Source: Terebella lapidaria
Taxonomy: Eukaryota > Annelida > Polychaeta > Terebellida > Terebellidae
Assembly (NCBI GenBank): GCA_949152475.1
Contig: OX424567.1
Coordinates: 20,175,402-20,239,401 of the forward strand
Reading direction: 5' to 3'
Length of the DNA: 64,000 bases
Both the position numbers and the translations under genes were made by a program. Shown here piece by piece: positions 1-64,000 of the stretch. How positions within the stretch are numbered: the first letter of the stretch is position 1; every line of letters begins with the position of its first letter. The notes below the pieces were generated by a model that ran no database searches, was not told where the DNA came from, and saw only the letters and a list, made by a program, of their open reading frames with translations.

Positions 1-2689
1 ACTGGAACCCAGCTAATGAAAACACCTACATGTAAATTGCGCTTGGTAAAGACCTGAAAATATATATATAAGAAAACAAGAAACATATAATTCCTGATAA
101 CACCATTTCAAGATGATATAGTACTGCTACAACATTGTACAACCACCCAAGTACGCATGCGTTATCTTGCAGTGGAGTTTGAACATACCGAAAAAACGCA
201 CGATGTGAACGAATTATCTACATCTGCGCTAACATAAACAAAGACATTAATTGCCCTATATTGTCGTGTTTTTGTTACACATAAGTATCAAAATGAATAT
301 CCGGAGTTTCATCACTATACTATACCATACATAAACGAGATTCAAGTAATCGGGTTGTGTATTATCCCATATTTCTAGCTATTTTTGATCTTTTTGCATC
401 ACTGCATGGTAACCGTGCAATGCAAAACTATTTCTAAAATCCGATTTTCAATGTCACATTTAGACAAAGTCGTATGAGTGTTGGAACTTTTGCACTGTAC
501 AGCTGCTCTGAGGACAGCTATGGATCACTTTCAACCGGAAAACCAATAACCGATTATGCCACTTTAACCAATCCGGCCCTGCAATACACAATATTTGATT
601 TTACACAAATATATGTAGTCATGCATCATCCAGTGGGGAAAAAAATCAAAATCGTCTCATGTGCATGTTAAAGAGAAACGGAATCTTAACTTATTCTGCT
701 CCAAACAGTGTGAGGTAACGAAGGGTCAACATTTGAAAGTTATTTCTTCAAAATGATCTATTTTGTAGAGTAACGGATCAGCATCCTAATACTGAAAAGA
801 AAATGGATACAGGGTCACCGTACTGGTTTCTTCGAAACTATGTCATTTTGAAACTCTAGATTATGTTGATACAGTCATTTACAAATGTATTTTGAAAAAA
901 TCTCTTTGACCCCTCCTTACCTCACTGTATGGAGCGAAATACCTGAAATACGATGGCTTATCTATCTAATGACTTCTATCAAACTTTCGCCGATAGATTA
1001 CAACGCAGATTTGCCGCAAAATTTATCCGGTAGACGAAACTGCAAAGATAGTAGGGTGACGTGATAAAGACCGCTACTCGATGCTCCACTTCGATGGACT
1101 AAACAATTATGTACTATTCAACAAATATTTACAAGCGCTGAAAAGGTTGGTGGCCATGACAGAACGCCACATGCAGATCTACACGTCGCGACAATGATCA
1201 GATGATGAACATAAGTAGTCTAATTGACGGTTCACATCGTCGTCACATGGTTCTTGAAGAAGTTGAGCTCCTTTGTCGAGATGAACCGGGACTTCTCCAA
1301 TGTCAAGACAGTGATCGAATCCCGTGAAGTTTGACGATGCAAGACAGGACATTATCAGCATAACATTATATGATCCGCGTCCACCTTCTCAATGTAACAG
1401 CCATCATTACAATGATAGGCGCCTTACTCAGATCAAACTGAGGCGTCATCATGCTACCTTGAAGAACACCGGTATGCAAGGGATAAGCGCTAAGGTTGCG
1501 CGAATTTGGAGACGTCGATAATCCACCAGAGGGCAACGAAGACAGTATTCTCTGAGAATTAATTTACCAAGCGAGAACAATGGAACCGTATACTAATGAC
1601 AGTACTGTGTAATTGGTTCAGATTGGCATGTCCAATCAGGGGGAGGGGGGGGGGGGAGTAAGTTGTCATACGAGTGATGAGCTTATCATAAAATGCCAAA
1701 TGCATATGCGATGAAGTATTCTGAGTGCATCAACAATGTTACAGAAAACACGACTACTGCATGTTCAGTTATATCTCGCAAATCACTTCGAGTGTACAGA
1801 GCCGTGTCTGTATATGACTTGCTTTCTTTTGAACTCATATGGGGTATGAGAACAAAATATCTAGTATGAAGAACAAACCTAATATCATGTAAAATGTACG
1901 GATGTTTGTTTTTTCTCTGCCAATTTTTTCTTGATACGGATTGAAAAAAGGAAAATCTAGATATGGAAATCAGTTTGATACGCGCATTGCAAGCTTGCGA
2001 CGTACATCGCAAAATTACAAACAATTTGCGACGTGCATTGCATAATGGAAATCCGTTTGATTTGCACAATGCGAACTCGTGACAAAATTAAAACATAGCA
2101 CCCACGATGATGTAGCTTACCGGCAGACTTTGATCGAATGTGCTATTCAGCTTTAATATGGAAGGCAGTCTGAGATCAAGTTAAAGGTCACCAACAGATC
2201 CACGATATAATTCCGTATATGTTCATGATGTAACCATAGACCTACAACCACAACATTTGTCATCCTTTCGGCCACAGAAGCCAATTTACACAGTTCATGT
2301 TAAATGTTACTTTGAAATTTACCACGCAAGGTCATCTGAGTCCAAGTTCAAGGTCGCCAAATATCCTCCATATATGACTTCCTGTCAGCTAACAGAAGGT
2401 CAAAGGCCAACTTGTGCATTTCGGCACATTTTGATATTTTTGGGCTTACATCTCGAGCCATTTGGGTGATTCAAGGTCTACGATATTTATACACATTACA
2501 TGAGCCTGTAATATCATGCTTTTACAGAATTAGAAAAAAAATATCACGTCAATATTTTCAAAGTTTGAATTTGCGTCAAACTGGCCATTTTCGGCAATGA
2601 AGTAGCCGCCAAATGGCAAACACGGCCTAAATGGAAGGTAAGCTAAATAAAATTAGCCCAAAGGCTAAAACAGGTAACCGGACAATATG

Positions 2690-3180
2690 TTTCATGTTTT
2701 AGATATTAAGTCATTTTGTCCTGTGACGTTAAAAATAAGGTTTCTGGTCAAATTCAAGGTCACGAGAATATCGAGCAAATATGTACATGACGTATATCAT
2801 TCCCATTTGTCCACAATTGATTGCTAAGTTGTAAATTTAATAAGGAAGATTTTGTCCTATGACCTTGAAAATGAGGTCAATGGTCAAATTCAAGGAGATC
2901 ATCAAAATATTTGGCACACATCACTCCCTATATTTGCACAATTGATTCCTGAGCTGAAAAGATAATATTAAGCAAAATATTATCCATTTTGTGCTCTCAC
3001 CTTGAAAATGAGTTCAAATGTCAATTTCAAATTTATGACATTATCCAGCATATATCATTTCCTATGTGTGCACAATTGATTCATAAGCTGTAAAGTCGAT
3101 AATAAGCGAGTTATGAGCCCTTTTGTGCTCTGTCCACGAAAATAGGGTCAAATTCAAGGTCATCAGAATATTCAGCGTAT
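2690..3180 (+). repeat. AGGTCA satellite, diverged block
   Basis: Three to four diverged copies of the roughly 130-bp unit found throughout the window. Each has a 'gaccttgaaaatgaggtca' segment, a 'ggtcaaattcaaggtca' segment, then 'cacaattgattcctaagctg'. Related single copies lie just upstream at about 2150-2480. Confidence 0.8.
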
Positions 3181-3185
3181 ATCAA

Positions 3186-3294
3186 CACGCAGGGTAAGCG
3201 AGAATGCCGAGTTGCGCACAAAATACGTTGCTTTGCCGAGTTGCGCACGAGAAATGCCGAGTTGCGCACAGGAAATGCCGAGGCGCGCCGAAAT
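3186..3294 (+). repeat. GTTGCGCAC/GCCGAG minisatellite, left member of an inverted pair
   Basis: Short tandem units combine 'gccgagttgcgcac' with variable spacers and end in 'ggcgcgccgaaat'. An almost identical copy in opposite orientation lies at 13690-13798. The two copies bracket the zinc-finger and YqaJ genes. Confidence 0.8.
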
Positions 3295-4529
3295 TGTTTG
3301 TTCGTGGACTCTCATCTGTCCTTTCTCAAGAGTTTGAGAAGAATGGAAGACAGGTGTGTATATATTGAAAGTCTCATCCGGATATATGAACATTCTAAGT
3401 AATATTGGTGATCACGGAAATATCAGTTGACCACAGAGCAGTTCATAGAACTCGTCAAATTTGACTGACCAGGGTTGTTTTTAGTGAAAACCTCCATATA
3501 TCGCTCACTGAACCAAGCAATTAAGACACAACGCCGGTCGTTTTTATCGCTGACAGTGATGGAACTTGCTTATCAAATGCGAATAATCATTAGTAATTAT
3601 TGTCAACATCGTGTAGATGGTATTTTGAAAAGTTATTTATGTGTGTTTGTGTGAAGTGGCAAAATCCGATAGGCAACTGCTCGGGCGCGCTCACTGGCAA
3701 CTGCACGGTTGCGCAACCCAAATATGTTGAGGGACGGAGGCACATGTAGGCCTAATGGAGACCCATGTCAATTGTTTCCTTCTGCGGAATATGCCTGATA
3801 TTTTTTCTCTTCACAACAACAGTTATAAATTATGCACACACACGTAAGACGATCGCTTTACCGTTTATTTATAAAACTTGAGCACGTGTTCAATTTGTGT
3901 GTGTATTGAATTTTCCTCACTTCCCCTGTTCACCGATGAGATGTTATATATCCCTCCCACCCCACCGTATTTTAATTGTAGTTAATTCAGAATTATTATC
4001 AGCAGGGTGAATACTAATACCATACCAGTAGGCCACATGGGGAATTTCATTAGGAGGCGAAGCTGCTCCGTAGCCTACAACAAAATTAAGGGCATTTTAA
4101 CATAGTTTTGCTTGCAAGACCCCAGTTGAAGCCCAGGCATCCACTTTGCTTTGGACCATAATATAGAGTATGGTTGCTATGGTGACCAGATACATCTTAT
4201 GAATATAAGCTTAAACACGATAAGTAAGCTATGTTATTCTCTGTTGTGGTATTATTTTGCTTATATGCAAGGGTAAATCATAATTTTCTCGAGAACAGAA
4301 GAAGATACTTAAAAGCTAGCATATTAGCGGTCGCATATTTTCAAACAAAACGATAGGCCCAAATCATACAAACCTAAACCTCATAAAGCCTAAGGTCATT
4401 CGCATAGAGTTCATTTTATGTCTATACGGAGGCGGCATTTTTTATAATTCGCCTCGGGCGGCAGTTCGGTCTGATCTGTCACTGAACTACTCATAATTTA
4501 CCCTTTGTAATGTTTGTTTTGTCCTACAG

Positions 4530-5352
4530 TATATTACTCGACCTCGGGTGTCGGGAGCTCCCGTCAGAGGTGCAGCTGGGAGATGTGTCACAAGTGGAAG
4601 TTTTGAATGAGAGTGGACACAGCGAAGTCGTTGACGTGGTGTGCGTAACTGAGCAGGTTGACCAGGGGAACACCGTCATGGAAGATGAGGCGATCGCTCT
4701 CCCCATCACGGCAACTGCGAGCAACATTCCAGCCACAGATGAAATACCAGTGAACCCCTTTAGATGCCCTAAGTGTGAGATCACGCTCAGCTCTAAATCC
4801 ACCCTCCGACGACACCTGAAACGACACGACGGGTCTCCGCTTCGTTGCAACTTGTGTCCAGCTGAGTTTTTCGAAAAGAATAAGCTGGTAAACCATGTAG
4901 AGGTTAAACATATGGGGTTATTGTTTCGATGTGAGTATGGCGATTGTTGTAAGACGTATCAATCGAAATCTAAATTGAAAGAACACGTTCTCCAACACGA
5001 AGGTGCTTGCAAGTATGTTTGCCATATCTGTGGCCGACAGTATTGTAGTAGTAGCGGGTTAGATGGCCACATAAACTCACATAGTGATAAAAAGCCATAC
5101 ATATGTGACGATTGTGGAAAATCCTATGGACACAAATCCGACCTTCAAAGGCATAAACTGGTTTGTAGTGTAAACTCAGATCCTGAAAAGGTGGAATGTA
5201 ACTTCTGTCTGAAGAAATTCAAGTGTGAGGCGTACTTTAGGGAACACCTAAAGTCCCACACATCAGATGATGAGAAAACATGTGAGAAGTGTGGAAAATG
5301 TTACAAACATCGCTCTTCCTTCTACAAACACCTGAAATCCCACGTGGAATAG
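4530..5352 (+). CDS. C2H2 zinc-finger protein, terminal exon (seven fingers)
   Basis: This is probably a nuclear DNA-binding protein. The exon is preceded by a good acceptor (gttttgtcctacag, ending at 4529) and is entered in phase 2. An in-frame ATG at 4510 lies inside the putative intron, so I do not take it as the start. An acidic leader of about 80 residues is followed by seven C2H2 fingers. Numbered from the ATG at 4510, they lie at about residues 86-106, 113-134, 141-163, 171-191, 199-219, 230-250 and 258-278. Finger 3 has an unusual C-x4-C spacing. Finger 5 ends in Cys instead of the last His. The stop follows the last finger almost directly. Linkers are not the TGEKP type of KRAB-like arrays, so the target cannot be read from sequence. 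A poly(A) signal variant lies at 5800. The N-terminus is not identified. Confidence 0.93.
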
Positions 5353-5692
5353 ATCGGTTACCATTGGGTGCAATGTACATGGACTAAACTGTAAAAAACA
5401 GTTTTATTTTGTATATATCATATCACTTTCATCATTTGTTCAATATGACAAGTTTGATAAGTTGGAGACATCTGAAGAGCTTTCTCGTTACTTTTTAATT
5501 CGCGTCGGGCGGAATTACTTTTAAGTATGTTTTTTATGACGACCATTGTGACAGTTGTGAATGTAAAACGTGTGTGATTATGTACTTTTTATGCGAGGCT
5601 GAGCATTTTCTTGACACATTGTGATAATGGTGATATCATTGTATTTTTCTGGCAATGTACTTCTGTGGTGTCGATGAGACTGTAGAGATCTT

Positions 5693-5698
5693 TTTATT
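5693..5698 (-). terminator. Poly(A) signal AATAAA of the YqaJ-like gene
   Basis: The + strand reads tttatt here, i.e. AATAAA on the - strand, about 180 nt beyond the stop at 5876. It lies inside the 3' UTR of the convergent zinc-finger gene. Confidence 0.5.
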
Positions 5699-5799
5699 AA
5701 TGGATGGACTTCATACAATACTTTTACAATGTATTATTGTAACGACCATTGTTGCACTTATGAACTGAAAGTTCCTGATACTTGTACTTTTTGAAGCAA

Positions 5800-5805
5800 A
5801 TTAAA
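5800..5805 (+). terminator. Poly(A) signal variant ATTAAA of the zinc-finger gene
   Basis: ATTAAA lies about 450 nt after the stop at 5352, in a T-rich 3' UTR. It lies beyond the opposite-strand signal at 5693-5698, so the 3' ends of the two convergent genes probably overlap. Confidence 0.5.
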
Positions 5806-5875
5806 GCGTATTGTTTTGACACACCTTCTCGGTTTCATGGTCATGGTCATGGTTTCATACTTATATCAGCTTCCA

Positions 5876-8800
5876 TTACAGATGCTTCATAATTGTAACG
5901 TTCTCGATATCGTTCACACTGGCCCCGAGCTTGTTCGTCGCCAAAATTTTTGATTCGTCAGTTTTGTAACGCTGACTTCTGACAGGCTGGACACCTTTCT
6001 GTGGCTGGTATGGTTTGGACACCGATGACGACTTCATGCGTCTCTTCTCATGTCGTCTCTCCTCAGTGTCGAAGAAATGATCCCTGCGGCAGGACATACG
6101 TGTGAGAGTGATTATTTGTGAAATGAACGTGTTATTAGACAATGTCATTACTGTTGTTGCTTAATACTTACTGAATGAATAGTGTTGCCCTTTCTGACGG
6201 TGGTGGCAGAGTGATTGGCAACCCATGGGGTGCATCTGTTGAGATTTGAGGTGTGAGGGGTTTGAATGGATACACCGATGTTTTCTTCGTCGCCATGTGA
6301 AAGCACCTGATGATACACACCAGCAATACAACACAAAAGTAATACATACATGTCGTAACCTAACAATCATTGTACCAATACCTGTGATTCTAAACAGTAG
6401 AATTACTTTTTCCGATTGGGAACGGGCTCGGGCGTGAATCAGAGCAACCCACGAAACGATCACATCTTAATATTCAAGTAAATATCCTTATTTACTTGTA
6501 TATTATTATTACAACACGTGTTGATATTTAGAGCACATTAAAAAATGCAAGTGCAATAAAGATTATCTACCGGTCTTCATCATTGTATCGGAAGTGGTTC
6601 AATTCTGTCACATGTGACATCATCCTCGGGATTCTGACAGCTTGTGGGCACCCAGTTGCATCCATTTCTGTTAAGTCTCCAAAGAAAGATTCCACAGCCA
6701 GAGTTCCAATAGCTCGATGGTTGTATGTGCCATTCTTCGAAAGCATGTACAAACGAACTCGTGTCTCCACGTTTTGTATGAAGCCACAAAACTGCACGAC
6801 TGGCAGACCTTTCAGGTATAAACCTTGTGGTGGGAATTTGTCAAAAGCCACATCCTTCAGTAAGTAATCTCTCAGATTCTTCATTTGTGTCATTCTCCGT
6901 TGCGCTGGGATTCCTGGAGCATCAATTGCTTCATACCACTGTCGTACTAGTTTGACATAGTCGGCCTCACTAGTGTCGCCATTATCACGCAGGGCCTGTT
7001 CCATGTCTTCTGAGAAAACCTTCTGTGCATGTGCAACGTTTTGCTTGTCGACTATGTCGACTACGAAGGACCTGTTGATCACGTTTGGGTGTGTTTCTGG
7101 TATTTTGTGGAAAGCACTTGGTTTTACACCATCAATTCCTCTGGTAAGAATACGTACCCTGTTATTCACCAGTAGATGACTTGGGTCAATGATGCATGGT
7201 TCATACTTTTTCCTCGTTTGGCTGAACTCTGGCTGAGAGAACATATCATACGTATCATCACCAACTTCAATGGACATCGGGGCCCCTGTTTTGCATTTCC
7301 ACGTTTGTTCTGCAGATTCATATTGATGAGTTGCAATTGCTACTGACAGTGCAAACTTGGGGTAGGTCTTGGCACTCAATTCTCGTATACACAGCTCTCG
7401 TAGCGTCAGTAGTTTTTTGCTCCTTTTCTTGTTAGGTTCTGTTGGAGTAGTTGGATGTCCCAGCAATGTGGAGAGTACTGCAATCAGTGACGCTTTGTCA
7501 CAGTTGCCACGTGGCTCTTTTCGGTCATGTGTCATCTCGCATATAATGATTCGCAGTTCGTTCTTTGTGAATTTTGAAAGTTGATTCGTTTGTAAGAGGT
7601 CAACGAGATATTTGACAGTCACATTCTTCCATTTTTTCTGATTAGCAGATTGGAGTTTCTCCACTATTACATCCAGAAGGGGATTTGTGATAAGTGATAA
7701 TCTCCCAACGTTGTTTCGATCACTGGTTGTCACATCATCATCTTCATCATCATTATCAATGTCCGCAAGGGCGTTTGTGACTATGTCATCATTTCTAGGG
7801 GTATCTGGCTGGTCCAGAACAACTTCAGCGACGACATCACAAGTAACAGCAGCGTCAAGATCACTAGACAGAATTGGTTGATCAATCTTCTCTTTGGTGG
7901 ACTTTTGCTTTCTGTCTGACATGACGTAGGTTTTCACCTTCTGCATGTTGCCGTCTTTCGTCCTCACCAGCAGTGGGCCATCTTCTGTCTTAGATGCAAC
8001 AGCTTCGCCAACATAGAGGGACTTGAAGTAGGTGACCTGCGCTGTCTTCTTCATCGCACATGCATTTTTCCACACATCTTTCTGCAACTCCAGTTTGTTC
8101 AGTGGCTGCCCTTCAATATCACGCACACATATATTGTGCCATTGGCCATCGAAACATTCACATAAAATGCTGATACCATTCTCGTGGCAAGTTTGTTTGA
8201 CTTCATCTGTCATCTGTCTGACGGTCTCGTTGTTTAAGCTGTAGCCTTTCAATGCATATGCCAGCGGAAGATGATGTGGAATACTGGGGTCTGCAAGACG
8301 ATCTGTATCCGTCAGCACGAATGCCAGGAGCTCTGATGCTTTACGGCGGCACAGGAAATTAGCCTCCCTGATGAATTTTTCGGTGGAGCTCATAGCCATG
8401 ACCACGTCTGCTACTTTGAGCTGTTCAGTTGTTGAATCCACGTCTGTGTCTGGTAGCAGGAACGGTGACTCATTGCCAGGTATCCGTTCCTCTGGGTTGT
8501 CTGATTTTTTCAGGGATGGAACTTCGAGAATGAGTTTCACATTTTCGTGTATGAAACGCTCGATCTTATGGTTGATCATAGACACTGCATCACTCCTCCT
8601 GGTTGGCACTTTGAGAGCACTGCGCCCATTGCCATATACTCGATCCACCTCTTCTCTGACGAGTCGCCAGAGTTCTTCATCAAATGTGACCTCCAGGACG
8701 GTGCAACTACTACTGCAATAACTGATGAATATACCACTCGATGTCGACTTGGAAGCCATCTCAGCCATCATCTGGCACACATACCACTTTGGAAGCTTGT

Positions 8801-10682
8801 AGTACACTGGCAACTTGTAATCCGAATCGATAGGACATTTCACTTCTAGGATACTGATAATATCTTGATTCGGTAGTCTCAGAGTGCCGTCCGTTGACAC
8901 GACCATGAGTTTTTCACCACCTTCCTTTGTGATGAAACTGCAGCCTTCTTCAACAACATAACAGTCATCGAATAGGAATGGAACCACCAGTGATGCAAAG
9001 GTTGCAATGGCATTGTCTTCATTTTCTGTACCATGATCGAATCTTGCCTGGAGTTCAGGTGTGACTTCCTCTGGCTCTTTGTCGCCTCGCAAGACTTTTA
9101 TGTGCTCTTTCTGATCTTTCAATTGCCGCAATCCCAATGCTTTATGCAATGTGCTGCCACTTACGGGTGCTTCCTTTCGGTAATTCAGCCACTCAGGGGT
9201 CCTCTGTTTTGTGTACTCGGGAAGCTGAAATTCAGGAGGCAAATCTTCAGGTTTCTTCAACAGCAAAACGTTTTCTTGATGACTCATATCAACAAACGAC
9301 CCTGGCACATATGCATGGTGTGCCTGTCCGAGCTCACTGCCAATGCAACATATAGACCTGTTGACTGACAGACCAGTTGTGATCGCAGATTTTGACTGAT
9401 ATACTGTCGCTTGTGTTTTGCTGAGGGCATACTTGTACTTGTCCTGAAAGGCAAACACCGATACATGTGACGTGGTGCTAACTACCATCGAATGGGTAAC
9501 TAGACATTTATATCCTGATAGAACATTGGTACCAGAGTTGGATATTCACGTGGAATATGGACCAGAACAAGAATCATATATTATTCGTCACTTACTTCTG
9601 AAAGATCATCATTTTAACTCTCACCTTCATATCTGGGTTACGATCAGCAAGATTTTCAAGCTTCTGTCTCAGTTTCTTCTGTTGAAACTCAAGTTCCCTC
9701 AAATTCTGCAAGTTGTTGCTCGTCGCAGTAACTAGCTTTGCCAATTGTCCTTTGATACTTTGCTTCAGTTCCGTGTCAAAGTCCATGAGTACTTTTGAGG
9801 ATTCTAGGTCACTAACTGCTTCGGCTATCTCTGAACATAGTGCTAAGCTTTCTGCAATCTGTTCTTGCTTCATTTTTTTGTTTGGCATCTCATGACCCCA
9901 AAGGTCAATATCTCCACGAGTGTCGTCTAACCCCTGAGCAACTTTCTTGCCATCAACTGCGATGACAAACTCTTTTTTGTCTTTATCAGGTTCAAGAAGA
10001 GCCAGAACGTCTGGAAGAATGCCAGGGTTTATTTCCTTTGGTACTGGATTTGAAGCATCATTAGTTCGAAGAACGCTCTGACTTGGTACAGCAAAATTGC
10101 ATTTGGATTGCACTGGATCGTAACTCTTGTCACTACATTTACCCCCTTGACCTGCATTTTTTGGTCCAGCAAATAGACGGAGGGCTTTTCCTTTCAGAAG
10201 TCTGAACACAACTTTCCAGAATTTTAGAGTTTGTTTTGAATAGGTCATGTAGGTAGTTGATATCAGAGAAGAATACTTAGCCCGCTCCAGACACAACAGT
10301 AACGATAAATTATCCGGTTGTAGGCGACCATCACAAAGCACGTTAATCAAGGTCATGAAATCGCTCAGCACCCCTGCTTGGTATAGTAAGTGACAGAGTT
10401 GTCCTGCGTCCTGAGACAGCTGCTTGGCACATTGATCTGGGTGTGATACGTCAAATAGTCGTCTCCATCTTCTAAGATGTCTTTTCTTAACTGGTGCTCG
10501 AGACAAGACTTGTTTGGAAGATTCCGACATTGAAGTAATTGGTGTTTTGTCTGCTTTCCGTGCGCTACCTTCTGTAGAAGATCCCGGAATAGATTTTGCA
10601 CCCTCATATTCTCGCCTTCTCCTCTTCCGAGCAAGATATAGAGTGAGTTGACTATTTTTTCTTTTCCTCTTTGTATTATCCA
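5876..10682 (-). CDS. YqaJ-like nuclease / transposase-like multi-exon protein
   Basis: Four exons join with matching phases: 9625-10682 (enters phase 1), 6571-9443 (phase 0 in, 2 out), 6172-6306 (2 to 2) and 5876-6083 (stop). The sum is about 1,425 codons. Exon 1 has a basic N-terminus, a KEFVIAVDGKKVAQGL-GDIDLWG block and a C-terminal coiled coil. Exon 2 carries a YqaJ-type PD-(D/E)XK core: RTPEWLNYR, then STDG, then LEVKCP with E and K two apart, then a Q helix. It later has NHRAIGTLAVESFFGDL, which resembles the last acidic block of some transposases. The last exon has a KGVQPVR-KTDESK tail. Similar two-part proteins occur as uncharacterised, probably element-derived genes in many invertebrates. 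No stop or frameshift is visible, so the copy looks intact. The start is uncertain: an upstream exon is expected from the acceptor at 10683, but an in-frame ATG at 10701 is an alternative. Confidence 0.82.
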
Positions 10683-10739
10683 CTGGGGAAATATGAACCA
10701 AAGGTCAAATAATAAAGGAACACATTATTGTCCCATTTG

Positions 10740-12120
10740 GGGCCAAAATGGCCCATCCCGAGCGATTCAAGGCTAACGAAACTTATAAACGTCACAGGAT
10801 ATGAGGAATTTTATGGATAAATCAGAAAAAAAGTTACTGAACAGATTTTGAGAAAACGACCGTCAAAGTCCAGAATTGGCCCTTTTTCACCATAAATGAC
10901 CGCCATTTTGAAAACAAAATCGAAAATAAAAAACTGAAAAATAACTCCCTTTTTAAATTTTTTAGACATGTTTGTGCAAAATTGCTAAAAGGTCTGTCCG
11001 CAAACTTAGCCCAAAGGTTGAGACAAGTTACCGAACAATTTTGGTTTGGCCATGGCAGCAATGGCAGGTAACAGACCTTGAGATTTCCCAATCAAGGTTC
11101 ACAGTGTGAACATATGACATTGAGATTTACCAATCAAGGTCATCCGTGTGAACTGCGATGTCACCATTGCATGTATGTGTGCGGAATTTGATATTCTATA
11201 TGTTCATATTACAAAGATATAACTGGGTGGAATCGTTTAGGCCGCTCAGGTCAATTTACACATTCCTAGTCAGACATTTGGCACTCATGGTCATCTGACG
11301 TCAAGTTCAAGGTCATCATTAGTTGTGCCATATATGTCTTCCTATATGTTCATAATGCAAACATGAGCTCTATCTGCAAGCACTTCATATATAGAAGCAA
11401 ATCTGGGCATTTTTTACCCCAAAATGGCTGTTTTGACATTCCAAGGTCATCCAATGCCAAATTCAAGGTCACCGTACAAATCGCCATATATGACTTCCTA
11501 TTTGAAAGTGTCAATTTCTAACCTGTATCTTCAAGTGTTCTATGAGTACAGTCCCGACAGCTCCCATTATGAAGGAAACAAATCTTGAAAAAAAGAAGGG
11601 TGTGGTGTGGGTCCCAGATGATGACAATTGTATGAATCCATTCCAACGGCCCCTCAATATATGAACCCCGGCCCTCTTGACTTACAGCTGACGGCAAGGC
11701 AGCTAAAAAATTTCTCAAGGGTGAAATTTTTTTCTGCCCTAGAAATGGCCCAAAATGGATAGTAATGCGATTAGGGGCGAAAAAAAAGGTTTTCGCCGAC
11801 TCGTCAAAAATGGCCGCAACACGGAGATCGACGATTCAAGGGCAACAAAACTTATACACGTCATAAAGTTACATAAGAGGAATATTTTGAAACAAGAATC
11901 TCAAAACTGATTAGACAGTTTTGGAGAAAAGACAAACAAGGTGAAAATTTGGAAATTTTTCGACCCAAAAATGGCTGTTTTGACCTTTCAAGGTCACCTA
12001 AGGCCAAATTCAAGGTCAGCATACAAGTCGCCATACATGACTTCCCATTTGAAAGTGCCAATTTCTAAGCTCTATCTTCATGCGTTCTAGGAGTAAAATA
12101 AAAATGTAGACTGACGACGG
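10740..12120. repeat. Dispersed satellite and inverted-repeat segment
   Basis: Degenerate copies of two dispersed repeat types: AGGTCA-containing units and a 'gcgattcaagg-caacgaaactta' type with runs of 'aaaatggccgccat'. No coding sequence is recognisable. An inverted repeat (11595-11700 with 12279-12379) starts inside this block. Confidence 0.7.
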
Positions 12121-12379
12121 ACACAACGCCATGGCGATAGGTCATCAAAGACTTCTTTCACAAGTCCGCGGATGCTGAGGTTCGTTTACTGCGGAGACGT
12201 CCCTCACAGGTCCGCGGGTTGCGGAGGTTCACCAGAGACTTCCCTCACGCTTGCACCACTGTGCAAGAAGAGATCACGGCCTTGCCGTCAGCTGTAAGTC
12301 AAGTGGGCCGGGGTTCATATATTGAGGGGCCGTTGGAATGGATTCATACGATTGTCATCATCTGGGACCCACACCCTTC
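11595..12379. mobile_element. Inverted-repeat element (about 785 bp, about 105-bp arms)
   Basis: The left arm 11595-11700 and right arm 12279-12379 are near-perfect reverse complements. Both contain 'gacggcaaggc' or its complement at the inner end and 'gtgggtccca' or its complement at the outer end. The reading frames that appear in both arms on opposite strands are a by-product of this symmetry. The interior is satellite-like and has no transposase, so it fits a non-autonomous foldback or MITE-type element. Confidence 0.65.
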
Positions 12380-12639
12380 CCTGTTACATTTCCCATACAT
12401 GGAGTCTGGGGCTCCGCACTGCGGAGGGCAAGATGTGCGGAGGTACGAAAAACTCTAAGTCCCCAGATATGATCTTACAAGTGTTTTGGGCACAGGATCT
12501 AATGTATAGGCCCTACATTTCACAACACACATGACAATGAGTTTTTTTAACACTCAATTCACATTACGTCTACTTCAAAATGACCATTAGGTGTGCCATA
12601 AGATATGACATCCTATACACGTTCGCTCATAAAGCAACA

Positions 12640-13680
12640 GTAACACCAAAGACAGGAACACCCAGGATCATCCCAGATCTAGCCATTCCTTGGTCCATGG
12701 TGATCCTGGGTGGTGCGGGGTGATCGAGGTGAAAATGTATCGGCAGTATTTGTCCCTGTATCCCTTCATCAGGACCCCACCCAACAGCACTAAGGATGAA
12801 CACGGATCCAACACGGCAATCAGCACGACAGCGCCACAAACTATCCCTGGAACACCTCAGATTCAAGACGTTGTCAACAGACTTTCCAGGATTGTCCCAG
12901 ACCCAAACGAACCTTCCCGGACTACCAAGGATTTAAAAAAAACAGTCTCGGACTACCCAGGATCACCATTGATCGTCATGGACCCAGCAAGAATTTGACC
13001 AACTACTTTCAGGCCGGGATGGTCCGGAGACGTCAGGGGCCTTGGTGTGACTGGTGCACAACACAAACGTACGCTATCTAGGCTACAAGGATTTTATCTG
13101 CATAGTGTCCCAGACACAGACAAGGCCCTAGGGGTAGCAGGCATACTGTGGTGTACTATCTGGTTTTCCCTTTCAGAATACATAACTGACTATAAATAAA
13201 TAAACATATGATCAAAGTAAAATGGACGTTTTATACTTTTGTCTGAGCAAGTTAGCATATATTTATTCATTTGTGCGCAACCCAGCAGTTACCAACACTT
13301 TGCCGTGCGTTACTCGGCAGGGGTCACGGAATTATTTTTGAAAACCAATGTATTGTTTGTATATGTCAAGATATGATTGCATATATGACAAGAATAGCTC
13401 TAATATATGTATATAAAAGCAATTAAACAATATAACGTATCTGTTCAATTATTTAAGATACACCATAAGCTTGTGAAACGTGCACTGGGTGATAATAGGG
13501 GAATCGGGGAAGTAGCGACAAAGTTTTCCACTTCGTGCTCCATCATTTCTTTACAGATCGTTCTACATCCAACTATGTAGGCACTTGACATATCAGGAGA
13601 TCCGGATAGACATGAATTTCATCCGATATTGTTGATATAAACACCCATATTTACTTACTTTTCGCACGGAGCGTAGTGCA
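12640..13680. other. Non-coding region, minor inverted repeat
   Basis: No recognisable gene. A short inverted repeat pairs about 12697-12711 (atggtgatcctgggt) with its complement near 12955-12969. The remainder is AT-rich unique-looking DNA. Confidence 0.5.
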
Positions 13681-13689
13681 CATAGCCTG

Positions 13690-13798
13690 ATTTCGGCGCG
13701 CCTCGGCATTTCCTGTGCGCAACTCGGTATTTCTTGTGCGCAACTCGGCAAAGCAACGTATTTTGTGCGCAACTCGGCATTCTCGCTTACCCTGCGTG
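13690..13798 (-). repeat. GTTGCGCAC/GCCGAG minisatellite, right member of the inverted pair
   Basis: Reverse-complement copy of the block at 3186-3294, with the same unit order and spacers and only a few differences. It is followed directly by AGGTCA satellite, as the left copy is preceded by it. Confidence 0.8.
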
Positions 13799-14160
13799 AT
13801 CAATTTGGTTCCCAAGCTGTGAAGTCCATAAGAAGCAAAATAATAGTCATTTTGTCCTGTGACCTTGAAAATGAGGTCAGAGGTCGAATACAAGCTCATG
13901 ACAATATTCAGCATATATCCTTTCCTATATGTTCACAATTGATTCCCAAGCTGTAAAGTCGATAATAAGCGAGATAATTTTGTGCTCTGACGTTGGAAAA
14001 TAAGGTCAAGGTTCAAATTCAAGGTCATCAGAATATCCAGCGTATATCACTTCCTATATGTCGAGGAATCGTTCCTAAGCTCTAAAGTCAATAAAGAAGC
14101 AAGATATTAGCCATTTTGTCCTTTGCCCTTGAAATCAGGTCAATGGTCAAATTCAAGCTT
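13799..14160 (+). repeat. AGGTCA satellite (about three units)
   Basis: Three roughly 120-130-bp units with 'gaccttgaaaatgaggtca', 'ttcagcatatatc' and 'acaattgattcc-aagctgtaaagtcgata' segments, in + orientation. Confidence 0.8.
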
Positions 14161-14816
14161 TACCCGAATTTAATAACGGAAGTGGCAAGACAACCTTTTA
14201 ATCACAGAAGGACAAATATGAGACTTTCTCGGCGATTTCATGAGAATCAGGACATCACTTTTTCATATAATGTCTCGGATCCAGAATGGATACAGTCTTG
14301 ACATGTGTATGTCTTGTTGAGATCGATTCGCCGCTCTGCGTATGGTCATTTGGATTCTTACATTCGGTCTTACGACCGGGCGAGAAGACCACAATCTAGA
14401 GTCTAGGCTCTTATTTTTTATTTAAACCTTTTTTTGAAACAACCATAATATTATTCAAAATGTTCACAGCTCCTTCCCAGAACGAGATCCGCATCACATC
14501 TCGGATCAATTCAATCTCTAATACAGGAAGGCATGCCGAGAATACCCTTTCATTTGTAGGGCCCTTCGTTGTTTCACAAAATATTGCATTTCCCCAAATT
14601 ACCTTTTTCAAAACAAAAGGTAAATAAACGTAGGCAAATTCTAGTTAACATACACCAAAATCCCTACGATGAAATACAATATTATCATTAGTGTCAATAA
14701 AATGTGGAAAAGGTAAAATCCACATTCCAACAATGCAGGTAATTGAGGTCACGGTAATTCGGGCCACATTCCAGGCTTCCATTCACATAAAAGTTGAATC
14801 AAATGGTGTAACGTAC

Positions 14817-15006
14817 CGGAATTTCTTGACATAAACATGGGCAGATTTGTGCAATTTAAATCACGAATTTGATCGTTCGAAAATGGAATATAATCCGGAA
14901 CTCTATTCCAATTATATAAATCGGGACAGTTTGGAATTTTGAACAAGAAAACGACGGCAGATATAAGCGATCGTAGCCAGAATCTGGGAAAATTACCAAT
15001 TTTCAT
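14817..15006 (-). CDS. Candidate first exon of a type II membrane or secreted protein
   Basis: A 63-codon open segment starts at ATG 15006 and ends at a GTACGT donor (exit phase 1). It codes a short N-terminus and then a hydrophobic stretch (FWLRSLISAVVFLFKI) followed by polar sequence with several Asn, Asp and Cys. That is the layout of a signal anchor in Golgi enzymes, but I recognise no family. No downstream exon was identified. It could be a chance frame in intergenic DNA, and it should not be joined to the YqaJ gene without transcript evidence. Confidence 0.22.
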
Positions 15007-15912
15007 CTAGGTTTTCGATATTGTTCTTCGTTTTTTTCCACATTTACATGACAATTAAAATAAAAGATCCTTCTGAGCAGGCAAGAACTAAGAGGAAATG
15101 ACCAAAACTGGAAGTATTTGCTTAAGACTGCATTCTTGCGATACAAACGGCGCTGTAACAGCATTTCTACTCAAGCGGAAACAGGAAACATGTAAAATAA
15201 AAGAAACACGACTTGTAGCCATCTCGTCGGATGATTTTACTTATTTTCTTCCGACCCCACCCTCCCCCTCTATTGTGCAAGTAATAGTTTTGTCACTCGG
15301 AAGTCAACTGCGTATTAACGAGCAATTGTTGTCACCGCCGCTGCATTCGACAGGTAATTATCCACAGCAAGATAATTATTATTAGTAGATAAAGCACTAC
15401 CAACTCGCGATCACTAATTAATGGCTGACCAGTCTTGGTTTTTCGTTCCACCAATAATCTATTCGTTGTCTGACGTATCTTCCAGATGTAAAAGATGGAT
15501 AGAAACGGAGAGAACGGGGAATAGAAGCGTGTCACATACACACGGGTATGTATAGCACGACGACCAGTCGACACACTACTGGGGACTTCAATTTGGCCCC
15601 CACGGAGTGCGCTACAACGGTCAGTAGCGAGGAATGCCTTGATTGCTTACCGAACACAAAGCCAAACTTGATTCTGTTCCACAGGTGGAGATGACATGCA
15701 ATTAAAGGTGGTGTCTGCGTGGTCACCTTCAAAAAGTCACAGTCGCAAAACAGACTTCCTAGTCTCGGGAGACGCACCTCACTTGTTCTACAACGCCGCT
15801 GCAAATGACAAGGGTGGCCAATTATTACACCATTGTAATTATCACTTTCTTCCCGCGGGGGCGCTGTATGATAGTACGGTCATCCTACAACCAACGTCTA
15901 CCCTACACTGTA

Positions 15913-15944
15913 TGACGTCACACATATGTCACACACATACGTCA
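15913..15944 (+). promoter_or_regulatory. CRE palindrome and CRE half-site upstream of the NPF gene
   Basis: A perfect TGACGTCA at 15913-15920 is followed by TACGTCA at 15938-15944. Full CREs bind CREB/ATF factors and are common in neuropeptide promoters. The sites lie about 170-200 bp upstream of a probable 5' UTR donor (16118). Transcription starts and binding are inferred, not visible. Confidence 0.5.
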
Positions 15945-15984
15945 CATGACCCCTATGTATACATATCCCTTGAGAGTTTGATTC

Positions 15985-16118
15985 GGACATCAGTCGGGAA
16001 AACGTAGCAAGCGGTGAACTTGGTTTGGGGTGTCTTTGGAGTAAACAACGGAAACACTGGAACTTGTCTTCGAAATCTGCGGCGTCAGCGAAATCAGAGC
16101 TCTTTCCAAGACATCAAG
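15985..16118 (+). other. Probable 5' UTR exon of the NPF gene
   Basis: A strong donor (acatcaag then gtaagg) at 16118/16119 has no obvious upstream coding potential. A candidate acceptor (gaattcttccag) ends just before the NPF start codon at 16957. The exon start is a guess from the distance to the CRE sites. An 840-bp leader intron would result. Confidence 0.4.
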
Positions 16119-16956
16119 GTAAGGAAATCTATTGGAACCTACGGAAAAGTAGCATCCGCTTCATGAACTTGACCGCGGTTCAAACCGATTGTCAGGCTCC
16201 ATGCCTTTTTTCTTGTTTCTAAAAGTTATATTTGGGTGCAAAAATTGTCAAATTAACCACGTAAACTACGATCACTATGTCGTCGTGGGATTCTTCTCTT
16301 TCGTATACGGAGAAAGCCCAAAACAAAATGTATCCAGCAAAAATGTGGCGAACCGAAGACTTTACATCGTAGTATAATTCGTTATACTTCATTCGGGTAA
16401 CAAACGGCAATTTTCGACCGAATTTCAGACTTCCATCGCAAAAATTGAAGCAGTTAACAATCTACCCTAATATTAAATTTCAGCCAAAAGCGGGATCTCG
16501 GGAAACTGAACATATTCAGCTATTTGGTCCTGTTTACATCCATCAGGATTCGAAGTACTGCTATAATTCTTGAGTCAAAAGACATAGTGGAGTGTATACT
16601 GCACAAGCATGTTGATTTCTAGAGAGTGTCGCACTTCAAAAGTGACAAAATTACCATAATCGCCTGTGAACCCAGAAATTCAGTTTTGGCTAAATTCAAC
16701 ATTGGGGTAGATTTCCAACTTTCTCAGTTTTCGCGATGGAAGTTTGAAATTTCGTACAAAATTGCGGTTTGACACTTAGATGAAATGTGCTAAGTTATAA
16801 AGCTAGAGCTATACCATTCGGCATCATAAAATTATCAACAGAAAACGGTGTAAACGAGTTAGAAAATTCAAAGTATAGTCCTGTCCAAATTGTGTGTCTA
16901 AATTGTACTTGACCATATGCGCGAATCACAGTGGCTTATCGCTGAATTCTTCCAGG

Positions 16957-19064
16957 ATGACACGAAATGTATACCTTTGCGCTTGTGTGGTGCTTCTATG
17001 TGGTGTGATAAGTCTTCTGGGAGGCGCCGACGGCGCGGCGGCCGACATGACGGGGCCCCCCGAGCGACCCAAGGTCTTCAAGGACGCGGAATCCCTGCGA
17101 GAGTACCTCAAGGATCTTAACGAATACTTCGCCATCGTCGGACGACCTAGGTAAGTCTTCCTTGTTTTTATGTTACTTTTTGTATCAAGTCTTAATGTAA
17201 AACACAAGGCAAGACATAATACACATGTAGAATACGACATGCGCAGAGATAGAACAACATGAGGAGTAACATCAGGAGGTTATAGAAAGTTAACACGTCA
17301 CAGATGATACTCAACAATAAACTGCGAGTGGAGTAATTTTCCGAGTAGTAATACAAATAAAATTAAAATAAATCATTTAATAAAAATAAATAATTCCAAA
17401 TGCATAACAGTATACATATATACAGTTTTTTTTTTCTTTGAAAAAGAACAGCAAAAAGTTATATTTTACTGATAGGAAATAATGTTCCGAAATTTATTTC
17501 CAGCTCCCTCTGATATATGTATATACGGGCGATACTTTTTGAAGCCCTGATAAAATTTCTGGGATAGTATTTCTTGTTGTGAAACTTGTTGTATTTCGAA
17601 CAATCAACGAACATATGCCACCATATGCGTGCGAATTTGTTATTCAGCATGATAAATGGTCGATTATATAACAAACACTCTCTCACGTCATTTCCTGGGG
17701 GAAAAAACGTCCCTGAAGTCGTCGATTCCTGCGTAAAGACGACACGGTCAAGCAGTTGTCTGACTGATAGAGACAGGTGTGACAATTAGCTTTAGTTACA
17801 GTGTCATACAAATTATAGGGGGTGCCTCCTTAGAGACTCTGATCAGTTGTGTAACCATATGCAGTGTCAATTATCCGAGGTTAACCAACACCTAACGTGT
17901 GATATTGGTAGATTCTACGTGGTAGAATTTTGTTACGTATATGAATATTTTTTTTCATATATATATTTTTTCATAATAGGCAAGAAATCGTCATACACGG
18001 TATTTACTTTGTATCGATAATTATCCCATTGAAAACTCGATGTGATATGTAATTTCGTTTGAAGGTTAATTGGGCCAACTCCCATCCGAATGGGTAACTG
18101 AACACTTCTATGAGGAATTATTTAGAACTAAAATGCTATTGGGCCACTCTTCATTGTGGAAGTACTATGAAGTATTTTTCGGCTACGTGTACATAAGAAT
18201 ATAGACACAGTGGGGGCGTCTCCCCCCCCCCCCTATATTGAACTTCGATTTTGTTTTGACAATGGACAGTGAGAGTATGATAAATGTAGTTCAAATATAT
18301 GTCTTCTTACTTAATAGAAAAGGTTACATAATAGAGATGATATTCCATAGAAGCAAATCGTAGTACGATAGAAGGATTGGATGACAAATATCATGCTGAA
18401 TCAGTTAAACAATTGGTTAATCCATGCACTATGGTATAAATAGGATTTGCGAAAGGAGAGAGCAATTTTTGTCCCATACATGGAATCCACAAATAATAAA
18501 TTAAATATATTTGTACATACCCTGGGCATAATTAGTAACAATGTTTTAAATATGAGTACTTCTAGTATAACATCGAACTTGAATTACGCATTGATGACAA
18601 AATAATTTCATATCGCAGTGAATGTCATCAACTTTTTCCCTCCGCAGATTCGGCAAACGGTCTCAAGATGACGTTTACGAGAAACGCGGAGGTACGCGAC
18701 TCGACTTAGACGGTAATTTATTCAGGCCGCTCATACATAATTCCTCTCGTCGCTTCTTGCCCTTACTGAAACTGACCGAATTTTTTCGATAATAATTATA
18801 AGGTCATATTCTATGGGAAAGCGAAACACATTTATATTAAGTCACTGCCAAAATAGAAAGTAAAAGGATTTCCGGTTTTGAATCAGGGCATAGGCGAGAA
18901 ATATTCGATTACTTGTGGTTTTACTGTTGTCGCTGAAAACATTTATTACCTTTCTCATATTTTTTTTGTAATATTTTTTTCTTTTGGTTTCGACAGGTGA
19001 CGGCATGGTATCTACGTCAGAACGTGAATATCTGCGCTATTTGTTGTATGGACTTCGGAAGTGA
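16957..19064 (+). CDS. NPF: Neuropeptide F / neuropeptide Y family precursor
   Basis: Secreted neuropeptide precursor, 108 aa. The exons are 16957-17150, 18648-18712 and 18997-19064. Residues 1 to about 27 form a signal peptide. The mature peptide covers about 30-66 and has PP-ERP, the LREYLKDLNEYFAIVG helix region and RPRF, followed by GKR (67-69), which gives amidation and cleavage. The first intron splits the codon of the Arg before the final Phe in phase 2, the position known for NPY/NPF genes. This supports orthology independently of sequence similarity. A second dibasic site (EKR) precedes the C-terminal propeptide. Residues 84-95 of that propeptide form a perfect EF-hand loop (DLDGDGMVSTSE) and are followed by a short amphipathic stretch. 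Two possible donors end exon 2, at 18691 and 18712, both in frame. The peptide would act on an NPY/NPF-type GPCR in feeding or arousal circuits. Confidence 0.95.
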
Positions 19065-19197
19065 GGGGCATTTGTGACTTTTGTGGACACTTATTCGTTC
19101 ATTTCGTCATGTTGATGTTTATTCGTTGCGGACATTATATGTACTTAATTAATCTGATTACTGTTCACAATTTGTTTCTTGTGTTCGGATATTTTGA

Positions 19198-19203
19198 AAT
19201 AAA
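19198..19203 (+). terminator. Poly(A) signal AATAAA of the NPF gene
   Basis: A canonical AATAAA lies 134 nt after the NPF stop codon, in an AT-rich 3' UTR. Confidence 0.6.
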
Positions 19204-19209
19204 ACTATT

Positions 19210-20080
19210 AATGTCATACTGCTATTGTTATACATTTACTATCGTGGCAGTACCGCATTTCGTGTACCGCATAGAAACAAGGCACGTCCAAATCAATTAT
19301 CATCTAAACATTTTAGGGGCAGTGGGTAAAATCATTTTGAATATTCTAATTTCATCTGATGCAATATATGCAACATCAAAAACGGTCGAAAGGAATAATG
19401 GGGAATAGGCGCATGGGCTTTGAGAATAAATAACATATCCTAATACAAAGGGCTACCGTCCGAGTTGAAGGTTTTCTGAATTCACTGAATTCATGCGCAA
19501 CAAAGTGACATCGGCTCAGTGTTATTTGAAAACTCTGATGATATCAATAGAAAATGTAAAACTTCACCACGTTTAGGACAGAAATGAAGCTCTATAAAAA
19601 TTATTTGAATTCAAGGTGATATATCTCTGATCTAGACACAGTGAATTTGATTTTCAGATCAACTCATTTCTAGGGATTTCTGAACAAGTCATCTGTACGA
19701 CGTCTATGATTATCATAAGGTCAACCATATATATTATAATAAAATCCGCGTATAGTATACAGCTGAGCTGTGTTTCCAAATTCGTGTTTGAAGACTAATT
19801 CTGACCACGCCAGTCCTGCCGAGTCACCAAAATATGCACAATAATAGGGAATCCTACATGGTAATATAAACACATGTCCTATGTTGACGTGTTTAGACTT
19901 TAGTCAATAAAAAATCTGCTATATTCATGCTGCACATTGATAAAAAAAAATATTCAGTGTTAGTGTGAGAATTAACATATACTCAGATCTGCATTCGACA
20001 TCTTGTTAAGGCACTGATCAGTGCTACACAACCAATGACATTATGTACATGTGATGAATGGGCCCATGCGCACGCCCATC
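19210..20080. other. Intergenic region, nothing recognised
   Basis: AT-rich DNA between the NPF 3' end and the candidate exons at 20.1-20.5 kb. I see no coding or structured element. Confidence 0.5.
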
Positions 20081-20086
20081 AGGACT

Positions 20087-20508
20087 CTACTCAACGTGCA
20101 ATATTGGTTGACGGGCATGTGTGATGGGCAGCAGGAGGCACGATGGGCCCCAATCCGTTGGAGAAATATACCACGTTCCATACACCATCCCTGCATTCGA
20201 CATATGGGTAAGGTATCGATTACGATACATCACCTAGTACAAATTGTTGTCTGGCCTGATAGTGTTCTTTTGCCAAGAATCCGATCATTGTCTTGGGTTT
20301 ATTGCCGATATATGTGATTTTGTCAACCAAATCTCCAAAGAAGGAATATACTTCGTGTAACATTTCAACATACACCATGTTGGCCCACATTCTTGGTTGA
20401 GTGTGTATAGCCCGCACAACATTCTCAATAACCCACATGTACCTTGTTGCCCCGAAGACACAACAACCCTCGTTATGCGCGTCCCGTGCAAGTGACATAT
20501 CGAGATTA
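20087..20508 (-). CDS. Candidate last two exons of an unrecognised gene
   Basis: Exon 20234-20508 (91 codons, phase 2 in, 1 out) has an acceptor (gtgaaaatgcag) and a donor (gtactag/gtgatg). It reads like real protein, with for example RYMWVIENVVRAIHTQPRM and YSFFGDLVDKITYIGNKPKT. A second acceptor (cgaatgcag) opens exon 20087-20190, whose phase fits (GTWYISPTDWGPSCLLLP, then a stop). The implied intron is only 43 bp, which is short for an animal and weakens the model. I do not recognise the family. It lies on the same strand as the RLR helicase exons but beyond their stop. Upstream exons would have to lie beyond the satellite at 21 kb or within the helicase locus. Confidence 0.32.
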
Positions 20509-20626
20509 CTGCATTTTCACCGCCATCACGTTCATCGGGAGTTGTTCGTGACGGGCCTTCGTGCTTTTATTAGGTTACCGGACCTATGGTCCGATAACGT
20601 ATTGGCATGGCGTTGCGTCCGTCGTC

Positions 20627-20657
<31 letters not shown>

Positions 20658-21019
20658 CGTCCACATTTTTATCTTTAAAGTTTACGATCGGAACTTTCTG
20701 AAATTTTGCACAAAAATACCTAAAAAATATTTCAAGAGGGGGTTATTTTTTTGTTTTTTGATTTTCGCATTTTTTTTCAAAATGGCGGCCATTTTCGCCG
20801 AAAAGCGGCCAATTTCTGACTTTGGCGGCCATTTTCTTAAAAACTGTTCAGACAGTTTTGAGATTTTTATTTCAGAAGATTGATCTCACATACCTCTGTG
20901 ATGTGTATAGGTTTCCTTGCCCCTGAGTCGCCGGTCGGCATGTAGCGGCCATTTTCATTTTCTCGACGGGTCCCAAATGGGACTTTTCCATGTTAAATTC
21001 TCCTATGCTTTATAATGGG

Positions 21020-21950
21020 ACACATTATGCCTAATATCTCACTTATTATTGAGATTAGAGACTAGGAATCAATTATGGACACATAGGAAACGATATATGC
21101 TGATTATTGTCATGACCTTGAATTTGACCTTTGACCTCATTTTCAAGGTCAGAGCACAAAATGGCTAATATCTTGCTTATTATCGACTTTACAGCTTAGG
21201 AATCAATTGTGCACATATAGGAAATGATATAATCCGAATATTCTAATGACCTTGAATTTGACCTTTGACCTCATTTTCAAGGTCAAAGAACAAAACAGCT
21301 AATATCTCGCTTATTATCGACTTTACAGCTTAGGAATCAATTGTGCACATGTAGGAAATGATATAGTCAGAATATTTTGATGACCTTGAATTTGACCTTT
21401 GACCTCATTTTCAAGGTCAATGTACAAATTGGCTAATATCTCACTTAATATCAACTTTACAGCTTAGGAATCAATTGTGGACATATAGGTAGTGATATAT
21501 GCTGAATATTCTCGTGACCTTGAATTTGACCTTTGACATTATTTTCAAGGTCAGAGCACAAAATGGCTATTGTCTTGCTTATTATCGACTTTAAAGCTCA
21601 GGAATCAATTGTGAACCTATAGGAAATAATATATGCTACACATTGTTGTGACCTTGAATTTGACCTTATTTTCAAGGTCAGAGCACAAAATGACTAATAT
21701 CTTGTTTATTATCGACTCTACAGTTTGGGAATAGGTTGTGTACGTGTAGAAAATTATATATGCTGAGTATTCTCATGACCTTGAACTTGACCTTTGACCT
21801 TATTTTCAAGGTCGTAGCACAAAATGGCTAATATTTTGTTTGTTATCAACTTAACGGCTTGGGAATCATTTGTGAACATGAATGAATTAGTATATGGTGA
21901 ATGTTGTTATGACCTTGAATTTGACCTTTGACCTCATTTTCCCTTCATGA
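21020..21950 (-). repeat. AGGTCA satellite array, about seven units of about 130 bp
   Basis: Units are read on the - strand. Each has 'aggtcaaaggtcaaattcaaggtca', a 'tcctaagctgtaaagtcgataataag' segment and 'agatattagcc'. Perfect DR1 nuclear-receptor motifs (AGGTCA, one base, AGGTCA) occur at 21125-21137, 21259-21271, 21393-21405, 21788-21800 and 21922-21934. Confidence 0.9.
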
Positions 21951-21959
21951 TCGGCCAGT

Positions 21960-23500
21960 TCGGAAATGTTTCTAGGTCAGGTCAAGTGGTATAAACAAAA
22001 CGTCGCACGCGCCATGTTCAAACGTGAGTGACGCGGTGAACTCGAAGTAAACAAAGTATTTAGTATTGTACAAGCGAAATCTAGTAATGTGTTGATGACA
22101 GTGACTCGACAATGGTAGCGGGACAGCATGGATTGGCTATGTTTATACCACTTGACCCTGACCCAATTCCACTTACCTAACCTGAACACATTTCCGAACT
22201 CACGTATGGGAGCTGTATGGAGTAAACTCGTAAAATACTTCAAGATAGACCTTAAATATTGGCAGTATCAAATGGGAAATCATATTGCAGTGTCAATGGT
22301 AATCCTAAATTTCACCTTCAATGACCATGAAAGGTCAATATGACAATTTGAATAAAAAATGTTATGGTTTAAAACTGAACATTTCTCCGGTAACCTTTCT
22401 TAGCCCTTGGGCTAATTTTTCCCTTCGGTGTGTATGTCCCTCCGGTGGATGAAACGAAAGAGAATTTCGGAACAGATGCGCTGATAATTCATCCTCCAAC
22501 AATGCCCACCAGAAGGGGTCAAAAGCCCACCGAAATTTGTCATCAATAAAAAAGACATATCGGTGAAATATTCTTGGAATCAAGGATTATATTTTGAAAC
22601 GATAACATGCAGGTGTCGATTGCTTAGTGTCCCTTTTATACGACGTCAAAGTCGAAATGTTTCACTTTTAGGTAGATTCTCGCACACTTTCTCATCGACA
22701 GGGTAGCCAATGATATAGATGCATGTAGCAAGTAAAGTCACACGGTATTTTATAAAAATAATACGCAAATAAAACGCACAGTATCTTTGGGGTACAATCA
22801 CTCATCATTCCAGATTGAAAACAACAAATCACTCAAAATATTTATTTCGAATGCACGATGTCATTTTCAAAAAGAAAAAAGAATTTCTAGTTCCTGATTC
22901 CACACATGTGACAATGTCACTCTAAAATTGATTCAGTCACTCTAACATTGATTCAGTGTAACTGGAAATATGAATTTTTCTGTTCTCACTCGTTCACTCG
23001 TTCGCATTGTCTTTAAGCGCACATTGCCCATCTTCGACGTGTGTGGATGGGTGGCTGATTATGATCGAGATCACGAGATGGTCATCATACCTATTGACAT
23101 AAGTCTCCTGATCACAAATTCACATTTATCACAAGCGTGTCATACTATACCACCAGTGCGGGTCATTGTTGCTGTACACGATTAGACATGATTGACCCTA
23201 AGATTAATATTACGTAATTTCGATTAAGCATCGTTTGGTTAATTTCATAATGCGCTTGCTGGCAATTGCACACATCGCGTGGAGATTAATCTTGTAGCGT
23301 CTTGAAGTGTATTATGTACATCGCAAAGTCTATAGAGTCAAATTTCCGTAAGATTCAACTATGATCAAAATGTTTGTTCTTGATCGGACCAAAGGTGCCA
23401 TTGAACAAATTGGAACGCTTCGCATTCGTTAATCAATAATAATTCCACTTCCAATAATGCAACGCGAAAAACCTCAATGATAGGTTGACTGCTGGGCCAA
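21960..23500. other. Intergenic region, nothing recognised
   Basis: AT-rich sequence between the satellite and the stop codon of the helicase gene. There is an imperfect symmetry around 21970-22200, where 'aagtggtataaac' and its complement recur with Tgacctgac-like flanks. No coding sequence or clear poly(A) signal for the - strand gene was found. Confidence 0.4.
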
Positions 23501-23507
23501 TCAACAT

Positions 23508-26500
23508 TTAGTCATCTTTTTCGATGAGCTCCTTCTGTTTATGCCATAACTGTTCTCGGTACGTCCCTGGTTGTCTCATGCAGGCTTCAATGAAATCCAT
23601 CGCACTGTCCATTGGTGCGTAGTCTTCCCTCATGGCCGAATCTGACACGAAATACGATGTCGTATCTCTTTAAACGCAATATACACCGTGAGAACAATCT
23701 TTTCTTTAGAATTTGATAACTTGTCGTTTTGATCAGATTTTGTGAGTTTCTGCAAGTCATAGAACAGAAGCAATATGCCAACATTCATAAAAATCGTACA
23801 AGTCTGTAAAATTTGAAACATTATTTGATTTAGCTATCATTGGATGCCAGTTCAACAATTGATCCATACATTTAGGCCTAAAAAAAATAAATTTCTGTTT
23901 CTCGTCCTCCTATTTTTTCAAAACTGGGTAGGGAGGGACTTCTTATTTTTTATTTTTCATTTTGCAAAAAATACCGTCCTCAGTTCAAGAAAAAATTGAG
24001 TAGGGAGGCACTTTTTATTTTTTGTTGGACGACATTTCACACATATTAAAAATAAATTCGATTTATTGATTGATTAAAAAAACACTTTCGCACAGACTCA
24101 TTCAAGTCCAAACAAATCAAGCCTTTTGAAATGAAATCATGTGTAACACATGACTTTAATGATTTCATTTCTAGAGGGTTGATTTATTTGGGCTTTAAAC
24201 CTCTTGGCCGGGCACATTGGCACTACTGGTGTGCCATCATTATAGCAGTCAGCACATACAGGATGATTCTGTGTACTAGTAGTATTATTATCAAAAACCG
24301 TCAGTTGATACCATATTTCAATGATGAGTAATTGTTGAGAACCGTTCTATCAGTTAATATGTCCTTTGAAGTATATCATGAGGAATATAGTAAATCAATT
24401 CTTGATCACAATGTATTATTACATACACGTAACGACATAGAATAACTGTGTTTGAAAACTGGTAGCGTCTTTGTCTCATTTGGTGGAGAGTGAAAACAAA
24501 GAGTTAAGTTGAATATATGCCTAAGTTGCATGCTGTGATTCGGTTTCTCGATCATTCACTATACTCAAAATAGTGGCGGGAACACTTTTCATTTTTTATT
24601 TGAGAATTGCAAATAATAATATCCGGGAGGCTGCTTTCAAACACAGGCGGGCGGGGACGAGAAACAGAAAATTAATTGTTTTAGGCCTTAGGTCTAATTC
24701 TCACCGCTACTACGCCAAACTGTCATGTGCTTCTGTTCCGGCCAGTACTCGACAGCGAGATCCGCCACAGTGATGACTGGCAGCTGACTGCGTGAGCCAT
24801 GCGCCATGAACAACACATCAACATCGCCATTCTCGAAGTCCTCCCATTTTCTACCTAATGACATAAAACAGATAATAATCATCACACCTTGCCAAAGAAC
24901 CGGATACATGGAGAACTTGGAATGTGACATAGTCGAGAAAGTGAAGGGGTAACTAATGTTTCTATTGCAAAATGTTGTGTTTCTATTGCAAAATGTTGTA
25001 TATTACGTTTATTATTGGAATCATCAAAATCTGACTATTGGTGGCAATAGATTGATTCTTACATCTAAACACGTACAACAATATATTAATATTGTGTTGG
25101 ATGAGTGGACAACACGAACCAATATATCCACATCGTGCGTATAAGGCTAATTGGTTTGATATATATGTAAAAACAATAGAATTTAGTATTGCATGTGTTT
25201 CTTCTGCAACTGTGCATACTTTTGATTTTCATCACGGAGCTGAGTCTTGCGCCATACCACAGTCCAGTGGTCATATCCCGCAGCTCAGGGATACATTTCA
25301 TCCAATTCATCAGATATTCGCCAATCATTTGAAGCTTGTAACAGGACACAACGACCTTCATATTGGGATGTGACAGCTTCCAGTCAACGAGAACAGTTTC
25401 GAGCTCTTTCAGGCTGTAGCATGGAGCATCAAAGTGGGCATCATGGTATTCTGAAATTAAAAGTAATGAAAAAAACCATCGAGCGTAACGATGTTCATAT
25501 GCTTTCGGGGAAAAGGTAATCTTTGGACTCGACGGCCAAATGTTATTCAAAATCACTACAGTATATTTACGAGACCAAAACCGCGTAAGAGTCCTCAGGA
25601 ACATGCGCATGTGTCCATTTTCAAGCTGTGTCATTCTTGCGACTTCACCCTCAAGAAACTCGGCGGCATATCGATCCGAGCAAGTGACAGACAACATTGC
25701 AGCCTCGTGGTGTGCCTACGAACACAATAAGATGGCTGAACAGATGATAGAAAATAAGGGCTACTTATCAAAGACTGTCCAGTCGTTTGTACACTCATAT
25801 AATGTATACAACGATGTATTTCAGTTGTGACTGGCTTATATTCAGTTAGTAGGGGCCTGTATAATTAAACATATCACCAGCATTATCTGATACGCTGCTT
25901 CAATGACGTCAGACATATCGTCACTGAGAGTAGACGTCTCTGGGGTTTTTTTGACGTTGTGCAGCCAGTTGCGATAGGTGTGCGCGAAATGCTCGCTTGG
26001 AGGGGAGTTGAGAACACTAATCGCTTTGCCGCTGAGCGAGTTCATCAGTGAGATCCTCCCTGAAAAAACATACATAAATACATTATTTATCATGTGCATG
26101 ATTTTGTGCGACAAGTAAAACCGAAGCTCCATCGTCGAGGGTTTTTGTCTCTCAATGACATATATCTAGATCAAATTCAAGGTCTGAAAAATATTTAATA
26201 TACAACATTTATACATCTCCTCCACTGCTAGTTTCGTGACTAAAGACCAAATTGCATATTCAATGGTGGACTCGAGCATAATGCCGTATTTCGGAACTCA
26301 AAATCCTTATTTGTTAAGTTCAGGGTCGTTGCTTTCAAAGGAATGAGTTCAAAAGTGTACTTTGGGTAGTAAGTTAAAATTGATCGATGAATGAAAATTC
26401 AGATGGCCTGGCCTGTGAGGTCCCGCTGTCACCGATACATCTGACTTTTTTCTGATGAGCGTTAGCGTACCTTGTAGTTTGTATTCTTTCAAAGTCGACA

Positions 26501-28451
26501 TGATCACTTCCAGGGAACTTCCAAGCCGCTGCAGAAACTGTGAGCGGAGAAGTCCTGTAAGACCTCTTCGCTCTGTTGCAATCGCAGTAAATACATTTTG
26601 CAATCATAATTATTGCATGCAAAAGAATGGGTCGACATTTTATACTGCTGACGCTACCTTCGGTGTAGCGCTTTGTGCGCAGCTCCATTAGGTTGTTGGG
26701 ATCTTTGACTCTGACGATATGGTACAAATCGAAGATGGAACAACACGTCATGACACACTCACGAAACTTAGTCTCTGTTTTGTATGTTGATTTCCCCAGT
26801 CTTGATGCGAACCCAATAATCTGCAAGACATAGGCCTACTGTGACTGCGTATAAATATATACATCCATGGTGTATCATATGAATATTGAAAATAAGATAC
26901 ATATATACAGACACTACGCATACCTGAGGCAAAGATTTGTCAGAGTGCTCGAGTTTTGCTCCAACATAATATCGAAGAAAGAGTTTACAGTAGGGATGTC
27001 CGCCGTGCGCCAAATCGCAATCATCTACGAATATGTGCGTGAAGACACCAGATTCCGGAGGATCACACTTTCCATCTTGTATATGCTCCAGAAAGAGCTG
27101 TCCAGTCATGACAATGATGTCATGTTCCGCTAGTATGTCAGAGAAGGAGGCGTTGTCTTTGTTAAGATCAGCGCTCATACCCAGACTGTAATGCGCTGAT
27201 AGGTATTTCCTATAAAGCTGCCATCTGCCTACTACACTTTCCTTTCTGGTCGTCAAGTGGCAAATCTTGTTCTTCTCATTGCTGGTGTTTCCTTGTAATA
27301 TCATCTGGATATTCAATATGGTTATGATCACTATTCATCAGCTCAAGGTCTGAGAAAGGCTACCGGGAAAATGTACAGTGTCAGACATACAATATTTTCA
27401 GTAAAATAGCTGCCCTGACATATTAAATCCACTAAAGATCAAATTCAAGGTCATCAAAAGAACCAACAGAACTCTATCTGTTCTGTACAATTTACATTAT
27501 TCATGTCGAATGTTACCTCGACGATTATCACTCAAGGTCATCTCAGGTCAAGTTCAAGGTCACCAAAACATGCTCCATATACGACTTCCTATCACAAACC
27601 TGAAGTCTATGTGCAAGCGTTTTGGTCCAAGTGACCAATGACTGTTTTGACCTTTCAAGGTCATCGAATACCAAATAACAGGTCATATATGACTTCGCAT
27701 ATGAAAGTGCCAATATCTAAGCTCTATGTTCGAGCCTTCTGCGAATACAGTTGTATTGTGGCAGTTCCCATGAAAAAAAAGACCAACAATTCTTGTTCCA
27801 AGTCAAAAAAATATTTTCAAAGGGAGAATTTTTTTTTGGATGGAAATGCCTCGTATCGAATAGGAAAGTGATTTGGGACAAAAAAAATTCGTCGACCCAT
27901 CAAAAAATTCAAATGGCCACCACACGCAGAGTGGCGAGTCAAGGGCAACGAAATTGATACATTTCACCAAGGTACATGATGGAAACATTTTAAAACAGAA
28001 AACTCAAATATGATCATACAATTTTTTAGAAAGCGGCCGTCGAAGTCCAAACTTGGTCGTTTTTCGTCAAAAACGGCCGCCATTTCAAAACAAAATAATA
28101 AAAAGTAAAAAATACCTCCTCTTGATATATGTTTAGTCATCTTTGTGCAAAACTTCAGAAATATTCGACTGTAAACTTTAAAGATACAAATATGGACGAC
28201 GACGACGCAATGCCCTGCAAATATCCTAAGGCATTATAACCAAACATTAAAATATACATGTGTTTACAATAAGATACGACATCGCTGTCTCACCTCGGCT
28301 AGCTTGATAGCCACGTGCCCCTTGCCACTCCGCCCATGGGCCACAACGATGCTGTTCTGATTGTGTCCGCTAAGAACCCCGTCCACTAACTCCTTTTGGT
28401 AGCCTCGCAGTACCAGCTGTTCAGGGTCCACGTCTGGTGGCTCGTCAATGC
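23508..28451 (-). CDS. RIG-I-like DExD/H helicase core with degenerate ATPase motifs (nine exons)
   Basis: Exons: 28294-28451, 26924-27304, 26658-26820, 26471-26554, 25878-26059, 25571-25715, 25220-25450, 24705-24854 and 23508-23641. All borders are AG/GT and every phase matches, giving 542 aa. Order of blocks as in RLRs: LRGYQKEL (Q region), Walker A region GRSGKGH, an IIVMTGQ block (motif Ib region), motif II as VDDCD, LPQ-IIGFAS (motif III), the Hel2i helices, a KVVVSCYKLQ motif IV block and a VDVLFMAHGSRS motif V region. A pincer-like helical end (YREQLWHKQKELIEKDD) precedes the stop. In family terms it should clamp dsRNA. Walker A lacks the Ser/Thr after Lys, DECH is DDCD and motif VI is missing, so ATP hydrolysis is doubtful. 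No C-terminal zinc domain follows. The first exon needs an upstream phase-1 exon: the cGLR linker exon fits, and no CARD was found. Confidence 0.88.
24950..25085 (+). repeat. Degenerate copy of the 364-bp repeat family, in a helicase intron
   Basis: Contains 'tgtttctattgcaaaatgtt', a duplicated piece of the same, and 'ggtggcaatagattgattctta'. These match the reverse complement of the array at 33.84-37.11 kb. It lies in the intron between helicase exons 7 and 8. Confidence 0.65.
27420..28250. repeat. Diverged AGGTCA-type and 'aaaacggccgccat' repeats in helicase intron 1
   Basis: Degenerate copies of the same dispersed repeats as at 10.7-12.1, 28.7-29.1 and 37.4-38.4 kb. They fill the intron between helicase exons 1 and 2. 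No coding content was seen. Confidence 0.7.
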
Positions 28452-28599
28452 CTAGAAGGTCCAGACAATGTAGGTGGGATGTAGCTACTCGAACTCGAAC
28501 AGTTCTCGAACAACCATTATGGGTGATTCAGTGTTTCTTTCTGTAAGTATCCATCTCAGAGTCGGACTCAATCAAGTGTTGAAATCAACACATCGACTA

Positions 28600-29110
28600 G
28601 CAATGCATGGATTTTTTTCTGTTTTTTTTTCTATTCAAATAAACGTGAAGAAAATGTACACAAAAACTTGAATGCCGGTTAAAATGGAATTGTATAAATG
28701 AGTGTGGCTGGAAATAACTTATGGCGAATACTGACTCGATTTCGGACAATAAAAAATGTTTTTGCCGACCCGTCGAAAAATCAAAATGCTCGCCACACGG
28801 AGACTGGCGATTCAAGGGCAACGAAATGTATACATGTCACGAAGGCTTATGAAGGGAATCTTTTGAGACAAAAATCTCAAAACTGATCGGACAGTTTTTG
28901 AGAAAATGGCCACAAAAAATTTAAATTGGCCCTTTTTCGTATAAAATGGCCGTCATTTTGAAAAAAAAACGAAAATAAAAATACTAAACAATACATCCCT
29001 GTTAAAATATTTTAGGCATTTCTGCGCAAAATTTCAGAAAAATTCGACCGTAAATTTTAAAGATAGCAAAAGTTGACGACGACGGACGGACGGCTATACT
29101 CACGAGTAGA
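28600..29110. repeat. Dispersed 'gcgattcaagggcaacgaaa' repeat copy
   Basis: Contains the markers of this family: a 'tcaagggcaacgaaa' segment, 'aaaactgatcggacag', 'aaaatggccg', and an end in 'gacgacggacgga'. It lies between the helicase exons and the RIG-I-domain exon. No CARD or other helicase N-terminal exon is recognisable here. Confidence 0.7.
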
Positions 29111-29799
29111 CCTTTGTGGGACTGTTCCTTGTTAAATTTTAGGCTCACAAACAGCGTTTAGACAGCTTTGTGGGAATTTTTAATCCCACAAATCTTTGTT
29201 TTTAGTCCCACAAGGATGCTTTCGTGGGCACGGATGGACGGACGGACGGACAACACGGTATCGCAAAAAATAGTAGGGGGTTTTCAGACATTTGCCTGTC
29301 ATACAGTCGTTTGCAAGATTTCATCACTAAATTTGATAACCCAATCATGGTCCAAAGTACTGCTCAGAAAGTACTGCTCAGAACCACATGTCACATATGC
29401 ATCGTCAGCTTAAGCGGCATAGTGGTCGTGATTTTATTCCAGAGACGTTTATCAGGAGTTTCATCCAGCTAAATCACCTATTATAATGAAGTATATATAT
29501 ACTAATCAGAAATCATTATTCAAGGAGGGAGGAGGGGGTATGTATACCCTTGTGTTAGTTATGCTTGAAACAAAGTTGCCCGTAATTTCATAATTGCTTC
29601 CTACTAGCCTGGTTTTATTGGGGTTTTCTGGTATTGATTCAGGACATATATTTTAAGCTATTTTACTCTACAGTTCTGGGGCCCTTACGCTGGCCCCAAA
29701 CCCCCCACCCGAATGAGCTTCGCGCCTCCGGCGCTCGCCATCTCAATAACTATTATTTCCTATATACTTCACCAGATTCGCATTCCCCTTACATTTTTA

Positions 29800-30830
29800 C
29801 CCTCGCCCCGTAGGGGGGCGAGGGTATTGCAATTGGGTCTGTCCGTTTGTATGTCTGTTTGTTTGTTTGTCTGTCCGCGCGCATATATCAGAGGAGAATG
29901 GTCCGATCAACATGAAACTGATAGGGATGAAGCGGTATCTCAGTGGCTCGGTCCTCCTCGAATCTGTCAAAATCGGACAAAAACTATTGCCATGGCAACG
30001 GAAAATGTAAAAATCAATAATTGACCACAACTTCGGTTCTAATCAAGATAATTTTTTCTAACTAATTTTGTATTCTTTTATGGCCAACTCCTGATCATCT
30101 GATATATAGCCCGTGGTCGTACGACTAAAACTCTCCATTATCGCCCGATGTCGAAAAATTGGGGGTCACGGTTTCGAAATTTTCTGGCCAGCGACGTTTC
30201 AGTGCAAATGTCTGCGCTCATGACTCAAAGGCAAAGGGTCCGATCGATTTAAAATTTATAGGGCAAGAGTGCTATGATGGTGGCTCAGTCTCTTCAAAAT
30301 TTTGCCAAAATCGGATGAAAACGGTTGCCATGGCAATGGAAACAAGAAAATCACATAATTGGCTCTAACTCCGGTTCTACCTGATATTAATTTTTCCAAC
30401 TATTTTTGTATTTTTCTTTGGCCAATTCCCAATTGTTTGGTGTACGACCGATGGTCGTACGACGAAAATTCTCCATTATCGCTCGATGTCGAAAAATTGA
30501 GGGTCACGATTCCGGTTATTTTTGGCCAGCGACGTTTCAGTGCAAATGTCTGCACTCATAACTCAAACGGTCCGATCGATTTGAAATTTATAGGGCTGGA
30601 GTGCTATGGATTTTGCCAAAATCGGATAAAAACGGTTGCCATTGCAACGGAAAAAAGCAAATCACATAATTGGCTATACCCCGGTTCTGATCAATATTAA
30701 ATTTTCAACTTATTTTTGTATTTTCCTTTGACCAATTCCCAATCGTATGGCGTACAACCGATGGTCTTAAGACCAAAACTCTCAATTATCGTCTAATTTT
30801 AGTTACTAAATCTGAAGGCGAGGGTCTGCA
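29800..30830 (+). repeat. Three tandem units of about 330 bp with RFX X-box-like palindromes
   Basis: The block starts with a short palindrome (ccctcgcccc and its complement, near 29802-29826) and (G)TCTGT runs. Three related units then follow at roughly 29.88, 30.16 and 30.49 kb. Each has 'aaatgtctgcgctcat', 'ggtccgatcgattt', 'ttgccaaaatcggat' and a TTGCCATGGCAAC-like palindrome (29987, 30324, 30635). The block ends near 'ggcgagggtctg', a fragment of the first palindrome. Confidence 0.75.
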
Positions 30831-31603
30831 TCTCTGATTGTCTCGTTCTAGTTACGAGCCTGTCATATTCATACTCAAATGTCACATTATCTCGACACCT
30901 TTGTATTGAATATATAAGGATTGAAAACACGCAAATGTTAAGAAGATATAAAACATTTTACTGTACAGAAGCAAACCTTGGGAACAGAACAATCAGATTG
31001 AAAACAGAGGATTCACAATATTCTATACCGTACAAAACAATTTATATACTGATGATAGATAATAGGCATTAATGTCGTTTCACATGTTGACAGAAGCTCA
31101 TACACAACACACGGTGAATTATTTTAAAAGCATGTAATCTCAAATCAAATAATGATTATAAGACGAGTTTGTACACACGATATACAGAAATACAAGTTGT
31201 AAGTATAATATATCCATATTGCAAAATCGCATCCTACTTCAATATATGGACATGGTACCAAATATGATGTACTACAAGCGACCGAATCCGAAGCCCTTAT
31301 CCATTCATTTTCAATCAATATTGAGAAATTTTAAGGATCTTTTCGTGGAAATAATTTTGCATTTGAACACTAAAGCCTAAGTAGGTCAAATTCAAGGTCA
31401 CCAAAACATCTAGCGTATGGCTTCTCATGACTTCGTGTATATTCCTAATACAAATCTGATAAAATTTTTCAAGGGTTCTGTCTCTGTGTAGCAATTCGTA
31501 CGTTTCAGTTTGATGTGGCCTTGATATACAACTTATTGTCAATGAAACAGATCATCGGGACGTTGTCCTTACGTTGTCCTGTTCTTCCTGCCGCACTGGA
31601 CAA

Positions 31604-32010
31604 TTACACATCATCTACTGCGGGGAAGTTTTGAAATTCATTCATCGATATATCCGCAAATTTCGTATCTTCTCTCTTCTGGAAATCACGCCAATTATTG
31701 TAGTGCTTAGGGTTTTGCCAATCTGGTGATCGGAGGAGGAAGCCACGTATCTTGATCATTGGTATTTGTTTGTACATTTCTATATAGGTCACCAGAATGC
31801 CAATGTCTCCGTGACATTTTCGACAGTATAAATCATCGGTTTTCTTGAACTTTTTGTCTTCAAATGTTTTCTCCTCAGAATACTCCTCAACTGCGCATTT
31901 TTTAACGAAGGTTTGGTCCAGAATGACCAGATGGTTCCCATGAGCCACACGTACGTCAGCTGGTGTAAACATCACTTGTCTGCAATTCTCACATAGGAAT
32001 GTCAAGGCTC
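31604..32010 (-). CDS. RIG-I-type C-terminal (regulatory/RD) zinc domain, terminal exon
   Basis: About 135 residues enter in phase 1 after the acceptor tggtttcag. The zinc knuckles are CENC near the start and CRKC in the middle, i.e. the four Cys of RIG-I, MDA5 and LGP2 domains. Other family marks are DVRVAHGNH, the Cys in FVKKCAV, IPMIKIRGF (which includes the Lys that contacts RNA ends in RIG-I) and NNWRDF. The stop follows a short tail of about 15 residues, as at the end of RLRs. The domain binds dsRNA or 5'-triphosphate RNA ends. It normally follows an RLR helicase, but here the helicase exons lie 3 kb downstream on the same strand. It may therefore be the last exon of a lost RLR copy captured by the cGLR. 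Confidence 0.93.
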
Positions 32011-35000
32011 CTGAAACCAGTAGGGTGCAGCTTAATAAAACAAATTAGCCCAAGGGCTAAGAAGGGTTACCGGACAATGTTTTACATCTTAGATATTAAC
32101 CGATTTGTCCCGTGACCTTGAAAATAAGGTCAAATTCAATCAAAGGTCAAATTCAGTCACAAGAATATTCAGCATATATCATTTCATGTCCACAATTGAT
32201 TCCTAAGCTGCAAAGTCGATCGACAATGAGCAAGGTTTTAACCATTTTGTGCTTTGACCTTGGAAATGAGATTAAAGGTCAAATTCAAGGTCATGAGAAT
32301 ATTCAGCATATGTCACTTCCTATATGTCAACAATTTTTTCCTAAGCTTTAAAGTTGATAATAAGCAAGATATTAGCCACTTTGTGCTCTGCCTTTGAAAA
32401 TGAGGTCAAAGGTCAAATTCAAGGTCATGACAATATTAAGCATATATCATTTCCTATAGGTGCTCAATTGATTGCAAACCTGTAAGGTCAATAAAGTCCA
32501 AAATGAGGCATTTTTCGTAAAAAACGGCCGCCATTTTCCGAAAATCGGAAAACTAAAAAAATCCTTCCTTGGCAATATCTTTAGGTATTTTTCTGCAAAA
32601 GTTCAGAAAGATTTGACCGTAAACTTTAAAGATAAAAATGTGAACGATAGACGGACGCCGGACGACAGACGGACGACGGACGCAACGCCACGGCAATAGG
32701 TCATCGGACCAAAGGTCGGTAACCTTAAAAAACTACTACAAAGGCTAAGAAAAGTTGCAGGAGAAATGTATATTGTTGAGGGACAACTATTTCCCTCCCA
32801 AAATTGCCGTTTTGACCTTTCAAGGTACTAGAGATCAAATTCAAGGTCGCCACTGAAACAATATATGTGAGTTCCCATTTATATATGCCGATTTTCAAGC
32901 TCTGTCTTGAAGATTTATGAGAATGTATTCCGCACAGCTTTCATTATTACAGAAAAGTGGATGAAATATTTTTCAATGGCGAGAAAAAAGTTCTTGGCTG
33001 GAAATGGCTGAAATCAGATCGAGACTCAATTTCGGATAAACATTTTTTCGCTGACAGGTCCCCAAATCAAGGGAATCTTCTGGAACAAAAATCCTAAAAC
33101 AGTCTGAGCACTTTTTTAGACTGGATGCTCTTCGGTCATTGAAGACCACTGGGCACTGGGGTGTGTCCCCCGTAGCCCTAACATCCCTGTCGTTCCAAAT
33201 ATATTAATGCAGAAATAAGATCATGACAACCCAATCAATGTCCTTCAACACTGTCCGTAATAACTGTTTCAAAACTCAATTATTGAACTAACTATTTCTT
33301 TTTTACTAGCTTTTTTTTCACCACATAATGTTTCATGAGAAATCCTTGCTCAATCCCCGCCCTTACTGATGATTTCAATATCCACATAATGTTAATTTTC
33401 TAGTTGAAATATGGTGGGCTAGTGATATTAACTAATCAGTATTATTATAACAGCCATACAATATCTGATTTGTCTCGCTTTGTCCAATAATGAATGTTTA
33501 TCATCTTATCTATAGATTTAACCAGTGAAATTCATGTTAGTTTATTCAGTGAAAATAACACTAACACAGTAATAAAATCAATCGTAGGGAAAACATTTTC
33601 CTTAATGAGCCCAGTAACAAAAGTTTCCAGTCTCAAGTATTGTAACTGTGCTCATTAATTAATGTTAACTTTTTAAGAAATATGACCAATATTAATATCT
33701 CCTGGACAGAACCAGTTCCTTTTTGTGCTGAATAATCAATGTTCTTCACCTTAACTATTTCATTGGGCTGAATAATAGACTGAGTTAATGTTAACTCAGT
33801 CTTAACTGAGTTAATATTGACCAATAGGATGGTCAATGTAAGTATCAATCTATTACCACCAATACAATCAGATTTTGATGATGCCAATATGAAACGTAAA
33901 GAACAACATTTTGCAATAGAAACAAAGCCCAACCAAATAGTTTATCCAAAGACACACTGGCGTCATCAGGGGCAGACAGTGTGTTAAATGTAGTTGTTTC
34001 TACTGTACACCTGATGGAATTAGTATACAACTGCCCAACAACCTATGAAAATAATTTAGAAATCCGAAACTAACCCCATGGAATAGATACATGACAAGTA
34101 CAAAAGTACCCAATCACAAGCCAGAAGGCTACTGAGTTGATGGTATCCTCGGGGACAGATTTAACGTCCGCCAGCAGTGACACCGACTCAGTGGTATGAA
34201 TGTAAGTATCAATCTATTACCACCAATACAATCAGATTTTGATGATGCCAATATGAAACGTAAAGAACAACATTTTGCAATAGAAACAAAGCCCAACCAA
34301 ATAGTTTATCCAAAGACACACTGGCGTCATCAGGGGCAGACAGTGTGTTAAATGTAGTTGTTTCTACTGTACACCTGATGGAATTAGTATACAACTGCCC
34401 AACAACCTATGAAAATAATTTAGAAATCCGAAACTAACCCCATGGAATAGATACATGACAAGTACAAAAGTACCCAATCACAAGCCAGAAGGCTACTGAG
34501 TTGATGGTATCCTCGGGGACAGATTTAACGTCCGCCAGCAGTGACACCGACTCAGTGGTATGAATGTAAGTATCAATCTATTACCACCAATACAATCAGA
34601 TTTTGATGATGCCAATATGAAACGTAAAGAACAACATTTTGCAATAGAAACAAAGCCCAACCAAATAGTTTATCCAAAGACACACTGGCGTCATCAGGGG
34701 CAGACAGTGTGTTAAATGTAGTTGTTTCTACTGTACACCTGATGGAATTAATATACAACTGCCCAACAACCTATGAAAATAATTTAGAAATCCGAAACTA
34801 ACCCCATGGAATAGATACATGACAAGTACAAAAGTACCCAATCACAAGCCAGAAGGCTACTGAGTTGATGGTATCCTCGGGGACAGATTTAACGTCCGCC
34901 AGCAGTGACACCGACTCAGTGGTATGAATGTAAGTATCAATCTATTACCACCAATACAATCAGATTTTGATGATGACAATATGAAACGTAAAGAACAACA

Positions 35001-38000
35001 TTTTGCAATAGAAACAAAGCCCAACCAAATAGTTTATCCAAAGACACACTGGCGTCATCAGGGGCAGACAGTGTGTTAAATGTAGTTGTTTCTACTGTAC
35101 ACCTGATGGAATTAGTATACAACTGCCCAACAACCTATGAAAATAATTTAGAAATCCGAAACTAACCCCATGGAATAGATACATGACAAGTACAAAAGTA
35201 CCCAATCACAAGCCAGAAGGCTACTGAGTTGATGGTATCCTCGGGGACAGATTTAACGTCCGCCAGCAGTGACACCGACTCAGTGGTATGAATGTAAGTA
35301 TCAATCTATTACCACCAATACAATCAGATTTTGATGATGCCAATATGAAACGTAAAGAACAACATTTTGCAATAGAAACAAAGCCCAACCAAATAGTTTA
35401 TCCAAAGACACACTGGCGTCATCAGGGGCAGACAGTGTGTTAAATGTAGTTGTTTCTACTGTACACCTGATGGAATTAGTATACAACTGCCCAACAACCT
35501 ATGAAAATAATTTAGAAATCCGAAACTAACCCCATGGAATAGATACATGACAAGTACAAAAGTACCCAATCACAAGCCAGAAGGCTACTGAGTTGATGGT
35601 ATCCTCGGGGACAGATTTAACGTCCGCCAGCAGTGACACCGACTCAGTGGTATGAATGTAAGTATCAATCTATTACCACCAATACAATCAGATTTTGATG
35701 ATGCCAATATGAAACGTAAAGAACAACATTTTGCAATAGAAACAAAGCCCAACCAAATAGTTTATCCAAAGACACACTGGCGTCATCAGGGGCAGACAGT
35801 GTGTTAAATGTAGTTGTTTCTACTGTACACCTGATGGAATTAGTATACAACTGCCCAACAACCTATGAAAATAATTTAGAAATCCGAAACTAACCCCATG
35901 GAATAGATACATGACAAGTACAAAAGTACCCAATCACAAGCCAGAAGGCTACTGAGTTGATGGTATCCTCGGGGACAGATTTAACGTCCGCCAGCAGTGA
36001 CACCGACTCAGTGGTATGAATGTAAGTATCAATCTATTACCACCAATACAATCAGATTTTGATGATGCCAATATGAAACGTAAAGAACAACATTTTGCAA
36101 TAGAAACAAAGCCCAACCAAATAGTTTATCCAAAGACACACTGGCGTCATCAGGGGCAGACAGTGTGTTAAATGTAGTTGTTTCTACTGTACACCTGATG
36201 GAATTAGTATACAACTGCCCAACAACCTATGAAAATAATTTAGAAATCCGAAACTAACCCCATGGAATAGATACATGACAAGTACAAAAGTACCCAATCA
36301 CAAGCCAGAAGGCTACTGAGTTGATGGTATCCTCGGGGACAGATTTAACGTCCGCCAGCAGTGACACCGACTCAGTGGTATGAATGTAAGTATCAATCTA
36401 TTACCACCAATACAATCAGATTTTGATGATGCCAATATGAAACGTAAAGAACAACATTTTGCAATAGAAACAAAGCCCAACCAAATAGTTTATCCAAAGA
36501 CACACTGGCGTCATCAGGGGCAGACAGTGTGTTAAATGTAGTTGTTTCTACTGTACACCTGATGGAATTAGTATACAACTGCCCAACAACCTATGAAAAT
36601 AAGTTAGAAATCCGAAACTAACCCCATGGAATAGATACATGACAAGTACAAAAGTACCCAATCACAAGCCAGAAGGCTACTGAGTTGATGGTATCCTCGG
36701 GGACAGATTTAACGTCCGCCAGCAGTGACACCGACTCAGTGGTATGAATGTAAGTATCAATCTATTACCACCAATACAATCAGATTTTGATGATGCCAAT
36801 ATGAAACGTAAAGAACAACATTTTGCAATAGAAACAAAGCCCAACCAAATAGTTTATCCAAAGACACACTGGCGTCATCAGGGGCAGACAGTGTGTTAAA
36901 TGTAGTTGTTTCTACTGTACACCTGATGGAATTAGTATACAACTGCCCAACAACCTATGAAAATAATTTAGAAATCCGAAACTAACCCCATGGAATAGAT
37001 ACATGACAAGTACAAAAGTACCCAATCACAAGCCAGAAGGCTACTGAGTTGATGGTATCCTCGGGGACAGATTTAACGTCCGCCAGCAGTGACACCGACT
37101 CAGTGGTATGAATGTAAGTATCAATCACTGAATGTAATTTGGATATTACTACATCCAAAACATCTTTAACATCCATAGTATTGGCCAAACTTTGTTCGGG
37201 GGCTACACAATTGGCCGTCAATGTCAAAAATTGCTGGTCGTTCCGTCCAAAACTACCACCAATTCGAAAAAAAAGCCTCAAAATTAAAATAACTCTTTCT
37301 CCAATTATTTTCACGCATTTTCATACAAAGTTTCAGAAAGAGTCAACCGTATTTAAAATTTAAACATAAAATTAACCTAAGGGTTAAGAATGGTGAGTGG
37401 AGAAAATTATAGTGTTGAGCCACAACTGTTTTTTTTTCACCAAGATTGTGATTCGAGGTCAAGTTCCAGGTCACTACTGAATCAGTACATGTGATTTCCC
37501 ATTTGATTTGCGTCAAAATTTATGGTGACTTTTGGACCTCTCAAAATTATAAAGTTCAAAATCAAGGTCACCGTCATATATGACTCCCTATTTGAAAGTA
37601 CAAATAACGCATCTCTATCTCCATGCATTCCAGGAGCACACTCCACATTGCTTCCATAATAAAGTACAACTTTTTCTTGAAAGTATAAAGGCCTTTTTTG
37701 GCTGGAAATGGTTGAAAACAGAGAGTGGCTTGATTTTCGCCCACCTGACGGGAAATAAAAATTGCCGCCACACGCAGACCGACAATTCAAAGGCAACAAA
37801 ACTCATACACCTCACAGGGGTACACGGGTAGGCTAGACCAATACATCGATAAGATATACAATGAACATATTTCGAGGAAAAGGCCGAAAAGTCCAAAAAT
37901 TGTCGTTTTTTGACAAAAGAAGCCGTTGAAGGTCAAACTCAAAATCACCACTGAAACTGCAATATAAGATTCCCGCTTGAACGTGCCAATATTTAAGCTA

Positions 38001-40054
38001 CATCTTGAAGTGTTCTAGGAGTTTACTCCACACATCTTGGTTATGAAGGAAAAAGTGGATGCAATTTCCAGTCCAAAAATTTTGTCAATGTCGATAAGAT
38101 AATTTTTTCTGTTGGCTGGAAATGGCTCAAAACAGAGAGTGACTTGATTTCGACTAAAAAAAATTGTCAACAACCCATCGAAAAATCAAAATTGCCGCCA
38201 CGTGCAAGACCAGTAATTCAAGGGCAACAAAGGTACCTCACAAAGGTAAGTAAGGAGAATGTTTTGAATCAAACATTTCAAAACTGTCTGAACAGTCTTT
38301 GAGAAAAGGGCCGTCAAAGTCATAAATTGACCCTTTATCAAGGAAGATAACGGCGAGTAAAATGGCGAGTAAGACTGAAACGCGTTGTCGAATATTTCGG
38401 AATTTCAACATCGAAGGTCGCGACTGAGAAAGGACACATACAGAATATACTCACCCTGGCGCTGAGAGAATGTGCTCTTGGGGCTTTGCTGAAACATAAT
38501 CAAAACGTATTTGTATGCTTAAAGAAACCCGGAAAACGTTATGGTTTCCTTTCAGGCTAAGAGAAACATACGATAACGACTATCTTGGATTTTGAACTGC
38601 TACAGACCATCCAGTGCCAATGTACGAGTATAATATTACTGATCCAGTGACTTATATACATGTAATGTAATGGTGGAACTTACGTGGTTTTGGTATCTTT
38701 GCACGATACTCTCGCATTGCTGACGCGCAGTCTCAACATATTGTAGCATAACATTGTTGTCAGTGATATGTGCGCCCCAAGACAGTGTCTGAATTTTAGT
38801 GTTGAGGAAGTAATGTGGGATTTCGGTTGCCTCGTTGGAGAGTTCTTCAAACACAGCCGCCAAAAGCAAGTTCATGCACTGGTTTCTTCTGTCGGATGGC
38901 TTGAAGGCGCCGGGAATCTTTGCACCCTTCATCAAGCTTGCATGCTTCAATGCATATGAGCGAATTGACAAAGCTGGCTTTGGGAGTTCGTTGTACTCCA
39001 CGGCCTTTTTCTCTGGTAGGAATATGTGTGCGTATCGCATGGCTTTCATGATGTCCTTTCTCAACGCTTCCTTGTCTTCTCCGTCCACTGAATTATGATA
39101 AAAACATAGAGCATGGAGCACCCATTTTGTTGCATCAGACTCATCAAGGTGAGCAGGTTCCTGAGCAGCTCTTTGGAAATCACTAACGATGAGCTTCTGT
39201 AATTTGATGAGACGCTTCACTGGGGCAGTTTCGTACAAGTTTTCTACCAGGAACGCTTCCAAGGATGATGTACTCAACTGCCACAACTTCTCTTCTGGGA
39301 ACTTTGGGACGAGGTGGACCTTCCCAGTCAGATCAAACTGTGTCTCGCTGTTATCTTTCCTGATCGGCTGAAACTTTTTTTCTATTTTCTCTATCTCAAA
39401 ATCTGGTTTAAGACGGAGTGCTGTTGTCATATCAATCGAGATGAAGTCTAGATTTTTCCACTTGAATAGCAGAGTGGTGGCTGGACCATTTCTCCGGATT
39501 CCACTGTATCTTGGGCTCGCGAAACCTGCGTGAATCATATTTCTGGGCATTTTGATCCTATCGGTCAAGAACAAAGAATCTATCTCGTCTCTCAGAGAAT
39601 CACTCATCTGTCGGGGAAGGATGCTTTCATTGTCCATGTCATGAACTAAATATTCTCCCGGATTATCCGCTGATTCAAACAGTTCCATGTCTTGCAACCT
39701 AATCTCGTACAAGTAGTCCACCTCGTTCAGATTACCTGGTCTTGTTCCATCGCGAGATGAACCGACCGGGACGAATTTTCCTTTATGTTTGATGTTTTCA
39801 GATTGCTCAAGATTTTCTTTCAACTGATCGATGATGTCTCGAACAGCTTCCAGAACCTCGTGCAAGTGTTTCCGATTCTCATCTGTCGGCTTCAGTTGAT
39901 TCTCTAATTCGTAAATGGTTCTCACCTTTCCTGAGCTTCCACAGACAATTTCCTGGCCAGAGTCTGTGGCCTTGGGACTCTCATGTAACTCAGCAATAAT
40001 TCCATCACAGTAGTCTCGCAGCTCTGACGCAACATCTGCCCACTCCTTTTCCAT
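31604..40054 (-). CDS. cGAS-like nucleotidyltransferase fused to a RIG-I C-terminal domain (gene model)
   Basis: Three coding segments join in phase: the 457-codon Mab-21/cGAS-like part of exon 38684-40062 (ATG 40054), the linker exon 38455-38488 (34 nt) and the terminal exon 31604-32010 with a stop. The product is 603 aa. Borders are CAC/GTAAGT, tttcag/CAAAG, CCAGG/GTGAGT and tggtttcag/GAGCC. The cGLR family makes cyclic dinucleotides after nucleic-acid binding, and the RIG-I C-terminal domain recognises RNA ends. A fusion would put an RNA-end sensor directly on a second-messenger synthase, probably in the cytosol. The joining intron is 6.4 kb and holds a 364-bp satellite. The fusion rests on splice signals and phase only: the two exons could belong to neighbouring transcripts. 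The same linker exon could instead splice to the helicase exon at 28451. Confidence 0.72.
32040..33120 (+). repeat. AGGTCA satellite and related dispersed repeat, in the fusion-gene intron
   Basis: Three satellite units (about 32.09-32.48 kb) include a perfect DR1 at 32403-32415. A 'aaaacggccgccat...gacggacg' repeat (32.5-32.7 kb) and a further diverged copy follow. Confidence 0.8.
33839..37114. repeat. Nine tandem copies of a 364-bp unit
   Basis: Copies start near 33839, 34203, 34567, 34931, 35295, 35659, 36023, 36387 and 36751. I saw only isolated differences between copies (for example near 34750, 34976 and 36603), so the array is young or homogenised. Each unit has 'atgaatgtaagtatcaatc' (a perfect donor-like GTAAGTA on the + strand). 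On the - strand each has an open stretch that reads TFNTLSAPDDASVSLDKLFG. Diverged single copies occur at about 25.0, 48.4-48.7 and 52.0-52.2 kb, so the unit derives from a dispersed family. The array sits in the intron between the linker and RIG-I-domain exons. Confidence 0.95.
37115..37314 (-). other. Exon-like open segment next to the 364-bp array
   Basis: Directly beside the array a - strand frame runs without stop (for example SLANTMDVKDVLDVVISKLH) into the first 364-bp unit (TESVSLLADVKSVPEDTINS). The composition looks protein-like and may show what the repeat family came from. I recognise no domain and saw no convincing splice sites. Confidence 0.25.
37360..38400. repeat. Dispersed repeats in the fusion-gene intron
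   Basis: Two diverged copies of the 'aaaatggccgccac...gattcaagggcaac' family with AGGTCA-like pieces. They lie directly downstream of the linker exon. No coding content. Confidence 0.7.
38455..38488 (-). CDS. 34-nt linker exon between cGLR and RIG-I or helicase exons
   Basis: The acceptor (atgtttcag) and donor (CCAGG/gtgagta) are both strong. It enters in phase 0, exactly matching the cGLR exon exit, and leaves in phase 1. It codes QSPKSTFSQRQ plus the first base of a Gly codon, a Ser/Gln-rich flexible linker. Its exit phase fits both the RIG-I-domain exon (32010) and the first helicase exon (28451). Confidence 0.72.
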
Positions 40055-40062
40055 GACAAGTT
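38684..40062 (-). CDS. Mab-21/cGAS-like receptor (cGLR) exon
   Basis: One long exon follows an acceptor (ctgtcatttcag), with 8 nt of leader before ATG 40054. Numbered from that Met, residues 1-90 are helical and charged. GSS lies at 98-100. After an activation-loop-like stretch, NEVD gives E111 and D113, and ISID gives D208. These are the three metal-binding acids of cGAS, where the family pattern is NEFD and SVDI. The C-terminal Mab-21 helical half is present (RSYALKHASL, then IPHYFLNTKI). The length of 457 aa is normal for a cGLR. The vertebrate His-Cys zinc loop is absent, as in other invertebrate cGLRs. Upstream coding exons are not required by the reading frame. A plain Mab-21 developmental protein is the alternative, but the intact triad favours an active synthase. 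Confidence 0.9.
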
Positions 40063-40655
40063 CTGAAATGACAGAAACAACAAAATTTTGCTTATTAAAT
40101 ATGCGTGTCACTGAAGTGTGTAAATACAATTAGCTTTAAAAAGGGCTGGAGACTGTCACTGGAGAGATACTATGTGTGAAGCCAAAGAGTCCTTTCTCGA
40201 CTAAAATGGCTGACTTTTCAGGGCCATAGAGTCCTTTCTCGACTAAAATGGCTGACTTTTCAGGGTCATCGAAGATCGAATTTCAAGTTTATCTGAACCA
40301 GAGGTCCGACTCATCCGTCACATAAATTCTTGGAGATCGTGGTTGTTATCATCACACACATTATCCAACACATTACAGAGGGGCACAAAAGGCAAATATG
40401 ACTGAGTCTTTTGGAATAACGAACATATGATGGACGATATACAGATATCACTCCCCCCCCTCCCCAAACAGCACGCTACTACGATACCAGAAACAAGATA
40501 CAAAACAGTGCACAATTATCATAGTAGCCATCTTCCAAATATGTACCCTGATATAGAGGGCAAGGGGGGGGGGGGGGGCTAATTACATCTGTGGACATCA
40601 CCAGAAAATGTGGTGAAGAGGTGGTCCCTGCATGTGCCAAAGTTGACAATGAAAA

Positions 40656-41141
40656 TCAGGAAGGCAGACGCAACATAATTTTTATGGGGGTGTCATTTTC
40701 GACAATACTAAAATCAATTCCATCCTTCCTATCAACATGAATCAAATATAATAGTGCTACATCAGACTGATGGGATGCGACCACACAGTGTATCAGGATA
40801 TTATACATCATGTTCTTAATGACTTTTTGACTGCTGAACGGGGCGAGTTGGATTTGTTTGCAGACGACAGAAGGTTGTCGCCCCCACACCAACAATTGTG
40901 ACAGCATGCAAAAACGACATTGATGCACCGGAGATTCCCAGATTCCACTCGCGAATATGACGGTAATGAGGATCGACAAAACCACACCCAGTACATCCAC
41001 AAATGTGGGGGCACAATAAAGAAGAACGGGAACTTGTCGTACACGTTGGCAACGTTCCAACCTTAGGATGCAAGGCAGTATCATAAACAAAGTAGCTAAC
41101 TGGTTGGACACAGAAATCTTCCAATTCATAGACAAGGACAT
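40656..41141 (-). pseudogene. Possible GPCR-like (prostanoid-receptor-like) fragment
   Basis: A 161-codon frame has hydrophobic segments. One of them, VDVLGVVLSILITVIFASG, is followed about 10 residues later by a Cys (VHQC), resembling TM2 and the conserved extracellular Cys of rhodopsin-like receptors of the prostanoid type. The stretch that should be TM3 is poor and the DRY-type motif is missing. It lies upstream of the cGLR exon on the same strand. It may be a decayed exon or a chance hydrophobic frame, and my confidence is low. Confidence 0.22.
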
Positions 41142-41199
41142 GTGTAATCAGCTATTCAGAGCAACATCGCATGCCATACTGGAGTATGAAAACTCCATA

Positions 41200-43090
41200 C
41201 TGAAGTATGGACAGTGATGCGTTCAAAGAGTCACCAAATTCGTTTCGGGGTTAGAGAAAAGAGAAAAGAGAAACAGACAGAAAAAGTATACAAATACCTA
41301 CATAATGTGTATGACGTCATCAACACATGGTTCAATTTGCATAAGTCCAGAGTTGTTGGTTTGACAATGGGCAAAGGCGATTCAAGGAGATACACTGCAT
41401 TTGGTGTAATAAATGTTCGACTACAGATAGCCTGTATGCAATAATAATAGCCAGGTTCAGTGCTATGTACACAAACGAAGATTCGCTGATACAAGATCCG
41501 AGTTTTCCACCAGCCAATCATTCTCTCACTTTATAATTTGTGACGGTGTCTCAAAGTTCAAATTGCCCAAAATACAATTTGGGAAATCATATAGCTCAAT
41601 AGTTTGCAAATTTGTGTGTATGACGTCAGATGGGAAACATTTTTTAATTAACTGGTTTTATTGGCAAAATAAAGGCTTCGGTAATTGCAAATATTCAACA
41701 CCACATATCCTCCTTAATTGGTAGTCAATGAATTTCTCCTCCGGCTTGTTGCAAAGGTCACCAGTATTGACATAAGGCCCCTAGCAACCAGGGTTGCTAT
41801 AGCCAGAATCAACAGTCAAGATGAGAATGGATTGACGTTACATGCATAATTAATATACAATTGCCAAAATCTGCCAAAAACCATGTTTCTGGTAGTTAGG
41901 ACCCATATCAACCAATGGCTGCTAGGGACTCCAGCAGGTGAATAGTAACCATGGCAATAGTAAAACTCACATTTCATGGCAATTTTATTAGTACTTCAAA
42001 ACAAATCATCCATTCCTATTAATCTAGCCTTTGAATTGATAAGGAAGTCTTCCATGGGTCTTATAATTATAAGTTCAGCTTTTCCATCCAATAGCCGCGA
42101 AATAAATGAGACTATATTTCAGAACCGAACGATATTTCCTGAATATAACAGGAAAGTAACCTAAAAATCGATGGAGAGGACATCGGTCCTGTTAGCTTGT
42201 TCTTCTTTATTCAATGAGGATTAAAAAGGGGCGATACGGGGTAAATTGCGTGTTTTTTTTCAGTGGATGAATACTGTAATGATATGAAACAGTACACCCT
42301 ATACGTTAGCACAGAGATCAATGATGACTGTTACCTATAAATAAAATACTAGCGAGCAAATGAGTGAGTATTTTCTGATCAATGATCAATGTGGCTGATC
42401 GATGTGACAGTGTATATAGAACATTCGTCGTCCATCATTGAAATTCGATTCACTTTGAGGTAAAAGAGGTTCAGAGAGATATGGTCTTCGTCCTGTCAGT
42501 TGGAATGCAATTTTATAATGTTCGTGAATTTTAGTGGACACGATCCCTTTGTAGGATTGAAAATATCACATTTACACAAACTAGAATTAAATATTGAATA
42601 AGAACGATCAATATAAGTTGTTATTAAGGCATTGCATTATAGTATTACATCTTGTACGTTTGTTTGTTTTTTTTCTGTTAGAGTGAAGTATCCATAGAAA
42701 ATATGTATTCACAGCAAATTAACGGTTCAACAACGGATTAACGGTGTAGCTTGTCATGTACTGCGTATATATGTAAAGCATATCGGACTTTAGACGATCT
42801 AGTGTTTTTTGTTCATACACTGTACAATACATCTCAGGTACACTTACATAGCTTATCGAAACACTTGAAACTCATGAGCCTAATATTTATGTTGACAGTA
42901 TATCACGACAATGGTTGACATTTCGTAATTGCGATGTCGTGACCTGGCTTTTTGTCGTGCAGGGACTGTAATTAATGTTCACCCGTAAGATTTTTACTTC
43001 TTTTTTTTTTAGTTGCAACCATTGGGAGGTTGTGTTTCGCCGACCAGTGTAGTGTAGCCACTACACACAGAGTGGCTATTCAAAAACTAT
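41200..43090. other. Intergenic region, nothing recognised
   Basis: AT-rich DNA without a recognisable gene. A short inverted repeat (ccatactggagtatg...catactgaagtatgg) lies near 41175-41212. Near 41778-41806 'agcaaccagggttgct' is a small palindrome. Confidence 0.5.
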
Positions 43091-44430
43091 AAAGCATATA
43101 TACACAAGGTCTCTGGACAAATTCAAGGTCACGAGAATATCCAGCATAAATGTAAATGATGTATATTATCCCTCATATGTCCACAAGTGATCGCTAAGCT
43201 GTAAATTCAATAACAAGGAAGATATTAACAATTTTGTCCTATAACCTTGAAAATGAGGTCAATAGTCAAACTCAACCTCATCAGAATATTAGCCATACAT
43301 CATTCCATATATTTGCACAATTGATTCCTAAACTGAATAGTCGATAATAGGCAAAATATTAGTCATTTTGTGCAGCGACCTTGAAAATGAGTTCAAAGGT
43401 CAAATTCAAGGTCACGACAATATCCAGCCTATCTCATTTCCTATATGTGCACAATTGATTCCTAAGCTTTGAAGTCGATAACAAGCGAGATATTAGCCAT
43501 TTTGTGCTCTGTCCTCAAAAATAGGGTCAAATGTCAAGTTCAAGGTCATCAGAATATTCAGCGTATATCATTTTCTGTATGTCCACAATTTATTCCCATG
43601 CTATAAAGTTGATAAGAAGCAAGACATTAGCCATTTTGTCCTGTGACCTTGAGAATGAAGTCAAAGTTCGAATTCAAGATCATGGCAATATTCAGCATAA
43701 TATCATTTTCTATATGTTCACAATTGATTCCTAAGCTGTAAAGTCAATAATAAGCGAGATATTAGCCATTTTGTGCTCTGACCTTGAAAATACGGTCAAT
43801 GTCAATCTCGAGGTCATCCGAATATTCAGTGTATATCATTTTCTGTATGTCCACAATTGGTCCCCAAGCTTAAATGTCAATAGAGAAGCAAGATATTAGC
43901 CATTTTGTCCTTTGACTTTGAAAATGAGGTCAAAGGTCGAATACAAGCTCATCGCAATATTCAGCATATATGTCATTTTCTATATGTTCACAATTGATTC
44001 TTAAGCTGTAAAGTCGATAATAAGCGAGATATCAGTCATTCTGTCCTGTGACCTTGAAATTTAGGTCAAAGGTCAAATTCAAGGTAACGAGAATCATCTG
44101 TTTATATCATTTCCTATATGTTCACAATTGATTCCTAAGCTGTAAAGTCGATAATCAGCGAGATATTAGCCATTTTGTCATGTGACCTTGAAATTTAGGT
44201 CAAATGTCAAATCAAGGTCATGACAATATTAAGAATATATCATTTCCTATATGTTCACAATTGATTCCTAAGCTGTAAAATCAATAATAAGTGATATATT
44301 ACCCATTTTGTCATGTGACCTTGAAAATTAGGTCAAAGGTCAAATTCAAGGTTGTCAGAATATTCAGCATATACCATTTCCTATATGTCCACAATTGATT
44401 CCTAATCTCAATAATAAGTGACATATTTGG
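43090..44430 (+). repeat. AGGTCA satellite array, about ten units
   Basis: Largest copy of the dispersed satellite, with units of about 130 bp in + orientation. Perfect DR1 motifs lie at 44063-44075 and 44330-44342, with several one-mismatch versions. It runs into the 'gcgattcaagggcaacgaaaa' repeat (about 44.43-44.85 kb), which ends in gacgac/ggacgac runs. Confidence 0.9.
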
Positions 44431-45107
44431 ACAAATGTGCCCCATTATAAAGCATAGGGGAATTTAACACGGGAAAGTCACATTTGGGTCGAGTTTGGGC
44501 CCAAAATGACCCACTTTGAGCGATTCAAGGGCAACGAAAATTATACACGTCATAGGGGTACAAATGAGGAGTGTTATTCATAGATAAGAAAAAATGTTAC
44601 GGAACAGATGTTGAGAAAACGACCGTCAAATTCCCAAATTGGTCGTTTTTCGTCAAAATGGCCATTTTGAAAAAAAAAAATGCGAAAAAAAAAGTTAAAA
44701 ATAAACTCCTCCCCCCCCCCCCCCTCTCGAAATAATTTTATTCATTTTTGTGCAAACTTTAAAGATAAAAATGTATACGGATGACGACAACGGATGACGA
44801 AGGACGACGACGGACGCAACGCCACGGCAAAAGGTTAACGGATCAAAGGTCTGGTTACCTGATAAAACTTCCGAGGTATCCGAATCGCCCTACATGTACC
44901 GTAACTATGCACGACTCTCAGATCTACATTGAAACATTCTAGGAGTGAAAGGAATGTGATTGAAATTAGAGTTCCCTAAATTTTCCTGATCTTTTCTGAC
45001 ACTGAGAATTAGATATTGGATAACGGACTCGCTTTGGGTCGCTTGGAACACTTCTGTACGGTGGCTTAGATTCGCCATCACGTTAAATTTACACCCCATT
45101 CAGTTTC

Positions 45108-45590
45108 CACCTCGGTGAGAACCCTTCTCACCTAGGTGAAAACCTTCTCACCCCGGTGAAAACCTTCTCACCTAGGTGAAAACCTTCTCACCCCAGTGAA
45201 AACCTTCCCACCTCGGTGAAAACTTCCTCACCTAGGTGAAAACCTTCTCACCCCGGTGAAAACCTTATCACCTTCTCAGGTGAGGTTCACTGGGGTGAGA
45301 AGGTCTTCACCGGGTTGAGAAGGTTTTCACCTAGGTGAGAAGGTTCTCAATGGGGTGAGAAGATTTTCACTGGAGTGAGAAGGTATTCACCTAGGTGAGA
45401 AGGTTTTCACCGAGGTGAGAAGGTTTTCAACTAGGTGAGAAGGTTTTCACCTAGGTGAGAAGGTTTTCACCTAGGTGAGAAGGTTTTCACTGGGGTGAGG
45501 TTTTCACTGGGGTGAGAAGGTTTTCACCTAGGTGAGAAGGTTTTCACCGGGGTGAGAAGGTATTCACCTGGGTGAGAAGGTTGAGACCTG
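45108..45590. repeat. Foldback minisatellite: 20-bp palindromic units in two opposed arms
   Basis: From 45108 to about 45272 the unit reads 'ctcacctaggtgaaaacctt'. From about 45276 to 45590 it reads as the reverse complement (aaggttttcacctaggtgag). The core CACCTAGGTG or CACCCCGGTG is itself palindromic, so the array is symmetric within units and between arms. Single strands could form a very long hairpin. No coding sequence. Confidence 0.95.
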
Positions 45591-46028
45591 TGTGAGAACT
45601 GATAGTTAAACTATCAGTTTGTGTATCAATTTCGTGAATATGACTTCCATGGGAAAACAATACACTGTAAGTATTGGCGAATGTTCAAAATGATTTTTCT
45701 GTAGGTAGAATGTATTCAACTTACCTTGTCCTCAAATTTTGTCAGAAACGTTAGCGACAATTTGGAACTACATGTATCTTGCAATTAAACTCTAACGACG
45801 GTGGTACATGTACATGTCCACTTCTTGACAATATGTAATGAGCGTGTACACTATGCTACAGTACCACGCGTAGATCTAGCCTGTTCCGTTATCTCGCGAT
45901 CTTTCGCGTCATAATTAATCCATGGAAAATTACGCAGTGTACATGTACACGAGTGTGTTTGTTTGGCATGAAGCCAAGGCATACGTGAAGGTTAGCTCAT
46001 CGACCCTTTTCTACGGTGGCTGTTTCTT

Positions 46029-46696
46029 GCCATAATGCGTTTTCCCTGAACAGTTTTCGTCGCGAATTTAATTCTGACGACTGAAACTATTTAAATCGCG
46101 ACCGAAATCATTAAGTCCGCGACCAAAACGTTTTCGCTGCAGCGAAAACATTCTCGCCGCGAATTAAATACTTTTAGCTGTGGCAAAAACATTATCGTCG
46201 CGACCAAAATCATTTTCGCTGCAGCGAAATTGTTCTCGCCGCGATTTAAACACTTATAGCCGCGACCAAAACATTCTCGCTGCAGCGAAAATGATTATCG
46301 CCGCGGCGAGAATGGTCATACTTGTTAGAACGCTTTTCTTTCATCACCTCAAAAAGAACAAATTGTTTATTATTGCAATTATCGCCGCGGCGAATATTCA
46401 CAGTTAAGTGCGATTATCGCCGCGGCGGTAAGTATTCTCGCTGCAGCAGAAATGTATTGGTCGCGGCAACAACGATTTTCGCTGCAGCGAAAATGTTTTG
46501 GTCGCGGCAACAATGGTTTTCGCTGCGACGAGAATGTTTTAGTTGCGACAACAACTATTTTCACTGCGACAAGAATGTTTTGGTCGCGGCGAGAATATTT
46601 CCGCTGCAGCGAAAACGTTTCGGTCGCGATTTTAATCATTTCCGTCGTTAGAATTAAAGTCGCGACGAAAACTCTTCAGGACAAACACATTATGGC
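46029..46696. mobile_element. Foldback element with long terminal inverted repeats and CGCTGCAGCG units
   Basis: The ends are inverted repeats of about 55 bp: 'gccataatgcgttttccctga' at the left and its near complement ending 'cattatggc' at the right. The inside is built of short units with palindromic cores (CGCTGCAGCG, CGCCGCGGCG, TCGCGA) spaced by A/T-rich arms. Long open frames in this block follow from the repeat and are not genes. There is no transposase, so it fits a non-autonomous foldback element. Confidence 0.85.
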
Positions 46697-47710
46697 ATGA
46701 ATCAGCCACTGTACTTTTCCTTCGACAGTTTCTTTTTACTTGATAATTCGCTTGTACATGCATGTATCGATCCGTCCCCATCGGCTTGGCCGAAAAAGAG
46801 CGTCGCGCCGCGCGTCGCGCCAACTAGCAGATTTTAGGTACAAGTTCACCACATGGCAAACATTAAGTTTGGCAACTTTGGCTAGATTCCACGCACGAAG
46901 TTCATAATAAAACGGCTGTCTACACCGACAAAGACGTGTACAAGAGTGCACATAGAACTTTGGCGAAATCATAAAATATATACAGTGTGGAGAGAAGAAC
47001 CGAAAATGATTCTTCTGTTACCTTAGCCTATCTGGCGATTAGCTTTGTCTATAAATGGGCGAAGTGCACTGGTGCAGGCGAAGACGAAGCGAAGGTACGA
47101 AATGAAACCAAAACTAAAACTAGTATACACAGAGTTCTGGTAAATTGCGGTTTGTATGTTTTGGCTGGTGATCATCTTCGGAACCTCTAGGGGGTACAGA
47201 CGAAAGCAAGACGAAGCGAAATGAGTGAAAAATATAGTGGTAATTCAACCGACGAATACTGTATGGGAATACTGTACTGTATTACAAAAGGATTGCATTA
47301 TGGGCAAAGCGTTTAGTAATACTACAATAATTGTTCACGATAAAGCCTAAGTAAAGTCAAAATAGATGTTCGAATTTTATATTTTATATTGAAGAACACA
47401 TTGAAATAAACAGATTTTTTTTTTACAAAATCGATTTATCTTCATTAGTTATCGAAATATGAAACTTTTTGTGGGCAATATAGGCCATATTTTCACTGTG
47501 ATATTTTGCCTCATTAGCTATTATAATTAGTATTCATGACGTCACACCGGGATACTGATTTTAATTAGTGATTAAGAGTGTCATTCTGACGTTGATTTGC
47601 ATGGTATCACAAATGTATATTATCGGAAGATGTAGCTATATAAATGTATACCATGATTATAGAGTGGTTCACCAGCATAGCAACCATTCCTTTGATACTG
47701 CCTCTAGCAG

Positions 47711-47891
47711 CCATGGTTGCTAAGAGCGTAACTCGCAGCCTAAAGCAGAACTGGTTTTATAAAACTTTGTACGAGATAAATAAATGAAGATAATTGATCA
47801 TTGTGGTTTTTACGGCGTGCAATTATTATAATTAGTTCCAAAGGACTTTTATTACAGTTTTAGGCTGTGAGTTACGCCCTTAGCAACCATG
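47711..47891. mobile_element. Short MITE-like inverted repeat
   Basis: Arms of 34 bp at 47711-47744 and 47858-47891 (ccatggttgctaagagcgta... and its complement) differ at only a few bases and enclose an AT-rich 113-bp loop. The outer ends resemble an RFX-type half palindrome. Confidence 0.75.
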
Positions 47892-48389
47892 ATCAGTGCG
47901 ATGTCCTTTTTCGTGTGTTAAAAATGAGTTCTGAGATCATACTTAGGGCCTATGTAGGTTTATAATGAATAACGATTTGGAAATCATGCAGATTGATAAT
48001 CAGGTCAAGTTGAGTAAATGTATTTAAAAATTCATTTATTTATTTTTTATTTATTTATTGCAATATCGCTGGAGAAACGATCAAGCAATACATTGCAACA
48101 TTGCACGCACACGCAATGACAACAGTAAAATATGTTATTGGCGTGAAAGTTGTCCCTGGTATTGTTGGTTTTGTGTGCCTCTGCGATATACTTGTAGGTC
48201 TACATGCGCATTAGCAACAGAGGAGGACAAGTTGTAATGATCTGAGCAATACTATGCTCAGCATGGTGACCTCCATAATTATTCATATCAAAAACATACA
48301 TACCTTTCCGCTGATAATAAAAGCTAAAAAAAATCAGAATCTTGTCGTTTGTATGAATTAACTAAGTGCTTTTAATAAAGTTTTTTATT

Positions 48390-48720
48390 GTCATCATCAA
48401 AATCTGGTTGGGTTGTTCGTGATAGGTTGATACTTACATTAGCCCCCTGAGTGGGTCGAGTAGATGTCATCATTATTAAGTGTAATGTATCTATCAACTT
48501 ATTACCGCTTATAGCCAGATTTGGATGATACCAATAAAAACCTTACATCAAACACATTCAGAATAGAAACAAAGCCCGACCAAACATTCATATCTGAAGC
48601 CACACTGGTGTCACAGGAGCAGTCAGTGTGTAATTATATTTGTTTCTACTGTACACCAGATGATTTAAGTGCACATCTGCTCAACAACTTATTAAACCAA
48701 TTTAGAAATTCAAAACAAAC
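48390..48720. repeat. Diverged 364-bp-family copies in opposite orientation
   Basis: 48393-48445 matches the reverse complement of the family (catcatcaaaatctggttgg... gttgatacttacatt). 48490-48720 matches the + orientation (tatcaacttattaccgctta..., aaacaaagcccgaccaaac, tttctactgtacacc). The head-to-head arrangement suggests the family is a dispersed inverted-repeat element. Confidence 0.75.
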
Positions 48721-49944
48721 ATGTATCAGGCTCTGCGTATATTTTGTCCGAGAGAAGAACGTCAAAGTCAAGCCCCCCCCCCTCCCTCCCCCACTCCCAT
48801 ATCTACCAGGGCATTCCATTGAAAGACGACGACTATTATATCATTTATCTGTTAGGAGTACATTTAGTTTTTAACTCCGTCGAACACCGAAATTATAAAT
48901 TGAATTTATTTATTCTTCACAAGAAAATACTAATCACATCACCACAATATTTAGAAATGCCAAGAAAGAGAAAGAGAAGAAGAGGAAACTCCTTCTGAAA
49001 GTTGTAACGCAGCAATATATAGATATTTATTTAGTTGCATACCAGTACTGAGAATGTGTCAAACTAATCAAGACATCTTCTGAACGGGATTAAGTCCTTC
49101 AAATTTTCAATCATTTTATTTGTCTCAAAACTAATTTCTGTTCAAATTCTGTTGAATACAAAAATATTTCTCAATGAATATATATATGTGCGTATTTTAT
49201 GTATATTCAGTGTGGCCCTACGTAATTGACACATTGTGAAATGCATTACTTGGTAATGGTGATAGATCTATATCAATTAAAATTACTATCACACTGTTTT
49301 CTCTCTGGCGGCTAAACACAGTGATTGAATTAAGCACAACTGTACCACAATGTGGGTGGGTTGAAGGGGGGGGTGGGGGGGGGGTTGAGTTAAACCCCTC
49401 GTTTATGACAGGGTACACATGAAAATTTTAATTTCATACTTTCGAATCCCCTTCACATCCCTGGCCAGATAGCGGGATAAGGAAACTTGATTCCATTTCT
49501 AGGCCTACTTTCGCTTCGCCTTCGCCGAATATTTGAAGCCTCGCGATGTCATCCGTATGTAGGAAGTGCCGTGTACGCGTTGACCAGCTGCTGCCACCGG
49601 CTGCACGAGGAGATGGGATGAATGGTTACCAGTTACTTTTGTACAAAAGCCGTCAACACAAATTTCGGAAGCTCGGAGCCGATTTCGCATATTATCATAG
49701 ATAGAGATTGATGAAGTGTTCAAGTGTATGAACTCATTGATTCAGCCAGGTCCACATCTGTGCTGCATTGTCAATTAAATCCGAAGCAACATATAGTGGA
49801 CATAAAATCAGGCAAGGCCTAAATCTAGAATCTAGTACTCGGCGAATAATACTATTCACGTAGGCCTATTCAAATGATACGTAGTTGGCGCGAAGCGCGG
49901 CGCGAAGTACTTGCGCGACGCGCCTTTTCCGCCAAGCCGTTGCG

Positions 49945-51165
49945 ACCACCCACTGAAAGATTGTGCTGATATACATAAAAAAAACCCCTCAAAAACAACA
50001 CTTTGTAATCATAGTTTGGGTCCATAGTTTTAAGCGTTCTATATTTATTGAAGCTTTTTTTTTCGAAGCAGCGACAATTTACTCTTGAGACATTGTAAGT
50101 TTTCTACAGCTCATACTTCACTCTACTTGCCTCAAAATATGTCCTAATGTTTTGTGATGTGAGTGGATTTCGTCAGGCTCCACCGAACATAGAGCATGAT
50201 TCTATTGTTATAGCCAAGTACTTATCTTACGGAAGAACCTGCTGTGAGGTCTCTATCTAAGATAGTAACCTCCCAGAGAGGTCTCTATCCTAGATAGGGA
50301 CCTCTAGGTCAGTGTACAATTGCATCTGCTAAAACAAGACGCGTTTGTTTGCGTACTAGCGAGATGTTTTCATCATTGCCGAAACCTAATTCGTTTGATG
50401 CCATGGAAGCTTGGTCGAGGCCAATATAATGTAGATGAGAAGGTGAACAATAAATGTAGTGTTACTGTTGGGTCCCAATTCTAAATTGACCAAGACACTG
50501 AAAAGTGGTAGCCCAAGCAGCGGGCATGGTCGTGAATCTAAAACCCTATTTGTAATCATGATTCATTCATAATCCGGCTATATATTCATCAATATCATGC
50601 AAAACATTCATTAGATGCAGACATCATTTAGGAAAAAAATGGTAAATACCGTGTTGTATAGCGTTGAAAATTACGAGAACAGCAAGTGGACATGTACTTC
50701 TATTCTCATGATATAATAATGGTGACAAAGTTCATCACAAATACAGACAGTGTCGCCCTCTCTTTCCTAACACTGTTGAAGTGTGACGATATAGTTGTAC
50801 ACGCAGATTACTACTCGCAGGTGCATATGCCGGCGGAGATTTAGTTGAGTTGAGGGGGAACCGAGAACTAAATCGGATAATCGGTTCAGAGTCGCTCCAC
50901 TTCACCGATTATCCTATACATAATAGACACGCTCGAATGATTCTGAGCATGTTGCATCGTATGATCGAGATTGGAAGCCCGATCGAGGGGGTGGGTGCAT
51001 GCTCTATGTAGGATATGGCCCGCGGTTTCGGCTTTCGGTCAGATAGACCCCTCGCGCTTCGCGCTCGGGCTCTATCTGACCGAAAGCCTCAACCTGGGGC
51101 CCTATCCTTTACATATCGCTCGATCGTAACCAAAGAGACCGCTGTGTGTTGACAAAATTTTCGTT
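49945..51165. other. Intergenic region with short hairpins
   Basis: No gene recognised. Short inverted repeats: 'ggtctctatcta...' versions at about 50249-50312, a stem at 50875-50913 (ggataatcggt and its complement) and a strong hairpin at 51032-51086. Confidence 0.5.
51032..51086. repeat. Hairpin with 18-19-bp arms
   Basis: 'ctttcggtcagatagaccc' pairs with 'ggctctatctgaccgaaag'. The loop is GC-rich (ctcgcgcttcgcgctc), which is itself a small palindrome. Confidence 0.75.
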
Positions 51166-52011
51166 ATTGGCTTGACATGTGCCCCTCTGGGACAGGTCGC
51201 GCCGCTGACAACAATCGGCGGGTTGGTCGATTCTTACTTTATCTCCTCAAAATATCGCTGATTTAGGTGTATAATTCTATACCTCTGACATTTATGTTGC
51301 TGTATGACGTGTACTCTAAATGTCTCTTCGAAACATAACTGCAATACAACATCATTTATTCAAATCAAAGAAAATTCGAACAGCGCGCGGCCATTTTGCC
51401 TGGGCGGGTCGCACTAAAAACCGTCCGGAACCGTCCGGAACCGTCCTACCAGGGAACAAATAACACTGTCCGGGACCCGAGAAAACCACCCGGGAACTGG
51501 ATTGCATTGCCAGCATCGACGAGCACGTAGTTATCAATGTTTGAAAATCAGTATTGTATAGAAAAGCATTTTGGGTGATGTCATTGTGCTAATAACTAAT
51601 AATGTGTGGATTACATATACAAACATAAAACCACAGGAGAAATGCGTTCATTGTTCATCACAGACATCATTTGGACAAATATTCAGCTTAGATACCCATC
51701 GATGGCTCTCTTCTGAAATGCTTTTAAAAAGAAAATACAGACGCTTACTGCATTTTGAAGGTATCGTCTTCGACTTACCTGCCACAATTTCTCAAAAATG
51801 TAGCTCATCAACAAGTATTTGATTTCATTATTATGTGTGGAGTTCGATTTTATCAGGAAAATCTGCTGATAGACATTTATTCGATCTTCAATCTTTTATT
51901 TCAATCTCTGCCTCTGGAGGTCTGCCGTGGATATATCTAGTCAAGTGTATCGGAGATGACTCCTAATTCCATCGAGTGTGTAAGACTTTGGAGAAATGTC
52001 CTGTAGATGAA

Positions 52012-52211
52012 GCCGTGGTGAACAGCACAAGACAGCTTCTACAGTTTTATGACTCTAATAACCAGATTCTGTCTGCCCCTGATGACGCCAGTGTGTCTTT
52101 GGATAAACTATTCGGTCGGGCTTTGTTTCTATTGCAAAATATTGTATTTTTAGTTTGTTATTGGCATCATTAAAATCTCACTGTATTGGTGGTAATAGAT
52201 TGATACTTACA
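52012..52211 (-). repeat. Diverged 364-bp-family copy
   Basis: Reverse-complement match to the array: 'ctgcccctgatgacgccagt', 'tttggataaactattcggtc' and 'ggtggtaatagattgatact'. Its left part differs from the array units, with a frame NSTRQLLQFYDSNNQILSAP, and may keep more of the ancestral sequence. Confidence 0.75.
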
Positions 52212-52772
52212 TTAAAGGAGGACTTCCTATCAATGTGTATTGGCTTCGACCAATCATTTTACGGTTAAAACTTCCGTATAGCAAATATATCTCAATGCAT
52301 TTGAACGGAGAAGACTTTAAGCTTTGTTCACATATGGAATATGTATATATTTGTTCAGTACAAACAAATCGTACTGAGGATATAACATCAAAAACACCGA
52401 AAATCTGCAAGTTTTTTTTTCCACTCGGCAGTGCACGGCTGACAGAAACGTCATACATGACGTAAATTTCTGTGACGTCATTGTTTTGATAGAAGCCTCG
52501 ACAGGCGGCTCATTTCACTGGAACCAAAGATGCTGGAAGTGCTCCCTTGCCCGAGGCATCATCAAAACAATGACGTCATCGTTTTTACTCATTCATTCTC
52601 CCCAGTTGGAGGGCGTGGCCCGCTAGTTTAGTTTCTTTTCGATTTTACATTCGATAGTAGTTTTAAAAATATGATCTCTTCGATTTTGAAGTCATCTGAA
52701 TGAATACTCCATGTGCGTGAAACTTATATGTTACCGAATTGTGTTTGAATTTGATAGAAAGTCCTCCTTTAA
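52212..52772. mobile_element. MITE-like element with about 22-bp inverted ends
   Basis: The ends 'ttaaaggaggacttcctatc' (52212) and 'ttgatagaaagtcctccttt' (52751) are inverted. The sequence in between has a TGACGTCA-containing symmetric segment (near 52473-52575). No coding sequence. Confidence 0.65.
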
Positions 52773-53030
52773 ATATGTTGCTAACGTCTTACTGATATAT
52801 TCTGCTTTATATTGTTTTCTCAAAGCCGGTCTCAAATAATTTCAGAGATCACACTATCACAGCCAAGTTAATAATTTGCTGATATTTCAATCGGTACCCT
52901 TTGAAATTTGAACAGTAGTGATTGCAATTGCACGTGAAGAAACACACCAGTTGAATGCACCACTTGAAATGTTTTATGCACCAATTAAAAGTATGTTTAC
53001 TGTGCTATCTCCGTGCCTTGGAGACATCAG

Positions 53031-54338
53031 TGGTCTGTGAGCGGTGGTTTTTTCGCGATTATTCCGTCAAAAATTAACATATTTGGATGAAATTTCGGCA
53101 GGAGTGTTATTTTATGTTCGCCTAACAGGATATAAATTTTCGGAAAGATTGGTGTGTAAATAAACAAGAAAATACAGCTAACTGTGAGAGTCGACATTAG
53201 AGCTTGAGTGAGCACACCATCAGCACCCTAGACAGCGGAATGTATTCTACTCAACGTAACCCCCCCCCCCCCCCCCTCCAAATAAAAATGCTACCATACT
53301 GATATCCTCCCTCAAATGATTCCAATTCATTCCCGTATATTATGATGAAAGCATAGGCCTACTTCATTCATATTTTTCTAGTAAGTAAACATTCATTTTG
53401 AACGCAATGAAACAGATACTAGTACTCCTGCTGAAATGGTATTGAACCTTAATGAAATATCCTTAAAAATATTTCAAACTATGAGGAATATCTGCATCTG
53501 ATATCATGATAATTAACATATATGCCCACTGGGCTAATGAAAAGACCAGTTTAAAATATAAAGGATTATCTGAAGGCTTCGCAAACCCAACACCTTGACA
53601 TATAAAATACGTCAAATTATGGTAAATGTAGCTGTGGCATCGCAGACGAATCGTTGTGTTCGCTTCATAAAACCGAGGAATGCCACACGGCACACGCAAG
53701 CTTACATGGATGCTGCACAGGAGATTGTGTTCTCCAAAATACGCGTCATTGCGGTAAAATTTGCTTTGCATTCTGGGAACGTCAATTTCCATCGGCTCCG
53801 CCATTTTGACGTTTTCCAAACAATCTCAGCATTTTGCTTAATTATCTCAAACCTAACACATCGATTTATGCATTATACATGTGTGGAATATTCAAAGTTT
53901 ACCATCAATTCGAGAGATTTCATGTCAAGGACGAAGAAAATTCTCATTTGAAGTAGGTTTCTAAACGTTTACATGCCAAAACGGGCGTCGATAGGTTCGC
54001 ATGAAACCTCCATGAAAAAGTCAGCACATAGACATGTAGCGGGTTGGGGGCTTCGCCCCCAACGCTCTAATGTCAAAAGGTTAGCCCATTTGGCCTACAT
54101 GTGGGAAAACGTCAAAACGTTATCTATAGAAATGCTACGGCGATCGGGGGCGGTCCACGGCCGATATATTCAGATTTTTACTATGGACGAGATAGGCCAA
54201 CTTTTTTGCATCGCATCCAATCTTCTTGAAAATGCATTCCGAGTTAGGCGGTTATGAGATAACATGCCTGTAAAAATTCCACAGGATTATCTCATGTAAT
54301 GACAGAGTAATCGCCTGAAAACCACCGCTCACAGACCA
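53031..54338. mobile_element. Inverted-repeat element (about 1.3 kb) nested in the larger element
   Basis: The ends 'tggtctgtgagcggtggttt' (53031) and its complement 'aaaccaccgctcacagacca' (ending 54338) match over at least 21 bp. The inside has a C-run (about 53262-53276) and no recognisable transposase. Confidence 0.65.
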
Positions 54339-54839
54339 ATGACGTCAAAGGAGTCAAGGACTGTGGTGTTAAAACCCCATCAGTTATTATACATTATTTC
54401 CCTACAGATGTTGTAAAATTTCACCCATTGAAATATTTCTTGCAATGTCTTGTGACTAACTCGTTTTTATGTATAGTTCGGAATCATATGAGAGATCTGA
54501 ATAAAAATATAGAAAACATTCCTAGGCGGTTTTCTCGGGTCCCGGACAGTGGTATTTGCCCCTGGAAGGTCCAGGACGCTTCCGGACGGTTATTAGTGCG
54601 ACCCCCACAGGCAAAATGGCCGCGCGCTGTTCGAATTTTCTTTGATTTGAATAAATGATGTTGTATTGCAATTATGTTTCGACGAGACATTTAGAGTACA
54701 CGTCATACAGCAACATAAATGTCAGAGGTATATATTTATACACCTAAATCAGCGATATTTTGAGGAGATAAAGTAAGAACCGACCAACCCGCCGATTGTT
54801 GTCAGCGGCGCGACCTGTCCCAGAGGGGCACATGTCAAG

Positions 54840-56130
54840 TTATTGGCACGACTAGTTCAAGGCACGGATGGATGAGATGTCACGATCACGGCATCCTTTC
54901 ACACCGATATAAAGTCTAATTTACTGAATATTCCTAAAAGTCGTACAACAGTAGTCCACTTGATAATATTATCCACAATTTTCTATGTCTTGGCTTTAGT
55001 ATTTTCACGCCTATTCACGTCGACGTCTGGAACCCCCCCCCCCCCCCCTCTCTCTCTCTCTCTCTGGGCTACAAAACCCAACTGTACAGTGGGGCAAGTC
55101 TCTATGTATGTGTATTTTCCCGCCTTCGAGCACGAGGTCGTGTCTGATTGGTTGTGTGTGTTACCTGATGTCCGGCGTTGTCTGAAAGTAGGAGTTCTTG
55201 GAATAAGTACATATATTTGGCGCGCTTTCCTTTGTGTGATGTAAGTGCGTGGGCGTGTGTTTATATGCACTGGGAATGTAGGTGTGAGTACATGTGGGAG
55301 AGTTTCGGGCAGTTTTGTCCGAAAAATACTACAATTTCATAGTTTTTGTACGTATGAAGATGAGTTTGTTTGAATCTTTCTGTCCGAGGGAATTCATACC
55401 CTGATTTTTCTATCTCGTTCACACCGCTTTTTTGCCGATATTTTGCGATGTTTCATGGTATCGTATTGTAACTTGGCATACTTCACCTGGAAATCAAACA
55501 GCATTTTTCTGCAGACTCTCAGACTTCTGCTCATGAAACTGTGAAAGTTAGCAATCCACTGCCATGATAAATTTTCCCTGAAATCCTTGCATGTCGTTTG
55601 CATGTCAACAAGTATTGTTTTCCTTTGGCACGTGATGGGCTATTCTGTTTGGATAATTTGCACAGGGGCGGGGGTCAGGATTCCTGACCGCCCACACATG
55701 TAAACCGATTCGAAATGAAAATTATGCCTAATTCGGACTTGTCCATTTGGATTCCGTCATCAGTGGTCGAGAACCAAACAATATGTCGGCGCTCGAGAAA
55801 ATCCTCCCTTAAATGAAACTTTTGTGTTTTGAATGCAACAGATAGCGTTCCGGAAGGGAGGTTTGTGTAAACTAGTTGCCATTTGTAACACAGACATACA
55901 ATATTCAGTTGACTCTTTCCCTCGACGTGACTTGACTGAACTTGCAGCAGAAAACGGTGTAAACAAATTTAAAAATTTGTATAGAGTATACGCCATATAT
56001 ATTTGAGCGTAATTATTTTATATGCACATGTTTCATTCAGTACCAAGGACCAACACTAGCTGATGTATATATACACTGATGCTCAAATTGGTTGGTACAT
56101 ATGTTTTACATTTGCAAGACAGGTAAAAAT
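54840..56130. other. Intergenic region with simple repeats
   Basis: C-run followed by (CT)n at about 55031-55066. No gene recognised. Confidence 0.5.
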
Positions 56131-56139
56131 TTGATATTT

Positions 56140-56660
56140 TCCAACGTAATATCATGTTATGTGTTTGTTAGGAATTCTGTCCCATTCCTCCGTCAAAGCC
56201 AGGCCCTAATCTCGCAAGTTTGCAGGTTGGACATTCCTGCGATTCACAGCACGATCCAACTCATCCCAAAGGTGCTCTATTGGGTTCGTATCCAGGCTGG
56301 CGGAGGGTTGGGGTATGGCCAGAACGTCACGTTCTCGGAGGAATTCTTGCACAATGTGAGCTTTATGAGCTGGTGCATTATCTTGTTGGAGTCTGAAATT
56401 GTTCTCGAACATCCCCACGGCGAATGGAAGCAGTTGGTTTTGCAGGATGTCCGTGTACACGGCGCCAGTCACGTTCTGATCCAGGATGACTAACGGATTG
56501 ACACAACTTGCGCAGTAGGCCCCCATATGTGCATCGAACCTCCACCTGCAGCCACATTCAACTGGATATTTCCATCAAGTAGTTCCAACACATCTGCGGA
56601 CTCGGAGTCGACTATCAACGGGGTAGAGCAGAAACCTGGATTCGTCGTGAAGACAACGTG
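56140..56660 (-). pseudogene. Tc1/mariner-type transposase fragment, decayed
   Basis: The - strand frame contains the Tc1 catalytic blocks: NFRLQQDNAPAHKAHIVQEF (with the second catalytic Asp) and LDTNPIEHLWDEL (the SPDLNPIE block, altered). NLRD and, after an in-frame stop, LTEEWDRIP follow. The region upstream, near 56530-56650, keeps only frame-shifted traces of the first catalytic block. Stops and frameshifts mean it is inactive. Terminal inverted repeats were not found. Confidence 0.85.
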
Positions 56661-56689
56661 ATTTCAGTGAGCCACCGTCAAATTCTGAT

Positions 56690-57175
56690 ACCTCACAAAT
56701 ATTTGTGCTGCATCCGAAATCATTTGTGTCGTGTCACAAATATTTGTGCTGCGTCAGAAATCATTTGTGACGCATCAGAAATAGTTGTGTTGCGTCAAAA
56801 ATCATTTGTGACACGTCAGAAATATTCATGCTGCATCAGAAATCTATTTGATGCGTCGGAAATATTCATGCTGCATCAGAAATCATTTATGACATTTCAG
56901 AAATATTTGTGTTGCATCAGAAATCATTTGTGGTGCGTCAGTAATATTTGTGCTGCGTCAGAAATCATTTGTGATGCATCAGAAATATTTGTGGTGCGTC
57001 AGAAATCATTTGTGATGCGTCAGGACTGTTTGTGCTGCACCAGAAATTGTCTAAAGGTATTTGTGACGCATCTCACAAATATTTGTGATGCATCAGAAAT
57101 CATTCGTGTTGGGTCACAAATATTTATGCTGTGTCATAAATCATTTAAGGTGTGTCAGAAATATTTGTGACGTCC
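56690..57175. repeat. Minisatellite of about 20-21-bp units ('catcagaaatcatttgtg')
   Basis: About 22 imperfect units alternate 'cagaaatatttgtgctgcgt' and 'cagaaatcatttgtgatgcg'. The long + strand frame across it (cysteine- and isoleucine-rich repeats) follows from a unit length divisible by three and is probably not a gene. Confidence 0.9.
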
Positions 57176-57279
57176 ATGAATTTTTCAATTACATTGCTTT
57201 TTGTTAAAGTGTATAAACGCAGAGGAAATTGATGGCAATTCGGAGCCACCGTACTTCCCTCAAATTATATTTTTCTCTC

Positions 57280-57450
57280 CACTGTCCATTACTTGTATGA
57301 GTTATATTGGCGCCACCTCTTCATCCCACCCAATCGCGCCAGTATCATACGACAATCATTCGTCCCCGAAACAGCAAGACTATGGAATCAACTATCAGTT
57401 GATTCCACCAAGGCCCGTAAAGGACACATCACGGTCACCAGCTCGATGAG
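57280..57450 (+). mobile_element. LINE-type 3' remnant
   Basis: The frame NRASIIRQSFVPETARLWNQL matches the conserved 'RTS-x-R-x-SF-x-P-x-x-R-x-WN-x-LP' tail found downstream of the reverse transcriptase in many invertebrate LINEs. It is short and has no RT domain next to it. Confidence 0.5.
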
Positions 57451-57489
57451 CCCCGCTCTTTCTGGTGTCTGGCATGTGCTGTAATATAT

Positions 57490-58140
57490 TATGTCTTTTG
57501 TTTTTTTTGTTTTTCAGTTCATGTGAAATAATTTTTTCTTCTTCTTGGAAGCTCTCCGAGGAAGCCTTCAGGGCTGCAGATTGCTATAGCTAGATCCAGG
57601 TTTCCTTGTTCATGATGCAAATAGTTGTATATAGCTACTGCCTCTAGACTGTACTATTTTATGACCCAAAACCCACCTAATAGTGACAGTATTGAATATG
57701 CACACTATGAAGAAGGAAGAAGGATGTTGATCCATCCATAATGAAAAACGGTGAATTATGATAACTTCCGTTGATAATCAGTAACGAACATTGTTTGTAA
57801 TCTATTGAATGACTCATGATTCTTCTCAATAGCAGATGATCAGATCATCAGATATATCAGATGCAACACAAATTGCATATATACGGCACGAAACGTTTAT
57901 TTCAAATCTATTCATATATTTGGTGTATTTCGTCCTGTTATATACAACAATCAACGACCCACAATTGATTTGGAATATTTACCCAAACAAATCTTCCCCT
58001 AAGGAATGACATATCATATACAGCATATGTATAGTATATCATATTATGACTATAATTGATGTACTTAAACTTCCTTTTGTTATTCTTTACATTTGGTTTC
58101 GAATTGCAATTGCCTTACCCACTCATGAACTCATACATCA
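57490..58140. other. Intergenic region, nothing recognised
   Basis: AT-rich DNA between the LINE remnant and the lectin-derived tandem array. No feature seen. Confidence 0.4.
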
Positions 58141-58149
58141 AAATCATTT

Positions 58150-59095
58150 ATAGGTCAGAATATTTAATGATACCCCTCATGTAACACAGGCGTGATACCC
58201 ATAGTTAGAAGTGACAAAAATAAACACAGGAAACGTTGGTTACAATCATCATTAAACAGAAAAAACAGAATGTTTTATGATACACCTCATGTAGCATAGG
58301 CGTGATACTCATGGTTAGAAGTGACAAAAATAAACACAGGAAACGTTGGTTACAATCATCATTAAACAGAATAGAACAGAATGTTGTATGATACACCTCA
58401 TGTAGCACAGGCGTGATACTCATGGTTAGAAGTGACAAAAATAAACACAGGAATCGTTGCTTACAATCATCATTAAACAGTAAAAAAGCAGAATGTTTTA
58501 TGATACACCTCATGTAGCACGTGTGTGATACTCATAGTTAAAAGTGACAAAAATACAACGGGTATCGCTGGTTACAATCATCATTAAAGAGTAAAAAACC
58601 TAATGTTTTATGATACACTCCATGTCCCACAGGCGTGACAATAGTTAGAAGTGACAAAAATAAAACAGGAATCGTTGGTTACAATAATCATTGAACAGAA
58701 TAAAACAGAATATTTTATGATACACCTCATGCAGCACAGACGTGATACTCATAGTTGGAAGTGACAAAAATAAACACAGGAAACGTTGGTTACAATCATC
58801 ATTAAACAGAATAAAACAGGGTATTTTATGATACACCTCATGTAGCACAGACGTGATACTCATAGTTAGAAGTGACAAAAATACAACGGGTATCCTTGGG
58901 TACAATTATCATTAAACAGTAAAAAAAAAACCGGAATGTTTTATGATACACCTCATGTAGCACAGGTTTGATACTCATATTTAGAAGAGACAAAAATACA
59001 ACAGGAATCGTTGGTTACAATCATCATTAAACAGAAACATTTTTTATGATCCACCTCATGTAGCACAGGCGTGATACTCATAGTTAGAAGTGACA
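58150..59095 (-). repeat. Tandem array derived from the 3' end of the lectin exon (about eight units of about 115-120 bp)
   Basis: Each unit has 'tgatacacctcatgtagcac', 'gatactcatagttagaagtg', 'acaaaaataaacacagg' and 'ggttacaatcatcattaaac'. On the - strand each unit repeats an NDDC-x-x-R-[FY] coding fragment plus 3' UTR sequence matching the end of the lectin exon at 59084-59140. The terminal codons of that exon were therefore probably the founder of the array. Confidence 0.85.
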
Positions 59096-59322
59096 AAAAT
59101 ACAAAGGGTATCGATGGGTACAATCATCGTCGTTCCACTCCCAGAGCCACTCCTTGAGAGCTAGTACACAGTCATCCGAACTCGAGCTTGAATATGGTTG
59201 GCCAACATGCCAGTGTGTCCAGGTGACAGGATCACCACTCGGGTACCAGTAGAAGTCGTACTGACCGGCGCCATTTGGACGTCTGGCTCCAATCCAGAAC
59301 GTCCTCGTTAGTTCCATGGCAA
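59084..59322 (-). CDS. C-type lectin domain, terminal exon
   Basis: The exon enters in phase 1 after the acceptor ttgctttcag. It codes the second half of a CTLD: FWIGARRPNG, FYWYPSGDPVTWTHWHVGQP, DDCVLALKEWLWEWNDDDC and a final YFCHF then stop. The WIG, WxxGxP and W-x-W-x-D-D-C marks are those of the long-loop and beta-core end. The sugar-contact tripeptide seems not to be a clean EPN or QPD (GQP instead), so sugar specificity is unclear. Exons for the first half were not found upstream (59.3-61.5 kb), so the gene may be partial or its other exons may lie beyond large introns. A frame with a hydrophobic N-terminus at 59500-59600 is a weak candidate for the signal-peptide exon. Confidence 0.8.
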
Positions 59323-59499
59323 CTGAAAGCAAGTGCAATTTCAAATATTCTATGTCCAACAAACAAGTATATACACGGGTGGAATAAAAACACGAAAACA
59401 GCGTATTATCGATTTCGACAATCACGATAAATACTGCAATAATGATAATTAAATTCCATGATATACCATGCTGCTCGGGCTGTGTACCTCACGTTGACT

Positions 59500-59624
59500 C
59501 CATGGATTGGTAGAAATAAGCCCCCGTGTATAGTGAGTGTCCGGATAGGCACAACGAAAACGAACTGACAAATTGTCCAAAAGATCATGACCTGAAACAT
59601 ATCGGTGTCCTCAGACGTATACAT
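59500..59624 (-). other. Weak candidate signal-peptide exon for the lectin
   Basis: An ATG-led frame codes a hydrophobic stretch (MFQVMIFWTICQFVFVV) about 250 bp upstream of the lectin exon. A GTGAGG donor is present, but its phase does not match the lectin exon, so at least one exon would be missing. May be chance. Confidence 0.2.
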
Positions 59625-59629
59625 TCATC

Positions 59630-61580
59630 AAAGACGGCATGGTTTTTGCTCTCGTTGATCTTGTACTTCTCAATGTGATATGCTGTGAACTAGACTATAA
59701 CTATTGGCGATATAAACGAAAAGCCATGCTTTGAGGTGCCAGGAGTACACCCGAGCTACAATCGATAGGTATATTTACTTGCAGCCATAAGTCAAACATG
59801 ACCTTCATGAATTACTAGTGTGACAATAATAAGTTGTATGCGTACCCATTACATTATAATATATCATGCTACATTTGACACAACATAATTCAAGCTCGAA
59901 TTTGTCTGGTACGCGTATGTTCATCCGTTCCACCCAAAAGTTCATTGTTCATTGTTCAAAAACTCAAAAGACCACGTTGAATGGAGTATTTTCCACATAC
60001 AATATTCATACAATATAATCATATGATCTAAAACACAATAGACAGTGAAATACTATCATATCTGAGAATATTGTCCATTTTAAATTACATGAAAATTGTC
60101 AGTCAAAAGTAACATTTAGAATTCCTGCTGTGGGAATAATGTGTTGTTTACATACCCATTACAATATAGTGTATGTTATCTAAGTGTATGTTATGCTAAC
60201 AACCAGAGGATACTTTCACTCAAATGTTTAATTGCTCAAAACCTAAAAAACCTTATTAAAGAAAGGGCTTATCCGTTTTATACATCATTTTCACCCTCTA
60301 AAACACAACTGAGAGTAAAGCACTCTCATATCTGAGAACATTGTATATTTTCAATTATATAATGAAGTGCCATTAAAAGGCGTAGCGTGATACCTGTTTG
60401 AATGACATTTAATTTATAATTTTATGATAAAGTGGAGTGCCCATCAATATCATGTGTGTGAGAGATCAGAGACACATACGAAAGATTTTCCCAAACCTGA
60501 AAACCGACTGTACTGCACACATCCAAGTGGGCATTTAAGTTCACGTTAAGCTGGACAGATTCATTAGAATGCACACTGACTGGCCAGCACATCATCCGTG
60601 TGGGGTTGCTATGGCGAGTTTAGTCACATGTATTCAGAATACAGCCTGCTCTCCTGTTAAGTGACTTTTAGAATGTTCTTTTGAATGAGTAACCTTTAGA
60701 AAAAGAAAATTCTATTGTTCTCTAAAAAGTTCTTTCCTATTCTTGTATTCTGAACGGTATATATATTGAGCTGGTCGTGTAAAGCGTTAGTTGATGCAGT
60801 TACTGTTGAACATAGGAGACAGTGTTTGAGTTGAAGTATTACCTTCTGAGATATTAACTGAACTGTGACTTGAATTGTCATCTGATTGGATATTATCGGG
60901 ACATTGAAGAATCTGAAGTTGACATTTTTTACTGATAATGGATAATTGCTTAACTGTTGCTGCTTCTCCATTGGATATTAAGCACTATATTTTAGATTAA
61001 TCTCTCGTCGCTAACATCATCGCATCACAGGATATCATTCGCCGAATCAACGGGGAACTGGGTCATTCGAAAATTTCTCATCACGGTGTTGACTAAAACA
61101 GGCCAGTTCATATTTAGATATTTTTTAAGATTTGTATATTTTGATATCATACTGTATCTGTTTTTCTGCGTATTCAAGTTAGTTGAGTGTTTTATTGTGA
61201 TAAAATGTGGCGATTTTGCCCATAGATCGCAGCAGGTGATTCTTTCTAAATACGCTTGCTTTTGACGCTTCTGTTCGAAGCACGCGCTGCTTTGCAACGC
61301 GCAGCTTGTGCATTTCTTATTGTGAATGATCGAAAAGTAAGTAATTGTATTAATCAGTGTTGATTATGAGCTTCAGTGTATATCTAGTCAACTCGCGAGT
61401 CACTTGTTGAGTGGATTGGCCTGATTCAGAGTGATTGTATCGGTCAGTGCATTCCACGTGTTCATTCATTCGTCCTTCCCCAACTGTCATCATTCAACTT
61501 TCATCACTGGCACAGCCATATATCATTCATTGAGTCTGCCATAACAGGAATTTTGTAATATTTTGCAGGTGAAAACTTAA
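59630..61580. other. Intergenic region, nothing recognised
   Basis: AT-rich DNA. No coding sequence, RNA gene or repeat that I can support. Confidence 0.4.
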
Positions 61581-61590
61581 GATATGCTAC

Positions 61591-62349
61591 ATGTCTCTGT
61601 ATGTAATAATATTGTTTGACTCGCGTGGTAGAGGTATGGGTGAATATATAGCAAAATTGACAATTGCCACCCGTGGACTGAAGGATAGAGGTAATAGTTT
61701 TACCTTCGTCAGGCTATTGGATAATCTGCCAAAGCGCTTATAGGTGTGAAGCTCCCGAAGTAAAAAATAATTGTTGTGTTTTTTGCTGGAATTTGTGACC
61801 TGACAAAAAAGCACAAGAAAGGATGCTAGCAAAACGTCTATCAGCCGCCGGCAACAGTGGTTGATGATATCAAGAAACTGTACATGAAGTTCTATGAGTT
61901 TTGTCATGCGAAAGAAATGAAATTAATTCCGTGCACAATTCTGCCAGCGAGTTTGGTGACTAGCCGAGACCACATGATGCAAAGAAACGAACTAAAAGAG
62001 AGCTTTTTCAGAGAAAGTGAATTGAAAGAACAGCAGGAAATGTTGATTGAATATGTAAGAGCCATGAACGCTTACATAATAAGTGAGTGTCAAGTTCAAA
62101 ATTTGACATGGGTTAATGCAGCAGAAATTGAAAAGGTATTGACAAAAGGCAAAGGTAAAGGCAAAGCAACGAGGAAGAAAACTCAAACAAACTTCTGCCA
62201 AATGGTGTACACACTGACAGAGCATTATCTGAAAGAATGTTCCATAAAATTATTAAAGTTTGTCTACTAAGTGAGGAAGGTGATAATGAAGATAGTAGCG
62301 ATGAACAAGAAATCCAAAATTTCAAGAGGCGGAAAGTGGAAAAGAATCA
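61591..62349 (+). pseudogene. SGNH-hydrolase-like element ORF, frameshifted
   Basis: Three reading frames are needed. The first (ATG 61591) holds VIILFDSRGRGMGEY, the block I of a family of SGNH-like proteins that I associate with invertebrate mobile elements. The second, from about 61747, holds VVFFAGICDLTKKHKK, then ILPASLVTSRD and EQQEMLIEYVRAMNAYI, with two in-frame stops before 61857. The third, from about 62196, holds LPNGVHTDRALSERMFHKII (the GVH block) and an acidic, then basic tail to about 62349. The order of blocks is as expected for the family, so it is a decayed copy rather than a new gene. The flanks of the element were not identified. Confidence 0.65.
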
Positions 62350-64000
62350 GTCTGAAGTATATTATATTTGTTATTTCTGATGTTGTTTTTACTAAAGATG
62401 TATATACTACAAAATTAGTTCCTGTGATGCAATACCATTGTATTCATTCCTTCTGTTTTCAGAGCAACAAGTCGCCATCTTTGAACTATTTGGAGTCAAC
62501 TAACAGTACAGGGTGGATAGCACTTTCAAGTAAAAATGTGATTGATGTGATTGATCGGCTCGTGGTTGGCACTATGGGTGGCAGTGATTTCACAGATAAC
62601 ATGGAGTACCTGAATTTTTCATCAAGAAGCTGCCCACAACGCCCATCTTGGGTGTGTCGGTTGCCATGACATACAGGAAATAACACTCTACCCAGAGTAA
62701 CCTCAAAAGATGTATGCTGAGCATACTCGATTGCCCGTCATGCTTGTCGCGGCATGCCGGAAGATTTTCGCTGGCCTATATCCAGGACATGTAATGTGGG
62801 AGTTAGAGCGACACTGATAGTGTAGAATTGAGTGTCGTCCCGACGGCACTGTTCTTTGCCTCTGCACTAGATGAATACATCCCAGGGCATTACCCATCAG
62901 ATGCGATCTCAGAAGCTGAGAGATTGTACTACCTCATACTGTCCGGGACACTGGCAGCCTTTGGCAACTGTAGGTACCTCTCGCCAGATGAGATTTCGGC
63001 ATCAGATGATGAATGAATGAAGATGGGGTGTTTGAGGATATGTTTTGGGGTGTGTAGATATATGGGTGTTATTGATTGATTGATCATTGTTACATCTTCC
63101 CAGGTTTTTTTTCAGTTGTGGATACTTTGGTTGTTTGATGGGTATTGATATTGTAGTGAGATGACCTGTCGCCCGGGATACCTGACTCAAGTCGGGTCGA
63201 CCGAACTAATCTAGCCCCCTTGACTAGATTATTATCAACCGCCGGAAGTTCAGCCTGGGCTGTCAGAAGATACTCGGACACCAGACCGACAACACGGGAA
63301 TCGAATCGCTCCAGCCAACTGGTAAGCTGATCATTGCTCGCCCAGGTCGTGCTCCACAACAATGTGTATGAAAATATATGTAGAACTTACGTTTGTTCAT
63401 GAATTGTTCATTGTTGCATTTATTCCAGGTTTTCGCAGATGCTCAGCCTGAATCGAGACAATATTTCCAAAAGTTGACCACCACTTCATATACAATGGTT
63501 TTCAAAGAGGGTCCAAAATTAGTTTTGTGAAATGGGTGTGAATGATTCATGGTTGTTCGCAGCATTTGTAATTATTTGTTAGGACAGTAATGATCTCCTG
63601 GAAGGACACCGGTGGTATTCAGCAGATGGGACAATATTGGGAAGAATCACTCCTGTATGCTTTTACAAAAACAATGGTGGTTAGCTTACATGATACTTTA
63701 TTTTTCATGCTGACAACTGTGAATTTTATTGTGCTGCTTAACTATGTATGTATGTAATGATGTTAAAACATCATGTTTGTGCCATGTAGCACAACTTATC
63801 ATATCTGTCACTCATTATTTTTCGATAATTTCATGATAACTCTACTGTATGACATATGTTTGTACATGTATTTTTTGCATGTGATATGCAACAACGGCAT
63901 TCAGCACCCAAAGCTTTCTGTGTGCATGAATATACCAATATTTTGTCATTGGCAACTCATTGCATATTGTTGTGCTTCTAAAACTTAATCATCAACCATG
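62350..64000. other. Right-hand flank, nothing firmly recognised
   Basis: Short open stretches occur (for example SEAERLYYLILSGTLAAFGN ending at 63016), but I recognise no family and saw no consistent splice structure. They may be further remains of the element at 61.6-62.35 kb. Confidence 0.35.

Follow-up and report, generated by a model that had tools for sequence, protein, structure and literature searches.

The window, which is the whole stretch of 64,000 nucleotides of Terebella lapidaria DNA that was analysed, carries on its minus strand an exon for a cGAS-like nucleotidyltransferase and, downstream on the same strand, an exon for a RIG-I-type C-terminal RNA-binding domain (CTD). A putative 34-nt exon and a tandem repeat array lie between them, and the pieces of a divergent RIG-I-like helicase follow beyond the CTD stop. 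Elsewhere there is a C-type lectin domain exon upstream on the same strand (59084-59488; Pfam 23.9 bits, cut-off 22.6), a fragment of a DDE_3 transposase (56206-56574, minus strand), two long open frames on the minus strand (6567-10704), one with a YqaJ recombinase domain, that probably form a mobile element, and a plus-strand C2H2 zinc-finger exon with several fingers (4486-5352). Pfam scans of three minus-strand frames, run to look for N-terminal domains such as CARD or death and for other exons, found only the DDE_3 transposase between 40 and 64 kb and only the CTD between 20 and 35 kb. For 35-40 kb and 1-15 kb, one frame each was covered. These scans are weak negatives because short exons are lost in them; the lectin exon was missed and was found by direct scan.

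The enzyme exon (38684..40062, minus strand) begins at a strong acceptor at 40062 and sits in an open frame that runs from 40129 to 38636. From the ATG at 40054 to the donor it measures 1371 nt, or 457 codons, with the boundary CAC/GTAAGT. The initial annotation had described a 457-codon exon with an intact E111, D113 and D208 triad and a GTAAGT donor, all of which were found in the sequence. The hallmark of a cGLR is a nucleotidyltransferase core with a GS motif and an ExD...D triad. The triad residues are invariant in two related proteins, P0001 and P0002, and a test for the GS motif returned GSS at residues 98-100, common to P0001; P0002 begins after that point. P0001 shares 35% identity with the window enzyme across 431 alignment columns and P0002 shares 36%. 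As the two relatives are 48% identical to each other over 75% of the query, P0001 is closer to P0002 than the window protein is.

Comparison with known structures points to cGAS. A phmmer search of the PDB gave weak matches to 15 sequences (E 0.018-0.48), 13 named cGAS and two “uncharacterized protein”; the top match, 4jlx (E=0.018), is one of the latter, while chains named cGAS begin at E=0.09. A three-sequence profile reached cGAS at E=0.0055, with 14 of its 15 matches at E<=1 named cGAS. The stretches matched between profile and cGAS are collinear through the triad region to the PHYFL/HYFI motif, each of them low-scoring. With Foldseek, the best 50 of 270 matches (E<=10) were all cGAS, the best at E 4.8e-7, the underlying model being poor (pLDDT 46.8) and the superpositions having TM 0.22-0.34 and rmsd 15.5-21.5. 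The Mab-21 family gave no Pfam match at E<=1 for the window enzyme; Mab-21_C was reached at E=0.14 by one member of the three-sequence relative set. The label “Mab-21/cGAS-like” thus holds in its second half, through the PDB, the profile and Foldseek on a poor model, and lacks a Pfam match for its first. The enzyme is well supported as cGAS-like.

The enzyme is acidic, with a pI of 5.6 (core 6.1), as are P0001 (5.6) and P0002 (5.8). cGAS proper carries a zinc thumb of the form H...CC...C. The CC dipeptide of this thumb is absent from the enzyme, which has five cysteines only (16, 38, 317, 393 and 447). Nucleic-acid-sensing cGLRs have been described as having a pI >8.5 (PMC9980059). Given its acidity and the missing CC motif, the core alone is therefore a poor candidate for a nucleic-acid sensor. 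Some acidic cGLRs are described as auto-active, with ligands possibly other than nucleic acid (PMC9980059), and an acidic core would also be in keeping with a cGLR whose ligand is not nucleic acid. For an acidic enzyme core, the gain of an RNA-binding domain would make sense.

The CTD exon (31604..32010, minus strand) is intact and open across 134 codons, and it starts at the domain edge. The description of a full RIG-I-type zinc domain with a stop is borne out: Pfam RIG-I_C-RD (PF11648) matches at 67.4 bits against a cut-off of 25.6, all four zinc cysteines are kept (the equivalents of C810, C813, C864 and C869), and the stop lies at 31604. The best PDB match is 4a2v, a RIG-I entry (E=1.5e-10), and every match at E<0.1 is either a RIG-I, MDA5 or LGP2 chain or an entry with RNA helicase as its title. 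The identity of the domain is certainly above chance; modelling the CTD by itself gave a pLDDT of 36.5, and that model was set aside. Four of the seven RNA-contact residues are kept (H830, F853, K858 and K888) and three are changed (H847Y, K861D and K907N), by the numbering of human RIG-I. On these residues RNA binding by the CTD is plausible, and a preference for 5′-triphosphate is doubtful. The “RNA-end recognition” put forward initially is likewise uncertain.

The CTD exon is the nearest recognisable coding exon downstream of the enzyme on the same strand, and with a CTD profile no other copy of the domain was detected in the window (next match E=0.27). Human RIG-I was compared with the 2183 window ORFs of >=20 aa, and two were matched at E<=0.5, namely the CTD and an exon of the downstream helicase. 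Over the 32 kb upstream of the CTD, a span that includes the gap between enzyme and CTD and 24 kb upstream of the enzyme, this search detected no exon of an RLR helicase. The result bears on the idea that the CTD, being of RLR type, closes an ordinary RLR gene that has its helicase exons outside the window and the cGLR nested in its intron. Nested genes and long introns occur, but that intron would probably exceed 32 kb because no helicase exon was detected over this distance, and such an arrangement is improbable.

The enzyme donor is in phase 0 and the CTD acceptor in phase 1, so that direct joining is out of phase and a fusion needs the 34-nt exon. The putative linker exon (38488..38455, minus strand), preceded by AG and followed by GTGAGT, encodes QSPKSTFSQRQ plus one nucleotide and leads from phase 0 to phase 1. 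Its size, both splice signals and its phase were confirmed as first reported, and it yields the 603-aa path. When eight GT-AG combinations near these coordinates were enumerated, two were open, giving 603 aa, or 602 aa through the acceptor at 32007, which is very poor (-6.0 bits). Site strengths were scored with weight matrices. The linker-exon donor ranks in the top 0.16% and its acceptor in the top 3.5%, and the CTD acceptor (5.5 bits) in the top 0.5%.

A phase-correct mini-exon with every site at least as strong was found in none of 17 other 6.6-kb stretches. Phase-correct mini-exons of equal total score arise in 38 of 300 dinucleotide shuffles of the intron, and 3 of the 32 overlapping 6.7-kb stretches of real sequence taken from elsewhere have one; in any phase, the counts are 90 of 300 and 14 of 32. 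Because they arise in this way, the junction chain alone is weak evidence, and the linker exon is only weakly better than chance.

The enzyme donor at 38684 ranks in the top 1.1% of GT sites (3.9 bits). The alternative end is a read-through tail of 15 codons past the donor and then a stop (38636..38683, minus strand). A stronger donor-like site, AAG/GTGAGA at 39926 on the minus strand (6.6 bits), lies within the enzyme coding frame, and since it is unusable in the full product, site strength proves little. This site may mark an alternative isoform or may be a chance occurrence.

When read through, GTNAGN can encode V followed by S or R and nothing else. Both relatives carry V[SR] within one residue of the donor position, as KK/VS in P0001 and KT/VR in P0002, where the frames read ...KK-VS-LR and ...KT-VR-LM against NH-VS in the window enzyme. 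The pattern occurs at 5 of the 861 positions of P0001 and P0002, the two donor-aligned ones counted. P0001 as recorded stops two residues past its VS, without a P0002-like tail. The window tail, ITLHVYKSLDQ, resembles LMLHLFTSFNK of P0002, so that 38636 may be no more than the natural end of the enzyme. A likeness score this high is reached by 15 of 3914 genomic tails (own tail counted), as it is by 209 of the 20,000 letter shuffles, about 0.4-1% by chance. The V[SR] pattern and the tail likeness were both spotted post hoc, so neither is a clean test. The notion that V[SR] conservation settles the intron was dropped, as the likeness to the P0002 tail counts against it. The sequence leans, with some support, towards the GTAAGT after 38684 being a real donor that is probably used.

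The tail gives weight to a reading in which the enzyme is a stand-alone cGLR, ending at 38636 as a single main exon or in a short exon of its own. The CTD would then be an orphan exon that outlasted duplication and loss within an RLR array, the downstream helicase being another member of that array, and the locus would be an ordinary innate immune gene cluster. P0001 speaks against this, since it is the closer relative of P0002 and yet has no tail, as do the donor-like V[SR] of both relatives and the intact CTD frame, which is unexpected in a relic. No AATAAA or ATTAAA was found within 5 kb past 38636, which tells against an end there, or within 1.9 kb past the CTD stop, which tells against an end at the CTD; these absences are uninformative.

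The downstream gene consists of eight open pieces (24705..28451, minus strand like the CTD exon), the first of them 3.2 kb past the CTD stop, that follow the RIG-I helicase order in a spliced alignment. Just one piece, 27304-26924, is significant alone, matching the RIG-I helicase chains 3tbk (E=2.5e-6) and 4a2p (E=2.8e-6) in the PDB and human RIG-I by tblastn (3e-8). The other seven rest on the alignment, and several of the splice sites predicted for them have low or negative scores. An extension of the alignment to pieces at 24.1-20.3 kb was distrusted and left out. Motif I reads GRSGKG and motif II reads DDCD, whereas V and VI could not be recognised. The gene may be an ATPase-dead RLR or may be decaying.

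An RLR is defined by the combination of a DExD/H helicase and a CTD in one protein. No CTD belonging to this helicase was detected in the window, and no helicase exon to go with the CTD exon was detected in the gap behind the enzyme or over the 24 kb upstream of it. Because a helicase without a detected CTD adjoins it, the CTD exon could be what is left of a tandem RLR array, or a module borrowed from one. This divergent helicase gene directly downstream was absent from the initial annotation and could provide an alternative origin for the CTD exon. Its position on the same strand favours separate genes, and bivalve RLRs can lie in tandem; of the 13 in C. gigas, 8 are reported to do so (PMC8998645). 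It has also been reported that 87% of cGLRs stand alone, without an extra signalling domain (PMC9980059). Against separate genes, no helicase remnant was detected adjoining the CTD upstream. On balance, two separate genes are a serious contender, at somewhat under an even chance.

The helicase also offers another splice target, in that the cGLR and linker exon could skip the CTD and join the acceptor at 28451, leaving the CTD as an alternative last exon. This acceptor has the same phase as that of the CTD, but a phase match has a one-in-three chance and the site is weak (1.7 bits vs 5.5 for the CTD). Such splicing is very improbable, and the least probable arrangement weighed here.

The proposed intron spans 6.7 kb and is repeat-rich. 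Repeat comparison revealed a tandem array of nine 364-bp units (33835..37126), six mutually identical and three at 99.7%. Partial copies of the unit occur at 52.1, 48.5 and 25.0 kb. An interspersed repeat at 32036-32494, with relatives near 2.6, 13.8, 21 and 43 kb, comes to within 26 nt of the CTD acceptor. The near-identical array brings a risk of misassembly, whereby the cGLR and CTD halves may have been misjoined across it. The window has no N runs, however, and the resolution of nine separate copies suggests that long reads were used; nothing points to a misjoin, though one could have occurred, and an assembly artefact is improbable.

Searches for relatives recovered the enzyme part. Of the 5908 candidates compared with the 603-aa product, P0001 was the sole match at E<=0.01, and over the enzyme part only. 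A profile of the enzyme pair gave at least two matches, from a capped set of 7996 candidates scored, and none of the four candidates in a search with the CTD alone scored. For loci related to the aligned cGLR pair, 215 pattern matches in genome contigs and 243 in viral contigs left none confirmed, as did 19 and 3, respectively, for the CTD.

Taken together, both domains, an intact triad, the zinc cysteines and an in-frame path are present. The likeliest single reading, still held tentatively and at under an even chance, is a fusion in which the enzyme exon is spliced to the 34-nt exon and then to the CTD exon, giving a protein of ~603 aa. The joining of enzyme and CTD is less well supported than the identity of either part. 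The splice path, the V[SR] of the relatives, the intact CTD at a domain edge, the lack of an upstream RLR helicase and the acidic pI of the enzyme count for it. The chance-prone linker exon, the P0002-like tail, the 39926 site, the repeats, the missing polyA signal, the enzyme-only match to P0001 and the preponderance of stand-alone cGLRs count against it. The 603-aa fusion first proposed therefore stands in its domains, triad, phase and splice signals, and is weakened by a linker near chance, the P0002-like tail and the downstream helicase as an alternative.

In animals, cGLRs and RLRs are regarded as distinct sensing systems. In the fusion, the enzyme core, acidic and without a zinc thumb, would grip nucleic acid poorly by itself, and RNA capture would fall to the CTD, which would bind double-stranded RNA but perhaps not 5′-triphosphate ends, because three contact residues are changed. 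The CTD could gather copies of the protein on RNA or relieve inhibition, either of which would switch on the synthesis of a cyclic dinucleotide that signals to STING. An RLR gene of the same cluster was perhaps the source of the CTD exon; no RLR body that could claim it was detected upstream. A bolder proposal, which is rather unlikely, sees an RLR taken apart at this locus: its tail given to a cyclic-dinucleotide synthase, here an acidic cGLR that leaves nucleic-acid recognition to the RIG-I-type CTD, and its ATPase-eroded helicase, for which no CTD was detected, kept alongside as a scaffold. If the fusion is real, a single protein would form a direct route from RNA to STING, exon shuffling could rewire both sensor and output, and there would be a hint of how acidic cGLRs without a known ligand find one.

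No paper on a cGLR-RIG-I CTD fusion was seen among the open-access titles and abstract openings listed, a body of text that lies outside most subscription journals. Compared with the cGLRs of Li et al. (PMC9980059), the window enzyme shares the ExD...D nucleotidyltransferase and the cGAS-like Foldseek result, obtained with a poor model, but it is acidic and has neither a CC zinc-thumb motif nor a Pfam Mab-21 match at E<=1. The extra cGLR domains named in the accessible part of that survey are TPR, ankyrin, death and several cGLR units, and the RIG-I CTD is not among them there. The oyster protein HEPN-Ig-DED-TRADD-N-cGAS-TPR (XP_011454060.1), for which the accessible text of PMC8195603 does not mention a RIG-I CTD, is alike in joining a cGAS domain to other immune modules in a marine invertebrate. 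RLRs with grafted N-terminal domains (PMC8998645) are alike in their C-terminal RIG-I_C-RD, but that survey chose genes that combine it with a helicase, which the proposed 603-aa protein lacks. In those RLRs, domain grafting has been tied to exon-intron changes, and tandem arrays occur (PMC8998645).
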